The translations under genes and the position numbers were made by a program. From assembly GCA_027488865.1 (NCBI GenBank), contig JAIYAU010000049.1, forward strand, positions 1-64,000: DNA of 64,000 bases, read 5' to 3'. Under the pieces are notes generated by a model. That model was not told the origin of the DNA and ran no database searches. It was given only the letters and a program-made list of their open reading frames with translations. This stretch comes from Cytophagaceae bacterium. GTDB lineage: Bacteria > Bacteroidota > Bacteroidia > Cytophagales > UBA9547. Shown here piece after piece: positions 1-64,000 of this stretch; within the stretch, counting starts at the first letter, position 1; each line of letters starts with the position of its first letter.

Positions 1-2
1 TA

Positions 3-104
3 CCATTAGGAAAAATTGCAATTGTTTCATTGACAACAAAATTAGAAAGCGTACAAAAAGACATTAACACATACAAAGACATTGCAGAAAGCGTTGTATA
101 TTAG
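3..104 (+). CDS. 3' end of an unidentified gene
   Basis: An open frame enters from the left edge and encodes 33 residues before a TAG stop at 102-104. The fragment is rich in Lys, Glu, Ile and Val (for example KLESVQKDINTYKDIAESVV) and would form an amphipathic helix. It is too short to assign to a family. An attC-like inverted repeat starts 22 bp after its stop, which fits a gene cassette, but the start lies outside the window. Whether the frame is real is an inference from its composition and from that position. Confidence 0.4.
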   Translation, partial: PLGKIAIVSLTTKLESVQKDINTYKDIAESVVY

Positions 105-126
105 CGGTGGACAAAAAAGTACATAG

Positions 127-256
127 GCCTAACAGCGGTTTGGCAAAAGCAGTGCTGACGTGGTAAATTGAACATTTATACTTCAGTAAACATTTGTGGT
201 ATATTGAACATTTGTGCTTCTAATCCCTGCCTTCTCCAAGCCGCCAACCGTTATGT
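127..256 (+). repeat. attC-like inverted repeat between gene 1 and the cld-like gene
   Basis: The site opens with GCCTAAC (127-133), which matches the attC R'' consensus RYYYAAC. It ends with GTTATGT (250-256), one mismatch from GTTRRRY. Inside, GGTTTGGC near 138 pairs imperfectly with GCCGCCAACC at 240-249. The length, 130 bp, is in the attC size range, and the site lies just after one stop codon and 38 bp before the next start. The loop holds an imperfect direct repeat (ATTGAACATTT followed by RTRCTTC). No integron integrase is present in the window, so this is a structural match only. Confidence 0.55.
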
Positions 257-293
257 TCTATGTTAAAACGACCAATCAAATTGACATAATAAT

Positions 294-842
294 ATGACGA
301 CAAATACATTTGACTTTATAGGAGGAGACAAAGGGCAATGGAAAGTTATTAGTATAAATACTGTTTGTGGACTTCCAATAGAAACAGTTCAATACTTAGA
401 TATCTTACCACATTTGACGAACACTGGAAATAAAGGTGTTTGGACACTAACGGGTTTTACAAGTAATGTTCGTTATGCGGAAAAAGACGAACGAGAAAAA
501 CTTATTGCTGTTCAATCTGACTTGGGACGGCCATTAGCAACTTATGCAGCCCTAATTCCCATTCGTAAGACAGAATCTTGGTGGACAATGGCACAAGACG
601 AAAGAAGAAAAATATTTGAAGCCAAATCACATCACACAGAAACAGGACTTAAATATTTACCTGCCATTGCTCGCAGACTTTATCATTGTAGAGACATTGG
701 ACAACCTTTTGACTTTTTGACTTGGTTTGAATATGCACCAGAAGACTCCGTTAAATTTGAAGAACTTGTTAAATCTCTTAGAGAAACAGAAGAATGGAAA
801 TATGTGGACAGAGAAATGGACATACGACTGATTAAATCGTGA
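294..842 (+). CDS. cld: Chlorite dismutase family haem protein, short dimeric type
   Basis: The protein has 182 residues, the length of the short (lineage II, dimeric) chlorite dismutases, which split chlorite into chloride and O2 in a haem b pocket. The C-terminal half carries the family signature: YLPAIARRLY at 121-130, then HCRDIGQPFDFLTWFEY and the ending REMDIRL. His114 and Arg127 fall exactly 13 residues apart, the spacing and numbering of the proximal haem ligand and catalytic distal arginine in the dimeric enzymes. The arginine separates likely true chlorite dismutases from HemQ-like relatives, which lack it. No signal peptide is seen, so it should be cytoplasmic. The gene stands alone after an attC-like site, and a group II intron remnant follows 17 bp after its stop. 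Activity is inferred from these residues; another peroxidase-like function cannot be excluded. Confidence 0.85.
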   Translation: MTTNTFDFIGGDKGQWKVISINTVCGLPIETVQYLDILPHLTNTGNKGVWTLTGFTSNVRYAEKDEREKLIAVQSDLGRPLATYAALIPIRKTESWWTMAQDERRKIFEAKSHHTETGLKYLPAIARRLYHCRDIGQPFDFLTWFEYAPEDSVKFEELVKSLRETEEWKYVDREMDIRLIKS

Positions 843-858
843 AAAACATAAACACAGC

Positions 859-945
859 ACATAATCGAGTAGAGTAAGGTGCTTCAAATAAGCACCTTAG
901 CCCTCTCACACCACCGTACGTTCGGGTCTCGAATACGGCGGTTTC
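859..945 (-). mobile_element. Group II intron 3' end: domains V and VI
   Basis: Read on the minus strand, the sequence just after the truncated reverse transcriptase forms a domain V hairpin (ACCGCCGTA pairing with TACGGTGGT, with a CGC triad) around 936-905. A domain VI hairpin follows (TAAGGTGCTT pairing with AAGCACCTTA, about 900-875), then the intron end CTACTCGATTAT. The last 45 bp of this end (859-903) recur without change at 3877-3921, and the match stops at the same junction, which marks the intron/exon boundary. The 5' part of the intron is missing, so this is a dead remnant. Confidence 0.8.
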
Positions 946-1179
946 TCAAAACAAAGGATTCCAATCGGGGTTTACTGTTTGGTAATAGACAAACATACTT
1001 TCGTAGCCTCGTTTTCTTAACCTTTCTAGGGTAACGGTGGTAGTCATTATCGGGCTTTGGGCTATTGCCCAGCCTCCTTTTCGAGTTCTGCTAAAGGCAT
1101 ACGCCTTGCCTTGCTCCACGCCTAATCTTATCAAATTTTTACGTCGTCTTTCTGCCTTTTCCAATCTTTCCATATGCAA
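946..1179 (-). pseudogene. C-terminal fragment of a group II intron reverse transcriptase/maturase (LtrA type)
   Basis: The 77-residue frame contains KAYAFSRTRKGGWAIAQSPI followed by TLERLRKRGYESMFVYYQTV. This is the usual C-terminal block of bacterial intron-encoded proteins (W/NTRKGYWRIA.SPI...L...GY.S....Y). The reverse transcriptase motifs, including YADD, and most of the protein are absent. Upstream on the minus strand the sequence changes to the GTGGCACACAG palindrome. The fragment is directly followed by intron domains V and VI, as expected for an intron whose 5' part was lost by deletion or recombination. Confidence 0.8.
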
Positions 1180-1201
1180 TAGCGTAATCTATTGCGTATC
1201 C

Positions 1202-1268
1202 TATTTCCTCGGTCTGTGGCACACAGAACGAAAAGTTAATGTCCTGTGTGCCACAGGCCATGGAGGAA
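1202..1268 (+). repeat. GTGGCACACAG palindromic repeat, copy A
   Basis: This 67-bp block contains CTGTGGCACACAG (1214-1226) and its exact inverse CTGTGTGCCACAG (1244-1256), a 13-bp stem with a 17-nt loop. It ends in GGCCATGGAGGAA. A copy differing at one base lies at 11253-11319 and a shorter, diverged copy at 2822-2867. The copies sit at junctions between unrelated fragments, so they look like recombination or insertion footprints. No open frame is conserved across the copies. Confidence 0.8.
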
Positions 1269-1570
1269 GAAAAATGTACATCTGTTGGCTACCCAATACT
1301 TTCTGAAGGGCATCCACATCCCCTTGCCAGTACCACCCAGAGTGACCAAATATGCCAGTTGGGAAGAGATTTTAAGGGAAATACACCAGATGCAGCCTTT
1401 GGCATCGAGCAAGCGCAGAAAAAGGTCGAGAATTGCACTGGGCAGAAAACCAATTGCTTCTCCATTGCCAAGAAAGGTAAATGTTAGCGATAATTGGTTT
1501 GTGCGGAAGACAAGTATCTTTGGTTATTGCAATACTACTTGATGGGCAAGTTTTTAATTGCCCATCAAAG
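1269..1570 (+). other. Unassigned segment between mobile remnants
   Basis: Overlapping short frames exist on both strands here, but none has a recognisable domain, a proper start context or a family length. One plus-strand frame is rich in Arg and Lys (SSKRRKRSRIALGRK) and could be a degraded transposase piece, which cannot be confirmed by eye. The stretch is bounded by palindromic repeat copy A on the left and by a 143-bp repeat on the right, so it is probably debris of rearranged mobile DNA. Confidence 0.4.
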
Positions 1571-1713
1571 GATTTGACCAAATTATTTCACCTTTTGATA
1601 AATTTGATTTGTAAAAAATTAAGGTTAAAATTGTTTATTAAACCTAAATATTAAATTATAAACCTATAACGCGTATAGCGGATATTTACGCAATTGCGTA
1701 AACACAATCGTTA
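1571..1713 (+). repeat. 143-bp repeat with nested palindrome, copy 1
   Basis: The block starts with GATTTGACCAAAT and ends with a nested dyad. The outer arms are TAACG (1667-1671) and CGTTA (1709-1713). The core is a perfect 18-bp palindrome, TTTACGCAATTGCGTAAA (1685-1702). A related copy is at 4124-4265 in the same orientation. Both copies lie shortly before a gene start, at 1748 and 4290. The TAAC/GTTA outer arms recall attC sites, but the core differs from standard attC structure. Confidence 0.75.
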
Positions 1714-1747
1714 AAGGCTATTTTAACTTCAGGCACTGAACTAAATA

Positions 1748-2809
1748 ATGAGCTATTCAAAATTTTTAGACGACTTAAACGATTTTTACAAAGACAGACA
1801 CGAACGTGGTATTGTTGACAGACCTTCTTTAGAGTCAGCTCAAAATATTGTTAGGGACAATTGGTTGAAAGCTGGCCGATTTAAAGAACTTATATCCTAC
1901 ACACTTGAAAATTTTGATTCCGGTAATTGTGATGAGTTTATGAAACCCATAGTTGACATTCTTATACAAACAAACGAAACAAATTTATTCAAGCGACTTT
2001 GGAAAGGAGTGTTACGATACAGAACTGAAAAAGTATGGTTTTATTTTTCAGTCTTGAAGGGACACTTTCCCAAAATGACATTTGAAGATTTAGCCAAAAT
2101 TAATCTTTCAAACTTCAATCAATTTTCCTCACAGGAAGATATACGAAGAGTAGCAGCTTTTCACAGACAATACACTCTCAATGGTATTTCTGAATTTATA
2201 ATCGGACTTAAATTACTAAATCAAACAGAAGAAATTCAAAGGGCAAATGAGTTATACCAAACTGTTTATTCTTTACAAAAGCCGACACCGAAACCATCTA
2301 CCGACAAGAGAAAAATTGACGAAGTAATTTTTTGGCAACTAATAGAACAATCTAGATTTGGCGTTACAGACCAATTTGAATTTTTAGACAAACTAAAATC
2401 AACACTTGAAACTTTCAAACCAATTGAGCTTTTAAAATTTCAAAAACTATTGTTAACAAAACAACAGGAACTAAATTCTTGGGAACATTGGGCATTAGCG
2501 TACATTGCAAGACGTGGTTGTGGAGACGATGAATTTGACTATTTTAAAATCTGGGCAGTTTCTAAAGGTCAAAACAACTTTGAAGCAATTAAAAAGCTCG
2601 ACACATCAGAATTAAAAGATATTTTCACTGAAGACCCACAGCTTGAGGATTTATTCTATTTAGCAGAAGCAGTTTATGAAGACAAAACTGGCGAAATAAT
2701 GAAAGAAGTAAAAGTTAAGCGTTCGAAGTTGATAGGTAAAAAATGGAATGAGGAAAACCTTGCTAAAGACTTTCCTGTTCTAAGTAATATTTTCAATTTC
2801 GAAGTTTAA
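1748..2809 (+). CDS. DUF4240 domain protein
   Basis: The protein has 353 residues and no signal peptide or membrane segment. Residues about 190-290 match the DUF4240 pattern: an FWQLIEQSR opening, a helix with FLDKLKSTLETF, then W..WALAYIARRGCGDDEFDYFKIW and an S.GQNNFEAI block. DUF4240 has no established function and often occurs in small accessory genes of Bacteroidota and Actinobacteria. The N-terminal 185 residues look helical and are not recognised. The gene begins 35 bp after the nested-palindrome repeat and is followed by palindromic repeat copy C, so it behaves as an independent cassette-like unit. The first ATG gives a sensible start. Confidence 0.75.
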   Translation: MSYSKFLDDLNDFYKDRHERGIVDRPSLESAQNIVRDNWLKAGRFKELISYTLENFDSGNCDEFMKPIVDILIQTNETNLFKRLWKGVLRYRTEKVWFYFSVLKGHFPKMTFEDLAKINLSNFNQFSSQEDIRRVAAFHRQYTLNGISEFIIGLKLLNQTEEIQRANELYQTVYSLQKPTPKPSTDKRKIDEVIFWQLIEQSRFGVTDQFEFLDKLKSTLETFKPIELLKFQKLLLTKQQELNSWEHWALAYIARRGCGDDEFDYFKIWAVSKGQNNFEAIKKLDTSELKDIFTEDPQLEDLFYLAEAVYEDKTGEIMKEVKVKRSKLIGKKWNEENLAKDFPVLSNIFNFEV

Positions 2810-2821
2810 CATAAAACAACC

Positions 2822-2867
2822 TATTTCATCGTTCTGTGTGCCACGTGTGCCACAGGCCTTGGAGGAG
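2822..2867 (+). repeat. GTGGCACACAG palindromic repeat, copy C (short)
   Basis: The block starts with TATTTC like the other two copies and ends with GTGTGCCACAGGCCTTGGAGGAG. The spacer between the palindrome arms has been lost, so only a compact inverted core (CTGTGTGCCAC next to GTGTGCCACAG) remains. It lies 16 bp before the ATG of the following Crp-like gene. Its terminal GGAGGA could act as a ribosome binding site, although its distance from the start codon is long. Confidence 0.65.
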
Positions 2868-2883
2868 AAAATAAAATTGACAA

Positions 2884-3468
2884 ATGAGTTCACTATTAAA
2901 ACAACAATTTGAAGACATTATCAGTCTTACTGACCAAGAATTTGAATATATATTAACTCACTTCACTGAAAAAAAATTAAAAAAGAATTCATTCTTGTTG
3001 CAAGTGGGACAACAGAATGTTTGCAAATATTTTGTCGCCAAAGGCATCCTAAAATCTTACTACATTGACAAAAGTGGTAAGGAGCATATTTTGCAATTTG
3101 CAGAACCTGATTGGTGGATTACTGACTATAAGGCTTTTTTTAATGAGACAGAAGCCAGTATATATGTGGACTGCATAACAGATTGCGAAATATTATCCAT
3201 CACAAAAGAAAATTTAGAAAAACTAGCAAAAGAATTTCATAAATTGGAGCATTTCTTTCGTGTAAAATCTAATGCTGGCTATGTGGCTTCTCAGGAAAGA
3301 ATTTTATCAATGCTAAAATTAACTGCTACAGAACGTTTTGACCATTTTTTAGACCAGTACCCAAATTTCATGCTAAAAATCCCCAAATATCTTATTGCCT
3401 CTTACATTGGCGTATCCAGAGAAATGTTGAGCCGAATGACCAAAAATGTGATAAACCACACACAATAA
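2884..3468 (+). CDS. Crp/Fnr family transcription regulator
   Basis: The protein has 194 residues, the usual size for Bacteroidota Crp/Fnr-like regulators. Residues about 25-120 form the cyclic-nucleotide-binding-like beta barrel (KKNSFLLQVGQ, FVAKGILKSYYIDKSGKEH). A dimer helix follows, then a helix-turn-helix near 165-190 (IPKYLIASYIGVSREMLSRM). The Fnr iron-sulfur cysteines are absent. The next gene, 83 bp downstream on the same strand, encodes a small YdhR-like monooxygenase-fold protein that it might regulate, which is inference from adjacency. The effector is unknown. Confidence 0.85.
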   Translation: MSSLLKQQFEDIISLTDQEFEYILTHFTEKKLKKNSFLLQVGQQNVCKYFVAKGILKSYYIDKSGKEHILQFAEPDWWITDYKAFFNETEASIYVDCITDCEILSITKENLEKLAKEFHKLEHFFRVKSNAGYVASQERILSMLKLTATERFDHFLDQYPNFMLKIPKYLIASYIGVSREMLSRMTKNVINHTQ

Positions 3469-3551
3469 AAGTGTGAAACTTCATTTTTGAACTCATAAAC
3501 ATATTGGAATTTTGCAACGCAATTTTGCAGCAAATTTAAATATTCATAAAA

Positions 3552-3857
3552 ATGAAGTACGGACAAATTTTCTCCTATCGCCTTGAATTAGATTCAAAAG
3601 AGGAGTACATCGAAAAGTGGGTAAAACCTTATGCAGAACCCATCGCAAAAGTAAAGGGACTTATATCAAAAGTTTGGATGTCAAATCATGAAGATTTGTA
3701 TTCAAGTTTTTATCTTTGGGAAACCAAGGAAGACATGGATAATTTCATGAACTCTACAATGATTGCTGAAGTGGCACAATTACCATTTCTTAAAGACTTA
3801 AATATTGTATCAATTCCAGTAGTTATTGAAGCATCAGCAATTACAAGAGGGGTATAA
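3552..3857 (+). CDS. YdhR-like ferredoxin-fold protein (putative monooxygenase)
   Basis: The 101-residue protein has the pattern of small dimeric alpha-beta-barrel proteins of the YdhR/antibiotic-biosynthesis-monooxygenase type. It has an N-terminal strand ending in the helix KEEYIEKWVKPYAEPIAKVKGLISKVW, then a strand (SSFYLWETKEDMDNFM) and a helix with a late PFLKDLNIVSIPVVIEA segment. Members either oxidise small aromatics without cofactor or have unknown roles. It follows the Crp-like regulator and is itself followed, 19 bp after its stop, by a group II intron remnant. Family assignment is moderate and no substrate can be proposed. Confidence 0.65.
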   Translation: MKYGQIFSYRLELDSKEEYIEKWVKPYAEPIAKVKGLISKVWMSNHEDLYSSFYLWETKEDMDNFMNSTMIAEVAQLPFLKDLNIVSIPVVIEASAITRGV

Positions 3858-3876
3858 TGAACTAAAAAAGGGCTGT

Positions 3877-3921
3877 ACATAATCGAGTAGAGTAAGGTGC
3901 TTCAAATAAGCACCTTAGCCC
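3877..3921 (-). mobile_element. Second group II intron 3' remnant (domain VI only)
   Basis: This 45-bp block is identical to 859-903, the domain VI hairpin and 3' end of the intron remnant near the left edge. Identity stops on the right inside what would be domain V, so almost all of this copy has been lost. On the left it stops at the same intron/exon junction as copy 1. The hairpin TAAGGTGCTT/AAGCACCTTA could also slow transcription from the upstream gene. Confidence 0.75.
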
Positions 3922-4044
3922 CCCATGGCGCAAGGTACTGTCTGTAAAGTCAAGTAAATTGTTATAATTTTTTCAAGAAATTGATTTAACTTTGATTCAA
4001 AGAAAAGAGGACTCACCCGTCTTCTGACAAAAGTATATTTTGTG

Positions 4045-4072
4045 TAGCTGCGCTAGTCGCAGCTATTTTTTT
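4045..4072 (+). terminator. Rho-independent terminator-like hairpin
   Basis: TAGCTGCG (4045-4052) pairs with CGCAGCTA (4058-4065) around a five-base loop, followed by a run of seven T at 4066-4072. It lies downstream of the YdhR-like gene and the intron remnant, about 225 bp before the next gene. The stretch 3922-4044 before it holds nothing I recognise. Confidence 0.7.
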
Positions 4073-4123
4073 ATCGGTGGCTTCGCCTTTTGTTTATACC
4101 TTGCGCTATGGGGTGCAACAAGT

Positions 4124-4265
4124 GATTTGACCAAATCAATTCCACTAAGGATCAATTGGATTTGTAAAAAATTAAGGTTAAAATTGTTTAAAAATATAAT
4201 TATTAAATTAAAGACCAATAACGCGTATAGCGGATATTTACGCAATTGCGGAAACGCAATCGTTA
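4124..4265 (+). repeat. Repeat with nested palindrome, copy 2
   Basis: This is a diverged copy of 1571-1713 in the same orientation. Shared parts are GATTTGACCAAAT at the start, a central GATTTGTAAAAAATTAAGG block, and the end ATAACGCGTATAGCGGATA. The inner palindrome at 4237-4254 has one mismatch relative to the perfect copy 1. The outer arms are TAACG (4219-4223) and CGTTA (4261-4265). It lies 24 bp before the start of the next regulator gene. Confidence 0.75.
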
Positions 4266-4289
4266 CCTGCAAAGTCAACACCACAAAAG

Positions 4290-4865
4290 ATGCTTAAACA
4301 GATCGAAGAGTTTATTTATCAAAGAGTAAAAACAGCCAAAGAAAATGAGGTTAAGGATATTATAGCTATTTTCAATGAACAATTGTATCAAAAAGGCACT
4401 TTTTTTAAAGAACAAGATACCATTATCCAAGAGTTAGGTTTTTTGGTAAGCGGAAGTGTTCGCTCATATTTAATAAATGAAAACTTGGATGAAATAACAG
4501 ACGCCATACTAGAGCCAAACAATTTTTTATCTGATATCATCAGCGTACGAACCAAAGAAAAGTCACCCATAATTATTGAAATTTTAGAGCCATCTAAAAT
4601 ACTGGTTGCTAAAATGGAAGATGTATGGGATTTATTAAATCATAACGTAACCTTTAATATTCTCCTACGTGAGTACATGGGTGATAGAGCAATGCAATTG
4701 GTAAAATATCATCTATTATTTTTAAACGGCTCGGCTAAACAACGTTACCAATATCTAATATCAACAAATCCATCTTTATTAAAAAAATATCCACTCAAAT
4801 TTATTGCCTCAATGATTGGCGTTACTCCTACACAATTGAGCAGGATAAGGGGAGATAAGTCTTAA
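4290..4865 (+). CDS. Crp/Fnr family transcription regulator (second)
   Basis: The protein has 191 residues. It has a cNMP-binding-like barrel in the first two thirds (YQKGTFFKEQDTIIQELGFLVSGSVRSYLINE, then a region with ILEPSKILVAKMEDV) and a C-terminal helix-turn-helix (YPLKFIASMIGVTPTQLSRI). It is only distantly similar to the regulator at 2884-3468. A perfect 18-bp palindrome lies 11 bp after its stop, just upstream of the DUF2490 gene, and may be its operator. By position it is the natural candidate to control the sulfatase gene set that follows, which is an inference. Confidence 0.85.
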   Translation: MLKQIEEFIYQRVKTAKENEVKDIIAIFNEQLYQKGTFFKEQDTIIQELGFLVSGSVRSYLINENLDEITDAILEPNNFLSDIISVRTKEKSPIIIEILEPSKILVAKMEDVWDLLNHNVTFNILLREYMGDRAMQLVKYHLLFLNGSAKQRYQYLISTNPSLLKKYPLKFIASMIGVTPTQLSRIRGDKS

Positions 4866-4876
4866 ATGATTTATTT

Positions 4877-4894
4877 TCTCAACATATGTTGAGA
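4877..4894. promoter_or_regulatory. Perfect 18-bp palindrome, candidate operator
   Basis: TCTCAACATATGTTGAGA is a perfect dyad with no spacer. It lies between the Crp-like regulator and the DUF2490 gene, with its centre about 31 bp upstream of a TACCTTTG -7 element. It overlaps the place expected for the -33 region. Crp/Fnr regulators bind palindromes of about this size, so the neighbouring regulator may bind here. No T-run follows, so it is not a terminator. Confidence 0.55.
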
Positions 4895-4915
4895 GCTTCT
4901 GGTTTGCGCCTTTTT

Positions 4916-4923
4916 TACCTTTG
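4916..4923 (+). promoter_or_regulatory. Bacteroidota-type -7 element (TACCTTTG)
   Basis: TACCTTTG fits the TAnnTTTG consensus of the major Bacteroidota sigma factor and lies 28 bp before the DUF2490 start codon. A TTG at 4889-4891 could act as -33, though the spacing of 24 bp is slightly long. That TTG lies within the 18-bp palindrome, which would allow direct repression or activation. Confidence 0.5.
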
Positions 4924-4950
4924 TAGCTAATAGTTTACGCTAAATAGGTA

Positions 4951-5664
4951 ATGAAAAATCCATTCTTATGTATTTGTAAAGAGAAAATGCTCCTGTTTAG
5001 GTCGATTTGTCTTCTTTGTTTTACAACAGTTAATGTAGCGTATAGCCAAAATGAGATTTTTCATGAATTAGCTTTTGAAAAGTCAATATTAGAAAATGAA
5101 AAATGGAAACTCTTGGGTGAGGTAAATTTTAAGCATCTATACAATGAGCCTGCTTGGAGGAGATGGGGAGCATCTATGTCTTGTATTCGAAAGATTAATA
5201 ATCTTAGTCTCTCAGCGGGCACAAATGGGTATTACACTTTTGACAAAAGTATCAAGAACTTTTTCGAACTACGTCCTTGGACTAATGTTCAGTTGAACCT
5301 ACCTATAACGAAACGTTTGATATGTAGACAAAGATTAAGATATGAATGGCGATTTTTTTATACTGAAGAAAGCAATTCAACTAAAGTTAATTACGGGCGA
5401 TTAAGGTATCAACTTGGTTTTGATATTCCCATTTCAAAAAATGAGGAAACTTTATGGAGGCTCAGACCCTTTTGTGAATTGTTTTTTATAAAAGATCCAG
5501 CAAATTTTGAGCGATTTTCAAATGAAAGAGATTTTGGCTTATTGGCAATTAAGCGTTTTAAGAATGAAAATGAATTATCCTTTGGTTTTACAAGCGAAGT
5601 CTATTATGACCTAAACGAGAAGCGTGAATTCGGATATCTTATAATGCTTGGCTACTCTTTTTAA
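4951..5664 (+). CDS. DUF2490 outer-membrane beta-barrel protein
   Basis: The 237-residue protein has a signal peptide (hydrophobic LLFRSICLLCFTTVNVAYSQ; cleavage likely after AYSQ). A series of amphipathic strands with many aromatic and charged residues follows, as in DUF2490 proteins (WKLLGEVNFKHLYNEPAWRRWG, RLICRQRLRYEWRFFY). It ends with a C-terminal Phe after GYLIMLGYSF, the usual outer-membrane barrel end. The start may be Met1 or Met13, which gives a more normal signal peptide. It is the first gene after the candidate operator and precedes the formylglycine-enzyme gene by 119 bp. The transport role is unknown. Confidence 0.75.
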   Translation: MKNPFLCICKEKMLLFRSICLLCFTTVNVAYSQNEIFHELAFEKSILENEKWKLLGEVNFKHLYNEPAWRRWGASMSCIRKINNLSLSAGTNGYYTFDKSIKNFFELRPWTNVQLNLPITKRLICRQRLRYEWRFFYTEESNSTKVNYGRLRYQLGFDIPISKNEETLWRLRPFCELFFIKDPANFERFSNERDFGLLAIKRFKNENELSFGFTSEVYYDLNEKREFGYLIMLGYSF

Positions 5665-5783
5665 TTTTATTTGTTTCAAGAAAAAGGGTAGCTAAATTAA
5701 ATTTCTCAAACCATATACCATTAGTTAGAAATTTATGCAATTTATTTTGAATTATTGTGGTGCATGCCTTCATATGGAAATCT

Positions 5784-6389
5784 ATGTGTAACTTTTGGAG
5801 AAGAGTCAAAGTAGTTCTGTTGACTTTTATTGCATTGTTGTTTTCTTGCCAAACAGAATCTTCGAAATCAAATAAAAAGATTGAGGTTGTAACGTACAAA
5901 CAATTCAAAGAATTTGTAAAAGGTACTGGTTATGTCACTGATGCAGAAAAGTTTGGATGGTCTATTGTTCAAAAAGACATTTATAATTTCTCTAAAGTTC
6001 AAGGTGCTAATTGGAAAATGCCTGATGGGCAAAATTTACCACAAATGGATAATTTACCCGTTACACAAATTAGTTATAACGACGCATTGGCTTATTGTAA
6101 CTGGTCTGGAACGACACTTCCTTCTTACGAACAATATTGGGAATTAATAAAAGATGATAACAAAAAAATTATTACTGATAATAAAGCCACAATTTCAGAA
6201 GTACAAAAAGTAAATATTCTAGGCAATGTTTGGGAAATTACTCGCACAGAAAAAGGAAATGAGATACGATTGGCGGGTGGTTCCTTGTTTTGTTCTTCTA
6301 ACACTTGCAATGGCACCTCTAAAGAGCGAGAAGTTTATATTGATAAACAAACGGGGAATATCCACATCGGATTTGCCGTAATTAAATAA
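5784..6389 (+). CDS. Compact lipoprotein formylglycine-generating enzyme (SUMF1/FGE-sulfatase domain)
   Basis: From the ATG at 5784 the protein has 201 residues. It has a lipoprotein signal (VVLLTFIALLFSC, lipid Cys22) and a short FGE-sulfatase domain. Family blocks seen are YKQFKEFVKGTGYVTDAEKFGWS (38-60), LPVTQISYNDALAYCNWSGTTLPS (91-114), LGNVWEIT (147-153) and the final RLAGGSLFC..NTC. The cysteines 170 and 175 have the C-x4-C spacing of the copper-binding catalytic pair of aerobic FGEs, which convert a sulfatase cysteine to formylglycine. The usual first strand and much of the long middle loop are missing, so the domain is well below the usual 250-300 residues. A sulfatase with the matching CxPSR site lies three genes downstream. 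A start at the GTG of 5757 is possible but less likely. Confidence 0.8.
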   Translation: MCNFWRRVKVVLLTFIALLFSCQTESSKSNKKIEVVTYKQFKEFVKGTGYVTDAEKFGWSIVQKDIYNFSKVQGANWKMPDGQNLPQMDNLPVTQISYNDALAYCNWSGTTLPSYEQYWELIKDDNKKIITDNKATISEVQKVNILGNVWEITRTEKGNEIRLAGGSLFCSSNTCNGTSKEREVYIDKQTGNIHIGFAVIK

Positions 6390-6536
6390 AAATAGATAAA
6401 GGCAAAATTTTTATAAATACAGTAATTTTTAAAAGATAAGTAGTAAGAAAATTAGAGCTCTTCCGATTTTTCAACATTTGTAGAGGGTAGTTTTGAACTT
6501 AATAGTGTTTTTTTGTAAAAATTAATTAAAAACTAC

Positions 6537-7067
6537 ATGAAACTTTTTACTAAAGAAATGGCAGTAATGAACCGTAATTTAATGCGTTCAAAAAATATCT
6601 ACTTCTTAATTACCCTTTTTGTAGTGTTGCACTCTTCAGCTTCATTTGCCCAGTCATATCCAACAGAAATAGAAGTTTTTCAGAAGGTTTTTGGAATTGA
6701 AAAAAAAGTAGCTCTTGCAAATTTCATGAAAATGGATGCATCCAATAACAATTTCTGGAAAATCTATGACCAATATGAAACAAAACGCCAAGAACTTGGA
6801 AAAGAGAGAATTGCAATAATTATGGATTACGCCGGTAATTACACAAACCTTTCTGATGAAAAAATACTCGAATTATTTAAACGTTCGGAATCTCTTAAAA
6901 AATCATTTGACAAATTACAAACCACCTATTTCAATAAAATTAAAAAGGAAGTGGGTATTGGCAAGGCAGCTCAATTTTGGCAGTTTGAGGGATATATTTA
7001 TACAATGACTCAAGCTGAAATTTATTCTAAAATACCATTTATTGGTGAAAACCCGAACGGAAAATAG
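6537..7067 (+). CDS. Secreted Spy/CpxP-like helical protein
   Basis: The protein has 176 residues with a signal peptide ending in SSASFAQ (about residue 39). Internal Met residues at 11 and 16 would give a more normal signal length, so the true start may be later than 6537. The mature part is highly charged and helical (YETKRQELGKERIAIIMDYAGNYTNLSDEKILELFKRSESLKKSFDKL), with the layout of periplasmic Spy/CpxP-like or DUF-type helical-hairpin proteins. It lies between the FGE lipoprotein and the DJ-1-like gene on the same strand. A chaperone-like periplasmic role is a guess from fold only. Confidence 0.6.
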   Translation: MKLFTKEMAVMNRNLMRSKNIYFLITLFVVLHSSASFAQSYPTEIEVFQKVFGIEKKVALANFMKMDASNNNFWKIYDQYETKRQELGKERIAIIMDYAGNYTNLSDEKILELFKRSESLKKSFDKLQTTYFNKIKKEVGIGKAAQFWQFEGYIYTMTQAEIYSKIPFIGENPNGK

Positions 7068-7100
7068 TAAGCAAATACTAACTTTTTAACTTAAATTATC

Positions 7101-7961
7101 ATGAAGTTAAGCAAAAAAAATATTTATATCATTTGCGGAATAGCCGTAGTGTTGGTCTTATTTTTTATTTCTCTACCATTCATTTTGAAATCCCGTGGTT
7201 TTCACCCCGATGATCCTGACGGAGAAAAGTTTAATTTAAAAGGTAAAAAGGCTCTTATTGTTTCTACCAGCCACAATATACTGAATAGACCAGGTGAAAC
7301 TACAGGGCCTGCTACGGGTGTATTCGCATCTGAAATGACCATTCCTTACTATGAATTTTTAGATGCCAATATGGAAGTAGATATTGCCAGCATCAAAGGA
7401 GGAGAAGTTCCTATCGATCCTCAGTCTTTTTATTATTTTCTAGAATCGAAAGAAGATAAACGCTTTGAGCAAGATGAAGCCTTTCAAGCTAAAATAAAAA
7501 ACTCTGTCCCAATTGAAAAAGTAGATTTAAAAAACTACGATATCGTCTTTTTTGCTGGAGGATGGGGAGCGGCTTATGATATGAATTCGGAGATTGTATC
7601 CACTAAAGTTTCAGATGCCTATTATAATTCAGATGTAATTATGGGAAGCGTTTGTCACGGAGCGTTAGCCTTTACCAATGCAAAGGATAAAAATGGAGAT
7701 TATTTGATTAAGGGCAGACCTATGTCTGGAGTTACTCAAAAACAACTTGCTTCATTTGGTATTGAATTTACACCTTATCATCCTGAACAAGAGCTTAAAA
7801 AAGCAGGAGCTATTTACCAATGCAGTCATGAAAAACCCATTGACCAGTTCAATACCTATACAGTAGCTGACCAAGAAAAGCGTTTTATTACAGGTCAAAA
7901 TCAAAACTCAAGCCATGATACTGCTCAACTGATGATGAAAACTTTAATCGAAAAGAAATAA
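7101..7961 (+). CDS. Membrane-anchored DJ-1/PfpI family protein
   Basis: The protein has 286 residues. A single N-terminal transmembrane helix (about 8-30) precedes a DJ-1/PfpI (class I glutamine amidotransferase-like) domain. The nucleophile elbow GSVCHGALAF places Cys185 followed by His186, and Glu78 in VFASEMT fits the conserved acidic residue near it. This layout is closest to the Hsp31/glyoxalase III branch, which acts on methylglyoxal or as a chaperone. The short lead sequence and lack of a cleavage site suggest anchoring to the inner membrane with the domain outside. Its stop overlaps the sulfatase start (TAATG), so the two are translationally coupled. Confidence 0.8.
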   Translation: MKLSKKNIYIICGIAVVLVLFFISLPFILKSRGFHPDDPDGEKFNLKGKKALIVSTSHNILNRPGETTGPATGVFASEMTIPYYEFLDANMEVDIASIKGGEVPIDPQSFYYFLESKEDKRFEQDEAFQAKIKNSVPIEKVDLKNYDIVFFAGGWGAAYDMNSEIVSTKVSDAYYNSDVIMGSVCHGALAFTNAKDKNGDYLIKGRPMSGVTQKQLASFGIEFTPYHPEQELKKAGAIYQCSHEKPIDQFNTYTVADQEKRFITGQNQNSSHDTAQLMMKTLIEKK

Positions 7962-9739
7962 TGAAAAACGTACAGATTAAAACTAAAATAGTCTATTGGC
8001 TGCTTTTTTCTAGTTTAATAAATCCTGTATTGGGTCAAACGGATACAACTAAAAAGTCCAAACCAAATGTTGTACTAATATTAATTGATGATTCAGGGCT
8101 AATGGATCTTGGTGTCTATGGTGGTGAAGCCCGTACACCGAATATTGATAAGTTGGCTAATAATGGCATGATGTTTACCAATATGCACGCCTCTCCGGTA
8201 TGTGCACCTTCAAGGGCTATGCTTATGACAGGTACAGATAGTCATTTATGCGGTGTAGCCAATTTGCCCGAATTCCTTCCTCAAGAATACCAAACTAAGC
8301 CCGGCTATGCGGGTGTGTTGAATGATCGCGTGCAAACCATTGCCACTCGCTTGAAAGAAGCAGATTACAATACCTACATGACGGGTAAATGGCATTTAAA
8401 AAAAAAAGAAAAAACACTACCTTCTAGCAGAGGATTTGACCGTTCATTTATACTAGGAGGTTCTGGTGCAAGTAATTATGACAATCACGGTTATCTACCT
8501 ATGAAACCAATGGCACATTGGTATGCAGATGGTAAGGAGGTGGAGTTGCCTGAAGATTTCTATTCTTCTAAAACCTATATTGACAAAACTATAGAATTTC
8601 ATGAGGCGGAGCAGAAAAAGGACAACCCATTCTTTGCCTATATCGCCTTTCAAGCCATTCATGCACCCATACAAGCACCCAAGGAATTTGTAGATCATTA
8701 CAAAGAAATCTACAAAGAGGGTTGGAATAAACTGCGTCAAAAGCGATTCGAAAAGGCAAAACAACTAGGTTTTATACCTCAAGATGCCAAATTCGCTGAT
8801 GTTTTTCCAAAGTTCAAAAAATGGGAAGAATTGTCTCAAAAAGAAAAAGAATCGCATAGCACAAATATGGCAGTAACAGCCGGTATGCTTGAGGCCATGG
8901 ACTACCACATAGGGAGGTACATCGAGTATCTTACTCAAAAAGGATTGATGGAAAATACGATTTTTATTGTTACTTCCGATAATGGACCTGATGGCGCAGA
9001 CTATACACAGGGATTAATTTGGGCTAAAAAAAATGGTTACCATACAGATTTTGACAAGAATGGCGGAAAAGGATTTTTTGGGTTTATAGGTCCAGAGTTT
9101 GCCAATGCGGTGTCTTCTCCTTTTTCTTATTTTAAATATTACACTGGTGAAGGCGGATTAAGAGTTCCCCTTATCTTAAGCGGAAATAATATTCCAAAAA
9201 ATAAGCGTACCAATGTTTTTTCTTTTTTTACGGATATTGCTCCCACCATTTATGAAATTGCTGGATTATCTCCAAAAGCTAATGATGGATATGCTCCTAT
9301 TACAGGAAAAAGTATGGTGCCACATTTATTCAACCAAGCAGTACCTGTTTATGCTGCAAATGAAGGGGTAGGCTTAGAAGCAGCCGCAAGTTCTGCTTAC
9401 TTTTTGGATGGTTATAAGATTGTGAAGAACAATATTCCGCTGGGTGATACGGAATGGCATTTATACAATCTTGAAATAGACCCAAGTGAGCTCAATGATA
9501 TAGCTCAAGGGGAGCCTGATAGATTTCAAAAAATGTTAGCAGCTTACGAAGTCTATGCAAATAATGTGGGTGTTTTAGAAATGCCAGAAGGGTACTCGGC
9601 TCAAGGAACAGTAGCTAAAAAATCTTATTGGAAAATATTAATGAATTTTCTTCCCTACCTTCTTGCTATTGTGCTTGGGATCATTGGATTTTTCATTTGG
9701 AGGTACCAAAAAAATAATAAAACGGATGCAGGACAATAA
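7961..9739 (+). CDS. Membrane-anchored arylsulfatase-family sulfatase
   Basis: The 592-residue protein has a signal peptide (cleaved after VLGQ, residue 26) and a full sulfatase domain. Metal ligands Asp43-Asp44 lie in LILIDDSGLMD. The modification site is Cys81 in SPVCAPSRAMLMTG, which FGE converts to formylglycine. GKWH is at 142-145 and the second metal pair is Asp340-Asn341 in VTSDNGPDGA. It ends in a transmembrane helix (NFLPYLLAIVLGIIGFFIW) and a basic tail, so it is anchored by its C-terminus. The domain belongs to the arylsulfatase AtsA-like branch. The matching FGE lipoprotein is encoded in the same run. The substrate is unknown; polysaccharide or aryl sulfates are both possible. Confidence 0.92.
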   Translation: MKNVQIKTKIVYWLLFSSLINPVLGQTDTTKKSKPNVVLILIDDSGLMDLGVYGGEARTPNIDKLANNGMMFTNMHASPVCAPSRAMLMTGTDSHLCGVANLPEFLPQEYQTKPGYAGVLNDRVQTIATRLKEADYNTYMTGKWHLKKKEKTLPSSRGFDRSFILGGSGASNYDNHGYLPMKPMAHWYADGKEVELPEDFYSSKTYIDKTIEFHEAEQKKDNPFFAYIAFQAIHAPIQAPKEFVDHYKEIYKEGWNKLRQKRFEKAKQLGFIPQDAKFADVFPKFKKWEELSQKEKESHSTNMAVTAGMLEAMDYHIGRYIEYLTQKGLMENTIFIVTSDNGPDGADYTQGLIWAKKNGYHTDFDKNGGKGFFGFIGPEFANAVSSPFSYFKYYTGEGGLRVPLILSGNNIPKNKRTNVFSFFTDIAPTIYEIAGLSPKANDGYAPITGKSMVPHLFNQAVPVYAANEGVGLEAAASSAYFLDGYKIVKNNIPLGDTEWHLYNLEIDPSELNDIAQGEPDRFQKMLAAYEVYANNVGVLEMPEGYSAQGTVAKKSYWKILMNFLPYLLAIVLGIIGFFIWRYQKNNKTDAGQ

Positions 9740-10190
9740 TAATCATGTTTTTACGGAGATTGAGATCAATGCCACACCAGAGGAAGTGTGGAGCGTGCTG
9801 ACGGATTGGAACAAATTGAAAGCTTGGAGTTCTTCTTTTATTGGCATTTCTACAAATAAACCGATCAAAGGAGAAGAATTTGTTTCATACTTCAAAAATC
9901 CTCTGACAGGAGGGGTTTTGGAGTTGAAACATATTTGCACCGATTATGAAGAATGTAAAAAATTTGGCTGGTCGGGTGATATTATTGGTAGTATAAAAGA
10001 TCACCACATTTATTCTTTGGAGCCGACCATAAATGGCACTACCTTATTCAAACAGGAAGATGGATTGCATGGTAAACATAGTCAATTGCTAAATTTTATG
10101 GCAGAAAATCAAATGCTATCGATGTATAACAGGTTTAACCAAGAACTAAAAGAAAGAGTGGAAAATCTTTTTCCTAAATCAAATAATTAA
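9726..10190 (+). CDS. SRPBCC (START/Bet v1-like) domain protein
   Basis: From the ATG at 9726, which overlaps the end of the sulfatase gene by 14 bp, the protein has 154 residues. It shows the polyketide-cyclase-type START pattern: the opening FTEIEINATPEEVWSVLTDWNKLKAWS, a middle strand block, and a long C-terminal helix (LLNFMAENQMLSMYNRFNQELKERVENLF). These proteins bind hydrophobic ligands in a central pocket. The frame extends upstream to 9663, but that part reads through the sulfatase membrane segment and is not a likely start. It has no signal peptide. Overlap with the sulfatase gene implies one transcript. Confidence 0.8.
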   Translation: MQDNNNHVFTEIEINATPEEVWSVLTDWNKLKAWSSSFIGISTNKPIKGEEFVSYFKNPLTGGVLELKHICTDYEECKKFGWSGDIIGSIKDHHIYSLEPTINGTTLFKQEDGLHGKHSQLLNFMAENQMLSMYNRFNQELKERVENLFPKSNN

Positions 10191-10207
10191 TGTAAAGTAT
10201 CATAAAA

Positions 10208-11131
10208 ATGAGAAAAATTAACCCAATAATCAATTCAGTACTCATCCTAGTATTCATTAGTGTATTTTTTAGTGCTTGTGTGCCCGCAACTATAGCCACT
10301 ATAGCGGCAGTAAAAAGTAAAAAGCGAAGTCCTCGCAAACTTTATTTATCCGATTCAATCCCAGAAATAGATAAAACCAGAGAACCTAAAATATTAACGG
10401 CATTCTTTGGATTAGACAATGGCTTAACCTTCCGTGCAAGAGCAATATATAGAAAAGCACAAGGAAAAGATGGAATGCCTTTGGTATTCTCACATGAACT
10501 AGACCCTAAAACCCTTCAAGGTGCTGACTTTGCAGTTACTACCAAAAACGGGAAAGTATTTGTAGTAGAGGCAGCGAGCTTTCTTCCCGCCAATGAAGAA
10601 TTTGAACTTAGAACGGTGCTTCTAATTGGTGAATTTGGCAATTATCCTGACAACCCAGCTGTATCTGTTGAAGTAGTAGGTGATTTGATGGCGAGAACTG
10701 GACAAAATTTTAAAGGACAAAGTATTAAGGTAATTCCCTTAGCAGAAGGGCCTATTTTGAGCTATGCCGAATATTTTACCTTCGATGAAAAATACCCTTA
10801 CATTAAAAAGGGAAAAGGATGCGATTGCCCGAAAGAGGAGACAAAAATGGTTGTAAAGGTAGTTTGGGCTGGTGGGGTGAGAGCTACTAATGGTAAAGAA
10901 CTTGGAGCGAATGAATTGAAAGATTTTGTAGTAACCCTAGTTAACGGAACAGACACAACAAAAGTAAATCCTTTTACACTAGCAGACTTAGGCGATAGTG
11001 AAAACAACATAGATTTGTGCATCAAGGAATCAGGAATTCCAATCTTAATCCAAGTAAATGAAGGTATTGCGATTGACCCAAATAATGATAAAAACCCTGC
11101 GGCAAAAATTAAAGTATTGAGCCGGTGGTAA
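10208..11131 (+). CDS. Lipoprotein of unknown function
   Basis: The protein has 307 residues and a lipoprotein signal peptide (SVLILVFISVFFSAC, lipid Cys24). The mature part is beta-rich, with no catalytic motif that I recognise. It has a CDCP motif near residue 210 and a Lys/Arg-rich segment after the lipid anchor (AAVKSKKRSPRK). It begins 17 bp after the SRPBCC gene and is the last gene of the sulfatase run. No terminator is evident after it; the next 120 bp lead into the IS110 remnant. Confidence 0.7.
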   Translation: MRKINPIINSVLILVFISVFFSACVPATIATIAAVKSKKRSPRKLYLSDSIPEIDKTREPKILTAFFGLDNGLTFRARAIYRKAQGKDGMPLVFSHELDPKTLQGADFAVTTKNGKVFVVEAASFLPANEEFELRTVLLIGEFGNYPDNPAVSVEVVGDLMARTGQNFKGQSIKVIPLAEGPILSYAEYFTFDEKYPYIKKGKGCDCPKEETKMVVKVVWAGGVRATNGKELGANELKDFVVTLVNGTDTTKVNPFTLADLGDSENNIDLCIKESGIPILIQVNEGIAIDPNNDKNPAAKIKVLSRW

Positions 11132-11252
11132 AAAATCAGATTCAATAGAAATTAAACAGTCTTTAAATTATTAGATTAAAAGTTGAGAAATTGACACCCC
11201 ATGGTGCAAGCGAGACGCTCATATCTTTGATAAGTTAAGAAAAAGTGCTTTT

Positions 11253-11319
11253 TATTTCCTCGGTCTGTGGCACACAGAACGAAAAGTTAATGACCTGTGT
11301 GCCACAGGCCATGGAGGAA
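11253..11319 (+). repeat. GTGGCACACAG palindromic repeat, copy B
   Basis: This copy matches copy A (1202-1268) at 66 of 67 positions, including the CTGTGGCACACAG/CTGTGTGCCACAG stem and the terminal CATGGAGGAA. Here the terminal ATG opens directly into the truncated IS110 transposase frame, so the repeat marks the left edge of that remnant. Confidence 0.8.
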
Positions 11320-11532
11320 AAAATAGCCCAAGCCATCGAGCAAGATGAAGTATTGAAGAAAAAGCATGCCTCCGTAACCTCCATTAAAGGAGTTGGCTTA
11401 ATGGCTTTTGCCGTGGTAGTGGCTGAGACTGACGGTTTTGCACTGATCAACAACCAACGACAGCTCGCCAGTTATGCAGGCTATGACATCGTTGAAAATC
11501 AGTCTGGTAAAAAAGTGGACCGTTGGCAGTAA
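11311..11532 (+). pseudogene. IS110-family transposase fragment (Transposase_20 region)
   Basis: The frame contains SIKGVGLMAFAVVVAETDGFALINNQRQLASYAGYDIVENQSGKKV, the typical C-terminal domain of IS110-type transposases (SI.GVG...A....ETDGF..F.N..QL.SYAGLD.VE.QSG). The N-terminal RuvC-like DEDD half is absent and replaced by palindromic repeat B. The C-terminus is cut right after SGKKVD, before the usual KG(N)..LR block containing the conserved serine. It is therefore an inactive internal fragment of about 73 residues. Confidence 0.85.
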
Positions 11533-11563
11533 TGCTACGAGCGACCGTCAAAACCGACAGAAA

Positions 11564-11908
11564 TTACTTTGACGACTTTTTCAAATCCTTCAATCCCCAA
11601 TCGGACATACTATCAATAATTGGCAACAAAGTTTGACCGTATTTTGAAATTTTGTATTCCACTCTTGGTGGAATTTCTGCATAAATAATTCGTTCCAAAA
11701 TATTATCTTCTTCCATTTCACGAAGTTGGTTAACCAACATTTGCTTACTAATATCAGGAATTGCTTTTTGCAACATAGAAAAACGATTACAATCTTTTCT
11801 TATCAAATGAATAATGACGGGCTTCCATTTGCCACCTATTTTATTCAGACAATGTGTAACTGGGCAATTATTCGGGTTGAATTCTTTTGTTTTTCTTTTA
11901 TTTTCCAT
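11564..11908 (-). CDS. HxlR family transcription regulator
   Basis: The 114-residue protein has the HxlR winged-helix layout: CPVTHCLNKIGGKWKPVIIHLI (15-36), then RFSMLQKAIPDISKQMLVNQLREMEEDNILER, and the wing with EIPPRVEYKISKYGQTLLPII. The cysteines at 15 and 20 are common in HxlR regulators that sense electrophiles or redox change, but a role is not proven. It is divergent from the medium-chain oxidoreductase at 12001, a very frequent pairing. A GTCTA-N6-TAGAC dyad lies two bases upstream of its own start codon. Confidence 0.9.
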   Translation of the reverse strand: MENKRKTKEFNPNNCPVTHCLNKIGGKWKPVIIHLIRKDCNRFSMLQKAIPDISKQMLVNQLREMEEDNILERIIYAEIPPRVEYKISKYGQTLLPIIDSMSDWGLKDLKKSSK

Positions 11909-11910
11909 TG

Positions 11911-11926
11911 GTCTATATTTTTAGAC
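11911..11926. promoter_or_regulatory. Candidate HxlR operator (GTCTA-N6-TAGAC)
   Basis: GTCTA (11911-11915) and TAGAC (11922-11926) form a perfect dyad in the hxlR-oxidoreductase intergenic region, two bases before the regulator start. Regulators of this family bind inverted repeats in the divergent region. Autoregulation is the likely meaning, by inference. Confidence 0.45.
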
Positions 11927-11962
11927 TATAGCCATAAATATTGACTTTACTTATTATTTGGA

Positions 11963-11970
11963 CAAAGGTA
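11963..11970 (-). promoter_or_regulatory. -7 element for hxlR (TACCTTTG on the minus strand)
   Basis: CAAAGGTA on the plus strand reads TACCTTTG on the minus strand, a perfect TAnnTTTG element 55 bp upstream of the hxlR start. It is adjacent to the opposing element at 11972-11979, giving back-to-back promoters. Confidence 0.45.
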
Positions 11971-11971
11971 A

Positions 11972-11979
11972 TATTTTTG
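11972..11979 (+). promoter_or_regulatory. -7 element for the oxidoreductase gene (TATTTTTG)
   Basis: TATTTTTG fits TAnnTTTG and lies 21 bp upstream of the ATG at 12001, leaving a short leader. A TTG at 11958-11960 is too close for a standard -33 element, and TTG at 11941-11943 is at the long end of the range. Confidence 0.4.
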
Positions 11980-12000
11980 ACAAATTATTAAATTACTATT

Positions 12001-12981
12001 ATGCAAGCAATCATAAGAACCAAAGCAGGCAAAGAATTTTCTACAATGAAAGTTCAAAATATAGAAAGTCCTAAAACACAATCAGGCGAATTAAAAGTGA
12101 AAATGGTATCAAGTCGAATCAATCCGGTAGATATGGATTTGATGAAGGGCTTTCCTTCCCTGAAATACAAAAATCCACAAATTGGAGGAATTGACGGTTC
12201 TGGTGTAGTATTAGAAGTTGGACAAAATGTAAAAGATTTCTCTGTAGGTGACAATGTTATTTTTTACCGATTGTTCAGTGACATTGGAACATGGTCAGAT
12301 GAAATTACTATTCCAGCAAACTACTGTGCAAAAATTCCAACCAACATAGACGTTAAGGAAGCAGGAACAATTGCGTTGCCTTTGCTTACAGCCTATGATA
12401 GTTTGACACAACTAAACGCAAAGAAAGGAGAAAAAATCCTCATTCACGGTGTTGGCGGTGGTGTTGGGTTTCAGGCATTGCAAGTAGCCAAACAAATGGG
12501 ACTTTTTGTTATTGGCACTGGCAGTCAATCGGACAAAGCGTTTTTGGACAAAGCAGGACTTGATCAATTTATTGACTACAAAACCCAAGATTTTTCGAAC
12601 GTGTTGAAAGTCAAGGAAGTTGATTATGTTTTTGACGTGCTTGGTCATGACATTCTGAAAAAATCAATTGCTTTGCAACCTAAAGTAGTAGTTTCTGTAA
12701 AATTTGTTGATACTTCAAATATGCACAAAGCAGGAGTTAACTTACCAGGTATTATGAAATGGTTGATGAAAATGATGATGGGGAAATTCGTAAAACTTGC
12801 ACAGAGAAATAAGGTGGAACTCATAGGGCAAGTTACAGGAGCTAATGGAAAAATGTTGCAAAAAGCAGTTGACCTAATAAGTGTAGACTATATTTCAAGA
12901 GACTTTAAATCACTATCATTAACGGACATTTCAACAAACGGACTGACTAAAAATGATGTTGGGAAAGTGATAGTATTCTGA
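12001..12981 (+). CDS. NAD(P)-dependent zinc-free alcohol dehydrogenase / quinone oxidoreductase
   Basis: The 326-residue protein is a medium-chain dehydrogenase/reductase. An N-terminal GroES-like domain (PVDMDLMKGFPSLKYKNPQIGGIDGSGVVLEVG) precedes a Rossmann domain with GVGGGVGFQALQVAKQMG (about 150-167) for the nucleotide. The catalytic zinc cysteine and histidine are missing, as in quinone oxidoreductase-type members that reduce enones or quinones with NADPH. It is divergently paired with HxlR, a common arrangement for electrophile or quinone detoxification. A 108-bp stem-loop repeat starts 15 bp after the stop. Confidence 0.88.
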   Translation: MQAIIRTKAGKEFSTMKVQNIESPKTQSGELKVKMVSSRINPVDMDLMKGFPSLKYKNPQIGGIDGSGVVLEVGQNVKDFSVGDNVIFYRLFSDIGTWSDEITIPANYCAKIPTNIDVKEAGTIALPLLTAYDSLTQLNAKKGEKILIHGVGGGVGFQALQVAKQMGLFVIGTGSQSDKAFLDKAGLDQFIDYKTQDFSNVLKVKEVDYVFDVLGHDILKKSIALQPKVVVSVKFVDTSNMHKAGVNLPGIMKWLMKMMMGKFVKLAQRNKVELIGQVTGANGKMLQKAVDLISVDYISRDFKSLSLTDISTNGLTKNDVGKVIVF

Positions 12982-12996
12982 TAAAATAAATAAGCA

Positions 12997-13104
12997 CTAC
13001 TGCCAACAACTAAGGTTTCGTCTTGTTTGCAAAACAAGAGACGAAACCCTGTTGAATGGTTCAAAAACGAGAGTTTTTGAGACGGTTTGTGCGGCTGGCG
13101 GTAG
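12997..13104 (+). repeat. Cassette-end-like stem-loop repeat, copy 1 (108 bp)
   Basis: The ends are inverted: CTACTGCCAAC (12997-13007) and GCTGGCGGTAG (13094-13104). Inside is a near-perfect hairpin, GGTTTCGTCTTG pairing with CAAGAGACGAAACC, and a second one, AAAAAC-GAGA-GTTTTT. A related 154-bp copy is at 14447-14600 with the same ends and the same two inner blocks. Both copies begin a few bases after a stop codon in the same orientation, like integron attC sites, but they lack standard R''/R' sequences. Confidence 0.75.
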
Positions 13105-13187
13105 CGGAGCAAGCTGTAATTATGGAGTTGTCGTGAGGAGGGATGCTGGATTGAGAAGAAGCACATTTGGTGGGTTTAAGTATCCAC

Positions 13188-13352
13188 ATGGCGCAAGGCA
13201 TGACTCAAGAACAATTGGCTAAAAAATGCGGAACAACAAAAACATATATTTCCCGAATTGAAAATAACGCCAGCGATATAAGGCTCTCCACGCTAATGAG
13301 AATAATACGTGAAGGGGTTGGTCGTCATCTAAAATTGACCGTTGACTTCTAA
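13188..13352 (+). pseudogene. Truncated XRE-type antitoxin-like helix-turn-helix
   Basis: The frame encodes 54 residues from ATG 13188: MTQEQLAKKCGTTKTYISRI followed by ENNASDIRLSTLMRI. This is a standard XRE HTH, with a HigA/MqsA-like tail ending KLTVDF. The usual 40-50 N-terminal residues are missing, and the sequence before the start does not continue the protein. No toxin gene is adjacent. Its TAA stop overlaps the first arm of the next inverted repeat. The frame also extends to GTG 13167, which adds no homologous sequence. Confidence 0.65.
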
Positions 13353-13497
13353 CGCACAGAAAAGAACTTCGGATAAGAGTACGTTTCTGAAAGACCGGCG
13401 TTGATGCTTCGGAATAACTTCAAAAGTGTGCGGAATTTTGCTTCACGTCCCGTATATTGCCTATAAAAGTCCCGTTCTTCAGAAAGGCCAACCGTTA
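13350..13497 (+). repeat. attC-like inverted repeat after the HTH fragment
   Basis: Outer arms TAACG (13350-13354, sharing the TAA stop of the preceding frame) and CGTTA (13493-13497) enclose inner arms AGAAC and GTTCT. The order is the R''-L''...L'-R' order of attC sites. At 148 bp it is slightly above the usual size range. The next gene starts 34 bp later. It is similar in plan, not sequence, to the site at 127-256. Confidence 0.5.
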
Positions 13498-13531
13498 TTG
13501 GCAATATTAAACATTAAATAAATAGAAAAAT

Positions 13532-14443
13532 ATGAGCACTCGGAAACAATATTACTTTTATCACATAGACAACTGTAATATGTGTGGTTCAAAAACAGAC
13601 AAACATAAAATTCTTGGCAAGAGACTAAATGGTTCACAAGGGAAAAATCCGAAGAAAAAAATCGGCATAACAACAACGATTGTAAAATGTATAGACTGCG
13701 GACTTATTTATTCAAACCCGCAACCAGTTCCGTTTAATATACAAGACCACTATGGAGTTCCACCTGAAAACTATTGGAAAGAAAATTATTTTACAATTAC
13801 TGACAACTATTTTCGTGGCGAAATTGAAAGACTTAAAAAAATACTTAAATTCAAAGACGGCATGAAATCGTTAGACATTGGAGCAGGTTTGGGAAAACAG
13901 ATGATTGCTTTATCTAAATCAGGATTTGAAACGTATGGTTTTGAACCTTCAAAACAGTTTTATGAAAGAGCCATTTCAAAAATGGGAATCAATCCTGACA
14001 GATTGAAATTAGGAATGATTGAAGAAGTTGAATATCCTGAAAATCATTTTGACTTTATTTCATTTGGTGCAGTTTTGGAACATTTGTATGACCCTTCTGA
14101 CTCAATTCTGAAAGCTCTGAAATGGCTAAAACCGAATGGAATAATCCACATTGAAGTTCCTTCATCTAATTGGTTGATTGGAAAAATTATCAACTTGTTT
14201 TACAAACTTAAAGGGACTGACTATGTTGGTAATTTAAGTCCAATGCACGAACCGTATCATCTTTATGAATTTAAACTTAAATCATTTCAAGTACTTTCAA
14301 AAAAATACGGTTATGAATTAGTATTTCACGAATACTATGTCTGTCAGACTTTTATGCCGAAAATTGCGGACTACTTTTTAAAACCGTTAATGAAATGGAC
14401 AAATACAGGTATGCAATTGTGTGTATGGTTAAGAAAGAAATAA
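13532..14443 (+). CDS. Zinc-ribbon class I SAM-dependent methyltransferase
   Basis: The 303-residue protein starts with a four-cysteine zinc ribbon (CNMCG near 14-18 and CIDCG near 53-57). A Methyltransf_23-type domain follows: SAM motif I is LDIGAGLGKQMIAL (about 112-125), then YGFEPSKQFYERA and FDFISFGAVLEHLYDPSD. This architecture is common in sugar- or lipid-modifying methyltransferases of O-antigen and exopolysaccharide clusters, but no such cluster is nearby. It is bounded by an attC-like repeat upstream and the 154-bp stem-loop repeat four bases after its stop, so it looks like a single mobile cassette. Confidence 0.88.
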   Translation: MSTRKQYYFYHIDNCNMCGSKTDKHKILGKRLNGSQGKNPKKKIGITTTIVKCIDCGLIYSNPQPVPFNIQDHYGVPPENYWKENYFTITDNYFRGEIERLKKILKFKDGMKSLDIGAGLGKQMIALSKSGFETYGFEPSKQFYERAISKMGINPDRLKLGMIEEVEYPENHFDFISFGAVLEHLYDPSDSILKALKWLKPNGIIHIEVPSSNWLIGKIINLFYKLKGTDYVGNLSPMHEPYHLYEFKLKSFQVLSKKYGYELVFHEYYVCQTFMPKIADYFLKPLMKWTNTGMQLCVWLRKK

Positions 14444-14446
14444 AGC

Positions 14447-14600
14447 CTACCACCAACAACTAAGGTTACGCCTTGTTTGCAAAACAAGAGATAAAATGCT
14501 TTAGCGTTCACAAAGACCGTTGAAAATAAACCATTTGAATAAACCCTGTTGAATGGTTCAAAACGAGAGTTATTGAGACGGTTTATGCGACCGGCAGTAG
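14447..14600 (+). repeat. Cassette-end-like stem-loop repeat, copy 2 (154 bp)
   Basis: Same family as 12997-13104. The ends are CTACCACCAAC and ACCGGCAGTAG. CAACAACTAAGGTT..CG and CTTGTTTGCAAAACAAGAGA are shared, as is the downstream CCCTGTTGAATGGTTCAAAA block. About 46 bp are inserted in the middle relative to copy 1. Confidence 0.75.
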
Positions 14601-14887
14601 AGGATCTCGATTGTTAGTATTGTAAAATTTTCAAGATATACAAAACATATAATTTGTTAATGCTTAAAATAGGTACAATAATACCATTAGAGGTTTAATA
14701 CTTAAAAATCAATTGGTTATCTGAATCATTATATAATTGTTAAATTCGCTAAATCCAAATGATGCCATCGCCAAATTTTTTACTTAATTTTAATATGATT
14801 TCCTTTACGTCGATTTAATAATTTTCTAAATAGTTAATTTTACTTTTTGGTTTACCCAAGCTGGACTGTTTAATTAATAAACTTGTC
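14601..14887 (+). other. AT-rich spacer before rarA
   Basis: No gene, repeat or clear promoter is seen in this stretch. It probably holds the rarA promoter and marks the right end of the cassette-like region, since housekeeping genes begin right after it. Confidence 0.4.
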
Positions 14888-16153
14888 ATGTTTAACACCA
14901 ACAAACCCTTAGCTGAGCGACTCCGACCAATAAATTTGCAAGATTATATTGGTCAACTGCATTTGCTAGGCCCAAAGGCTGTGTTACGAAAGGCAATTGA
15001 AGCTGGTAATATTCCTTCCATTATACTTTGGGGCCCTCCTGGGGTGGGCAAAACAACCCTTGCTTTTATCATAGCCAAATACATTAAAGCCGAATTTTAT
15101 ACCTTAAGTGCCATAAGTGCAGGCGTGAAAGAAGTGCGCGAGGTGATCGAAAAGGCGAGGTTTCATACAAAAACGCTTCTTTTTATTGATGAAATTCACC
15201 GTTTTAGCAAATCCCAGCAAGATGCATTGTTAGGTGCTGTAGAAAAAGGTACCATTACTTTAATAGGCGCAACTACCGAAAATCCTTCGTTTGAGGTTAT
15301 TTCGGCACTTTTATCGCGTTGCCAAATATTCACATTGTTGCCACTTACCAAAGAAGAACAGGTAGAACTACTACACACGGCAATAAAAAAAGATAAAATA
15401 CTTATAGAAAGACAAGTAGAACTAATAGAAACTGAAGCGTTACTAAGATTGGGTGGTGGCGATGGAAGAAAATTACTCAATTTATTAGAGTTGGTGGTAT
15501 TAGATCTAGAAGTTCCAGTTCGTATTTACGACCAAAATGTGTTGGATGTGGCCCAAAAAAAAGTAGCCATGTACGACAAAAATGGAGAAATGCATTATGA
15601 TATTATTTCAGCATTTATAAAATCCATGCGCGGAAGCGACCCAAATGCAGCCATATATTGGCTTGCAAGAATGATTGAGGGTGGTGAAGACGTAAAATTT
15701 ATAGCGCGTAGGTTGTTGATTTTTGCCTCTGAAGATATTGGTAATGCCAATCCTACAGCCCTGGTAGTGGCCAACGAATGTTTTCAGGCCGTAAGTGTAA
15801 TAGGTTATCCAGAATCAGATATCATTCTTGCTCAATGTGTTACCTACCTTGCCTCTTCTACTAAAAGCAATGCCTCCTACAAAGCCATTAAAGCTGCCAA
15901 AGCCCTAGTAAGACAATCGGGCGATTTACCGGTGCCCTTACACCTGCGCAATGCGCCCACCCAACTGATGAAAGACGAAGGTTATGGAAAGGATTATCTC
16001 TACCCACATGACTACGACAACAACTTTGCACCACAAGAATATTTACCCCAAGAAATTGCTGGCAAAGCCTTTTATATCCCTGGTATAAATGCCCGTGAAA
16101 ACGAAATAAGGGAAAGATTAAAAAAACTTTGGAAGGACAAGTATAACTACTGA
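14888..16153 (+). CDS. rarA: Replication-associated recombination protein A (RarA/MgsA)
   Basis: The 421-residue protein is an AAA+ ATPase of the clamp-loader-like RarA family. It opens with PLAERLRPINLQDYIGQ. Walker A is GPPGVGKT (49-56), Walker B is LLFIDEIHRFSKSQQD (97-112), then the sensor GATTENPSFEV. The C-terminal half has the MgsA blocks IKSMRGSDPNAAIYWLARMIEGGED and HLRNAPTQLMKDEGYGKDY, needed for tetramerisation. It acts at stalled replication forks. Length matches the family. It stands alone, with the RAYT unit starting about 75 bp downstream. Confidence 0.97.
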   Translation: MFNTNKPLAERLRPINLQDYIGQLHLLGPKAVLRKAIEAGNIPSIILWGPPGVGKTTLAFIIAKYIKAEFYTLSAISAGVKEVREVIEKARFHTKTLLFIDEIHRFSKSQQDALLGAVEKGTITLIGATTENPSFEVISALLSRCQIFTLLPLTKEEQVELLHTAIKKDKILIERQVELIETEALLRLGGGDGRKLLNLLELVVLDLEVPVRIYDQNVLDVAQKKVAMYDKNGEMHYDIISAFIKSMRGSDPNAAIYWLARMIEGGEDVKFIARRLLIFASEDIGNANPTALVVANECFQAVSVIGYPESDIILAQCVTYLASSTKSNASYKAIKAAKALVRQSGDLPVPLHLRNAPTQLMKDEGYGKDYLYPHDYDNNFAPQEYLPQEIAGKAFYIPGINARENEIRERLKKLWKDKYNY

Positions 16154-16228
16154 TGGTTTCAAACTAGAATCGTTTGAAAGTTAAATTCTCACCTTCCGCT
16201 TACACAGCGATTGAGGTGAAACTCTTAA

Positions 16229-16256
16229 CCCCGTGGCAGGTGTCCTCACCTGACAC
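16229..16256 (-). repeat. REP-like repeat, left flank of RAYT
   Basis: This 28-bp sequence is the exact reverse complement of 17011-17038. Its core is a hairpin, CAGGTG-TCCT-CACCTG, extended by GTG/CAC with one mismatch. It lies 154 bp before the RAYT start. Partial copies of the same core occur across 20.5-23.1 kb. Confidence 0.9.
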
Positions 16257-16305
16257 TTGTCTCGCTCACCTGACACTTGTCTCGCTCACCTGACACTTTT
16301 CTCGC
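16246..16305 (+). repeat. Three tandem 20-bp units from the REP edge
   Basis: TCACCTGACACTTGTCTCGC occurs twice in a row (16246-16265, 16266-16285), and a third time with one changed base (16286-16305). The first unit overlaps the left REP. The array extends one arm of the REP towards the transposase gene. Confidence 0.9.
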
Positions 16306-16410
16306 AAAAGCTTAACATTATTAGCATCGAGGCAATTTAGTTAACAAATAAAACCTAGTATTGAAACATAATAATTTAGGTAGAATCAATATTTTTGACC
16401 CTCAAATTAC

Positions 16411-16968
16411 ATGAATATGCAATCCAGTGTCAATAGAAATTCTGATATGTTATTGAATGAAGTGTATTTTTGGACAATAACCATTGTTGGTTGGAAACAT
16501 CTACTAAAACAAGATAAATGCAAAGAAATAATACTTGAGAGTTTGTATAATTTAGTCAGCAGGAAATTAATTAAAGTATATGGTTTTGTTCTTATGCCAA
16601 ATCATTTACACTTAATTTGGGAAATGCTAATGATGAACCAGAAAGAAATGCCTGACAGTAGCTTTACAAAATTCACTGCACATTCATTTAAAAAAGATTT
16701 GTCCATAAATCATCCAAAGGTACTTGAAGTATTCAAATCAGAAAAATACGATAGGCAATATCAGTTTTGGCAAAGGGATCCATTAGCAATAAAGATACTA
16801 GATAAAGATATGTTAATACAAAAACTCAATTATATTCATTTAAACCCACTCAATGAAAGATGGAACTTGGTTGCAAGACCAGAGGAATCTAAATGGTCAA
16901 GTGCTAATTATTATGAAACGGGTTTAGACGAGTTTAATATCTTAACACATTTTATGGATAGATACTAA
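16411..16968 (+). CDS. REP-associated tyrosine transposase (RAYT, Y1/HUH type)
   Basis: The 185-residue protein has the IS200-like Y1 transposase core. The metal-binding HUH motif is MPNHLHLIW (His65, His67) and the nucleophile is Tyr141 in LNYIHLNPLNERW. WSSANYY near the C-terminus is also typical of RAYTs. These enzymes nick single-stranded DNA at REP hairpins and are thought to be domesticated single-copy genes that spread REP sequences. Exact 28-bp inverted REP-like repeats frame the gene, and related elements lie downstream among orphan genes. All catalytic residues are present, so it may be active. Confidence 0.95.
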   Translation: MNMQSSVNRNSDMLLNEVYFWTITIVGWKHLLKQDKCKEIILESLYNLVSRKLIKVYGFVLMPNHLHLIWEMLMMNQKEMPDSSFTKFTAHSFKKDLSINHPKVLEVFKSEKYDRQYQFWQRDPLAIKILDKDMLIQKLNYIHLNPLNERWNLVARPEESKWSSANYYETGLDEFNILTHFMDRY

Positions 16969-17010
16969 ATTGACATAATATGTATCAGGTGGGGAGTGCG
17001 TGGGGGAAAA

Positions 17011-17038
17011 GTGTCAGGTGAGGACACCTGCCACGGGG
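17011..17038 (+). repeat. REP-like repeat, right flank of RAYT
   Basis: Exact inverted copy of 16229-16256. It lies 43 bp after the RAYT stop. A partial second unit, CAGACACCTGCC, follows at 17040-17051, and a partial arm (TATCAGGTGGGGAG) precedes it near 16983. The left and right repeats give the unit an outer size of 810 bp. Confidence 0.9.
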
Positions 17039-17227
17039 GCAGACACCTGCCTAGGGGGAAAATGTAGTTTTCCTTTTCCCCTTCCCCTTCCAAAACCCTC
17101 CCCCGCCCCAATTAGGATATTTTAGTTTGCAATACCGCCATTATTCTTTTAATTTTGTTCCTCTTTAACAATTCATCCCGCTTTTGCTGAAATATTATTT
17201 TCTTTAAGAGCAAATTCTTTATAAAAA

Positions 17228-18625
17228 ATGGGCAAAACCTTATTTGACAAGATTTATGATGCACATGTGGTGCATACACAGGAAGGATTTCCTGAAGTGA
17301 TTTACATCAACACACATTATATACATGAAGTTACTAGTCCACAGGCATTTGACGGACTGAGGAAAAGAAATTTACCAGTTTTTAGAACCAATAAAACAAG
17401 GGCAACGGCTGACCACAACGTGCCTACCAAAGACCAACACTTGCCCATAAAAGAGGCATTGTCGCGCCTACAAGTAGAAATGCTCACAAAAAACACCTCG
17501 GAGTTTGGGGTAGAACTTTACGGCCTAGGCCATCAGTATCAAGGCATTGTGCACGTGATAGGGCCAGAGCTGGGCATCACCCTCCCCGGCATGACCATCG
17601 TTTGTGGCGATTCTCACACTTCCACCCATGGCGCTTTTGGCTGTATTGCCTTTGGCATTGGCACCTCAGAAGTAGAAATGGTGATGGCTACCCAGTGTAT
17701 TTTGCAATATCGTCCTAAAAAGATGAAAATTGAAATCAACGGCAAGCTGGGCAAGGGTGTCACTTCTAAAGACATTATTCTTTATATAATCACACAAATT
17801 TCGGCTGCAGGAGCCAACGGTTACGCGGTGGAATTTGCCGGAGATACCATTCGAGGCCTCAGCATGGAAGCAAGAATGACCATTTGCAACATGTCCATCG
17901 AAATGGGCGGCCGCTGTGGCATGATTGCCCCAGATCAAATCACTTTTGACTATATCCAAGGCCGTGAGTTTGCGCCAAAAGGTGCAGACTGGGACAAAGC
18001 ACTTGCCTATTGGAAAACGCTTTACAGCGATGCAGATGCCAGCTTTGACAAGGTGTATTCGTTTAAAGCAGAGGATATTGAGCCTTGGATTACCTATGGC
18101 ACCAACCCTGGCATGGGGATCGGCATTACAGGAAGTATGCCCTCGCTAGCCTCCATTATCGATGCAGACAAAACCTCCTTTAAAAAATCGCTGGATTACA
18201 TGGACTTACACCCCGGCGACCAGTTGCTAGGCAAAAAGATCGATTATGTATTTATCGGGAGCTGCACCAACAGCCGCATTGAGGACCTGCGCTTGGTGGC
18301 TGATTTTGTTAAAGACAAAAGAAAGGCCGATGACGTGGAGGTATGGATTATCCCTGGGTCAAAACAAGTGGAGAAACAGGCCATTGCTGAAGGTTTGGAT
18401 GTGATATTTAAGAATGCGGGCTTTGATCTGCGCGAACCGGGCTGTTCTGCTTGTTTGGGCATGAACGAAGACAAGGTGCCTGCGGGTAAATATTGCGTTT
18501 CTACAAGCAATCGCAACTTTGAAGGAAGACAAGGGCCGGGTGCACGTACATTCTTGGCTAGTCCACTTACAGCAGCAGCGGCGGCGGTCACTGGAAAAAT
18601 CGCCGATGTGCGCATTTTACTTTAA
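17228..18625 (+). CDS. leuC: 3-isopropylmalate dehydratase large subunit
   Basis: The 465-residue protein matches bacterial LeuC in length and sequence. It starts with [13 protein letters not shown], contains [26 protein letters not shown], and has the [4Fe-4S] cysteines in IGSCTNSR and GCSACLGMN. It isomerises 2- to 3-isopropylmalate in leucine synthesis together with LeuD, encoded 42 bp downstream. By eye this gene is richer in G+C than the genes around it (many GGC, CTG, GCC codons). leuA and leuB are not in the window. Confidence 0.98.
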
Positions 18626-18667
18626 CATCAGGCCAATTATTTCAACTTATTAGTAAGAACAACGATT

Positions 18668-19285
18668 ATGAGTGATAAAAACATAAAAAAGACCATTTCA
18701 ACTTTGATTTCAGGCGTAGTGCCTGTGAACATCGACAATATAGACACGGACCAGATTATTCCAGCCCGATTTTTAAAAGCCACTACGAGAGAAGGGTTTG
18801 GCGAAAATCTGTTTTGCGACTGGAAAAAGAACGCTGATGGATCGTTAAAAGCAGATTTTCCATTAAATGAGCCAAAATATAAAGGACACCGAATATTGGT
18901 GGCAGGCAACAACTTCGGCTGTGGCTCAAGCCGTGAACATGCCGCTTGGTCCATTGTAGATTATGGCTTCGATGTGGTGGTATCGTCTTTCTTTGCCGAT
19001 ATTTTCAAAAACAACGCCTTGAATAACGGTCTTCTGCCCGTGCAAGTGAGTCCCGCTTTTTTGAAAAAGATATTTGACCTAGTGCAAACAGATGCAAACG
19101 CCACCCTTACGGTAGATTTAGAAGCACAATCGATAAAAATAACCGCCACAGGCGAAACCGAAAACTTTGAAATAAACCCCTACAAAAAGATGTGTTTGTT
19201 AAAAGGCTTTGACGACATAGATTATTTGCTCAGTCTAAAACCCCAAATAGAAACTTACGAAAAGCAAAGGGAGTTTAACTTTTAA
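18668..19285 (+). CDS. leuD: 3-isopropylmalate dehydratase small subunit
   Basis: The 205-residue protein is a full Leu[19 protein letters not shown] near the start, then [20 protein letters not shown] and [22 protein letters not shown]. It forms the swivel domain that completes the isomerase with LeuC. The two genes form an operon ended by a strong terminator 22 bp after this stop. Confidence 0.98.
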
Positions 19286-19307
19286 GAAAGTTTTACTTGT
19301 TGAGATT

Positions 19308-19342
19308 AAAAAAAGGTAGAAGGAGTTGTTCTACCTTTTTTT
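19308..19342 (+). terminator. Rho-independent terminator of leuCD
   Basis: AAAAAAAGGTAGAA (19308-19321) pairs perfectly with TTCTACCTTTTTTT (19329-19342) around a seven-base loop. The T-run makes it a strong terminator on the plus strand, and the A-run makes it usable from the minus strand as well. Confidence 0.9.
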
Positions 19343-19502
19343 GTTGGGGGGTAGGGAAGTGAATTTTTATAAGGAATGAAAATAGATTATAGGTTATGTT
19401 TAATATGCGTTGGTTGGGAGAATAAAGTCTAACTTGAATAATGCTAATTTGTAAAATTTGTTAAACGAAATAATGCAACACGCATGAAGTATATTCCAAA
19501 GT

Positions 19503-20474
19503 ATGAATGAGAAAGAAAAGTTGCTAAAAACATTGATTAAAAATAAATCTGTTCCTAATAATTATCACAAAAAGGATGGATATTTTGATTTAAGCTCAAT
19601 AAAGATTTCTTCAGACGGATCAAATTTGGAAAAAGTTCGAAATAGAGAATACGATTTCGTTTTTGATAAAAATCCTACGGCACTCAAAAAAATCATATTT
19701 AAGGATGTAAACTTTACCCAATCAGATTTTAGTGAAATTACCTTCGTAAAGTGTAAGTTCGAAAATTGCCTCTTTTTTAAAACAAAACTTAAAGAATCTA
19801 GATTTTTTGCTTGTGAATTTGTCAATTGTATCTTTGACCAAACAAACTTTAATGGTGCCACTATGGGTGGACGAATTGGCCATCATTTAGGTAGTTATAC
19901 AAATTGCCATTTTCGTAAAGCTAACCTAAAAAACACCAATTATAATTTTCCACTTTTAAAAGGTTGCTTTTTTGAAAATTGCGATTTTTACATGGTAGAT
20001 TTTAACGGGTCAAGGTTTGAATCGTGTAAATTTGAAGGGCTTTTGGATGATGTACGATTTAGAGGAGTTGGAAATGATTTGTCGGACTCATTTTTATTTT
20101 GGAATCGTTTAAATCCACATCGGTATAAAAATACAATGAGCAATGTTGATTTTTCAAGAGCCACTTTAACTGCAGTTGCGTTCAGCCATTCTATTGATAT
20201 TTCTACCTGCATCTGGCCAATTGATGACTCACAATATCTCATTATCCCTAATCATATAGAGTTTTTTACCTCCTTGAATTTTGTCGGATGGAGTAAAGAA
20301 GAAAGTGAATACGCATTAAGTACAATTAAATGGATGTTCTTGAGAGAAGAATATTCGAATCAGAAGGCGTTATTCATTGACAAAAATTTATTGTTTGAGG
20401 GGCGAAATGAAATTTTTGTTGAAAAATTATTTCATCACTTTAGAAATCATTTACAATATTTCCTAAAGGGTTAA
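19503..20474 (+). CDS. Pentapeptide-repeat protein
   Basis: The protein has 323 residues. From about residue 65 to 190 it is built of A(D/N)LXX-like pentapeptides with F or L at the centre (VNFTQSDFSEITFVKCKFEN, then FFKTKLKESRFFACEFVNCIF and TNFNGATM). These would form a right-handed quadrilateral beta helix. The C-terminal third is a different, aromatic and charged helical part. Some pentapeptide proteins mimic DNA or protect gyrase, but nothing here shows that role. No signal peptide. It is the first of a run of orphan genes separated by REP-related elements. Confidence 0.8.
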   Translation: MNEKEKLLKTLIKNKSVPNNYHKKDGYFDLSSIKISSDGSNLEKVRNREYDFVFDKNPTALKKIIFKDVNFTQSDFSEITFVKCKFENCLFFKTKLKESRFFACEFVNCIFDQTNFNGATMGGRIGHHLGSYTNCHFRKANLKNTNYNFPLLKGCFFENCDFYMVDFNGSRFESCKFEGLLDDVRFRGVGNDLSDSFLFWNRLNPHRYKNTMSNVDFSRATLTAVAFSHSIDISTCIWPIDDSQYLIIPNHIEFFTSLNFVGWSKEESEYALSTIKWMFLREEYSNQKALFIDKNLLFEGRNEIFVEKLFHHFRNHLQYFLKG

Positions 20475-20500
20475 ATCCTTTGGTGCATTTCCCTCCCTTA

Positions 20501-20696
20501 CAGGTGTCCACAACTGACACTTCCTTATTTTCCTATTAGCACTCCACATTTGATAAATCCTTTGTCCATTTAGTTACAATCCATCTTTCACTACTAGTTT
20601 TTATTCCTTAATTAAATTACTTTTAAGGCAATAATATTAAGCATTTGAAAGTGTTAGGAGAGGAAAAATTGTCAGGTTCGGACATGTGACACGAGG
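20501..20696 (+). repeat. REP-related non-autonomous element 1 (196 bp)
   Basis: The left end CAGGTGTCCACAACTGACAC (20501-20520) and right end TGTCAGGTTCGGACATGTGACA (20670-20691) are diverged inverted copies of the RAYT-flanking REP. The inner 80 bp, 20579-20658, is identical to 22980-23059 in element 4. It contains the AT-rich TTCCTTAATTAAATTACTTT and GCATTTGAAAGTGTTAGG. There is no coding capacity. This layout suggests a MITE- or REPIN-like unit moved by the RAYT. Confidence 0.8.
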
Positions 20697-20709
20697 AAAA
20701 AATGAAATT

Positions 20710-21069
20710 ATGAGATATTTAAATCCTGTGGAGTTAAAGGCATTATTAAACGCGAATAAAATAATTGAACAGTTTCTTGGAATTGGCTTAAAGGATAATT
20801 TTCCAATACTTAAATATATTGACATATTTAAGTCAAAAGAACTGAAATATGCTGTTAGTATTCACGAAGTATTTGATGATAGGGATGAAGGAATTCTAAA
20901 TATTTATGATTTTTCGTCTTTTGATGCAGACTCACCAGAAGGGATTATTTACTACTTTAATAGTTTTGAAGAAGCTCTTGAATTTGCAATAGTTGAAGGG
21001 GCAAGTAAGGATAAATTTTTAATTGAGGGTTTTTTACAAGATGAATTTATTTCATCAATTGATAATTAA
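20710..21069 (+). CDS. Hypothetical acidic protein
   Basis: From the ATG at 20710 the protein has 119 residues; an in-frame ATG at 20686 lies inside the repeat element and is less likely. The sequence is acidic (pI well below 7 by composition) and alternates strands and helices (YAVSIHEVFDDRDEGILNIYDF, then IIYYFNSFEEALEFAIVEGA). No family is recognised. The size and acidity recall small immunity-type proteins, but this is only a resemblance. Downstream lies repeat element 2. Confidence 0.6.
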   Translation: MRYLNPVELKALLNANKIIEQFLGIGLKDNFPILKYIDIFKSKELKYAVSIHEVFDDRDEGILNIYDFSSFDADSPEGIIYYFNSFEEALEFAIVEGASKDKFLIEGFLQDEFISSIDN

Positions 21070-21072
21070 TAA

Positions 21073-21163
21073 TTTTCATGATTCCAACCTTCAACTTGTG
21101 CCAAATCTCATTGAAAGTGTTAAATAAAGAAAAAAAGTATCAGGTGAACCTGCCACAAGGGAG
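21073..21163 (+). repeat. REP-related element 2 (partial, right end)
   Basis: Contains TTGAAAGTGTTAAATAAAG followed by GTATCAGGTGAACCTGCCACA, a diverged right REP end. Its left part (TTTCATGATTCCAACC) resembles that of element 3 at 21690-21780, so these two form a subgroup without the 80-bp core. Confidence 0.65.
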
Positions 21164-21207
21164 AATAATAAGAAGATTGTGGAAATGACAATGTTAAAAC
21201 TAATGCA

Positions 21208-21672
21208 ATGAAAAAGTACTACTGCGTAGTTATTACAATCGGATTCCTTACTTCATGTATTGATTCAAACTCATCCAAACTTGACAGTGATGACTACGAT
21301 AATAAAGAAGAACGAATCAAAAAACTGAAGATGGAGATCAAATCTTTTTCTGATTTTCAAGATGCAGAATTTGAACTATTTAATGTGAACGGCTTTCACA
21401 ATAAACGAACATCGGTTCCTGGATCCTCCTCTTTTGATTATAAATTCGTTATAAAACTAGACACTGTGAATATTCCAAAATGGACAACTGGCATGACGGA
21501 GGTCAAACTAACAGACTATGATGACGGTTGGACAGAAGAAATGATAAAAGGTAGAAAGGAAAACTGGCAGACATTATCAAAACCCCAATATTTTAAAAGA
21601 AATGATGAGAATGTGATGCTGTTGGTTTATAAAAATGAAGGGATAATATATAAACGAGTGACAAATCTATAA
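21208..21672 (+). CDS. Lipoprotein of unknown function
   Basis: The protein has 154 residues with a short lipoprotein signal (YYCVVITIGFLTSC, lipid Cys17). A Ser/Asp/Glu-rich linker (DSNSSKLDSDDYDNKEE) and a beta-rich part with SFDYKFVIKLDTVNIP and a C-terminal block resembling a small periplasmic beta sandwich follow. No known family is recognised. It lies between elements 2 and 3 and forms its own unit. Confidence 0.7.
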   Translation: MKKYYCVVITIGFLTSCIDSNSSKLDSDDYDNKEERIKKLKMEIKSFSDFQDAEFELFNVNGFHNKRTSVPGSSSFDYKFVIKLDTVNIPKWTTGMTEVKLTDYDDGWTEEMIKGRKENWQTLSKPQYFKRNDENVMLLVYKNEGIIYKRVTNL

Positions 21673-21689
21673 ATACTGAAAAATGAATT

Positions 21690-21780
21690 CACTTTTCATG
21701 GTACAACCATTCCACCTATTTCGAGTCTCATTTGAAAGTGTTAAATGAAGAAAAAAAGAGTCCGGAGCACCCGTACAGGG
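21690..21780 (+). repeat. REP-related element 3 (partial, right end)
   Basis: Shares TTTCATGGTACAACCATTCCA and CATTTGAAAGTGTTAAATGAAGA with element 2. The terminal REP is strongly diverged (GTCCGGAGCACCCGTACAGGG). It overlaps the first codons of the longest possible reading frame of the next gene, which is why that gene is better started downstream. Confidence 0.6.
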
Positions 21781-21821
21781 TAAAACGGAATAATGGTTCA
21801 TCTAAAGTCAGTTATACCACA

Positions 21822-22295
21822 ATGATTAAGGATTTTATTTTAGATATATACAATAATGAGACCAAGTATTTATATGCTTCAGAAATTGTTGATAATTTTA
21901 ATGAAATTGAGTTTTATGAATATTTGGATATTCTTTTGAGTTATTATGGAGGTAGTTTAGCCATTGAGCAACTACTTTTTTTAAGAAAGTCTATTTTATT
22001 GAGGACAATTTTTGTGAAAACACTTAGAAAGTTATTAAATAATTCAGACCACCCCTTGTTGCACTTTACTGTATTTGAATTTTCTTTTTTTCATGCAGGT
22101 ATTTTAGATTTGAGTTATTATGAAAAAATGAATATTAGAGCATATCAATTAGTGCCATATGAAAAATTTATTACTGAAAATAAGGAATATATAAGGTCTG
22201 GATTACAAATAAATGCCAGTATGTACAATAAGTATAGTGTAACTTATGAAGAACTTGATGAACTTAAATTCTCGTTGTTAAATGGACTGAGTTAA
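21822..22295 (+). CDS. Hypothetical helical protein
   Basis: From ATG 21822 the protein has 157 residues, mostly helical and rich in Leu, Tyr and Phe (LLSYYGGSLAIEQLLFLRKSILLRTIFVKTLRKLL). The frame is open back to 21732, but the extra 30 residues read through repeat element 3 and are unlikely to be coding. No signal peptide or recognised domain. A palindromic terminator-like hairpin follows the stop. Confidence 0.6.
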   Translation: MIKDFILDIYNNETKYLYASEIVDNFNEIEFYEYLDILLSYYGGSLAIEQLLFLRKSILLRTIFVKTLRKLLNNSDHPLLHFTVFEFSFFHAGILDLSYYEKMNIRAYQLVPYEKFITENKEYIRSGLQINASMYNKYSVTYEELDELKFSLLNGLS

Positions 22296-22298
22296 CTA

Positions 22299-22318
22299 TC
22301 CCAGCCGGCTGGGATTTA
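22299..22318 (+). terminator. GC-rich palindrome after the gene at 21822
   Basis: TCCCAGCCGGCTGGGA (22299-22314) is a perfect 16-bp dyad four bases after the stop codon, followed by TTT. As a hairpin it would keep six base pairs around a four-base loop. The T-run is short, so it may be a weak terminator or a protein-binding site. Confidence 0.55.
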
Positions 22319-22382
22319 GACCATAATTCATTCTAAAGTTCTATTGAGCTTACCTAGCATAAGATTTAATCAAAATAATATT

Positions 22383-22922
22383 ATGAAAAACAGCCATATA
22401 AGTTTGTTAATAGTTCTTAACTCGATACTTTTTTCTTGTAATAACATTGAAGGAAATCAAAAGGATTTAAATTTTTCGGAAAATATTCGAAATCTTGTGG
22501 ATTCGTTATACTTAACAGATAAAGATTCCTTGGTTTTTATAAATAATTATTTGTCAGAAAGTACTGCAAAATCACTTCTTGATGGAATTCTATTTAAAGG
22601 AGAAGTTGATAGTACTGAAAAATTTTTGTTAAATAGATTAAGAGAAAACTTTGGAAATGACTCCTTATATTCTTTTGTATCTGATAAGGGAACTATAGTT
22701 ACAAATGATACAATTCCTGAAGAAAACATTACCGGATTAATTGGTGTTTCTAATCCTGTATATACTGATGACAAAGAATTTGCATGTATGTACTTAGCGA
22801 TAGAGTGTGGAAGGACTAAGTGTGGAGGATTGTATTCAGTGTTCTTTTTCAAGAATAACAAAAAGAAAGTCAATGATTTAAAATTGATAAAAATTTTAAA
22901 TTTGGCTCAAGGCGAGGATTAA
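22383..22922 (+). CDS. Lipoprotein of unknown function
   Basis: From ATG 22383 the protein has 179 residues and a lipoprotein signal (ISLLIVLNSILFSC, lipid Cys19). The frame is open to 22344, but the signal peptide fixes the later start. The mature part has a long helical region, then a block with ACMYLAIECGRTKCGGLYSVFFFKNN whose cysteines may form a disulfide. No family is recognised. Repeat element 4 follows 14 bp after the stop. Confidence 0.7.
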   Translation: MKNSHISLLIVLNSILFSCNNIEGNQKDLNFSENIRNLVDSLYLTDKDSLVFINNYLSESTAKSLLDGILFKGEVDSTEKFLLNRLRENFGNDSLYSFVSDKGTIVTNDTIPEENITGLIGVSNPVYTDDKEFACMYLAIECGRTKCGGLYSVFFFKNNKKKVNDLKLIKILNLAQGED

Positions 22923-22936
22923 TTTTTCTTACAATC

Positions 22937-23097
22937 CCCATGGTACTCCACACCTGACATTTTTCTCAATTTAGTATCTATCCATCTTTCACTACTAGTT
23001 TTTATTCCTTAATTAAATTACTTTTAAGGCAATAATATTAAGCATTTGAAAGTGTTAGGTGAGGGAAAAAAGTATCAGGTTAGGACACCGACGGGGG
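22937..23097 (+). repeat. REP-related non-autonomous element 4 (161 bp)
   Basis: The left end (TACTCCACACCTGACATTTT) and right end (GTATCAGGTTAGGACACCGA) are inverted REP derivatives. The core, 22980-23059, is identical over 80 bp to 20579-20658. The inner GTGTTAGGTGAGGG near the right end is itself a REP-like arm, so two arms are nested. Confidence 0.8.
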
Positions 23098-23144
23098 AAA
23101 GGATAATAAGAACTTTAAAAGGCCGTAGAAATCTTTACTAAATA

Positions 23145-23576
23145 ATGGATAGTTTTTCGATTTACACTAGTCAAAGTAATCTAAGCAAATTGTTTGTTGG
23201 TTATCTGGAAGAAAGTAATTTTTCTGAAATAAATAAAATAATATTCAGTGAGGATTTTAATTTGTATTCTATAGTTGGTAATTTTAAAGATCATTTTGGA
23301 AAACATCAGTATGTTGTTTTATATGAGTTAGGTGCTGTAGAAATGGATCAAATTAATGATGGAAACCTGAAGTATAATAATTATCAAGAGTTCTATTATT
23401 TATTTTTAATTGACTACAATCTTAATAAATCTTTTGAACTTTTATTGTTTGTTTTAGGTGCGTTAATAAGTTTCATCAAAATCACTTTAAATTCTAGTGA
23501 TTTTTATTTTGAAGATGACGTTTCTGGAAGATTTTATGTTCTAGATGAATTTAAGACTTCATATTTAAAACAGTAA
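23145..23576 (+). CDS. Hypothetical protein
   Basis: The 143-residue protein is rich in aromatic residues and Asp/Asn. It has a hydrophobic segment near 98-118 (SFELLLFVLGALISFIKITL) that might be a membrane helix or a core helix. There is no signal peptide. No family is recognised. It lies between element 4 and the TPR gene, with its own start 47 bp after the element. Confidence 0.55.
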   Translation: MDSFSIYTSQSNLSKLFVGYLEESNFSEINKIIFSEDFNLYSIVGNFKDHFGKHQYVVLYELGAVEMDQINDGNLKYNNYQEFYYLFLIDYNLNKSFELLLFVLGALISFIKITLNSSDFYFEDDVSGRFYVLDEFKTSYLKQ

Positions 23577-23705
23577 CAATTTAAGATATCTTCCAGCCAT
23601 AAAAGGGTTAATGCTTCCCTGCAATCATTGATTATTTGATAAACTTAAAAAGTTTTGTACGTTTGGAAGGAAAAATGTTTTTTTTAAAAATATTCTAAAT
23701 TCTCA

Positions 23706-24677
23706 ATGGGGTTGTTCAACTTTTTCAAGAAAACAAACACTTCAAAGCTCGATAATAATATTTCTGACGAGCAACGTTTTGAAGTTGAGTTTTTAGCAAC
23801 CATCCCAAGGTATCTCTCCATTCCCAAAGCCCAAGTAGAATATGAAATACGCAGCGAACAAAGCAATCGATTGCTTTTAATGGCAGAGGCTTTTCCCGAG
23901 CAATTTGACGCTTGGAAAACCGCAGTAACAATTGCAGAAAAGCGAAGAATTATTTATGCTGCCTTGGACGATAAATTCCTTACTCAATTGGAGTTATGGC
24001 AAGTTATGGAGCGATTCACCAAAGATTGTTCTCCAGAAAAAGCACTTTTAATTGCATCAGAAAATTCAACCATAAATGATATGGTAAGTGCGGACTATTG
24101 GGCTTCGCTTGCAAATGCAAACTTCATTTTAACAAATTATTCTCAGGCAGAAGCCAACTCATTTAAAGCATTGGAAATTGACCCTACCAATAAAAGAGGC
24201 AAAATTGCGTTGGCTGATATCTATCATATTAATGAAAAGTACAACGAAGCTCATGAAATTTATAACAAAATCCTTGAGAAAGAGCTAGGATTTAATAAAA
24301 AGAAGAATTTAAACATCAGTGAATTAGTAGGTTTTGACGCCGATATTTTAAATTCCCCAATTTATGCTTATAGTTGGTTTACTAATGATACCCAAATAGA
24401 CCAAGATACTTGGAAGATTGCCTACGAGGAGGATTTTTATTACAGCCCGCATTTTCGTTTCCAATACGCCCACTATCTTCTGCGAATAAATGAGAAAAAA
24501 AGGTGCTTTTTAGAGTTACTTGACCTCAGTGATGAAATGCCATGGTTCAAAGACGGTGTATTGAATGCATACAACCTCATACACCAATTTAGATTAGAAG
24601 ATCAACTTGAAGATGACAAGGCTAGACTACAGAAATTAATACAACAAAATAACTGGTCAGATCCTAAATTACAATAA
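23706..24677 (+). CDS. TPR-containing protein
   Basis: The 323-residue protein starts MGLFNFFKK, a motif common in small cytoplasmic accessory proteins. Residues about 130-200 contain tetratricopeptide units (SADYWASLANANFILTNYSQAEANSFKALEIDP and RGKIALADIYHINEKYNEAHEIYNKILEKE). The rest is helical and unassigned. TPRs bind partner proteins; the partner is unknown. There is no signal peptide. Confidence 0.75.
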   Translation: MGLFNFFKKTNTSKLDNNISDEQRFEVEFLATIPRYLSIPKAQVEYEIRSEQSNRLLLMAEAFPEQFDAWKTAVTIAEKRRIIYAALDDKFLTQLELWQVMERFTKDCSPEKALLIASENSTINDMVSADYWASLANANFILTNYSQAEANSFKALEIDPTNKRGKIALADIYHINEKYNEAHEIYNKILEKELGFNKKKNLNISELVGFDADILNSPIYAYSWFTNDTQIDQDTWKIAYEEDFYYSPHFRFQYAHYLLRINEKKRCFLELLDLSDEMPWFKDGVLNAYNLIHQFRLEDQLEDDKARLQKLIQQNNWSDPKLQ

Positions 24678-24748
24678 TGAGTTCTGTTTTCATATTCATT
24701 AACTAGAAAGTTCGTTTTATGTAATTGTTATAGGAAATATTCAAATGA

Positions 24749-25075
24749 TCAAACCAGTTTTAGAAAGTTATCCTCAAGCTTTACGTTAAAATTTATCTCT
24801 GCTTTGAGTGCTTTGAAAACTTTTAAAACGGTGTCTATCGTTGCACTGTTGGCACTGCTTTCAAGTTTCGAAATTTGAGACTTTTGCACACCAACAAGTT
24901 TGCCAAGTTCTTCTTGTGTCAAGTGGCGTTCTTGTCTTGCAGCTTTGATCATTTTCCCCAAAACGTCCATTCGCAGTTCATACTCGTACTCATCACGATC
25001 CGACGTTCCAACTTTGCCGATATACTTGTCTTTCATTTCGGCAAGTGAGTAGGTTTTAATTTCTTTAGTTGCCAT
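24749..25075 (-). CDS. HigA-type antitoxin, XRE family
   Basis: The 108-residue protein has an N-terminal toxin-binding part (LAEMKDKYIGKVGTSDRDEYEYELRMDVLG). A standard XRE helix-turn-helix (RHLTQEELGKLVGVQKSQISKLE, about 52-74) and a C-terminal strand (LKAEINFNVKLED) follow. It is encoded directly after a RelE/HigB-like toxin on the minus strand, with four bases between the toxin stop and its ATG. This is the HigBA order (toxin first). The toxin carries an in-frame stop, so the antitoxin may now be an orphan. It probably still binds the dyad at 25455-25472. Confidence 0.88.
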   Translation of the reverse strand: MATKEIKTYSLAEMKDKYIGKVGTSDRDEYEYELRMDVLGKMIKAARQERHLTQEELGKLVGVQKSQISKLESSANSATIDTVLKVFKALKAEINFNVKLEDNFLKLV

Positions 25076-25079
25076 GTAG

Positions 25080-25421
25080 TTACTTTTTCTGTTTGTTGTT
25101 GAAATAGTTTTCTTTTAATCTTACAGCTCGGTCAATTTGGTTTATTGGCACTTTATCAACTTTCTTTATAAAACCGTGGGTCGCAATAACCAATGTTTCT
25201 TTGTTATCAGTCTTATCCCAAAATGCAAGAAGTCTAATTTGAAGACCTGCATATTTTGTCCGAAACTCCCAAATATCATTCTAAAGTTTCTTTAAAAGCT
25301 TTGGATCATTGGTTTGCTCAGCAAGGTCAATATTATAAAATATTTTTTTAATAGCCTTAGAATCAAGTTCGGAAATAAACTTCTTTGCTTCTTCTAAAAA
25401 CCTCGTTTCGAAATACTTCAA
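25080..25421 (-). pseudogene. HigB/Gp49-like toxin with in-frame amber codon
   Basis: Read on the minus strand from TTG 25421, the frame gives LKYFETRFLEEAKKFISELD, then NIDLAEQTNDPKLLKKL, an amber stop (TAG, 25283-25281, codon 47), and continues in frame with NDIWEFRTKYAGLQIRLLAFWD and TLVIATHGFIKKVDKVP to TAA at 25080. The whole, 113 residues, is the typical phage Gp49-like HigB toxin. Only the nonsense codon breaks it, with no frameshift. An active toxin would need suppression or a restart, and no in-frame ATG/GTG restart is near. A sequencing error is possible. Confidence 0.85.
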
Positions 25422-25454
25422 TTAAAATTTACAAACGACATAAAGTTAAGCATT

Positions 25455-25472
25455 GTTTCTATATTTAGAAAC
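25455..25472. promoter_or_regulatory. Dyad upstream of the toxin-antitoxin module
   Basis: GTTTCTATATTTAGAAAC contains the arms GTTTCTA and TAGAAAC, fully complementary, around a four-base centre. It lies 34 bp upstream of the toxin start on the minus strand, the usual place for a HigA autoregulatory operator. Confidence 0.5.
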
Positions 25473-25814
25473 TAAAGTTTAAAAAGTCCTATTTTGGTCA
25501 GTCTGATAAAATGACCAAAATGCCTCAAGCCATCAACGATCCAAACCTCCTAGTTATTGATAATTGGCATCCTACTTCAAAAGTTTGATACTCATATAAA
25601 AAGCTAAGACGCCATTCTAGAAATACTAGCCAAGTTGTAACAACAAATAAAATATTTCTCAACTTTTCTTGTGTATAAATAGAATAGTTGTACCTTAGTT
25701 TCAGAATTGTGTTTAAGCATAATTTACGTCTAGATGCGATACTTTTAATAGTAACCAATAGATTTTAACGTCGAAAGCGGAAAGTTTCATTTCAAGAATA
25801 TAGATAGCATAAAG
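25473..25814. other. Intergenic stretch with one hairpin
   Basis: The stretch contains a ten-base-pair hairpin, ATTTTGGTCA (25491-25500) with TGACCAAAAT (25512-25521). The short frame that starts inside the hairpin (25 codons, 25511-25588) has no support. The rest should hold the promoter of the gene at 25815. Confidence 0.5.
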
Positions 25815-26297
25815 ATGTCAAAAATTAATATTATTTTCTTCTTATCAATAAATTTCTTGTTTGTAGGCTTTGTTCATGCACAAGAATCTCCAGTAGCAGC
25901 TGGTGGTACGGCAACAGGAACAGGAGGAACAGTTGATTATAGCGTAGGCCAGGTGGTTTATTCAACGTATACCGGCAATAATAGCTATATCATTCAAGGT
26001 GTTCAACAGCCTTATGAAATATCAAGGGTTTTGGGAGTTGAAAACCAAGAAATTGGTTTAGATATTCAAGTTTACCCTAACCCAACTACCAACCATTTAA
26101 CTTTAAATTCTGGCGAAGCTAAACTTTCAAGTCCTACTTACCATTTAGTTGACAACTTTGGAAAAGTAATTGAAATTAAAAAAATGATAAATCCATTAGA
26201 GACTATAATTATGGAAAATTTGCCAAGTGCTACCTACTTTTTAAAAGTACTAAATGGCAGTGTTGAAGTTAAAATATTTAAAATCGTTAAAAATTAA
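25815..26297 (+). CDS. Small secreted protein with T9SS type A sorting domain
   Basis: The 160-residue protein has a signal peptide (IIFFLSINFLFVGFVHAQ). A short Gly/Thr-rich module follows (AAGGTATGTGGTVDYSVGQVVY), ending IIQGVQQPYEI. A T9SS type A C-terminal domain then starts near residue 88 (IQVYPNPTTNHLTLNSGE), with YHLVDNFGKVIE and ATYFLKVLNGSVEVKIFKIVK. The sorting domain is cleaved after export and the module is attached or released at the cell surface. The VGQVVY...GVQQPYEI module recurs in many Bacteroidota surface proteins. It precedes the collagen-like gene by 6 bp. Confidence 0.9.
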   Translation: MSKINIIFFLSINFLFVGFVHAQESPVAAGGTATGTGGTVDYSVGQVVYSTYTGNNSYIIQGVQQPYEISRVLGVENQEIGLDIQVYPNPTTNHLTLNSGEAKLSSPTYHLVDNFGKVIEIKKMINPLETIIMENLPSATYFLKVLNGSVEVKIFKIVKN

Positions 26298-26303
26298 AAC
26301 AAT

Positions 26304-27758
26304 ATGAAGAAAATTTACTTTTTACTGGCTAGTTTGCTTATCACAGCAAATATTTGGGCACAAGCTCCTCAAAAGATGAGCTATCAAGCTGTTATTCGAA
26401 ATTCAAATAACACCCTTGTTACCTCTACTTCTGTTGGCATAAGAATAAGCGTTGTACAGGGTACTTCAACTGGCACAGTAGTTTATAGCGAAACTCAAGT
26501 CACAAGCACTAACTCCAATGGGTTGGTAAGTTTAGAAATTGGAACTGGAACACCGATAACAGGAACTTTTGCTGGTATTAATTGGGCAACCGGTCCATAT
26601 TTTATTAAAACTGAAACAGATCCAACTGGTGGAACAAATTATACCATAACGGGTGGAAGTGAATTAAACAGCGTTCCTTATGCATTATTTAGTGCTAATG
26701 GCACACCTGGCCCAGCAGGACCAAAAGGAAATGACGGAGCAGCAGGGCCTAAAGGTGATGTTGGTCTAGCAGGACCAAAAGGAGATATTGGATTAACGGG
26801 ACCGAAAGGAGATGTTGGTTTAACTGGACCAAAAGGAGATATTGGATTAACAGGACCTAAAGGAGATGTTGGAGCAGCAGGACCTAAAGGAGATGTTGGA
26901 GCAACAGGACCTAAAGGAGATGTTGGAGCAACAGGACCCAAAGGAGATATTGGATTAACTGGACCAAAAGGAGATGTTGGAGCAGCAGGGCCTAAAGGAG
27001 ATATTGGTTTAACTGGATCAAAAGGAGATGTTGGATTAACAGGACCAAAAGGAGATATTGGTTTAACAGGGCCAAAAGGAGACATTGGATTAACAGGACC
27101 CAAAGGAGATGTTGGAGCAGCAGGGCCTAAAGGAGATATTGGATTAACAGGACCAAAAGGAGATATTGGTTTAACAGGACCAAAAGGAGATGTTGGAGCA
27201 GCAGGGCCAAAAGGAGATGTTGGTGCACAAGGCCCAATAGGATTAACTGGTCCATCAGGATTAGCCTCTGTAGCTGGTACTACAGGCCAAATATTAAGTT
27301 ATAATAATAATAACTGGGTTGCCACGGATATCACCCGTACTACCAGCTCAGTAGGTGGAAATGTTGCTGTAAATAACCTTCAACCCTATTTGGTTCTTAA
27401 TTATCAAATTTGCCTCTATGGGCTTTATCCTTCTAGAAATGGCGATGGTGATTACATAGGTGAAATCATGTTAAGTGGGTTCAATTTTGAATCACGTAAC
27501 TATGCTTTTTGTAACGGTCAATTAATTTCGATTGCACAAAATACTGCACTTTTTACGCTTTTAGGAACTCAGTTTGGTGGTAATGGTCAGACTACATTTG
27601 GATTGCCTGATTTAAGAGGTAGGGTAGCCATGCACTTCGGCCAAGGACCAGGTTTAAGTAGCTATACACTTGGGCAATCTAGCGGTACTGAAACAAACAC
27701 GTTAACTATAAGTAATTTGCCTGCTCATACGCACACTATTACTTTAACTCCGCGTTAA
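26304..27758 (+). CDS. Secreted collagen-like protein with tail-collar domain
   Basis: The 484-residue protein has a signal peptide (LLASLLITANIWAQ). An N-terminal beta domain (MSYQAVIRNSNNTLV, SLEIGTGT; about 25-130) is common to Bacteroidota fibre-like proteins. A collagen-like Gly-X-Y tract runs over about residues 133-319, mainly GPKGDVGLT/GPKGDIGLT variants. The C-terminal domain resembles the phage tail-collar/microcystin-dependent (Mdp) family (GEIMLSGFNFESRNYAFCNGQLISIAQN, then LGTQFGGNGQTTFGLPDLRGR and LPAHTHT). No T9SS sorting domain is seen, and the protein ends soon after the AHTHT motif. Its stop overlaps the next start (TAATG). It is probably a trimeric surface fibre. Confidence 0.88.
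   Translation: MKKIYFLLASLLITANIWAQAPQKMSYQAVIRNSNNTLVTSTSVGIRISVVQGTSTGTVVYSETQVTSTNSNGLVSLEIGTGTPITGTFAGINWATGPYFIKTETDPTGGTNYTITGGSELNSVPYALFSANGTPGPAGPKGNDGAAGPKGDVGLAGPKGDIGLTGPKGDVGLTGPKGDIGLTGPKGDVGAAGPKGDVGATGPKGDVGATGPKGDIGLTGPKGDVGAAGPKGDIGLTGSKGDVGLTGPKGDIGLTGPKGDIGLTGPKGDVGAAGPKGDIGLTGPKGDIGLTGPKGDVGAAGPKGDVGAQGPIGLTGPSGLASVAGTTGQILSYNNNNWVATDITRTTSSVGGNVAVNNLQPYLVLNYQICLYGLYPSRNGDGDYIGEIMLSGFNFESRNYAFCNGQLISIAQNTALFTLLGTQFGGNGQTTFGLPDLRGRVAMHFGQGPGLSSYTLGQSSGTETNTLTISNLPAHTHTITLTPR
26721..27222 (+). repeat. 27-bp coding repeats of the collagen tract
   Basis: Units of about 27 bp encoding nine residues of the type GPKGD(V/I)G(L/A)(T/A) are repeated in tandem about 18 times. Synonymous differences are few. 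Such arrays change length by slippage, so the number of units probably varies between strains. Confidence 0.85.
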
Positions 27759-29485
27759 TGAACTGTAAAAAACAAATACGCTCAATTGTAGCTATCTGTT
27801 TTGTTTGTTCTCTCATTTTAAAGCCTGTAGCTTATGCTTCAGGCTTTTTAAGTTTTAACAATACTTCAGATAGTACAACAATTACTAATTATTTAAAAAT
27901 AATTGGTTCTAGAAAAATCATTACATCAAAAATACCTAAGTCCCCTATCATCATCGCAATCGTAGATGATGGTTTTAATATTACAGCCCCAGAACTAGCT
28001 GCGTTTATCTATACCAATCCTAAAGAAAGCATCAATACATTTGACGATGACGCCAACGGATTTAAAGATGATTATGCTGGTTGGGATATTTCTGATAACG
28101 ACAATAACTTGGTACCAGTAAAAGCTAAAATGGATACGTATTATCACGGTACCTATATTTTTGGCATTGTTGCGAATATTTTATTGGATTGTTATGGAGA
28201 CAATGCGTCTAAATATTTTAAAATCCTTCCAGTAAAAGCATTAGGTGATCAAGCTGCCAACACTTATCTTATTGACGGATACAAAGGAATTGATTATGCC
28301 GTAAACATGGGCGCACAGATTATATGTTGCGCATGGGGTAGCAATGTGTTAAAACCAGAGGATGAGAAAATCATCCATAAGGCGATCCAACTAAACAGTT
28401 GTATTATCGCTTCTGCCGGCAATTTTAATAATTCATTACCTTATTATCCAGCTGGTTTACATGGCGTTACAGCGGTTGCGGCCACTTCCAATGATTTCAT
28501 AAAAACACCCATTTCAAATTACGGACAATTTGTTTCTGTTTCTGCACCTGGTGAAAAAATTGCAGGAACGTATATTAAAGACAATATGAAGTCAGTTATT
28601 CAAGATGGAACATCTCCATCCGCATCAATAGTTACAGCCATAGCAGCTATCATCAAATTTCATTTTCCTAAAAAAGGCAGTTTGGAGATAGATGAGCTGT
28701 TGAAATTAACGTCAATCTCCATAGATAGTTTAAACCCCTCCTACCAAGGACACATAGGCGCAGGAAATGTGTCTTTGGGAAATGTGATAGATATCATTGA
28801 AGGAAAAAAAACTTATAAATCACCAGATAGTAAAAAGCATAAAGGGTATATAGCATTCTCCAAAAATAAGCCCAATAAATGGTCCATAAAACCCGAAGTT
28901 AACGGGGTGAGTATGGATTTTAGCATTGCTAACTTTAAAGGAAACCCCGCTGATGCAGTATTTAAATTTTATGTACAGGGAAAACCCTCGATTGAAGTAA
29001 AATTAGTCGATTGGATCAAAACGAATAAAATAAACATTGATAGCAGAACTACGGATATTGAATTTAAAAGGAATAAAGCCACTAAAGTAGAAGGGTTTAT
29101 TAAATATGACATCGTGCCCTTGGACTCTACTAAAATGTATTGCGGTTCAAAAATCACTTTAACAGAATTAACAGATAGCATAAGTGATGGTAGCGGTGAA
29201 TTTAACTATAGTAACAATTGTGATTGTAGATGGATCATATCTGTAACCGAAGGATATAGGATAGACATTACCTTTACTGAATTAGACACCCAACCGCAAA
29301 TAGACAATGTCTATCTCTATGATGGTGAATATGCCATTCCAGAATATGCCATAGCGAGATTTAGCGGCCCTGACCTTCCTCCGCACGTAGTATCAAGGAC
29401 AAATAAGGTGTTAGTGTGGTTTTTGTCTGATAAAAAAACCACAGGTAAAGGTTGGAAGCTAAAATACAAGGCAGTGAAGATGTAA
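27758..29485 (+). CDS. Secreted subtilisin-family (S8) serine protease with CUB domain
   Basis: The 575-residue protein has a signal peptide (VAICFVCSLILKPVAYASG) and an S8 domain. The catalytic residues fit Asp70 (IIAIVDDGF), His130 (YYHGTYIFGIV), Asn222 (ASAGNFNN) and Ser286 (QDGTSPSAS). A linker domain follows, and the last roughly 115 residues form a CUB domain (CGSKITLTE, CDCRWIISV, ITFTELDTQ, NVYLYDGE, VVSRTNKVLVWFLSD, GWKLKYKAV). CUB domains bind proteins or glycans through calcium. No T9SS sorting domain is visible. The start overlaps the collagen-like gene stop (TAATG), so the two are made together, perhaps to process one another at the surface. Confidence 0.9.
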   Translation: MNCKKQIRSIVAICFVCSLILKPVAYASGFLSFNNTSDSTTITNYLKIIGSRKIITSKIPKSPIIIAIVDDGFNITAPELAAFIYTNPKESINTFDDDANGFKDDYAGWDISDNDNNLVPVKAKMDTYYHGTYIFGIVANILLDCYGDNASKYFKILPVKALGDQAANTYLIDGYKGIDYAVNMGAQIICCAWGSNVLKPEDEKIIHKAIQLNSCIIASAGNFNNSLPYYPAGLHGVTAVAATSNDFIKTPISNYGQFVSVSAPGEKIAGTYIKDNMKSVIQDGTSPSASIVTAIAAIIKFHFPKKGSLEIDELLKLTSISIDSLNPSYQGHIGAGNVSLGNVIDIIEGKKTYKSPDSKKHKGYIAFSKNKPNKWSIKPEVNGVSMDFSIANFKGNPADAVFKFYVQGKPSIEVKLVDWIKTNKINIDSRTTDIEFKRNKATKVEGFIKYDIVPLDSTKMYCGSKITLTELTDSISDGSGEFNYSNNCDCRWIISVTEGYRIDITFTELDTQPQIDNVYLYDGEYAIPEYAIARFSGPDLPPHVVSRTNKVLVWFLSDKKTTGKGWKLKYKAVKM

Positions 29486-29530
29486 ATTTCTCATTCTTCT
29501 ATTTTTCATGAAAGCGATTATCTATCAAAA

Positions 29531-30097
29531 GTGGCTAAAATATATTTTTATGGATTCCTTTTCGCAATTATAATTGGTAATCTGAATTGCCAAAGTAAAT
29601 CTGAATTGTCAGATTTTGGCACTAATGATAAACCATTTGAACAACAAAAGGACAGTTGTTTCTTTTGCTGTTCTGAACTAAATGACCAATTTGCTCGTGC
29701 GATTCAAGATGAACCCAAGGTTTTGTTAAGCAAATATTTCATTAATCTAGACACTGCTTTTTTAAATGTGGATGAAGATGAAGTATTGGATAGTGTATTT
29801 TGTGTTTGTACAGATTCAATTGAATTTCAAGTATCTAGGTACAAAGATGTTTTTAATCTTGATTATATATGTTTGACTGCTAAAAATATCAAGATTATTA
29901 AAAATATTGAAATTGGAAAAACTTCTCGTTTAGACTTTTTAAATGTTGCTGGCATAGATAGTTGTAGAAAATCTAAAGTTTATAGTTTTGAACCCATGTC
30001 TTCATTTTGCAGCTCAGACTACTATTTTAAAAACAACATACTTGATCAAATTATATTTAAAACTAATGTTCTCCATGAAATAAGGAGTTGTAAATAA
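29531..30097 (+). CDS. Cysteine-rich lipoprotein of unknown function
   Basis: The 188-residue protein starts at GTG 29531; no in-frame ATG gives the signal peptide (YGFLFAIIIGNLNC, lipid Cys20). The mature part has many Cys, with the motifs CFFCC near 43-47, VFCVC near 89-93 and a pair near the C-terminus, which may form disulfides or bind metal. No family is recognised. It lies 45 bp after the subtilase stop, possibly in the same transcript. Confidence 0.65.
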   Translation: MAKIYFYGFLFAIIIGNLNCQSKSELSDFGTNDKPFEQQKDSCFFCCSELNDQFARAIQDEPKVLLSKYFINLDTAFLNVDEDEVLDSVFCVCTDSIEFQVSRYKDVFNLDYICLTAKNIKIIKNIEIGKTSRLDFLNVAGIDSCRKSKVYSFEPMSSFCSSDYYFKNNILDQIIFKTNVLHEIRSCK

Positions 30098-30171
30098 ATA
30101 TATTTAAGCAACGGAAATAAGTTAAGCTTATGAAATAAATATTTTTTCCAAAAAAGGGTTTTTTCTTATAA

Positions 30172-30336
30172 TCCCCATGTCACCCCAAGCTTAACACACT
30201 TCTCAATTTAACATCTATCCATATTTCAATACTAGTTTATATTCCTTAATTAAATTACTTTTAATCCAACAATGTTAAGCATTTGAAAGTGTTGGGTGAG
30301 CGAAAAAAATGTTAAGTTAGGAAACCTGCCAGGATG
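30172..30336 (+). repeat. REP-related element 5 (diverged)
   Basis: Its core (30213-30300) follows the 80-bp core of elements 1 and 4 with scattered changes: TTCCTTAATTAAATTACTTT is kept, and so is GCATTTGAAAGTGTTGGG. The ends read CTTAACA (left) and TGTTAAG (right), where elements 1 and 4 have CTGACA and TATCAG/TGTCAG. The two ends have therefore changed together and stayed complementary. The element runs into the upstream part of the next open frame. Confidence 0.7.
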
Positions 30337-30403
30337 GAAAAGTTTTAAAAATAAAGACAATAACCGCTTACTGCGAGATATTAACGAACATAACAAAGAG
30401 ATT

Positions 30404-31333
30404 GTGAGACAATTTATCATCATAATTACATTTACTCTATTTTATCTAATTGGATTTGCCCAGAAATCAGATTCATTAACATTCACAGAATTGAAAAAAT
30501 CTGGTTTTGAAATTAGTAATGAAATATCGGATTTTCCATTTGCACGATTTAATACCACATCAACAAAAGCATTTTTGGCAACCAGAGAATCACAAGATTC
30601 ATATGAGATTTCTTTGCTTTTTTTAAAAAGGGATTCACTTTATCAAAAAGCTTTGTATTTAGAAATTAAATATGATATTGATTTTAAATGTGTAAATCCT
30701 ATTGTGACTTATTCCGACGGATTTTTAAAACTAGAATGTAGATGGATGAAAGGGATAATGTTTATAACAAAATTAAATACTGCTAACAATGAACTGACTT
30801 TCAGTGAAAGTTATCAATACGATTTAAATGATGAAGTTTATTCAAAAGCAGAAAAATCTATGAAAAAAGATGACCCTATTTCATTTTGCGAGGCATATTT
30901 GGGTGCTCAATATTATACAGACCTAAACTTTAGGATCAAAGAAAGTTTAGAATGGGCTCATAAAAAGGCATTGAAATACTTCCAAAATAAAGAATATAAG
31001 AAAGCTGCTTCCATCATGCTTGAGATGGAGCAGCGATGTTCTATTTCGATGGATTTATATGACTTCATGGGAAATGAATTTATAAAAATTTGGAGTAATG
31101 TGACCCTCTTCTATTTAAAAGCTGAAATGTATCCTCAATGCGGAGAATTAGCAAAACGATTAATTGAAATTGACCCAACCAATGTTGGCGTTTATTTACA
31201 ATATGGTGACGCACTTTTTAAACTTCAAAAAATTAATGAGTGTAAATTAATATATAATAAATACATTGATATAATGACAACTCAAGGTAATAAAACTAAA
31301 ATACCATCAAGAGTTTATGAAAGACTAAAATAG
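30404..31333 (+). CDS. Secreted TPR-like protein
   Basis: From GTG 30404 the protein has 309 residues with a signal peptide (FIIIITFTLFYLIGFAQ). An open frame to GTG 30296 exists, but its first part reads through repeat element 5. The start is therefore uncertain, and a non-ATG start is assumed because no ATG fits. The C-terminal half has TPR-like helical pairs (ALKYFQNKEYKKAASIMLEMEQRCS, CGELAKRLIEIDPTNVGVYLQYGDALFKLQKINECKLIYNKYI). Function is unknown. Confidence 0.6.
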   Translation: MRQFIIIITFTLFYLIGFAQKSDSLTFTELKKSGFEISNEISDFPFARFNTTSTKAFLATRESQDSYEISLLFLKRDSLYQKALYLEIKYDIDFKCVNPIVTYSDGFLKLECRWMKGIMFITKLNTANNELTFSESYQYDLNDEVYSKAEKSMKKDDPISFCEAYLGAQYYTDLNFRIKESLEWAHKKALKYFQNKEYKKAASIMLEMEQRCSISMDLYDFMGNEFIKIWSNVTLFYLKAEMYPQCGELAKRLIEIDPTNVGVYLQYGDALFKLQKINECKLIYNKYIDIMTTQGNKTKIPSRVYERLK

Positions 31334-31511
31334 TTACGTTTTGTAATTGAGAGTGCTTATTCAGAAAAGAGGCTACTGGTCGGGAATGTTCAAATTACTA
31401 TTTTTGAATATATTGACTTGTGTTTATATTGTACATTGGTGGAATAAACGCAAGAGTGATATAAATACAGATATTGTTAGAAGGCTTTGATGAAATTTAT
31501 TTTAAAAATCT

Positions 31512-32411
31512 ATGAATATTCCTGAAAATATTACCGAATTTCTATTTTGGATAAAAGAAAGAACAGAATTGGTCTGGAGTATTAATCCAAAAACCTCATC
31601 AAATGATTTTGTATGTGAAGATTGGATTTATGGTGCAAAATGGGTTGGGCTTTCCCTAAAAGAAATTGATGAAATAGAAATTAAATATTCGGTTAAATTT
31701 TCAAATGATCATCGTGAATTCTTGAGGATTTTGCACACAATTGATAGAAAAGAAAAAATTGTACATTCGGAAACATTTGAAGAAGATTCTAAAACCATAG
31801 TTGAAGAACGTCCATTTTTTTATAATTGGATAAAAGATGAAAAAGAAATTTCTGAAATTATAAAATGGCCTTACGAAACAATCTATCAGGACATTATTGG
31901 AGTAAATAAAGTTTGGTTAAAATCTTGGGGAAAAAGACCAAAATCTGAAATAGAAATTAAAAATATTTTCACAAACTGGTATGAAAAAGCACCTAAATTA
32001 ATTCCAATTCATGGTCATAGATTTGTAGTTAGTGAGTCTAAATTAAAATTCAATCCAGTATTGTCAATTTGGGGTTCAGACATTATTGTCTATGGGTGGA
32101 ATTTAAGAAGTTACTTGCTAAACGAACTTAAAGAGCATTTAGATATTCAAGAATATATTTACAATGAAGATGATAAATGTTATTATTCTGAGTTAATAGG
32201 TGAAGTGCAAACAATTTTCAATGAAGATTATAAGTTTGATGAAAACAAAGATATTCCATATTGGAAGGAATTAATACTAATTTGGAGTTCAGGTTGGTCA
32301 AGTTTTGGTTTACAATATTCAGGATTAGAAGATAAAAATTCATATGCAATAATAAAAACATTTGTTCCTGACGGAGAGGTAAACAAACAAAAAACATTTA
32401 ACAGTTTTTAA
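31512..32411 (+). CDS. SMI1/KNR4 (SUKH) family protein
   Basis: The 299-residue protein has the SUKH layout: the opening helix with LKEIDEIEIKYSVKFSNDHREFLRIL, an acidic loop, then PIHGHRFVVSESKLKFNPVLSIWGSDIIVYGWNLRSYLLNEL. SUKH proteins often act as immunity proteins against polymorphic toxins, or as adaptor proteins. The closest genes are orphan lipoproteins and no toxin with a recognisable C-terminal nuclease or Rhs repeat is in the window. It is cytoplasmic. An immunity role is possible from family knowledge but unsupported by local context. Confidence 0.8.
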   Translation: MNIPENITEFLFWIKERTELVWSINPKTSSNDFVCEDWIYGAKWVGLSLKEIDEIEIKYSVKFSNDHREFLRILHTIDRKEKIVHSETFEEDSKTIVEERPFFYNWIKDEKEISEIIKWPYETIYQDIIGVNKVWLKSWGKRPKSEIEIKNIFTNWYEKAPKLIPIHGHRFVVSESKLKFNPVLSIWGSDIIVYGWNLRSYLLNELKEHLDIQEYIYNEDDKCYYSELIGEVQTIFNEDYKFDENKDIPYWKELILIWSSGWSSFGLQYSGLEDKNSYAIIKTFVPDGEVNKQKTFNSF

Positions 32412-32523
32412 AATACTTTTTGCCAATGTTTCATTATACTCTGATAACCATGCCATTAATTTAATGCTCATTTAAATTCACATTATTATAGCACAAAACT
32501 GCAACAGGCTCAAGTAAAATTAA

Positions 32524-32531
32524 TAACTTTG
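32524..32531 (+). promoter_or_regulatory. -7 element of the hisG promoter (TAACTTTG)
   Basis: TAACTTTG fits the Bacteroidota TAnnTTTG element and lies 21 bp before the hisG ATG, giving a very short leader. The same octamer occurs before icd at 47699-47706. No clear TTG is seen at the -33 position. Confidence 0.5.
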
Positions 32532-32552
32532 TGGGCTAAAATTTAACATGTA

Positions 32553-33413
32553 ATGACCACTGTTCTTAGGCTCGCTATCCAAAAATCGGGCAGACTTAGT
32601 GAAGATTCTCTACAACTTATAAAGGAGTGTGGAATAGACTACAATAAATCTGACAATAAGCTTACCTCAAAAGCTTTTAATTTCCCCATAGAATTTTTAT
32701 TCTTAAGAGATGATGACATCCCTGGCTATGTGGCCGATGGGGTGGCTGATATTGGTATAGTTGGCGAAAATGTTTTTGTGGAGAAAGCCCAACCCGCAGA
32801 AGTAGTTGAAAAACTTGGCTTCTCTAAATGCAGGTTGTCCATAGCCGTACCTAAGACTTTTAGTTATAACGGCATCAAAAGTTTGCATGGACTAAGCATT
32901 GCTACTTCATATCCTAACATTTTGGCAAGTTATTTGGCAGAAAATGAGGTAAAAGCCGAAATTCATGAAATAAGTGGTTCTGTAGAAATTGCCCCAAATA
33001 TTGGTTTAGCAGAAGCCATTTGTGACTTAGTAAGCTCTGGTAGTACGCTCATTAGCAACGGATTAAAAGAAGCAGATGTTGTTTTGCAATCTCAGGCTAT
33101 TTTAATCGCAAACAATAATCTAAATCTTGAAAAAAAGAAAATCTTAAAAGATCTTATTTTTAGAATAAAGGCGGTTCAGCAGGCGAAAAACAAGAAATAT
33201 ATTCTTCTTAATTTCCCTAACGAGTCCCAAGAAAAGATTATTTCGTTATTGCCGGGCGTAAAAAGTCCTTCCATTATGCCTTTGGCCTCTGAAGGATGGA
33301 GTTCGTTACATTCAGTGGTAAATGAAAATGAGTTTTGGGAAGTAATCGAAAAACTTAAAGAAGCTGGTGCAGAAGGAATTTTAGTTATTCCAATTGAAAA
33401 AATCATCCTTTAA
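32553..33413 (+). CDS. hisG: ATP phosphoribosyltransferase, long form
   Basis: The 286-residue protein is a long-form HisG. Two periplasmic-binding-like catalytic domains contain LRLAIQKSGRLSEDSL, GVADIGIVGENVFVE and the PRPP-binding DLVSSGSTLISNGLKE. A C-terminal ACT-like regulatory domain (about 213-286: KYILLNFPNESQEKIISLLPG and GAEGILVIPIEKII) binds histidine for feedback inhibition. It therefore needs no HisZ. It catalyses the first step of histidine synthesis and is the first gene of hisG-hisD-hisC. Confidence 0.98.
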   Translation: MTTVLRLAIQKSGRLSEDSLQLIKECGIDYNKSDNKLTSKAFNFPIEFLFLRDDDIPGYVADGVADIGIVGENVFVEKAQPAEVVEKLGFSKCRLSIAVPKTFSYNGIKSLHGLSIATSYPNILASYLAENEVKAEIHEISGSVEIAPNIGLAEAICDLVSSGSTLISNGLKEADVVLQSQAILIANNNLNLEKKKILKDLIFRIKAVQQAKNKKYILLNFPNESQEKIISLLPGVKSPSIMPLASEGWSSLHSVVNENEFWEVIEKLKEAGAEGILVIPIEKIIL

Positions 33414-33550
33414 CTGTTACAATCGACTTTTATTATAAAATTAGGTGAACATAATCCCTATCATACAGTTAGAGTTGCACCGTAGATTAGTAGATCGTAC
33501 GATTCGTTTGCGCAAAGTCAACGACATTATTCGTCTTAAAAAATTATTGA

Positions 33551-34837
33551 ATGATTCAAGTAAGATATCCTGAAAAAAACACGTGGAAATCTCTTTTAGC
33601 CCGACCAGTTTTTGATTTTAAAGAAATTGAAACGAAGGTAGCACCCATTCTAGAGGCAGTTAAAACCCAAGGAGATAAAGCACTTTTACATTATACTTTT
33701 ACTTTTGACAAAGTATCCCTACAAAATATTAAAGTAACAGAGGCCGAAATCAGCTTGGCCGCTATGCAACTTGATGGCCGTTTAAAAGAAGCCATTCAGA
33801 TTGCTAAATCCAATATTGAGACTTTTCACCTTGCCCAAAAGGAAACATCCCAAATGATCGAAACCATGCCAGGAGTGGCATGTTGGAGAAAATCAGTTGG
33901 CATTAATAAAGTGGGCCTTTATATACCAGGAGGTACTGCCCCACTTTTTTCTACGGTGCTCATGTTGGGAATTCCTGCACGAATTGCTGGATGCGAAGAA
34001 GTTATTTTATGCTCCCCTCCCGGTTTCGATGGACAGATTCATCCAGCGATATTATATACTGCGGATTTGGTTGGTATTAAAAATATCTACAAAATAGGTG
34101 GCGCACAGGCCATAGCAGCCATGGCCTATGGCACTGAGACAATCCCTCAAGTTTACAAAATATTTGGTCCTGGTAATCAGTACGTAACAGCTGCTAAACA
34201 ATTGGTAAATAAAGAAGGTGTGGCCATAGATATGCCAGCTGGTCCTTCTGAGGTAATGATCTATGCCGACGAAACATGTATTCCCGCCTTTGTAGCATCT
34301 GATTTGCTTTCGCAGGCAGAACATGGCAACGATAGTCAAGTAATCCTTGTTACCACCAATGAATCGGTTTTAACATCTGTAGCACAAGAAACACTTAAGC
34401 AGCTTGCACTATTGCCAAGAAAAGACTTTGCTTCTAAAGCCTTGGATAATAGCAAATTGATATTGGTAAAAAATGAACATGAGGCCATAGAAATTATTAA
34501 TTTTTACGCTCCTGAACATTTAATTTTGGCAATTCAAAATCTAGATGAGGTAGCAAACCAAATAAATAATGCAGGTTCGGTATTTTTGGGCAATTTCACC
34601 CCTGAGTCCGCTGGTGACTATGCTTCAGGTACTAACCATACCTTGCCTACCAATGGCCACGCACGCGCTTATAGTGGTGTATCTTTAGACTCATTTATTA
34701 AAAAGATAACCTTTCAAAAAATTACTCAACAGGGTATTCAACTTATTGGGCCCGTCATAGAAAAAATGGCGACAGCTGAGCACTTAGAAGCGCACAAACA
34801 AGCGGTATCATTAAGGCTTAACTTTGAAACTAATTAA
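33551..34837 (+). CDS. hisD: Histidinol dehydrogenase
   Basis: The 428-residue protein matches HisD in length and motifs: GLYIPGGTAPLFSTVLMLGIPA, KIFGPGNQYVTAAKQLV, DMPAGPSEVMI, and LLSQAEHGNDSQVIL with zinc-site residues near the last. SAGDYASGTNHTLPTNGHARAYSG is at the end. It oxidises histidinol to histidine in two NAD-dependent steps. It lies 137 bp after hisG and 11 bp before hisC. Confidence 0.98.
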   Translation: MIQVRYPEKNTWKSLLARPVFDFKEIETKVAPILEAVKTQGDKALLHYTFTFDKVSLQNIKVTEAEISLAAMQLDGRLKEAIQIAKSNIETFHLAQKETSQMIETMPGVACWRKSVGINKVGLYIPGGTAPLFSTVLMLGIPARIAGCEEVILCSPPGFDGQIHPAILYTADLVGIKNIYKIGGAQAIAAMAYGTETIPQVYKIFGPGNQYVTAAKQLVNKEGVAIDMPAGPSEVMIYADETCIPAFVASDLLSQAEHGNDSQVILVTTNESVLTSVAQETLKQLALLPRKDFASKALDNSKLILVKNEHEAIEIINFYAPEHLILAIQNLDEVANQINNAGSVFLGNFTPESAGDYASGTNHTLPTNGHARAYSGVSLDSFIKKITFQKITQQGIQLIGPVIEKMATAEHLEAHKQAVSLRLNFETN

Positions 34838-34848
34838 TTCTGTCAAAA

Positions 34849-35907
34849 ATGTCTTTTAGCCTTCAATCCATTTTAAGACCACATATCATCCAATTAAAAC
34901 CTTATTCTTCTGCAAGAGATGAATATAAAGGAGAAATTGGAGTTTTTCTTGATGCCAACGAAAATCCTTTTGGATCTGCCACAGACCTCGGGCAATTTAA
35001 TAGGTATCCTGACCCACTTCAGTTAAAAGTAAAAGAACGGCTGGCAGCTATTAAGGGAGTTACTACGTCACAAATATTTCTTGGCAATGGCAGTGATGAG
35101 CCAATAGATTTATTGATAAGAATTTGCTGTGAACCAGGCAAAGATAATATAATACAAACCCCTCCTACTTATGGAATGTATCAAGTTTCGGCTGACCTGA
35201 ACCATGTTTTGGTAAAAAACGTCCCACTAAATGAAAATTTTGAACTACAAAAAGAAGAAATTTTACAAAATATAGATGCCAATACCAAATTAATTTTCCT
35301 TTGTTCTCCTAACAATCCATCTGGTAATCTACTCCACAAAGAATCGATTATAGAAATTATTACTAGATTTAATGGAATTGTGGTATTAGACGAGGCTTAT
35401 ATTGATTTTACCCCAAACGAAAGTTTACTTTCAGTTCTTGATTCTTACCCCAATTTGGTCATTTTACAAACTTTTTCTAAAGCCTGGGGGATGGCCAATT
35501 TACGTGTAGGTATGGCTTTTGCCTCAGAAGAAATTATTCACTATTTAAATAAAGCCAAATATCCTTACAACATTAACGGCCTAAGCCAGCGTATGATATT
35601 GGATGCGCTTGACAACGAAGGTAGAAAAAACAGGTATGCAACTAGCATCGTAAGACAACGTAATGAATTGGTAATCAAATTATCTGAGCTGGCACAAGTG
35701 CTTAAAATTTTCCCTTCTGACGCCAATTTTATTTTGGTTAAATTTGAAAGAGCCAAAGAGTTATTTGATTTTTTAATTCTTGAAAAGATAATAGTTAGAG
35801 ACCGTACCAAAGTTATCCATTGTGAGGATTGCTTAAGAATTACAGTTGGTGTTGGTGAAGAAAATGAGGCACTTCTAAAAAAAATACAAGCTTTTTATAA
35901 CACGTAA
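34849..35907 (+). CDS. hisC: Histidinol-phosphate aminotransferase
   Basis: The 352-residue fold-type I PLP enzyme has the PLP lysine Lys211 in QTFSKAWGMANLRVG. DANENPFG is near the N-terminus, with NGSDEPIDLLIR, CSPNNPSGN and VLDEAYIDF in order. It transaminates imidazole acetol phosphate. In most Bacteroidota hisB, hisH, hisA, hisF and hisIE follow; here a T9SS protein follows instead, so the rest of the pathway must be elsewhere. Confidence 0.97.
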   Translation: MSFSLQSILRPHIIQLKPYSSARDEYKGEIGVFLDANENPFGSATDLGQFNRYPDPLQLKVKERLAAIKGVTTSQIFLGNGSDEPIDLLIRICCEPGKDNIIQTPPTYGMYQVSADLNHVLVKNVPLNENFELQKEEILQNIDANTKLIFLCSPNNPSGNLLHKESIIEIITRFNGIVVLDEAYIDFTPNESLLSVLDSYPNLVILQTFSKAWGMANLRVGMAFASEEIIHYLNKAKYPYNINGLSQRMILDALDNEGRKNRYATSIVRQRNELVIKLSELAQVLKIFPSDANFILVKFERAKELFDFLILEKIIVRDRTKVIHCEDCLRITVGVGEENEALLKKIQAFYNT

Positions 35908-36082
35908 TTTCTTTTAAACCTCATTCATCGACAGAATTAATTCATTAATTTTCTTAAAACAATAACAATTTTTAATATTTATCTACTCACAAAAACATTT
36001 TTAATTCTTTAATGAATTAAAAATCTTGATTACTTAATTTTCAAAAAATTATTTAGCTTGCATTGATAAAAAGCCATCAAAA

Positions 36083-37771
36083 ATGAAATACATTAACTTT
36101 CAAACTATAATCCTTAGCCTTTATTTTTTTTCATCGCAACTACTAATTGCTCAATTTGAATTCTCAAATTCGCCTTTAGAAAAACCAATTCAATCAGTAG
36201 CACCCATTTATTCGAAAATTGGTGATTTGAACGGAGACTCCAAACCTGATATTGCTATTGCTAACTATTCTAATGGAAATATTTCAATTTTCTTAGGACA
36301 AGGAGACGGATCATTTTCATGGTTAAGAAATGTTTCAGCGAGAGTTAATCCAATGGAATTTGTAATTGTAGATTTAAATAATGACCAACAAAATGATTTG
36401 GTGGTACCAAATGAAGGTAGTGACGATATATCAGTATTGTTAAATACAGGTAACGGTACTTTTGCAAATAGTGTTGAATATACTGTTGGTGATGCACCCA
36501 GACAAATAGCAAGTTCAGATTTAAATAAAGATGGCAACCCTGACATAGCGGTGTTAAATTCCAAATCAAACACAGTTTCTGTATTTTTAGGTACTTCCAC
36601 AGGTACTTTAACCAATAAAACAGATTATTCTACTGGTCAATATCCATTTAATTTAGCGCTAAAAGACTTAAATAATGACAACAAGGATGACCTAATTATT
36701 AACTGTTTTTTTGAACAAGAAAACCTAAGTATAAGATTTGGTGGAAGTTCAGGAAATTTTGGAGGAGCTTCCTTATTTTCTACCGACACGCAATCAGATT
36801 ATCTTGCCATTACAGACATCAACAATGATAACAAACAAGATATAATAACTGGCAGTTCTAACTATGGTCGTATTTCAGTAGCTGTTGGTTTAGGAAATGG
36901 CAATTTTGAAATGAGTTACTTCACCAAATCTATAAGCAATTTTACAGGTTTGAAAGTTACAGATATGAACGGAGATGGTAAGGTAGATATAATTACAGGA
37001 AATACTAGTAAAAACGCCATTTCAGTTTTGATTGGCTTAGGCAAAGACACAGCTAATTTTAAAACCCTAACTGAAATAACTACAGTTGCAAATCCTGAAG
37101 TTATAGAAGTTGGAAATTTAAATTCTGATAATAAGCCGGATATTGTTTTCACTCGCTATAATGACCCAAATTTATATGCAAATGCTATGATAAATGACCC
37201 TGTTGGCGCTTTTTTATCTTCTTCAATTAACGTTAATTCAACAGAATTTACAGAATTTGCAGGAAAAACTGCTATTCTATCATGGCCAACTTTGTATAAT
37301 GCCTCAGAATACTGTATTAGATATTCCAAAACCACAAATTTTATATCCAATATCACTGAAAATTGTAAACTTTTATCTCCAAAAGATACATTTAAACTTG
37401 ACAATTCAGGACTAAGAATTGAGAATAATATTGATACCATATACTATCAAGTTGCAGGAATAGACAGTAAAGGCAATAAATCTCTTTGGTCTAAAACACA
37501 GAGTTTTGTACTTAACTACCCAAAAACCACAGGAATTCTGTCTAATAATGAATTTCAAAAATTAAATGTTTATCCTAATCCTGTTATAGGCGAATCATTA
37601 ATAATCAATAATTTGGATCAAGTTAATGATTTACATATTTTTAGCACAACTGGTCATCTGATTAAATCCTATAAAACAAGTACCAGTTCAAGTGAGTTAA
37701 GGGTTAATTTACAACCGGGAGTGTACTTTATTAAGCATGGCTATCAGATTTTACCCTTTGTGAAAGAATAG
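36083..37771 (+). CDS. FG-GAP/VCBS-repeat protein with T9SS type A sorting domain
   Basis: The 562-residue protein has a signal peptide (QTIILSLYFFSSQLLIAQ). About five FG-GAP/VCBS repeats form a beta propeller (units such as IGDLNGDSKPDIAIANYSNG, DLNNDQQNDLVVPN, DLNKDGNPDIAVLN, DINNDNKQDIITG, DMNGDGKVDIITGN), each with a calcium-type DxNxDxxxD loop. A fibronectin-III-like segment (about 395-475) follows, then a type A sorting domain (LNVYPNPVIGESLIINN, LQPGVYFIKHG). Such proteins are surface-exposed and may bind ligands or glycans. Confidence 0.9.
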   Translation: MKYINFQTIILSLYFFSSQLLIAQFEFSNSPLEKPIQSVAPIYSKIGDLNGDSKPDIAIANYSNGNISIFLGQGDGSFSWLRNVSARVNPMEFVIVDLNNDQQNDLVVPNEGSDDISVLLNTGNGTFANSVEYTVGDAPRQIASSDLNKDGNPDIAVLNSKSNTVSVFLGTSTGTLTNKTDYSTGQYPFNLALKDLNNDNKDDLIINCFFEQENLSIRFGGSSGNFGGASLFSTDTQSDYLAITDINNDNKQDIITGSSNYGRISVAVGLGNGNFEMSYFTKSISNFTGLKVTDMNGDGKVDIITGNTSKNAISVLIGLGKDTANFKTLTEITTVANPEVIEVGNLNSDNKPDIVFTRYNDPNLYANAMINDPVGAFLSSSINVNSTEFTEFAGKTAILSWPTLYNASEYCIRYSKTTNFISNITENCKLLSPKDTFKLDNSGLRIENNIDTIYYQVAGIDSKGNKSLWSKTQSFVLNYPKTTGILSNNEFQKLNVYPNPVIGESLIINNLDQVNDLHIFSTTGHLIKSYKTSTSSSELRVNLQPGVYFIKHGYQILPFVKE

Positions 37772-37971
37772 CTTTTAATACATATTATTTTTATCAAAAA
37801 TCGCCATTAGCATTTTTGGTAAGAAGGTTTAATTTTCTTAGGTATGGCGTTTGTTAAAAATTAATTGTGACTATGCATTAATATAATACAAAAATTGGTA
37901 TTATTGCAACTAATTAAGGCATACAAAGCCACCTTTTTATATTTTTATTTAATCATTATACTAAATCTTAA

Positions 37972-39255
<1,284 letters not shown>

Positions 39256-39273
39256 TTTTTCTATGAGCAGTGA

Positions 39274-39305
39274 AAAGGCCCACTATAATGGTGGGCTTTT
39301 TTTTT
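39274..39305. terminator. Bidirectional terminator between eno and the minus-strand gene
   Basis: GCCCAC (39278-39283) pairs with GTGGGC (39291-39296), with AAAA before and nine T after. This works in both directions for two convergent genes. Confidence 0.9.
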
Positions 39306-39351
39306 GCCTTAAAGATTTAAAGATTTGCAAGCACAAGCGATTACATGCAAC

Positions 39352-41325
39352 CTACCACTTCAAAATCTTTTTCACAAACACTTGGTCACCAATCGAAACC
39401 TTCACCAAATAGGTTCCTGTTGTCAATTCTTTACCAAATGACATTCCCCTTGTAGGAAAATCATGTTGCTCGACTTTACGACCTTCTAAGTTAAATATTG
39501 ATACAGATTGAATATTTTCTTCATCAAAAGAAAGATAAAATTCATTACTAGAAGGATTTGGAGCTATTACAAACTTGATTTGATCACTTTTGGTGGCAAC
39601 AATATTGCTTAATTCCACAGAGCCATCAAGATCTACTTGCTCTAGTTGGTAATAAACATTTCCTATAAATTCTCCTTGGTCTTCAAAACTATATTTGACC
39701 AAGGAATTAGAATTTCCATTGCTAGACACACTACCAATTTTCTTAAATACCCCATTTTCTGACCGTAAAACATTAAAATAAGCGCTATTCTCTTCTTGAA
39801 TCGTTGCCCATTCCAAAAAATTAATGTTATTGTCATTCTTAACTTTTAAATATAACAATTCCACTGGGGCAGGACAAGATGGAGCAACAGTAAAGGTATT
39901 ACTCACCCAAGTCTCACCGCACACCTGATCTACCACGGTTACTTTAACATTAAAGGCATTTGATGTAGGTAAAATATAATTGGTAGAATCAGTAAACGGA
40001 CTTGATAAAGATTTTGTGGTTACTATACCTGTGGTATTATCAGTAAATTCCCAAGTGGTAGAAGTTAAGGCTATTTTATCATTAAAATGAGTATAAAATC
40101 TAAACCCAAAAGTATACTCTCTGCAATTGGAAGTACCATTTCTTAGTTTAGCACCCCCAACTGGCCTTCTTGGATTTAACCATGCCTGATTTGTAAGTCC
40201 TAGTTTTGTTTGTTTAGTTCCAGAATAAGTTACCCCCGAGGCGCTATAAGTACCACCTGTATTTGGATTGGTAATTACTGCTATTCCAGTTGTATTAAAT
40301 GCACCATCTATGCCGTTGGCCAAATAAATATTGCCATCAGGAGCTACTTGAAGGGTACCACTTGTATTGGTAGTGAGGTTGGTAACTACTCCAGTGCTCA
40401 AATTCACACTTCCCAAGTTACCTTTATCTAATGTGGTAAAAAATAGATAATTGCCATTAGGCGAAAATTCTACACCATAAAATTTTCCACCAGTGCCTAA
40501 TGCTGGTGTTCCACTATAAATTACGGAACCTACGGTACCGGTTGATCTATCATAGTTGGCGACTATAAGTGTAGCTCCCGTGGCAAAAGCGATTCTGTTC
40601 TGACATCTGCTTACCTTTATTGAAGATTGATATTGCAGATTCCAGTTTGCAGGACTAGTTATAGAACTTGTAACTGAGGAACCAGCTATACCTCCATTGG
40701 TAACCTCCCTTGTGCTTATAATAGATGCTCCACTACCATTCACTGTAAAGTTGATCAACCTATAACCGTAAGCACCATTAGAACTTACAAAAGCATTTTC
40801 TGTGGGTAAGGTGGCATTTGTAAACAAGTTAGTTGGTGTGTTATTAATCGTAACACTAGAGCCTGATTTGCTACCGCGGTATACCTTTACTCCGTTTTTT
40901 ACAATATCGTTTGGCTCTGTTGAATAATTAGATTCTGCGTTACCAACAAGCACATAAAACCCGGCATCTATATTATTAGGATCAGGGATAATTACCCCTC
41001 CTTGTGTAGAGGAGCTTGAGCCTGTCATGATATTAGGAGAGATTAATGGAGTAAAGTTAGCCCCAGCCAAACGGACATTATTGGTATATACCATGAGCGC
41101 ACCACTAGAGTCGCACAAGGTGGATGCCCCTTCGTAAGCAACCAAATTATCTGTTCGAGTTACTTGAGTAGGTGCACCACCTGTAAAATCAAGCATTACC
41201 TTGTCGCCAAAAACCCATTTTGGTGAAATACTATAAGGTGCTATTTGGGCAAATGTACCTGCAGCAAAAAAGAGAAAAGTAAAAGTTATAAATAAAGGTT
41301 TTCTCATAAGTTTAATTTTAGACAT
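39352..41325 (-). CDS. Large secreted protein with T9SS type A sorting domain
   Basis: The 657-residue protein has a signal peptide (KPLFITFTFLFFAAGTFAQ). The N-terminal 400 residues form a probable beta propeller (repeats such as GVIIPDPNNIDAGFYVLVGN, GKFYGVEFSPNGNYLFFTTLDKGNLGSVNLSTGVV, GTLQVAPDGNIYLANGIDG). A PKD-like segment (about 410-500, with the SCP cysteines) and a linker with VELLYLKVKNDNNINFLEWATIQEENSAYFNVLRSE follow. It ends with a type A sorting domain (VIAPNPSSNEFYLSFDEE, GTYLVKVSIGDQVFVKKILK). It is exported to the surface; the ligand is unknown. Confidence 0.9.
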   Translation of the reverse strand: MSKIKLMRKPLFITFTFLFFAAGTFAQIAPYSISPKWVFGDKVMLDFTGGAPTQVTRTDNLVAYEGASTLCDSSGALMVYTNNVRLAGANFTPLISPNIMTGSSSSTQGGVIIPDPNNIDAGFYVLVGNAESNYSTEPNDIVKNGVKVYRGSKSGSSVTINNTPTNLFTNATLPTENAFVSSNGAYGYRLINFTVNGSGASIISTREVTNGGIAGSSVTSSITSPANWNLQYQSSIKVSRCQNRIAFATGATLIVANYDRSTGTVGSVIYSGTPALGTGGKFYGVEFSPNGNYLFFTTLDKGNLGSVNLSTGVVTNLTTNTSGTLQVAPDGNIYLANGIDGAFNTTGIAVITNPNTGGTYSASGVTYSGTKQTKLGLTNQAWLNPRRPVGGAKLRNGTSNCREYTFGFRFYTHFNDKIALTSTTWEFTDNTTGIVTTKSLSSPFTDSTNYILPTSNAFNVKVTVVDQVCGETWVSNTFTVAPSCPAPVELLYLKVKNDNNINFLEWATIQEENSAYFNVLRSENGVFKKIGSVSSNGNSNSLVKYSFEDQGEFIGNVYYQLEQVDLDGSVELSNIVATKSDQIKFVIAPNPSSNEFYLSFDEENIQSVSIFNLEGRKVEQHDFPTRGMSFGKELTTGTYLVKVSIGDQVFVKKILKW

Positions 41326-41699
41326 TTTTAATAAGTCACAATTATTAGTTCAATTATATCGTTTATCAAACTTGGTTTTAAATTGTGACCTACAAATGTT
41401 CAAACTAACCTACAATTAACTCACAATTATTGATATTTAGGGTGTAATAATTGCGCATTAATAATTTATATTATAACAATTTTATGAAAATAATGACCTT
41501 TACTAAGATTCTAATTTCGTTTTAATATATCTTAAAAAATTTTTATCTGATTAAGTACAAAAATAAAATTATTGACCTCGTGACAACGAGTTCTAAATCA
41601 AGAAATGATGAAATTATGAATTGGGGTTGTCTAAATGAATTAGAATGAAAAAAAATTAGAAATAGTAAACGTAGAGAAGATTTTACTGGAATTTGTTTA
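41326..41699. other. AT-rich intergenic stretch
   Basis: Nothing beyond very AT-rich DNA is seen between the start of the T9SS gene and the end of the DUF1456 gene (both minus strand). The right part is the 3' side of DUF1456-gldC and the left part should hold the promoter of the T9SS gene. Confidence 0.4.
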
Positions 41700-42158
41700 T
41701 TATTCCTTTAACTTTAATTTGAGGCCATGTAAAAAATTACGAAGAATTTGATCCTTGCATAACCTAAACTGAGGTTGTGATGGATTTCTAAAAAATGCGC
41801 TTATTTCATGTTTGCTAATTTTAAACTCTACCAAGGACAGCACCTCTATAATATCTGTATCGTGATAATTTAAAGCAATCTTTAGCTTTCTAAAAACAAC
41901 ATTGTTGTTAATTTTCTTCTCAGCTATGGGCACTTCACCATCTTTTTTACCTCTTTTGAGCACAATGAATCCATTTAAAAAAGCAGCCAATTGTGGGTCA
42001 TACAAGGTTTGTAAAAAGGGATCATCTTCTTTCTTAAGCCAATCTATCACCTGAGATCTGGAGACTATTAACCCACCAGACGAAAAAATATTGATCATTT
42101 GTTGATCATCAAAATCAAAAGTATATCTTAATGATCTTAAAATGTCATTATTATTCAT
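41700..42158 (-). CDS. DUF1456 family protein
   Basis: The 152-residue protein has the repeated DUF1456 (YehS-like) unit twice: NNDILRSLRYTFDFDDQQMINIF...GLIVSRSQVIDWLKKEDDP and NNVVFRKLKIALNYHDTDIIEVLSLVEFKISKHEISAFFRNPSQP. Each is followed by a helix (LYDPQLAAFLNGFIVLKRG, CKDQILRNFLHGLKLKLK). The function is not known. Its start lies 16 bp after the gldC stop, suggesting co-transcription. Confidence 0.92.
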   Translation of the reverse strand: MNNNDILRSLRYTFDFDDQQMINIFSSGGLIVSRSQVIDWLKKEDDPFLQTLYDPQLAAFLNGFIVLKRGKKDGEVPIAEKKINNNVVFRKLKIALNYHDTDIIEVLSLVEFKISKHEISAFFRNPSQPQFRLCKDQILRNFLHGLKLKLKE

Positions 42159-42174
42159 TAAAAAACTTTAAAGA

Positions 42175-42519
42175 TTAATTTGCTGCTGCCTTTTGTTCTT
42201 CTTTGAGATGATTAATAAGTCTTTGGCATAGTTCACCCATTTCGTCTGCCATATATTTATCTCCCGTCGCACCTAAGATACTATCTGCCATACCAGCTAT
42301 TGTTTCGATATAAAATCTTTTCATATCACCAACAGGCATTTCTTTTGTCCAAAGATCAATTCGCATACTTCCTTTTCCCGTTCCATCCCAAAGAGACAAG
42401 GTAATCGCTTTACAATCGGCAACAGCATCCGTCGGTTTGTCTGTTGCATTCCAAGTTATTTTTTCTGGTACATTTTGCTCATCTAGCTCAATATTAAAGT
42501 TAATATCAGACTTCCTCAT
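42175..42519 (-). CDS. gldC: Gliding motility protein GldC
   Basis: From the ATG at 42519 the protein has 114 residues, the usual GldC length. The frame is open to 42555 but those 12 residues are not family sequence. Motifs: SDINFNIELDEQNVPEKITWNATD, CKAITLSLWDG, LRIDLWTKEMPVGDMKRFYIETIAGMADS (with RIDLW), and GDKYMADEMGELCQRLINHL. GldC is a cytoplasmic accessory protein of Bacteroidota gliding. No other gld genes are adjacent. The encoded tail is Lys/Ala rich. Confidence 0.95.
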   Translation of the reverse strand: MRKSDINFNIELDEQNVPEKITWNATDKPTDAVADCKAITLSLWDGTGKGSMRIDLWTKEMPVGDMKRFYIETIAGMADSILGATGDKYMADEMGELCQRLINHLKEEQKAAAN

Positions 42520-42806
42520 TTGTATTGGGGGTTTAATTAAAAAAAAGAGCAGCAAATATAATTAAAATCAAATCAATTTTAGAGGTTAGCAAATACAAAC
42601 CATAATTTTAAAAGCAGATACATAAAATAGGTCTATGTTTGTCCTAATTTTTGCAGTTAATAACACAATTTTATTTACAAACAATGGTGGGAATTGTAAT
42701 AAATGATTTAAAAAGTGTGTACTACCAATGGTCGATTAATTAAATTCCTTCATTTTATAATCTAACCAAACCTAATGTATTTAAGCAACCTTTTGGGCTT
42801 AAATTA

Positions 42807-43499
42807 TTAATTACCCAATTTATTTTTTGCCTTATCAATCAACTTTTCAACAAATTTTTCATAGGCCAAAGCTGATGGGTGCAAACCATCGTTTGCCACT
42901 AAAGAGGGATTGGTCAAACCTTGTTGGGTTATAGGGGTAATGTCTACATAATCAATCCCGTAACTAGCTGTTATTGTTTTATTTGCTTCATTAAATTGAG
43001 CTAATTCGTTACTTATAACTGACTGGTTATCTTTACCAAACGGGGTAAATCCATAGTCAGGAATGGACAATACAATTACATTCCTAAAATCATTTTTAGC
43101 CACTTTAATGGCTGTTTTTAGCAATTCTTCAAATTCTAGCTTATATGTATTTAAGGAACGACCTTGATACTGGTTATTAACACCAATAAGTAAGGTTACC
43201 AAATCAAAGGTATCTTTTAAATTAGCTTGCTCTATGGCATCTATAAGATTGTCAGTTCTCCAACCCGTTTGAGCAATAATTTTTAAATCCGTTTTTATCC
43301 CAACTTTTCGAAGAGAATCAGCTAGTTGATTGGGAAAGTTTTGTTCCCAAACTACACTTTCACCTTTAGTGTATGAATCTCCTAAGGAAAGTATAGCTTT
43401 TTGTGTATCAGGTTCAACCATTTGATTATTAGTTTTTCTTGTGCAACTTAATGTTAAAACTGCAAGAATAGCAAAATAAGTTAATTTAAAATTAGACAT
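42807..43499 (-). CDS. Lipoprotein SGNH/GDSL hydrolase
   Basis: The 230-residue protein has a lipoprotein signal (LTYFAILAVLTLSC, lipid Cys19) and the four SGNH blocks: GDSYTKGE (serine, near residue 41), a Gly block before IIAQTGWRTDNL, LIGVNNQYQGRS (Asn), and DGLHPSALAYEKF (Asp and His near the C-terminus). These are esterases or lipases acting on lipids or on acylated sugars, in the periplasm here. It lies alone, divergent from the debranching enzyme. Confidence 0.92.
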   Translation of the reverse strand: MSNFKLTYFAILAVLTLSCTRKTNNQMVEPDTQKAILSLGDSYTKGESVVWEQNFPNQLADSLRKVGIKTDLKIIAQTGWRTDNLIDAIEQANLKDTFDLVTLLIGVNNQYQGRSLNTYKLEFEELLKTAIKVAKNDFRNVIVLSIPDYGFTPFGKDNQSVISNELAQFNEANKTITASYGIDYVDITPITQQGLTNPSLVANDGLHPSALAYEKFVEKLIDKAKNKLGN

Positions 43500-43668
43500 A
43501 ATTGAGGAAAAATGAATTTCTTATAAAGCAAATCTTACCTTTTTTTAAGTTTGGTGGTAATATCCAATTAAAACATAATTTTTTGGTAATTGTTGGCAAT
43601 TTCTTGTAATTTTAACCTGTTATTCCATATCAATTGACTCCTTTGATTTATTTTCTAATAAAATTTTT

Positions 43669-45636
43669 ATGAAAGTGACCCTTGACAAAAAACATGTGAA
43701 TGATTACCACATAGCAGCTGATAGCGAATGGTTAGAGACCAATGGTTTAGGAGGATATTCCAGCTGTACAGTGTCTGGAGCCAATACTAGGCGTTATCAT
43801 GGGCTACTGGTAGCATCCCTTAAACCACCAGTTGATAGAATGGTGTTGTTGTCAAGATTGGAGGAAACTATTGTTTTAAATGATGGAAGGCGCTTTGAGT
43901 TGTTTTCAAATCAATTTCCGGGAATTGTAAGTCCACTTGGATATTTGTATATAAAGAAATTTGAAAGAAACATTTTCCCAGAATTTACTTATGAATTTGA
44001 AGGATACGCAATTAAAAAAACAATTTCAGCTATACATGGTGAAAACACCGTAATTATCACTTATGAAGTACTAAAAGCTAATAAAGATTTTTATTTGGAT
44101 TTGAGGCCATTTATAGCCTATCGTGATTTTCATTCTTTAACAAGAGCCAACGATTCATTACGATGGGATTATACCTTAAACAAAGACCACTTTTCTATCA
44201 ATCCTTACGAAGGATTGCCCGATTTACATATTTCTGTTCCTAATTCTAAATTCACCTATTTCCCAGGATGGTATCACGACTTTGAATATTTGGTAGAACT
44301 TAGCCGTGGTTTAGATTTTAAAGAGGACTTATTCTCACATGGTTATTTTAGTGTTAAGCTTGGCGCAGGTGCCAAAATCCACATTACCTGTAGTATAGAA
44401 GACACCTCAAAGAAAGACCCTGCGGCCCTAGTAGCAGCGGAAGAAACCAGAAGAAAAGAATTGTTTAAAAAACTCAGTGTTAACGATGATTTTACACAGT
44501 TGATGGCCCTAAATGCAGATCAATTTATTGTACAAAGGGGCACCAACTTAAGAACAATCATAGCTGGTTATCATTGGTTTAGCGACTGGGGACGTGATAC
44601 AATGATTGCTTTGCCAGGTATTTGTTTGGTTACTGGCCGTTTTGAAGAGGCAAAAAAAATATTAAAAGCATTTGCTTTAAGTACCAATATGGGCATGATT
44701 CCTAATCGTTTCCCTGACGATGGTGAAACGCCAGAATATAATACAGTAGATGCCACTTTATGGTTTTTTGTAGCCATTTATCAGTACTTTAAATATTCAA
44801 AAGATAAAGAATTTATCAAAGTAGAGCTCATGCCTGTGCTTGAAGATATTATAGAGTGGCACATAAAAGGTACTAGATATAATATTATGGTCGATCATGA
44901 AGATGGTCTATTATATTCTGGAGAAGAGGGCGTACAACTTACTTGGATGGATGCTAAAGTTGGTAATTGGGTGGTAACACCAAGACTAGGTAAACCTGTG
45001 GAAATTAATGCATTGTGGTACAATGTATTAAAAATAATGGAATTTTTGAATAAAGAATTTGGCAAAAAAACAGAAGCAGCCCTATACGGACAAAAAGCAC
45101 TGGCTGTTAAAGAATCATTTGAATCGGTCTTTTGGAATAAAGAAAATAAATGTTTGTATGATTGTGTAGGAGATTATATCAACGATCCATCCATTCGTCC
45201 AAATCAAATTTTTGCCTTAAGTCTGCCATTTCCTTTGATGGCTGACGCAGAGGCAAGAAAAATATTAAAAGTTGTTGAAAATAAACTTTTAACTCCTTTT
45301 GGCCTGAGAAGTTTAGCCCCTGATGACATACACTACAAGGGAATATATACTGGTAACCAATGGTCTAGAGATGGAGCATACCACCAAGGTACTGTTTGGT
45401 CTTGGCTTTTGGGGCCTTATTATACAGCTAAAGTAAGGCTTGATGGCGAAGAGGGGAAAAAGAAAGTAGAAAAACATATTGAAAAATTAAAAACTCATTT
45501 TAAAACCGCAGGTATAGGTACCGTATCGGAGATTTTTGATGGAGATGAGCCATTTACACCCAATGGATGTATTGCACAAGCTTGGAGTGTGGGTGAGGTT
45601 TTAAGAGCTTATGTGGAGGATGTTAAAGGAGTTTAA
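43669..45636 (+). CDS. Glycogen debranching enzyme (amylo-alpha-1,6-glucosidase)
   Basis: The 655-residue protein has the bacterial GDE layout. The N-terminal domain (about 1-240) contains SEWLETNGLGGYSSCTVSGANTRRYHGLLVA. A GH133-type (alpha/alpha)6 catalytic domain follows, with SDWGRDTMIALPGICLVTGRFEEA, NTVDATLWFFVAIYQYFKYSKD, LTWMDAKVG, YTGNQWSRDGAYHQGTVWSWLLGPY and FTPNGCIAQAWSVGEVLRAY. It removes alpha-1,6 branch residues from glycogen. No other glycogen gene is adjacent. Confidence 0.95.
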   Translation: MKVTLDKKHVNDYHIAADSEWLETNGLGGYSSCTVSGANTRRYHGLLVASLKPPVDRMVLLSRLEETIVLNDGRRFELFSNQFPGIVSPLGYLYIKKFERNIFPEFTYEFEGYAIKKTISAIHGENTVIITYEVLKANKDFYLDLRPFIAYRDFHSLTRANDSLRWDYTLNKDHFSINPYEGLPDLHISVPNSKFTYFPGWYHDFEYLVELSRGLDFKEDLFSHGYFSVKLGAGAKIHITCSIEDTSKKDPAALVAAEETRRKELFKKLSVNDDFTQLMALNADQFIVQRGTNLRTIIAGYHWFSDWGRDTMIALPGICLVTGRFEEAKKILKAFALSTNMGMIPNRFPDDGETPEYNTVDATLWFFVAIYQYFKYSKDKEFIKVELMPVLEDIIEWHIKGTRYNIMVDHEDGLLYSGEEGVQLTWMDAKVGNWVVTPRLGKPVEINALWYNVLKIMEFLNKEFGKKTEAALYGQKALAVKESFESVFWNKENKCLYDCVGDYINDPSIRPNQIFALSLPFPLMADAEARKILKVVENKLLTPFGLRSLAPDDIHYKGIYTGNQWSRDGAYHQGTVWSWLLGPYYTAKVRLDGEEGKKKVEKHIEKLKTHFKTAGIGTVSEIFDGDEPFTPNGCIAQAWSVGEVLRAYVEDVKGV

Positions 45637-45705
45637 ATTATAATTCAAAGTTAAAAATATTATTCACTTAAGCTTTGGCATAAAAGCAAGGTGTAAATTT
45701 ATGTT

Positions 45706-46677
45706 ATGTCAAGAATATTAACAGGGATACAAAGTTCAGGTAGGCCACATTTGGGCAATATTTTAGGAGCAATTCAACCAGCAATAGAACTCTCAAAAAA
45801 TGCAAATAATCAATCCTTATTTTTTATTGCAGATTTGCATTCATTAACTACGGTCAAAAATTCAACATTAATAAAACAAAACACCTATTCAACCGCTGCT
45901 GCTTGGTTAGCTTTTGGCTTTGATACTGAAAAAAATATTTTTTATAGGCAATCAGATATTCCTGAAGTTTGTGAGCTTACATGGTACTTAAGTTGCCTTA
46001 CGCCCTACCCAATGTTGGCTAACGCACACTCATTTAAAGACAAATCTGATAAATTAGCTGATGTTAATGCAGGATTATTTACTTATCCAGTATTGATGGC
46101 GGCGGATATTATTTTATATAACGCCAACATCGTGCCGGTTGGTAAAGATCAAATCCAACATTTGGAAATTGCCAGAGATGTGGCGGAGAAATTTAACTTG
46201 GTTTATGGTGAAACTTTTGTAATTCCAGAAGCTAAAGTAGACCAACAGGTGATGACAGTCCCTGGGATTGATGGGCAAAAAATGAGCAAATCTTATAACA
46301 ATTACATTGATATTTTTTTGGAGGAAAAGGCACTAAAAAAGGTAGTAGGAAGCATAGTCACAGACAGCACACCTCTTGAAGAGCCTAAAAACCCAGACAC
46401 CTGCCATGTATTTGCTATTTATTCATTGTTAGCCTCTAAAACCCAGCAGGAAGAAATGAGAACTAAATACCTTGGGGGAAACTTTGGGTATGGCCATGCA
46501 AAGGCAGAATTATTGGCATTAATATTAGAAAAATTCCAAAAAGAACGTTTGTTATTTAATGAATTCATAAATAATACTTCTGAAATAGAACATCGGTTAG
46601 CAACTGGTGCTACGAAGGCAAAAGAAATCGCTCATCAAACTTTAAAAATTGTACGCGAAAAAGTACTTGGCAAGTAA
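45706..46677 (+). CDS. trpS: Tryptophan-tRNA ligase
   Basis: The 323-residue class I synthetase has the HIGH-like motif in SSGRPHLGNILGAI (residues 10-23) and KMSKS in GQKMSKSYNNYIDIF. AAWLAFGFD, the binding segment CLTPYPMLANAHSFKD and the C-terminal GYGHAKAELLALI helix are typical. Length is normal. It charges tRNA-Trp. Confidence 0.97.
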   Translation: MSRILTGIQSSGRPHLGNILGAIQPAIELSKNANNQSLFFIADLHSLTTVKNSTLIKQNTYSTAAAWLAFGFDTEKNIFYRQSDIPEVCELTWYLSCLTPYPMLANAHSFKDKSDKLADVNAGLFTYPVLMAADIILYNANIVPVGKDQIQHLEIARDVAEKFNLVYGETFVIPEAKVDQQVMTVPGIDGQKMSKSYNNYIDIFLEEKALKKVVGSIVTDSTPLEEPKNPDTCHVFAIYSLLASKTQQEEMRTKYLGGNFGYGHAKAELLALILEKFQKERLLFNEFINNTSEIEHRLATGATKAKEIAHQTLKIVREKVLGK

Positions 46678-46712
46678 TTAATTGTATTTAAGCTTTACCC
46701 CTTAGTATTAAA

Positions 46713-47366
46713 TTAAGTTAAGCTAACATCATAATTATCCCAAGTAGGTAAATTATGAATCGTAATGGGAAGATTAGAAATTGGGTGTACAAATTGAAGT
46801 TGATAAGCATGAAGTGCAATGGATTGTAAAATGAATGGCTGATCAGATCCGTACAATTGATCGCCTAAAATTGCACATCCACAAGCTGCTAACTGCGCTC
46901 TTATTTGATGATATTTACCTGTGAGCAAGGTAATATCCCATAAATAAAATTGATTTTTTCTTTCAATTTGATAGTCAAGGATGGCCAATTCCATGTACTC
47001 CCCTTGTTCATGATATAACGCCGCTTTTTTCTTCTCTTTTCTATGCCAATGCTGCAAACGCCCTTCTTGTTGTGAAGGTTCGTGCATAGTTAAAGCCATA
47101 TACATTTTTTTTACTTGTCGTTGTGCAAACTGCTCGCTCAAGGGACGTAACACCTTTTTGTCTTTTGCAAATATAACAATCCCACTTACCGGCCTGTCTA
47201 AACGATGCAAATGCTGGGCGTAAACCTCCTTTTTATCTTGGGATTTATTTAAATAGTTTTTTACATGTTGCAATAGATTTTGATGTCCATTTCTATCTGG
47301 TTCCACCATTAGCCCGGCAGGTTTATTTACAACTAAAACAACCTCATCTTCATATAGAATTTCCAT
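46713..47366 (-). CDS. RluA-family pseudouridine synthase
   Basis: From the ATG at 47366 the protein has 217 residues. The open frame reaches 47426, but its first 20 residues read into tRNA-Leu, so they cannot be coding. Motifs are VVNKPAGLMVEPDRNGHQ, the catalytic Asp in HRLDRPVSGIVIFAK, KMYMALT and GKYHQIRAQLAACGCAILGDQLYG. It is a single-domain member without an S4 domain, close to the RluA/TruC group that modifies rRNA or tRNA. The target cannot be told. Confidence 0.93.
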   Translation of the reverse strand: MEILYEDEVVLVVNKPAGLMVEPDRNGHQNLLQHVKNYLNKSQDKKEVYAQHLHRLDRPVSGIVIFAKDKKVLRPLSEQFAQRQVKKMYMALTMHEPSQQEGRLQHWHRKEKKKAALYHEQGEYMELAILDYQIERKNQFYLWDITLLTGKYHQIRAQLAACGCAILGDQLYGSDQPFILQSIALHAYQLQFVHPISNLPITIHNLPTWDNYDVSLT

Positions 47367-47399
47367 AACATAAAAAAAGGCAACATTACTGCTGCCTTG

Positions 47400-47484
47400 T
47401 GCCCACAGGGAGATTCGAACTCCCATGCCCTAAACGAGCGCCACCCCCTCAAGATGGTATGTCTACCAATTTCACCATGTGGGC
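47400..47484 (-). tRNA. tRNA-Leu (anticodon GAG)
   Basis: The minus strand folds as a class II tRNA: acceptor GCCCACA (47484-47478) with TGTGGGC and discriminator A. The D arm holds TTGGTAGAC. The anticodon stem is CCATC/GGTGG with loop TTGAGGG, so the anticodon is GAG (Leu CUC/CUU). A long variable arm around GGCGCTCGTTTAGGGC and a T arm with GGGAGTTCGAATCTCCC follow. The CCA end is not encoded. Confidence 0.95.
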
Positions 47485-47698
47485 TTTTGGTATTAAAATG
47501 TTTGCAAAGGTATCAATTTTATAAGTATTGGCAAAAAGTCTTTTTATTCATTTGATGAAAATAAATTATAAATAGTTTCTATGATCTACTTAAATGTTAT
47601 GGTAGTTTAAAATGAAAACAAGTATTTCTAAAATACCCACATAAACAATAAAAAATCAAACTTTTCTAATTCTTACCTTTATTTCAAAAAAAATCTAA

Positions 47699-47706
47699 TA
47701 ACTTTG
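47699..47706 (+). promoter_or_regulatory. -7 element of the icd promoter (TAACTTTG)
   Basis: TAACTTTG (TAnnTTTG) lies 63 bp before the icd start, in an otherwise plain AT-rich stretch. The same octamer precedes hisG. Confidence 0.5.
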
Positions 47707-47769
47707 GTCGTCCAATTTATGGGTAAAAGTAGTTTTAACTCTCAACAATAACGTTTAATTTTTGCAAAT

Positions 47770-49008
47770 ATGGCAATTCAGAAAATCAAAGTTGCGAATC
47801 CAGTGGTGGAGCTGGACGGCGATGAGATGACACGCATCATCTGGAAATTTATTAAAGACAAATTGATATTACCTTATTTGGATGTAGATATCAAATACTA
47901 CGATCTTGGAATCGAGTACCGCGATGCTACCAATGACCAAGTTACAATTGATGCAGCAGAAGCTATTAAGAAATATAGTGTAGGTATTAAATGTGCTACA
48001 ATTACGCCTGATGAGGCTAGGGTAAAAGAATTTAACCTTAAGCAAATGTGGAAATCTCCAAACGGAACCATCCGCAATATTCTCGATGGTACTGTATTTC
48101 GTGAGCCAATTGTATGTAAAAACGTGCCTCGTTTAGTATCCAACTGGACCTCGCCAATTATTGTAGGCCGTCATGCTTTTGGTGATCAATATCGTGCTAC
48201 TGACCTAGTTATAAAAGGCAAAGGTAAACTTACGCTTACATTCACACCAGAAGATGGAAGCGCACCACAAACGCATGAAGTTTATAACTTTAAAGGTGAC
48301 GGAATAGCCATGGGTATGTATAATACCGATGAATCTATCAGAGGTTTTGCCCATTCTTGCTTTAACATGGCACTTACCAAAAAATGGCCATTATATTTAT
48401 CTACTAAAAACACCATTCTTAAAAAATATGACGGTCGTTTTAAAGATATTTTCGAGGAAATCTACCAAGCAGAATATAAAACCCAATTTGTAGCAGCTGG
48501 TATAGTTTACGAACATCGTCTTATTGACGACATGGTAGCTTCAGCATTAAAATGGAGTGGTGATTTTATTTGGGCATGTAAAAATTATGACGGAGATGTT
48601 CAGTCGGATTCAGTTGCTCAAGGTTTTGGTTCTTTAGGTTTAATGACCTCAGTTTTGGTTACTCCAGATGGTAAGACAATGGAAGCTGAGGCTGCTCATG
48701 GTACCGTAACACGCCACTTCCGTGATCACCAAGCTGGTAAACCAACTTCTACAAATCCTATAGCTTCTATTTTTGCTTGGACAAGAGGATTAGAATTTAG
48801 AGGTAAACTTGATGGAAATCAAGAACTTATAAATTTTTGTCAAGCATTAGAAAAAGTGTGTGTTGAAACAGTGGAAAGCGGCAAAATGACTAAAGATTTA
48901 GCTGTTTGTATCCATGGCAATAAGGTGAATCATGGTGAACACTATTTATACACTGAAGAATTTTTGAATGCAATAGATGCCAATCTTCAATCTAAATTAG
49001 GTTCATAA
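47770..49008 (+). CDS. icd: NADP-dependent isocitrate dehydrogenase (type II)
   Basis: The 412-residue protein is the homodimeric, eukaryote-like type II enzyme. Motifs: [20 protein letters not shown] (substrate and NADP region), [40 protein letters not shown] (phosphate binding), and the metal site in [16 protein letters not shown] (Asp pair). [31 protein letters not shown] confers NADP preference. It feeds 2-oxoglutarate and NADPH to the cell. Confidence 0.97.
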
Positions 49009-49354
49009 TTTATTAACAAAAGCCATTTCACAATTGGCAAAACCCTCCACTATTTTTGTCTAAAGAAATATTTTATTTTTTTAGATAAAACTTCTGGAGG
49101 GTTTGTTATTTATAAATTCGAAAGATTAATCGCTGTTCCTATAGTATATATATTCTTCAAAATTTTAATATCTCCAAGTTTCCAATTAACCATTTGACTA
49201 AACGGTTGCAGACATTCTATATCGCACTATTCAAATATTCAATTTGGTTTTATGCTTGAAACAACTTGGGAAATACCTCATCTTTCCAATCTATTCATTT
49301 GATAAAAGTGAAATGATAAGGAGGAATCGGAATTATTCCAATCATGAACCAAAT
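49009..49354. other. Intergenic stretch after icd
   Basis: It contains a long stem-loop (see 49040-49104). The remaining 250 bp, AT-rich with runs of T, holds nothing I recognise. Both flanking genes (icd on plus, OsmC on minus) converge here. Confidence 0.4.
49040..49104. terminator. Long stem-loop, probable terminator of icd
   Basis: AAACCCTCCA (49040-49049) pairs with TGGAGGGTTT (49095-49104). The 45-nt loop itself contains TCTAAA and TTTAGA that can pair. No strong T-run follows, so the strength is uncertain. Confidence 0.55.
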
Positions 49355-49771
49355 TTATTTATTCAGTTCATAGCTATAACTAATTTGTGCAGTAGGCTCG
49401 AGTGTTTTAGCAACTGAGCAATATTTTGTCATGCTTAAATCGATAGCTCTTTTCAATTTTTCTTCATCTACTTGCCCTTTAACCTTAAAAACAAGATGAA
49501 TATCCTTAAACAAAGAAGGTTCTACTCCTGGCTCTCTTTCACCATTTATAACCACCTCATATCCATCAATTTGCTGCCTTTGTTTATTAAGTATGCTCAA
49601 TACATCCATGGAACTACAACCACCAAGCGAAGCCAACAGTACCTGCATAGGTCTCATTCCCAAATTCATACCACCTATGGCGTCTGAGCCGTCCATCACT
49701 ATAGATTTACCCTCTTCATTAGTAGCTTGTAGGTTTACAGCCTCATTTATTCTTTTAATTTCAATTTTCAT
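49355..49771 (-). CDS. OsmC/Ohr family protein
   Basis: The 138-residue protein has the two redox cysteines of the family, Cys52 in ASLGGCSSMDV and Cys118 in MTKYCSVAKTL. These reduce organic hydroperoxides through a disulfide. It is typical of the OsmC-like subgroup, and the substrate is not determined. It is divergent from the sulfite reductase gene, from which 257 bp separate it. Confidence 0.92.
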   Translation of the reverse strand: MKIEIKRINEAVNLQATNEEGKSIVMDGSDAIGGMNLGMRPMQVLLASLGGCSSMDVLSILNKQRQQIDGYEVVINGEREPGVEPSLFKDIHLVFKVKGQVDEEKLKRAIDLSMTKYCSVAKTLEPTAQISYSYELNK

Positions 49772-49880
49772 TTACTAGATTTTTTAGTTTTACTGTTACA
49801 CAACCAACAAAATTCTCAATTTAAAAACGAAAGTATCAATAATAATAGTTCTATTAGAATTACATTTAATTTTTTTCAAG

Positions 49881-49888
49881 TATTTTTG
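49881..49888 (+). promoter_or_regulatory. -7 element before the sulfite/nitrite reductase gene (TATTTTTG)
   Basis: TATTTTTG fits TAnnTTTG and lies 140 bp before the start at 50029. This would leave a leader of about 130 nt, long enough for a regulatory RNA, but no known riboswitch consensus is seen in it. Confidence 0.35.
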
Positions 49889-50028
49889 CACAAAGATTTA
49901 GAAAAATCATAATAATAAGACCAAAATCGGAACTTATAAGGCCTTAAATCAAGTATTGTCTACATAACTCCCGAGGTGTTATTATCTTATTATTCATTGT
50001 TTATAATTGTTATTAAAATTGCTATAAA

Positions 50029-52134
50029 ATGAGTTTAGAGCTAAACGATTCCATAAATAAAGCTGCCCAAAAGGACATCTTTGAACTTAACGAAAAAATT
50101 GGCCAGTTTTTGACGGGTCAAATTGACGAGGAAAAATTTAGAGGCTATCGTCTTACGCGTGGGGTATATGGTCAAAGGCAAGTTGGCGTTCAAATGATAA
50201 GAATTAAACTTCCATTTGGTAGAGTTACGCCCGAAGGAATTGTTAGAATAGCTGATGTATCAGACGAATTTGGTAGTAGTAACCTTCATGCTACCACCCG
50301 ACAAGATATTCAAATACACTATGTTAAATTGGCAAATGCTCCTAAAGTATGGGCTAAACTGGAAGAAAAAAATATTACCTTAAGAGAAGCATGTGGCAAT
50401 ACTGTAAGAAATATAACTGCCTCTTCCACTGCTGGTATTGACCCAGAAGAACCATTTGACGTTTCACCTTATGCATATGCGATGTTTAAATATTTTTTAC
50501 GTAACCCTATTTGTCAAGAAATGGGTCGTAAATTTAAAATATCCTTTTCTTCAAGTGAAAAAGATTCCGCTTACGCTTTCATTCATGATTTAGGATTTGT
50601 TCCCAAAATAAGAAATATCAACGGCAAAGAAGTATTGGGCTTCAAGGTGATGATTGCTGGTGGGCTTGGTGCTCAGCCTTTTCATGCTCAAAAAGCATTT
50701 GATTTTATTGCCGCTGATCAGATAATTCCATTTACAGAAGCAACACTAAGGGTGTTTGATAGGTATGGCGAACGCACCAGAAGAAATAAAGCCAGATTAA
50801 AATATCTATTAAATGACGTTGGTCTTGAGGAGCTTATACATTTAATTGAACTTGAAAAATTGGCCATAAAATCTAAATCGTTTGAGGTGGATATAGATGA
50901 TATGCCAAAATCTAGTATTCCTGAAACTAAAGATTTTGGGGAAGTTGCTGTTAACAACGAAGAAAAATACAATAAATGGCTGAAAACAAATGTTTTTGAG
51001 CAAAAGCAAAAAGGATTTTTTGCAGTATGTATAAAACTTACCAATGGTGACATGAAGTCCGATACAGCACGAAAATTCGCTGCAATTGTAGACAAATTTG
51101 CCTCAGACGACATTAGAGTTACCGTTAACCAAGGATATATATTAAAATATGTAAGAGATAATGCCCTTCCTCATTTATTCTGTGCGTTAGATGAAATAGG
51201 ATTTGCAGAACCAGGATTTGATAGTACGCTAGATGTAGTAGCTTGCCCTGGTACTGACACGTGTAACCTTGGTATTGCCAGCAGCATGGGATTGGCGGTT
51301 GAACTTGAGCGAGTTATGAAAGAAGAATACCAAGACTTAATTTATAACAACGACATCAAAATAAAAATAAGTGGTTGTATGAATGCCTGTGGACAGCACA
51401 CCGTGGCAAATATTGGTTTTCATGGCATGTCCTTAAAAGTCGGAGAATATGTATTACCGGCACATCAAGTAATGTTGGGTGGTGGAATAATTGGAGATGG
51501 CGAAGGTACAATTGCCGAAAAAGTGATAAAACTAGCCTCAAAAAGGATACCCGAAGCATTAAGGTTATTGTTAAATGATTTTGAAGAAAATGTTCAGGAT
51601 GGTGAATATTTCAATACCTATTTTGAAAGACAAGGTAAAAATTATTTTTACCAACTCCTTAAGCCACTTGGAGTTATTACTGATGTTCCTCAAGATTATA
51701 TGATTGATTGGGGCGAGGAGCACAAGTATGAAACAGCAATTGGTGTTGGTGAATGTGCTGGTGCACTGGTAGACTTAGTTGGTTTGTTAATTTCTGAACA
51801 AAACGAAAGATTGTTGAAGGCAAACGAAGCATTTGCTCAAGAAATTTATGCTGATGGAATTTACCATTGTTATAATGTTCTGATCAACAGTGCTAAGGCT
51901 ATGTTGCTTACAAAAGAAATTCAATGCAATACCCAACACGGCATTATGAACGACTTTGACAAAAACTTTGTCGAAACTGGTGATTTTATAGTGAATGGTG
52001 GATTTAAAAACTTGGTTTTACAAATCAACCAAAACGAACCAAGTAAAGAGTTTGCGGCAATATATAGGCAACAAGCCATCGACTTTTTGGAAAAAGTGAC
52101 TGATATTAGAAATAAACAATTAATTTCAGCGTAA
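50029..52134 (+). CDS. Siroheme sulfite/nitrite reductase with HEPN-like C-terminal domain
   Basis: The 701-residue protein has the two-fold NIR/SIR repeat: YRLTRGVYGQRQVGVQMIRIKLPFG and a first half-domain, then DVVACPGTDTCNLGIA and KISGCMNACGQHTVANIGFHG. The [4Fe-4S]/siroheme cysteines are Cys406, Cys412 (C-x5-C), Cys450 and Cys454 (C-x3-C). It reduces sulfite to sulfide or nitrite to ammonia by six electrons. Residues about 575-700 form an extra helical domain (ECAGALVDLVGLLISEQNERLLKANEAFAQ, YHCYNVLINSAKAMLLTKE, AIDFLEKVTD) of HEPN type without the Rx4-6H RNase motif. Which substrate it uses cannot be decided here. Confidence 0.9.
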   Translation: MSLELNDSINKAAQKDIFELNEKIGQFLTGQIDEEKFRGYRLTRGVYGQRQVGVQMIRIKLPFGRVTPEGIVRIADVSDEFGSSNLHATTRQDIQIHYVKLANAPKVWAKLEEKNITLREACGNTVRNITASSTAGIDPEEPFDVSPYAYAMFKYFLRNPICQEMGRKFKISFSSSEKDSAYAFIHDLGFVPKIRNINGKEVLGFKVMIAGGLGAQPFHAQKAFDFIAADQIIPFTEATLRVFDRYGERTRRNKARLKYLLNDVGLEELIHLIELEKLAIKSKSFEVDIDDMPKSSIPETKDFGEVAVNNEEKYNKWLKTNVFEQKQKGFFAVCIKLTNGDMKSDTARKFAAIVDKFASDDIRVTVNQGYILKYVRDNALPHLFCALDEIGFAEPGFDSTLDVVACPGTDTCNLGIASSMGLAVELERVMKEEYQDLIYNNDIKIKISGCMNACGQHTVANIGFHGMSLKVGEYVLPAHQVMLGGGIIGDGEGTIAEKVIKLASKRIPEALRLLLNDFEENVQDGEYFNTYFERQGKNYFYQLLKPLGVITDVPQDYMIDWGEEHKYETAIGVGECAGALVDLVGLLISEQNERLLKANEAFAQEIYADGIYHCYNVLINSAKAMLLTKEIQCNTQHGIMNDFDKNFVETGDFIVNGGFKNLVLQINQNEPSKEFAAIYRQQAIDFLEKVTDIRNKQLISA

Positions 52135-52135
52135 T

Positions 52136-52176
52136 TACCACTACAAAGGTGGTATTTCTATATGTTGCCACCTTTG
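52136..52176 (+). promoter_or_regulatory. Two mutually exclusive hairpins after the reductase gene
   Basis: TACCAC (52136-52141) can pair with GTGGTA (52149-52154), or CAAAGGTGG (52144-52152) with CCACCTTTG (52168-52176). The two use the same GGTGG bases, so only one can form. Position between the reductase stop and the next start suggests a terminator/antiterminator switch or a weak terminator. Confidence 0.45.
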
Positions 52177-52207
52177 TTATTCAAAATTATCACTATAAGT
52201 TTCACAA

Positions 52208-52666
52208 ATGGCTAAAACGGTTTCAGTTCTTTTCTCAAGACTTTCCAAATATAATTTTGAATACATTAGTCTAGAAGAAGTTTTGATCTTAGAACTTTTA
52301 CTTTTGCACTTTCAAAAAAATACAATCAAAACACTCATTACCTCCAAAATTGCAGATGAATGTGGATTGAAAAAAACTAGGGTAACTACGGCACTGGAGG
52401 CTCTTGAAGCGAAAGGCTTTATAGAAAAAGAAGAATCAAAGTTTAGAATTCTTTTTGAATTGAAAATTGACAAGGTGGTTGATTCTTTACCACGTTTGTT
52501 TAAAAAGGAGTATCGAAATATTTATAAGATTTTTTTAAAAATACAAAACCCTGATGCTTTCAAAAATACTGCTAACAAACTAAGGAAAAATAATAAAGAA
52601 GTTCCTTCCAAAAAAAGTAAAAGTAGTAAAGAGCAATTGCCCGTTCAAATAAGTTTATTCGACTAA
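52208..52666 (+). CDS. Small winged-helix protein with clamp-binding-like tail
   Basis: The 152-residue protein has a winged-helix domain (about 20-85: LILELLLLHFQKNTIKTLITSKIADECGLKKTRVTTALEALEAKGFIEKE). A helical region and a Lys/Ser-rich tail (KVPSKKSKSSKEQ type) follow. It ends in QISLFD, which resembles the beta-clamp binding motif Q(L/I)xLF found in many replication and repair proteins. No family is recognised. It follows the reductase gene by 74 bp but need not be related to it. Confidence 0.6.
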   Translation: MAKTVSVLFSRLSKYNFEYISLEEVLILELLLLHFQKNTIKTLITSKIADECGLKKTRVTTALEALEAKGFIEKEESKFRILFELKIDKVVDSLPRLFKKEYRNIYKIFLKIQNPDAFKNTANKLRKNNKEVPSKKSKSSKEQLPVQISLFD

Positions 52667-52680
52667 TTTATGACAACCAA

Positions 52681-53559
52681 GTGATTCAATTTGTAAAAAA
52701 TAACCAAATTGATAAAATCAAATGGAATAAGTGCATCCATGGTGCTATCCACCATCTAGTTTACGCTGAAAGTTGGTTTCTTGACATAGTCGCTCCTGAG
52801 TGGTGTGCCTTAATCCTTGATGACTATCAGTATGTTATGCCATTAAACATCAAACAAAAGTTTGGAATCAATTACATTTGTCAGCCTCATTTTTGTCAAC
52901 AGTTAGGTGTTTTTTCTAATAAAGAAATTACATTAGATATCTTTAATAAATTTATTAAGGCCATCCCTTGGTGGATTTTAAAGACTGACATCCAAACTTA
53001 TAATACCTTTCCAATTCAATTTAAGAAATTACGCACAAACTATGTCTTGAGCCTTAACCAACCGATTGAAATTTTGACACAAGGCTTTGATAAACAGCAA
53101 AGAAAAAATATCAAAAAAGCAGAGGCGGCCAATTTGCAAATACGGGTTGTTTCCAACGTAGACAATATTTTATGCCTATATAAAGAAAGTTATGGAGACA
53201 AATATTATGGTTTTGAAGATAACATTTATAAAATGTTAAACCAACTAATATCAGAGGCTCTGTTATTAAATAAAGTGGAGATTTATGAGGTAATATTTAA
53301 TCATGAACTAATTGCTGGTGGTATATTTTTAAAATCTCAACATTTCTACCATTATATTCTTGGCGCACCTTCTAAAAAAGGAAGAAGTTTAAATGCAATT
53401 TATTTTTTGTTGAATTATTTTATCACCACACATGCAAATGAAACCATGAACTTGGATTTTGAAGGTTCAAGCATTCCTTCAGTTGCGTATTTTTATAAGA
53501 ATTTTGGCGCAGAAAATGTTCCATTTACTTGTATTCATAAGAAATGGTTCTTTATTTAA
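52681..53559 (+). CDS. FemAB/GNAT-like acyltransferase
   Basis: The 292-residue protein starts at GTG 52681 (14 bp after the preceding stop; the nearby ATG at 52670 is quickly closed by TGA). It has a GNAT-like fold of the FemAB/BioF2 type: KQQRKNIKKAEAANLQI in the middle, then EIYEVIFNHELIAGGIFLKSQHFYHYILGAPSKKGRSLNAIYFLLNYFI and MNLDFEGSSIPSVAYFYKNFGAE. FemAB-like enzymes add aminoacyl groups from tRNA or CoA to lipid-linked or peptidyl substrates. The target is not known. Confidence 0.75.
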   Translation: MIQFVKNNQIDKIKWNKCIHGAIHHLVYAESWFLDIVAPEWCALILDDYQYVMPLNIKQKFGINYICQPHFCQQLGVFSNKEITLDIFNKFIKAIPWWILKTDIQTYNTFPIQFKKLRTNYVLSLNQPIEILTQGFDKQQRKNIKKAEAANLQIRVVSNVDNILCLYKESYGDKYYGFEDNIYKMLNQLISEALLLNKVEIYEVIFNHELIAGGIFLKSQHFYHYILGAPSKKGRSLNAIYFLLNYFITTHANETMNLDFEGSSIPSVAYFYKNFGAENVPFTCIHKKWFFI

Positions 53560-53562
53560 GTT

Positions 53563-56500
53563 TTATCTTATCAAAGTAACTCGACCATTTTTCTTAATGT
53601 TTGTACCAAATTTATCATAAGCCGAATCGTATTGAATTAGCCAAGGATAAGTTCCTGCCGGAATTTCATCGTTTCTATAAAATCCGTCCCATCCACTATT
53701 TTGATCTTCGGAGTAATAAATTACCTCACCCCAACGGTTAAAAATCCACATTTTAAAGTTTTTAACGTAGGCATAATACACCTTAAAAAGCTCATTTCTA
53801 TTATCTCCATTAGGCGTAAATGCATCTGCAACAAACAATCGAGGAGGACATTCATCAAATACAAGAATGCTATCTTTAACAAAACAATTGTAGTGGTTAA
53901 ATATTTTAAAGTAATAAGTGCCCTTTTCGTCCACTTTTACGCGTCTGGTAGTATCTCCCTTATCCCATAAATAATAGGCAGCTGGGCCAGCATCCATCAA
54001 AACACTTGAGGAATCTAATCGCGTGGTATCTTTACAGAAAATATAGCTAGGAATGTTGTCAGGAACTGGTTTAGGATTAAAGGGAACGTATTTTACCGTC
54101 GAATCTGCACAAAATCCTTCTTTATAAACCACCTTATAAGTACCTACTTTATCCACCAAAAGTTGATCACTTATTTCATTTAATTTTTTTGATCCTTCAT
54201 ACCATTGGTAGGTCAAAGAGGCGGTTATATTACTTGGAACTGCCTTTAAAGTTATTGTATCCCCAATACAACTAATAGGATTAACAATCTGTAAATCAGT
54301 TGGCTTTACTACATTTACCAAAATAGAATCTTTATGATTACAACCTACCGTATCGATTACATTAATAATATACTTATACGTACCAATGCCTAGCGTACTA
54401 TCTGGAGTGGCCTTAGTTTTGGTGGTATTTGTATCACTTAAATCTAAATTAAAATCCCAATTATATACAAATCCTGGCGTTCCAGTACCATTTTTTATCT
54501 TTGCCTCTAACAGTGTAGAAGTAGCAAAACAAATGGTAACATCAGGACCAGCATCCACTAAAGGGGATAAAGTGATTATAGAAGTATCTTTTACAATACA
54601 TCCTCCCAATCCATAATTTACAACATAAGTTCCTGTATCAGTGGCAATATAAATAGAATCAGTTAAAGGAGAATTAAGCCCAGAAACTGGTGCTCCATTT
54701 TTAGTCCATTTAAATAGTCCTGTATTCGTTGGGATTTTGGTATTTCCTGGACCCGCATTTAAAGTAAACGAGGTAAGAGGGTTATAACAAAACGCATCTG
54801 GAATCAAAATAGTTGGTTTGCGATACGTTTTTACCTTTACTGTATCAGTTGCAAAACAACCGTATTGGTCAGAAGCCACAACAAATATAGTAGTATCGCT
54901 TGGAATTTTTATCAAGATGCTATCCCCTGTTCCAAGTGTATCTTGGAGTAGGTTTTTCCAAATATAAAACACCAAATTATTGGAAGCAGCTAATTGTAAG
55001 GTGGAATCATTGATACAAACTACTGTATCTGCCAATAATTTAACTTTAGGTTTTAACCTTACATACGCAGTATCATTTACAAAACATTTGTCAAGACCGT
55101 ATCTCACGACATATTGTCCTGAATCTGCCGCAGAAACCACTAAATTAGAATCAATTAAAGGATTTAGCCCAATTAGCTGCATATTTTTGTGATACCAAGT
55201 GTATGTCGCATTAGGAATCTCATATAATAAAGGTCTCCCTTTAAGGATTACAACACTATTCGAATCAAGACAATTTAAGGTGGTTAAGTTTATATCTGGA
55301 GCTTTATAAGCACTAATTAAAGTAGCATCCTTAGCCACACATTTAAATTTATCTTCAACTATTACATTCAATAAAGTATCTTGCAAAATTAACAAAGTCA
55401 AACTTTTGTTAATTCCTAAGGTATCGTTTGAAGGATTAATCCATGTATATCTAACGTCATTATTAGAAGTTGCAACTTGAGTAGCACTGTCGTTAATACA
55501 TATTGTTTGATTAGGACCGGCATCAACTAAAGGATTTAAAGTTGCACCTACAGAATCAGTAACAAAACAATTACCCAGACCATATACCAACTTATATGTG
55601 CCTAAATTACTAGCGAAAATGGTTAAATTAGAATCTGCAATTGGAGATATGGTTGTGGGCAAAGCTACGTTATTATATGTCCAGTTATAGGTGGCATTTG
55701 GAATCTCAAACATTTTTGGTTTTCCTTTTATTTCAAAATTATCAGAAGGATTTAAACAAACCCGGGGAAGTAAATCTAAAGCGGGGGTGGTAAAAGCCTT
55801 CACTATTGCTGTATCTTTTACTATACATTGATACCTATCCTTAATTCGCACAAATAATAAAGAATCTTGGGTTACTTTTATTTTTATACTATCGAGCGTT
55901 GATAAAACCAAACCTGCACTATTGAACCATTCATAACTTACTGAATTTGGTGATTTAGCTCTATGCACAACAGTATCATTGATACAAATTACTTTTTCTG
56001 GAGTTACTGCAAGTGTTGGATTTATTCTTACATAGGCGCTATCGCTTACAAAACATTTATCAAGTCCATAACGAACTTTGTATTTCCCCGAATCTGTAGC
56101 AGAAACTACAAAATTGGAATCGGTTAAAGGATTTAATCTAATTTGGGGCACATTTTTATAATACCAAGTATAAGTAGCATTTGGGATTTCATATAAACGC
56201 GGTCTTCCTTTTAATGTAACAGTGCCATTAGAATCGAGGCAATTTAAGGTGGTTAATGACACATCTGGAACCTTATAGGCATCAATAAAAGCTGAATCTT
56301 TAGCTATACATTTAAATTTATCTTCCACAATTACTTTTAATAAGGTGTCTTGCGAAATCAACAAGGTCAAGCTAGAGTCATTGCCTAATGTAACATTTGA
56401 AGGATTTATCCATTGGTAACTAACTTCATTTAAGGAGGTTGCAATCTGAGTTGCGGAATCATTAATACATATTGTTTGATTAAGCCCGGCTTCTACATTT

Positions 56501-59500
56501 GGGTTTAAACTAACACCTACCGAATCTGAAACGATACATTTGCCTAAACCATATACTAATTTATAAGTTCCTAAATTACTTGCTAAAATGGTCAAATTAG
56601 AGTCTGCAACCAAAGAAACAGTTGGAACTAAAGACAAGTTATTAAAACTCCAACTATAGGTTGCATTAGGTATTTCAAACATTTTTGGTTTACCTTTAAT
56701 GACAAAATTTTCTGAAGGATTTAAACAAATATGTGCGGGCAAATCGACGGGAGGCGTAGTAAAAGCCCTTACAAAAGCCGAATCTTTAGCTGCACAATTA
56801 AATTTATCTTCCACAATTACTTTTAATAAGGTGTCTTGCGAAATCAATAAGGTTAAACTAGAGTCATTGCCTAATGTAACATTTGAAGGATTTATCCATG
56901 TGTAACTAACTTCATTTAAAGACGTTGCCACCTGATTAGCAGAATCATTAATACATATAGTTTGATCAGCCCCTGCTTCTACTGTTGGATTTAAGGTAAC
57001 ACCAACTGAATCTGAAACAATGCAATTACCTAAACCATAAACAACTTTGTAAATCCCAGTATCACTTGCTAACACCGTTAAATTTGAATCTGCGACAGAT
57101 GAAATTGTTATTGGCAAAGAAACTCCTTTTAAAGACCAGTTATAGCTTGCGTTTGGTATTTCAAAGGTGGTTGGCCTCCCTTTAATAACAAAGGTTTCTG
57201 ATGGATTTAAACAAATATGCTGGATTAAATTAAGTGCTGGTGTTGTAAAAGTTCTTACAAAAGCCGAATCAATATCTTCACAGCCATTTTTATCAATTAT
57301 CTTAACCCATATCGATGTATCAACACTTGCAACGATGTTAACAACTGAATCTAAAGTAATAAATCTATCTGCGCCATACCAGATGTATCTTCCTCCTAAA
57401 GCGCCGCTTGCAACTGCGGTTGCCAAATCTCCTTTGCAAACTACTTGGTCCTTAGGCACAACCAAGGCAACCGGTTTTGGATTTACTGTAACTCTAACTA
57501 TATCTAAAGGTGATTCACAAAGTCCATCCGTCGCTTTAACCATGTATTGAGTAGTTGCCAAAGGACTGATGGTAAAACTAGAATTTGAACTGTTAAATGT
57601 GAGGTCTTCTATAGAATTCCATTCATAGGTGTAGATGATTGTGTCACTCCCACTAGCCAAACCACCACCAGTTGCCTTTGCTTTTATATAAGCCGTTGCT
57701 CCTGGACAAATTGCGGTATCAATACCTGCATAGACTGAAGGTATCAAATTTATTCTCACAAAAACACTTGCGGTATCAGAACTACAACCTTTAGCGTCTT
57801 TTGATGAAACAAAATATTCTGTGTTAAAAAATGGACTAACAGTAATATTTTGGTTCGTACTTGTAAACCCATCTGGATTTAATGTAAACCATGAATAGTT
57901 GTAAGGACCTTGCCCGCCAAAAGCATCCGAAAACAACGTTGTGGATGCTCCATAACAAATGGTATCGGTATCAAATGCCCTAATAATAGGAAGTTGATTT
58001 ACGATTACAGTTACTGAATCAATATCTTCACAATTTTCTTCGTCTGTTACCCTTACCTCATAATCTGTAGTAATATCTGGTTTTACAAGTAGGTTTTGTA
58101 TTGTATCTGGACCTGAGGTTAAAGAACGCCAAACATAAGTAAATGAACCTGTTCCGTCAGTTGCTCTTGCGGCCAACGTAGTATCATTTCCTATACAAAA
58201 TTCGATATCACTTACTGTATTCACTACAGGTAAAGGCGTAGCAACTACGTTAGTAAATGCTGGATTTGATACACAACCATTTACATCAGTGACCACTAGC
58301 CTATATTGTGTGCTACCCACACTTGGAGTTACAGAAAAAGTTGAAGCATTAGAAACAAAGCCCATTGGTATCGAAGTCCAAGAAAAAATATTGCCGCCAG
58401 AACCCTCAAATACAAATCCACTTACATTTACACTATCCCCCAAGCACAATCTTTTCCCTACAGAAGCTGCTGCTATTGGATTAGAGGTAAAGTTAACCCG
58501 AACAGTATCATTATTTCTGCAACCAGTTATGGAGTCAAGTACTTGCAATATGTAATCTCTATTGGATATAGGAGTACCAAAATTAATTAGTAAGTTTTTG
58601 CTAGAAGCTACAGGTGTATTGTTTCCACGAATAAACCAATTGAATTTATTTCCAAAATCAGAAGTGGCTGTAAGTTGGGTCAAAATATTGACACAAGTAT
58701 CTACATCTCTACCTGCATTAGCGGTTGGATTTGGATGAATAGTGGCATTAACAGAATCTTTTAAGGGACAATTAGTTACATTATCAATAGCAGATAATAT
58801 GTATTTTCCTGTTTTATTTACTGTCATGGCATTAGTACCATTTAAGGTGACCAAACCTGGTCCTGACCAAGTTATAGCAGCATTGGTAAGATTAGAAACA
58901 AAAGTAATATTTGTATTACAAGTAATTTTATCTGGACCAAGGTCAAATTTCGGAGCAGGCGGTGGATTTACCCTGTAAGGACCTGCTTGTTTAGGACATC
59001 CTCCAAGTAAGATACCATTAATGTCAAATTCTTGTTCAAATATCTTTAAGGTATAACTACCTGGTGGAACGCCATTTAATCTAAAATATATAGAATCAGC
59101 CCTATTACTCATTGGATCATATCCGAACATGTCAGCCAAAGGAGGTAAATAACTATTACCAAAAGTAGCACTTGAAAATACCCTAACGCCTTTATCATTA
59201 AGCCAAATAATAGAGTCAAATGGCACTCTTATTGGAACTGTAATGGTAATTCCATTTACTGTTTTTGGAATTCCTTTCGCCCTTACAATTACTTCACCAA
59301 GATCTCCACATCTTGCGATATTGGTTAAGGATTTAAGATTTAATTCATAATTTCCTGGGAAGTTAATAATGGTATAAGAAGTATCTATTTGGCAACCAAA
59401 GCTATTTTTTATATTAGCTTTAAATACTCCTCCTTCTTGAAACACAATCGAGTCTGTTGTTCCAATAGCTAATCCAAATTCATTGGTCCATTTATAAACA

Positions 59501-62500
59501 TATGGTGCACCTGGTCCAGCAACTGTTAATACAATTTTCCCCTTAGGTGCTTGGCCGCAGTTATTATTATCATAAATAATACTGGTAACTCTTGGCTTTG
59601 CTATATAAGTAATCACAGTTGTATCACTACTAGTACAACCTGATACCGGGTCTGTAATATTTACATAAAATTTCCCTTGAGTTTTTGCTAAAATTGAACG
59701 AGTTGTTTCTCCTGTATTCCAAAGGTAGTTAGCTCCTGATACACCAGCATCTAATGTTACAGGAGTTCCATCGCATACTGCTGTGTCGCCTTTAAGTCTT
59801 ACCAAAGGCAAGCCTTTTATAAATAATGTATCTTGTTTGCTTCTTGTACACCTGCCAGATGCGTCGCTATAAATCAAAATTGGATACTTTACACCAGGTG
59901 TAGTATACCGATGACTAACAACCTGTCCATTAGCAACAGACCCATCCCCAAAATCCCAAATGTAAGTTAAGGCGCCTTCAATAGGTGGTAATTGAATTCC
60001 AGTAAATGTTACGGTTGTTCCGCTACATAAGGTAGATATGCTAGTATTAAAATCAGCACTAGGTCCTTTTATTCTCACAATTTTTGGCAAAACCGTATCA
60101 GAAATACAACCTAATGTGTCTGTTAATGTAAGTGTTACATCAAAATTCCCCACTTGAGAGTATGTTCTGGCGGGATCTTTTAATGTCGATTTAGAACCAT
60201 CGCCAAAGTCCCATAACCAACTTCTAACCCCTGCCCTACCTTTATCAGATAAATTTTTGAAACTTACTACTTGTGGCGGACACGTTGCTACAATAGAATC
60301 AGCACAAACACCATTTTTATCTAAGGCACAAAAACTAGCAAAGGGAGGTTTAGGATTTACATCAATCACTTTAGTAATAGAAGAGCTACACCCATTTAAG
60401 TCGGTAATAGTTAGTTGTGCTGTGTGTGTTCCTTTTGGAAACGAACGATTAGGACTCCTGGATGAAGAAGTAGTACCATCACTAAAAAGCCAAGAATATG
60501 TTAAAGGTTCGACACCTGTACTATCAACGTTAACACCAGTAAATCGAATGGAATCCCGATCACATAGCCATAGCCTTCTAAATGTAAAATCAACTTTTGG
60601 GGAACTTGGTCTTATTAAACTAGTAGTAGTGGCTTTACAACCAAACTGGTCAGTGACAGTTAGCTTTATAGGAATACCATCTTTTTGTCTTTTAGGAGGT
60701 GGTAATACATTGTTATAGGTGTAAAAAAAGCTTGAGTCATTACCAGTCTTAATAACACCATTACCTAAATCCCATTCTCTACTTACAATTTTTGAATTAG
60801 AGGTAGAGAAATCTTTAAAATCCGCTGTAAATGGCAAACACCCTTTTGCAGGACATAAGTCAAAACTAACTGTTGGGCCGTAAACCTTTACCAAGTCTTT
60901 ATAAGTTTTGGTAAATGTACAACCTCGGTTGTTAGTAACGGTAATGGACACAGAATAAACCCCTGGTTCGGTATAAACAATGGATGGACTATTGTCATAA
61001 CTAGCAGGTTTGCCATTTCCAAATGTCCATTTTTGACTATTGCTTCCTGTCGAAGTATTACTAAATAAAACTGGATGCGGCGCACATCCACTGGAATTAA
61101 CAGGAGTGATAGAAATATTAGCAGCCGTATAATCTGGAATTACTACTCTTTGGGTTTCAGTATCAATACATCCGTTTTGATGTTCTACGGTTAAGGTTAC
61201 ATTGTAAGAACCTGGCCCCGGAAATAAAAACTTTGGATTTTGTTTACTAGATGTATTATTTGGACCAACTGTACCAAAGTCCCAACTCCATTTTACTAAT
61301 CCTGGTCCAGAAGAGCGATCATTAAATTGGATTGAATCTAATCCGCATGGTGGCACGCTAAATTCAAAATTTGCCTTAGGAGGTAGTATAGTGATTGTAT
61401 AATTAATTCGGAAGGTATCAGAACATCCTCCTTTAAACGCATATAATATCACACCATAATTTCCAGGCTGTACATCATAAGTGAAGTTCAAATCTTGTTT
61501 TGGGCCAGGTGGAGTTAAGTAACCTGGCACAGGCTCCCATTGGTAATAATCAGCGGTACCAGTGGAGGCATTTACATAGGTGACCGTTCTTGGGTTACAA
61601 GAAACAATTGGTGTAAATGGAGCAATAGTGGCGTCAGGTTTTTCACCAATCCGTATATAGGCAGTTTTTATTTCACTATCAGTACAGCCAGTCGCGGTGG
61701 TGATGTCCAATCGTACAGTGTAGGTACCTGCAGTATTATAAACGTGAGTTGGATTAGTTACATTGCCACCTAAAGTTGTTCCATCACCAAAGTTCCAAAC
61801 TCTGTTAACAATCGGATCGCCGCTATTAGATTGGTCATTAAATCTTATGCTAGAGCCGGTACATCCTTGTCTAGGATTGGCATTAAAATTTGCATTGGGT
61901 GGTTGAATGTTAATTGTACGGGTGATGGAATCCGCGCAACCTGAACTATTAATTGCCTTAAATTTAACAGTATAGTTGCCAAAGGCGTTATAAGTTACAG
62001 CTCCCGGATTTTGCACATTACTGGTTGCAGGATTACCACCTTGAAAGGTCCAACGATAAGAACTGGCGTCGGTAGCGTTTCCTGTAAAATTGATTGTGGT
62101 TGGTACTTTACACCCACCCTGTGGATTGGCACCAATAGTTAGGTTTTTGGGAGTGTCTCTAACAACAACTGGTGTTGGATTCGTATAACTTTTCTCGCAA
62201 CTTGCATGAGGGCCAATTGTTTGTAGGGTCACATTGTAACTTCCTGGATTAGGAAAAGTCCAAAAAGGATTTATAATATTTGATTGTGTGTTGGGTCCAC
62301 TTAAAATATTAGGCGCTCCTCCAAAGGTCCATTGATAAGTTTGACCAGGTATAACAGGTGTCACCCGAGATTGAAAATTAACTCCTAATGGACTGCAACC
62401 TGTAACTCGATTTTGGGTAAAACTTACAGTTTGATTATAAAGATTTACATGTCTTGTTTTAGTTATTACCGCCGGACAATTGGTAGATTTGTCAATTACC

Positions 62501-63330
62501 GTTAGAGATACATCATAAGATCCAAATGCATTATATGTTTTAACTGGGTTTTTTAAGGTAGAGGTAGTTCCATCTCCAAAATTCCATAAGTATTCAAAAG
62601 GACCAGTAAATCCCGACAAATTTGTTTCATCTGTAAAATTAACTGTATGAGGTATAGTACATGCAGTATTGTTGGTAGATGAAAATGCTGGCGAAGGTTT
62701 ATTTCCTATACTTACAAAATCTTTAATTTGTTTAGTACTTTGGCAACCCCTGTCGTCTGTCACAATCAAAACTACACTATATTTGCCTGTAGCTGCATAA
62801 ACATGAGATGGATTGGGAGCATTACTAGAAGTTCCATCGCCAAAATCCCAATACCATTGTGAAATTGGTCTAGTACCAACTAAAGACTTATCTAGAAAAT
62901 TGACAGTTAGCGGGGCGCAACCTGTACTAGCACCTGAGGTAATAAAGTCAGAGGTCGGATTCTTAAAAACGGTAATGGGCGAAAATTGGGTTGTTCTATC
63001 AGGATATTTCCCGTTGGCATCTCTAACTGTTAACCTCACAGTATAGTTACCGGGTACAGTATAAGCAGCAGAGACATTTACTTTGGTTGCATTAAACGGT
63101 TCTATATTTCCATTGCCAAAATCCCACTGGTATAAAAGCGATGCATCGGCCGGTGCGGCTGTAGATGACGCATCATAGTTCACAACCAATGGACTACATC
63201 CTTGGGTTATATTAGGAGTAAAACTTGCTACTATTTGCGCATGTATTGTACTTGCACAAAGTAGCATTATTATCAATATTACTTTTATAAATTTTATAGT
63301 TTGATGCATTTTAAGAGTAAGTAAATTCAC
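53563..63330 (-). CDS. Giant PKD-repeat adhesin-like protein with T9SS type B (CHU_C) domain
   Basis: The 3255-residue protein has a signal peptide (IKVILIIMLLCASTIHAQ). From about residue 30 to 1150 there are roughly a dozen PKD domains (YQWDFGNGN, WYWDFGDGTSSNAPNPSHVY and similar). A stretch of Ig-like modules follows to about 1990, then a series of tandem modules of about 160 residues (about 2010-2790). It ends with a CHU_C/type B sorting domain (LFVADAFTPNGDNRNELFKVYY, MWIFNRWGEVIYYS, GWDGFYRNDEIPAGTYPWLIQYD). It is exported by the type IX system and displayed or released. Such proteins act as adhesins or in gliding, by family knowledge only. It is the largest gene of the window. Confidence 0.9.
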   Translation of the reverse strand: MNLLTLKMHQTIKFIKVILIIMLLCASTIHAQIVASFTPNITQGCSPLVVNYDASSTAAPADASLLYQWDFGNGNIEPFNATKVNVSAAYTVPGNYTVRLTVRDANGKYPDRTTQFSPITVFKNPTSDFITSGASTGCAPLTVNFLDKSLVGTRPISQWYWDFGDGTSSNAPNPSHVYAATGKYSVVLIVTDDRGCQSTKQIKDFVSIGNKPSPAFSSTNNTACTIPHTVNFTDETNLSGFTGPFEYLWNFGDGTTSTLKNPVKTYNAFGSYDVSLTVIDKSTNCPAVITKTRHVNLYNQTVSFTQNRVTGCSPLGVNFQSRVTPVIPGQTYQWTFGGAPNILSGPNTQSNIINPFWTFPNPGSYNVTLQTIGPHASCEKSYTNPTPVVVRDTPKNLTIGANPQGGCKVPTTINFTGNATDASSYRWTFQGGNPATSNVQNPGAVTYNAFGNYTVKFKAINSSGCADSITRTINIQPPNANFNANPRQGCTGSSIRFNDQSNSGDPIVNRVWNFGDGTTLGGNVTNPTHVYNTAGTYTVRLDITTATGCTDSEIKTAYIRIGEKPDATIAPFTPIVSCNPRTVTYVNASTGTADYYQWEPVPGYLTPPGPKQDLNFTYDVQPGNYGVILYAFKGGCSDTFRINYTITILPPKANFEFSVPPCGLDSIQFNDRSSGPGLVKWSWDFGTVGPNNTSSKQNPKFLFPGPGSYNVTLTVEHQNGCIDTETQRVVIPDYTAANISITPVNSSGCAPHPVLFSNTSTGSNSQKWTFGNGKPASYDNSPSIVYTEPGVYSVSITVTNNRGCTFTKTYKDLVKVYGPTVSFDLCPAKGCLPFTADFKDFSTSNSKIVSREWDLGNGVIKTGNDSSFFYTYNNVLPPPKRQKDGIPIKLTVTDQFGCKATTTSLIRPSSPKVDFTFRRLWLCDRDSIRFTGVNVDSTGVEPLTYSWLFSDGTTSSSRSPNRSFPKGTHTAQLTITDLNGCSSSITKVIDVNPKPPFASFCALDKNGVCADSIVATCPPQVVSFKNLSDKGRAGVRSWLWDFGDGSKSTLKDPARTYSQVGNFDVTLTLTDTLGCISDTVLPKIVRIKGPSADFNTSISTLCSGTTVTFTGIQLPPIEGALTYIWDFGDGSVANGQVVSHRYTTPGVKYPILIYSDASGRCTRSKQDTLFIKGLPLVRLKGDTAVCDGTPVTLDAGVSGANYLWNTGETTRSILAKTQGKFYVNITDPVSGCTSSDTTVITYIAKPRVTSIIYDNNNCGQAPKGKIVLTVAGPGAPYVYKWTNEFGLAIGTTDSIVFQEGGVFKANIKNSFGCQIDTSYTIINFPGNYELNLKSLTNIARCGDLGEVIVRAKGIPKTVNGITITVPIRVPFDSIIWLNDKGVRVFSSATFGNSYLPPLADMFGYDPMSNRADSIYFRLNGVPPGSYTLKIFEQEFDINGILLGGCPKQAGPYRVNPPPAPKFDLGPDKITCNTNITFVSNLTNAAITWSGPGLVTLNGTNAMTVNKTGKYILSAIDNVTNCPLKDSVNATIHPNPTANAGRDVDTCVNILTQLTATSDFGNKFNWFIRGNNTPVASSKNLLINFGTPISNRDYILQVLDSITGCRNNDTVRVNFTSNPIAAASVGKRLCLGDSVNVSGFVFEGSGGNIFSWTSIPMGFVSNASTFSVTPSVGSTQYRLVVTDVNGCVSNPAFTNVVATPLPVVNTVSDIEFCIGNDTTLAARATDGTGSFTYVWRSLTSGPDTIQNLLVKPDITTDYEVRVTDEENCEDIDSVTVIVNQLPIIRAFDTDTICYGASTTLFSDAFGGQGPYNYSWFTLNPDGFTSTNQNITVSPFFNTEYFVSSKDAKGCSSDTASVFVRINLIPSVYAGIDTAICPGATAYIKAKATGGGLASGSDTIIYTYEWNSIEDLTFNSSNSSFTISPLATTQYMVKATDGLCESPLDIVRVTVNPKPVALVVPKDQVVCKGDLATAVASGALGGRYIWYGADRFITLDSVVNIVASVDTSIWVKIIDKNGCEDIDSAFVRTFTTPALNLIQHICLNPSETFVIKGRPTTFEIPNASYNWSLKGVSLPITISSVADSNLTVLASDTGIYKVVYGLGNCIVSDSVGVTLNPTVEAGADQTICINDSANQVATSLNEVSYTWINPSNVTLGNDSSLTLLISQDTLLKVIVEDKFNCAAKDSAFVRAFTTPPVDLPAHICLNPSENFVIKGKPKMFEIPNATYSWSFNNLSLVPTVSLVADSNLTILASNLGTYKLVYGLGKCIVSDSVGVSLNPNVEAGLNQTICINDSATQIATSLNEVSYQWINPSNVTLGNDSSLTLLISQDTLLKVIVEDKFKCIAKDSAFIDAYKVPDVSLTTLNCLDSNGTVTLKGRPRLYEIPNATYTWYYKNVPQIRLNPLTDSNFVVSATDSGKYKVRYGLDKCFVSDSAYVRINPTLAVTPEKVICINDTVVHRAKSPNSVSYEWFNSAGLVLSTLDSIKIKVTQDSLLFVRIKDRYQCIVKDTAIVKAFTTPALDLLPRVCLNPSDNFEIKGKPKMFEIPNATYNWTYNNVALPTTISPIADSNLTIFASNLGTYKLVYGLGNCFVTDSVGATLNPLVDAGPNQTICINDSATQVATSNNDVRYTWINPSNDTLGINKSLTLLILQDTLLNVIVEDKFKCVAKDATLISAYKAPDINLTTLNCLDSNSVVILKGRPLLYEIPNATYTWYHKNMQLIGLNPLIDSNLVVSAADSGQYVVRYGLDKCFVNDTAYVRLKPKVKLLADTVVCINDSTLQLAASNNLVFYIWKNLLQDTLGTGDSILIKIPSDTTIFVVASDQYGCFATDTVKVKTYRKPTILIPDAFCYNPLTSFTLNAGPGNTKIPTNTGLFKWTKNGAPVSGLNSPLTDSIYIATDTGTYVVNYGLGGCIVKDTSIITLSPLVDAGPDVTICFATSTLLEAKIKNGTGTPGFVYNWDFNLDLSDTNTTKTKATPDSTLGIGTYKYIINVIDTVGCNHKDSILVNVVKPTDLQIVNPISCIGDTITLKAVPSNITASLTYQWYEGSKKLNEISDQLLVDKVGTYKVVYKEGFCADSTVKYVPFNPKPVPDNIPSYIFCKDTTRLDSSSVLMDAGPAAYYLWDKGDTTRRVKVDEKGTYYFKIFNHYNCFVKDSILVFDECPPRLFVADAFTPNGDNRNELFKVYYAYVKNFKMWIFNRWGEVIYYSEDQNSGWDGFYRNDEIPAGTYPWLIQYDSAYDKFGTNIKKNGRVTLIR
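54990..57300 (-). repeat. Tandem 160-residue modules inside the giant protein
   Basis: Two module types alternate. Type A carries CLNPSE/CLNPSD.F.IKGKPKMFEIPNATY and ends VEAG..QTICINDSA. Type B carries CLDSN/G.V.LKGRPRLYEIPNATYTWY. Landmarks on DNA repeat every 486 bp: TTCTGATGG at 57196 and TTCTGAAGG at 56710, and then A again at about 55741 after an intervening B. The order from the N-terminus is A, A, B, A, B, with diverged edges. Units are similar enough to allow recombination between them. Confidence 0.75.
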
Positions 63331-63683
63331 TTAACTTAATACAAATTTTCTATTGTCGCAGATTTTATATAATTAATGTTTTAAATACATATTAAACACA
63401 AAATTTAATTAACCTACGACGACAATTTTATTGACCAAAATACATAAAATTAAGATATTATGTATTAAAAACAACCATAAAGGTAAGCATAACTTGACTA
63501 AAATGCCAATCAAAATTTTTAATTAATAATTAAATCTTAAATACTAAAAATAAATATGATTTTAGGATATGTTAAAATTACCCTTAGTAATATCCTATTT
63601 AATTAAAAACCACTATTATTGTTATTTAATACTAAATGTTGTTAATTTTACAGATTGAAATTGCATCAAACTGAAATATCATT
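63331..63683. other. Divergent AT-rich promoter region
   Basis: Very AT-rich DNA between the start of the giant protein and a second, divergent PKD protein gene. Both promoters must lie here. No clear TAnnTTTG element is seen on either strand. Confidence 0.4.
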
Positions 63684-64000
63684 ATGAAAATATTTATGCC
63701 ACTTAGACAATTTTTTTTCATAATTGGTTTAATGATTTCTTATATCAGTTATGGTCAACTAAATGCCATTTTTAATGTAAGCAATAGCAATCCATGTACA
63801 GATGAGGGAGTAATTTTTACTTACCCAAACAATACTGGCGCAACTTCTTGGAAATGGAATTTTGGAGCAGATGCCTTTCCTGATTCTTCAAGTTCAAGTG
63901 GCCCTCATATTGTAAGTTATGGTAGTGCCGGTGCTAAAACCGTTACCCTAACAGTATCTAATGGGATTACTAATGATACACGTACTGCTGTAATTAATGT
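63684..64000 (+). CDS. Secreted PKD-domain protein, 5' part
   Basis: The frame starts at ATG 63684 and runs off the window after 105 codons. It has a signal peptide (FFFIIGLMISYISYGQ) followed by a PKD domain: DEGVIFTYPNNTGATSWKWNFGADAFPDSS and AGAKTVTLTVSNGI. It is presumably another T9SS cargo divergent from the giant PKD protein. An in-frame ATG four codons later is an alternative start. Confidence 0.85.
   Translation, partial: MKIFMPLRQFFFIIGLMISYISYGQLNAIFNVSNSNPCTDEGVIFTYPNNTGATSWKWNFGADAFPDSSSSSGPHIVSYGSAGAKTVTLTVSNGITNDTRTAVIN

Follow-up and report, generated by a model that had tools for sequence, protein, structure and literature searches.

A short, exported relative of formylglycine-generating enzymes shares a recurrent gene set with a sulfatase and a DJ-1 protein in Bacteroidota

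Introduction

The known enzymes closest to the one considered here are the aerobic, copper-dependent formylglycine-generating enzymes (FGEs), known from SUMF1 and from Streptomyces, Mycobacterium and Thermomonospora. In human FGE, mutation of Cys336, Cys341, Ser333, His337 or Tyr340 alters activity, and the prokaryotic enzyme is described as acting in the reducing cytosol (PMC4505483). PorK, GldK and GldJ are FGE-fold lipoproteins of the Bacteroidota envelope that lack the copper cysteines and serve as structural hubs, being parts of the T9SS and the gliding machinery (PMC12421860). Two further groups are relevant, the arylsulfatases of the Pseudomonas aeruginosa type (1hdh) and the DJ-1 proteins of the Hsp31/glyoxalase III group (4p5p, 1u9c, yeast Hsp31). 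The open-access literature gave no report of a lipoprotein or periplasmic FGE, nor of a DJ-1-sulfatase unit.

Here we analyse a gene cluster at positions 4290-11131 of the window, a stretch of 64,000 nucleotides from a Cytophagaceae bacterium. The cluster encodes a short FGE homologue that shares with the aerobic enzymes the GGS-x2-C-x4-C, GNVW and TxDAExFG motifs, the link to a CxPSR sulfatase and sequence homology. It differs from them in being about 100 residues shorter, in lacking the equivalents of His337 and Tyr340 as well as the ANxWQGxFP..DGF block, which we take to be the first calcium site of human FGE, and in carrying an export signal where the aerobic prokaryotic enzyme is described as cytosolic. 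Unlike PorK, GldK and GldJ, with which it shares fold and envelope lipoprotein nature, it has the Cys pair. The full-length lipoprotein FGEs of the same order (L014-L040), some of them beside sulfatases, resemble it in the lipobox, the C-x4-C-H-G motif and the MHxGF ending; they possess the N-terminal part and the ANxWQGxFP block, whereas the short clade, on a long stem, is without both. The window sulfatase is homologous to 1hdh over its full length and has the same Cys-type motif, but adds a signal peptide, a C-terminal membrane anchor and a coupled DJ-1 gene. The DJ-1 protein is related to the Hsp31/glyoxalase III proteins over the full domain and has their Cys-His-Glu site, but is anchored, probably to the inner membrane on its outer side, and its gene overlaps the sulfatase gene.

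Results

Organization of the cluster

All genes of the cluster lie on the + strand, and every open reading frame (ORF) was located where a sequence-only reading of this DNA had placed it. The first encodes a CRP/FNR-type regulator of 191 aa (CRP2, 4290-4865), whose Pfam match to cNMP_binding (26.5 bits) is slightly below the cutoff, and the second an exported DUF2490 protein, a probable beta-barrel (4951-5664; PF10677, 53.2 bits). The short FGE gene follows, running from 5757 to 6389 if started at a GTG or from 5784 to 6389 if started at an ATG (201 aa). Next are ORF6537, encoding a small exported protein of 176 aa and unassigned family (6537-7067), the DJ-1 gene (7101-7961; PF01965, 30.6 bits), the sulfatase gene (7961-9739; PF00884, 187.8 bits), a gene for an SRPBCC (Polyketide_cyc2) protein (9726-10190; PF10604, 34.0 bits) and LIP, encoding a lipoprotein of 307 aa and unassigned family (10208-11131). 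Pfam searches of ORF6537 and of LIP gave no match, nor did an Rfam search of the window. The DJ-1 and sulfatase genes overlap by 1 base (TAATG at 7959-7963), which bears out the coupling previously proposed for them, and the SRPBCC start at 9726 probably creates a 14-base overlap with the end of the sulfatase gene. Just 5' of the cluster (2884-3857) lie a second CRP-like regulator and a YdhR-type monooxygenase, and an IS110-type transposase fragment is found directly 3' of it (11245-11532).

The short FGE as sole visible maturase candidate

The sulfatase is an arylsulfatase of S1 type with a signal peptide; the nearest solved structure is arylsulfatase 1hdh (E 1.5e-95). Its predicted CAPSR target was found as Cys81 in SPVCAPSR, and the Cys-type S1 signature CxPSRxxxxTG corresponds to SPVCAPSRAMLMTG. 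In the window's genome (4.33 Mb, 99.98% complete) it is the only PF00884 sulfatase. Five PF03781 proteins are present in this genome and C-x4-C occurs in the short FGE only; the other four (L001-L003, L005) are GldJ/GldK-like and without the Cys pair, L001 being followed by a GldL-like gene and L002 and L003 resembling GldJ as judged by reading the sequences. With NCBIfam TIGR03942 (cutoff 349.45 bits) as the criterion for anaerobic maturases (anSME), no protein of the genome scored above the cutoff, the best being L007 at 105.3 bits. A full-length FGE encoded elsewhere had been named as the finding that would speak against a role of the short one; this genome holds no full-length Cys-pair FGE and no anSME above the cutoff, and the short FGE is its sole visible maturase candidate.

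No C-x4-C FGE other than the short one was found in the genomes of its orthologues L041, L042 and L043, and in these, as in the genomes of L044 and G160, no anSME match exceeds the cutoff. The L042 and L043 genomes each encode a Cys-type exported sulfatase, with no second Cys-pair FGE found. As completeness is not stated for the L041-L044 genomes, absence from them is weaker evidence than absence from the window's genome. It is improbable, in our estimate, that another maturase acts here, whether a cytosolic enzyme or an unrecognised radical SAM protein such as L007, or that the sulfatase stays unmodified and acts weakly. L007 is indeed SPASM-like and reaches 105 bits with the anSME model, but this is far under the 349-bit cutoff, the best matches in the other short-FGE genomes are of 0-111 bits, and its gene (G000:C25:142414-143433) is found on a different contig, next to an unrelated one. 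An exported protein is encoded beside L007.

A conserved gene set in shuffled order

Searching genome contigs by sequence gave four orthologues of the short FGE (L041-L044; 59-72% identity). The gene order is CRP2, DJ1, SULF, FGE in L042, with gaps of 2 and 5 bases among the last three, and CRP2, LIP, DJ1, SULF, FGE in L043, with DJ1 and SULF overlapping and 14 bases to FGE. L044 has the entire gene set of the window, rearranged as CRP2, ORF6537, DJ1, a gene for an outer-membrane-type protein, SULF, SRPBCC, DUF2490, LIP, FGE. Two more genomes carry related clusters, ordered LIP, CRP2, DJ1, SULF, DUF2490, FGE in G160 (L096) and ORF6537, DJ1, SULF, SRPBCC, DUF2490, LIP, FGE in G876 (L124; G876:C14:272000-290000), the latter placed only as same phylum. 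In L041 an intact short FGE gene stands beside fragments of CRP2 and DUF2490 only.

The accessory genes recur in similar positions. A CRP2 orthologue is found near the DJ1 or sulfatase gene in L042, L043, L044 and L096 and near the short FGE gene in L041, and DUF2490 orthologues occur in L041, L044, L096 and L124. ORF6537 has an orthologue beside DJ1 in L044 (42% identity) and L124 (67% over 49 aa), and SRPBCC orthologues (74-75% identical) follow the sulfatase gene in the same two clusters. Orthologues of LIP (60-77% identical) are present in L043, L044, L096 and L124, directly before the short FGE gene in L044 and L124. Conservation of gene order had been proposed as a check on the unit: the set recurs in five other genomes (L042, L043, L044, G160, G876), but its order is shuffled, and DJ1, SULF and FGE are tightly linked in L042 and L043. 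That the members stay together while their order changes points to shared function rather than to inheritance as a single fixed block. In a set of 390 genomes of the order, this DJ-1 (E<=1e-40) occurs in the two genomes that carry a short FGE and in no other, a match whose probability by chance is, by arithmetic, about 1 in 76,000. No relative was found on viral contigs; plasmids carry relatives of DJ-1 and of the sulfatase, all below 60% identity.

Two of these clusters contain broken genes. In G160 the short FGE gene (L096:10463-11034) has a one-base frameshift and the sulfatase genes remain; in G876 the DJ-1 gene carries a frameshift and the DUF2490 and FGE genes a stop, with sulfatase and SRPBCC intact. 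These breaks may be assembly or sequencing errors or may reflect decay; if the decay in G876 is real, an intact sulfatase without maturase would count against an active short FGE. A separate full-length lipoprotein FGE gene of G160 (L099:3456-4400) has an in-frame TGA within GNVWE-W.

DJ-1 follows the sulfatase

The DJ-1 protein of the window has the N-terminal TM-like stretch expected from its description as a membrane protein, and among solved structures it is closest to 4p5p (E 7e-38), 1u9c and the Hsp31/glyoxalase III group. The Cys-His of GSVCHGA and the Glu of ASEMTIPY are invariant in eight homologues, the Glu motif reading SE(M/L)T(I/V)PYY across them.

The DJ1-SULF pair is the core of the gene set. 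It occurs as a second copy in the genome of L044 (L098) and twice in G476 with no short FGE nearby, a full-length Cys-pair lipoprotein FGE being encoded elsewhere in G476 (L107). Conversely, the related genomes G961 (L125) and G754 (L126) carry an intact short FGE gene alone, with no cluster genes nearby. From this stand-alone gene a Cys-type exported sulfatase was predicted in G961 and then found (L246): a lipoprotein sulfatase with CGPSRAVILTG, encoded in a glycosidase cluster about 0.6 Mb from the short FGE gene. It is the only sulfatase in the scanned 2.4 of 3.3 Mb (72%) of G961, a part in which no full-length Cys-pair FGE was found. The L041 genome similarly has one sulfatase, of CAPSR type, on another contig. 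Taken together, these distributions link the short FGE to Cys-type exported sulfatases in general and DJ-1 to one sulfatase type.

DJ-1 was rejected as a partner of the FGE, since the DJ1-SULF pair is present twice without nearby FGE in G476 and the short FGE occurs without DJ-1 in G961 and G754. The proposal that DJ-1 might take part in FGE chemistry accordingly found no support: it tracks the sulfatase, and each of DJ-1 and the short FGE occurs without the other. Reasonable options for its role would be the removal of a reactive carbonyl from the pathway or, as in Hsp31, that of a holdase for the unfolded exported sulfatase. The former is slightly favoured because of the genes near DJ1-SULF: those for an acyl-CoA dehydrogenase and a nitronate monooxygenase adjoin one pair in G476 (L104:8146-14264), and an acyl-CoA dehydrogenase gene is near the pair in G160 (L096:302-2353). 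Such neighbours would suggest that the pathway breaks down a hydrophobic sulfate ester. A single ORF of 683 aa covers the acyl-CoA dehydrogenase and the lipoprotein in L096.

The short FGEs form a distinct clade under purifying selection

The short FGE scored 62.7 bits with PF03781 (FGE-sulfatase; cutoff 23.3), matching profile positions 44-117 only, and a search of solved-structure sequences gave FGEs at E 2e-13, significant over the N-terminal half only. When an alignment of the five short FGEs (A3) was compared by hhalign with one of 22 full-length FGEs, all lipoproteins from the same order (A2), the match extended over columns 13-180 of 181 (probability 99.9, E 1.3e-33), with the GGS serine, GNVW and MHxGF all in line. 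Homology over the C-terminal half follows from this profile-profile alignment, as it puts C-x4-C on C-x4-C. AlphaFold2 models built from the five-sequence alignment, with and without the signal peptide, had pLDDT of 45 and 38 and are not interpretable.

The sequence-only reading had described an unusually small FGE with a C-x4-C copper pair. Both features were confirmed: the protein has 201 aa compared with 258-403 aa for full-length FGEs, and Cys170 and Cys175 (numbered from the ATG at 5784) are present after GGS in GGSLFCSSNTC. Ser167, Cys170, Cys175, Trp150 and His194 are invariant among the five aligned short FGEs, the cysteine pair is also kept in those of G876, G961 and G754, and the clade retains GNVW as well as the MHxGF His typical of Bacteroidota. 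Of the five human residues that affect activity, three are kept (Cys336, Cys341, Ser333); His337 is replaced by Ser and Tyr340 by Thr or Ile, His337 being absent from full-length Bacteroidota FGEs as well. Among 79 columns conserved at 90% or more in 28 full-length FGEs, 36 are kept in all five short FGEs, 12 are kept in part, 17 are changed and 14 deleted. The missing parts are about 45 N-terminal residues, a loop stretch before GGS and the ANxWQGxFP..DGF block, deleted in 5/5 short FGEs. The first calcium-site block is structural, with no catalytic role known, and the short FGE is thus an FGE-derived variant rather than a standard FGE.

The five short FGEs cluster together in a phylogenetic tree (support 100), with a stem of 3.8 changes per column; this group joins the Cys-pair FGEs and not GldJ/GldK, the exact joining point being unsure. 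To judge by their sequences, the short FGEs are a distinct clade of homologues of the full-length FGEs. The long stem and the lost residues make a changed function conceivable. The fold could have been repurposed, forming no formylglycine and instead binding an envelope protein, be it the sulfatase or some other, in the manner of SUMF2 and PorK/GldK/GldJ, or using its cysteines on another thiol. Such repurposing, which we regard as unlikely though worth serious attention, would fit the loss of the calcium-site block and of the His337 and Tyr340 equivalents, the stand-alone genes of G961 and G754 and the intact sulfatase beside a broken short FGE in G876, and PorK, GldK and GldJ demonstrate that FGE-fold lipoproteins of Bacteroidota can turn structural (PMC12421860). 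However, those three proteins are without the cysteines, whereas the short clade keeps both, and the Ser, in every copy, and several genomes show no other candidate for maturing their Cys-type sulfatases.

Selection on the short FGE was measured by codon-position differences only, because dS was saturated. Differences within the clade were about 0.24, 0.16 and 0.60 at codon positions 1, 2 and 3, and values ranged from 0.54 to 0.71 at third positions compared with 0.13-0.20 at second positions. This third-position excess indicates purifying selection, and makes it very hard to regard the short FGE as a decaying relic of a full-length enzyme carried in a mobile cluster. The G160 frameshift, the G876 stop, the truncated neighbours in L041 and the IS110 fragment beside the cluster would agree with decay, but the intact copies, which come from seven genomes, all have the same deletions, and 84 columns are invariant across the five intact copies aligned.

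Export signals of the cluster proteins

Signal peptides and TM segments were called throughout by eye and with simple patterns, no dedicated predictor being used. In the window the FGE has a lipobox (LLFS-C), DJ-1 a TM-like stretch after MKLSKK, and the sulfatase a signal peptide and a C-terminal TM-like stretch. In L042 a lipobox is found on DJ-1, the FGE has an ordinary signal peptide and the sulfatase lacks the C-terminal TM, so that the membrane anchor claimed for the sulfatase holds in the window but does not extend to this orthologue. On these predictions the kind of anchor varies between clusters and export is constant. Since all intact clusters examined encode FGE, sulfatase and DJ-1 with export signals, maturation in the envelope appears to be the best reading.

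A lipid anchor had been regarded as unusual for an FGE. The anchor itself stands, but it is not unusual in this order, as the lipobox Cys is aligned in 27/28 full-length FGE rows; an automatic lipobox pattern picked out 22/32 FGEs compared with 4/91 other ORFs of the same loci. Against the cytosolic view of prokaryotic FGE, envelope maturation of sulfatases may be the rule in this order.

Discussion

Recurrence of the cluster suggests activation of sulfatases outside the cytoplasm by an unusually small enzyme. We consider it reasonably probable that the short FGE is an active, reduced and exported copper-dependent formylglycine-generating enzyme. Homology, gene set, sole-candidate status and export signals form the observed basis of this model; catalysis, copper, the compartment of modification and the role of DJ-1 are inferred. 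The sulfatase would leave the cytoplasm unfolded via Sec, with Cys81 unmodified, and in the periplasm the lipid-anchored short FGE would bind it at the CAPSR stretch. Cu(I), coordinated by Cys170 and Cys175, would then bind the substrate thiol and O2, and Cys81 would be converted to formylglycine. The sulfatase would subsequently fold, remain membrane-bound via its C-terminal helix and hydrolyse a sulfate ester, while the DJ-1 domain, anchored in that compartment too, would work with the sulfatase and not with the FGE.

More broadly, Bacteroidota may use lipid-anchored FGEs for maturing their Cys-type sulfatases outside the cytoplasm; in one branch the enzyme would have shrunk to a mature length of about 170 residues, lost the first calcium site and become the smallest natural copper-dependent FGE. 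We put this forward tentatively, as a proposal that could nearly as well hold as fail. The lipobox-bearing FGEs found across the order, together with an exported sole candidate, make periplasmic formylglycine formation directly testable. An FGE core trimmed by about 100 residues would reveal which parts the copper and oxygen chemistry requires, and could also prove a handy small tool when exported proteins are to be aldehyde-tagged. The tie of this DJ-1 protein to one genetic partner may also shed light on the function of its family.

The full-length FGEs of the order (L014-L040) form a separate observation: nearly all Cys-pair members carry a lipoprotein signal, which may be the more general finding. 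A sulfatase gene lies within 1.5 kb at 7 of the 32 FGE loci.
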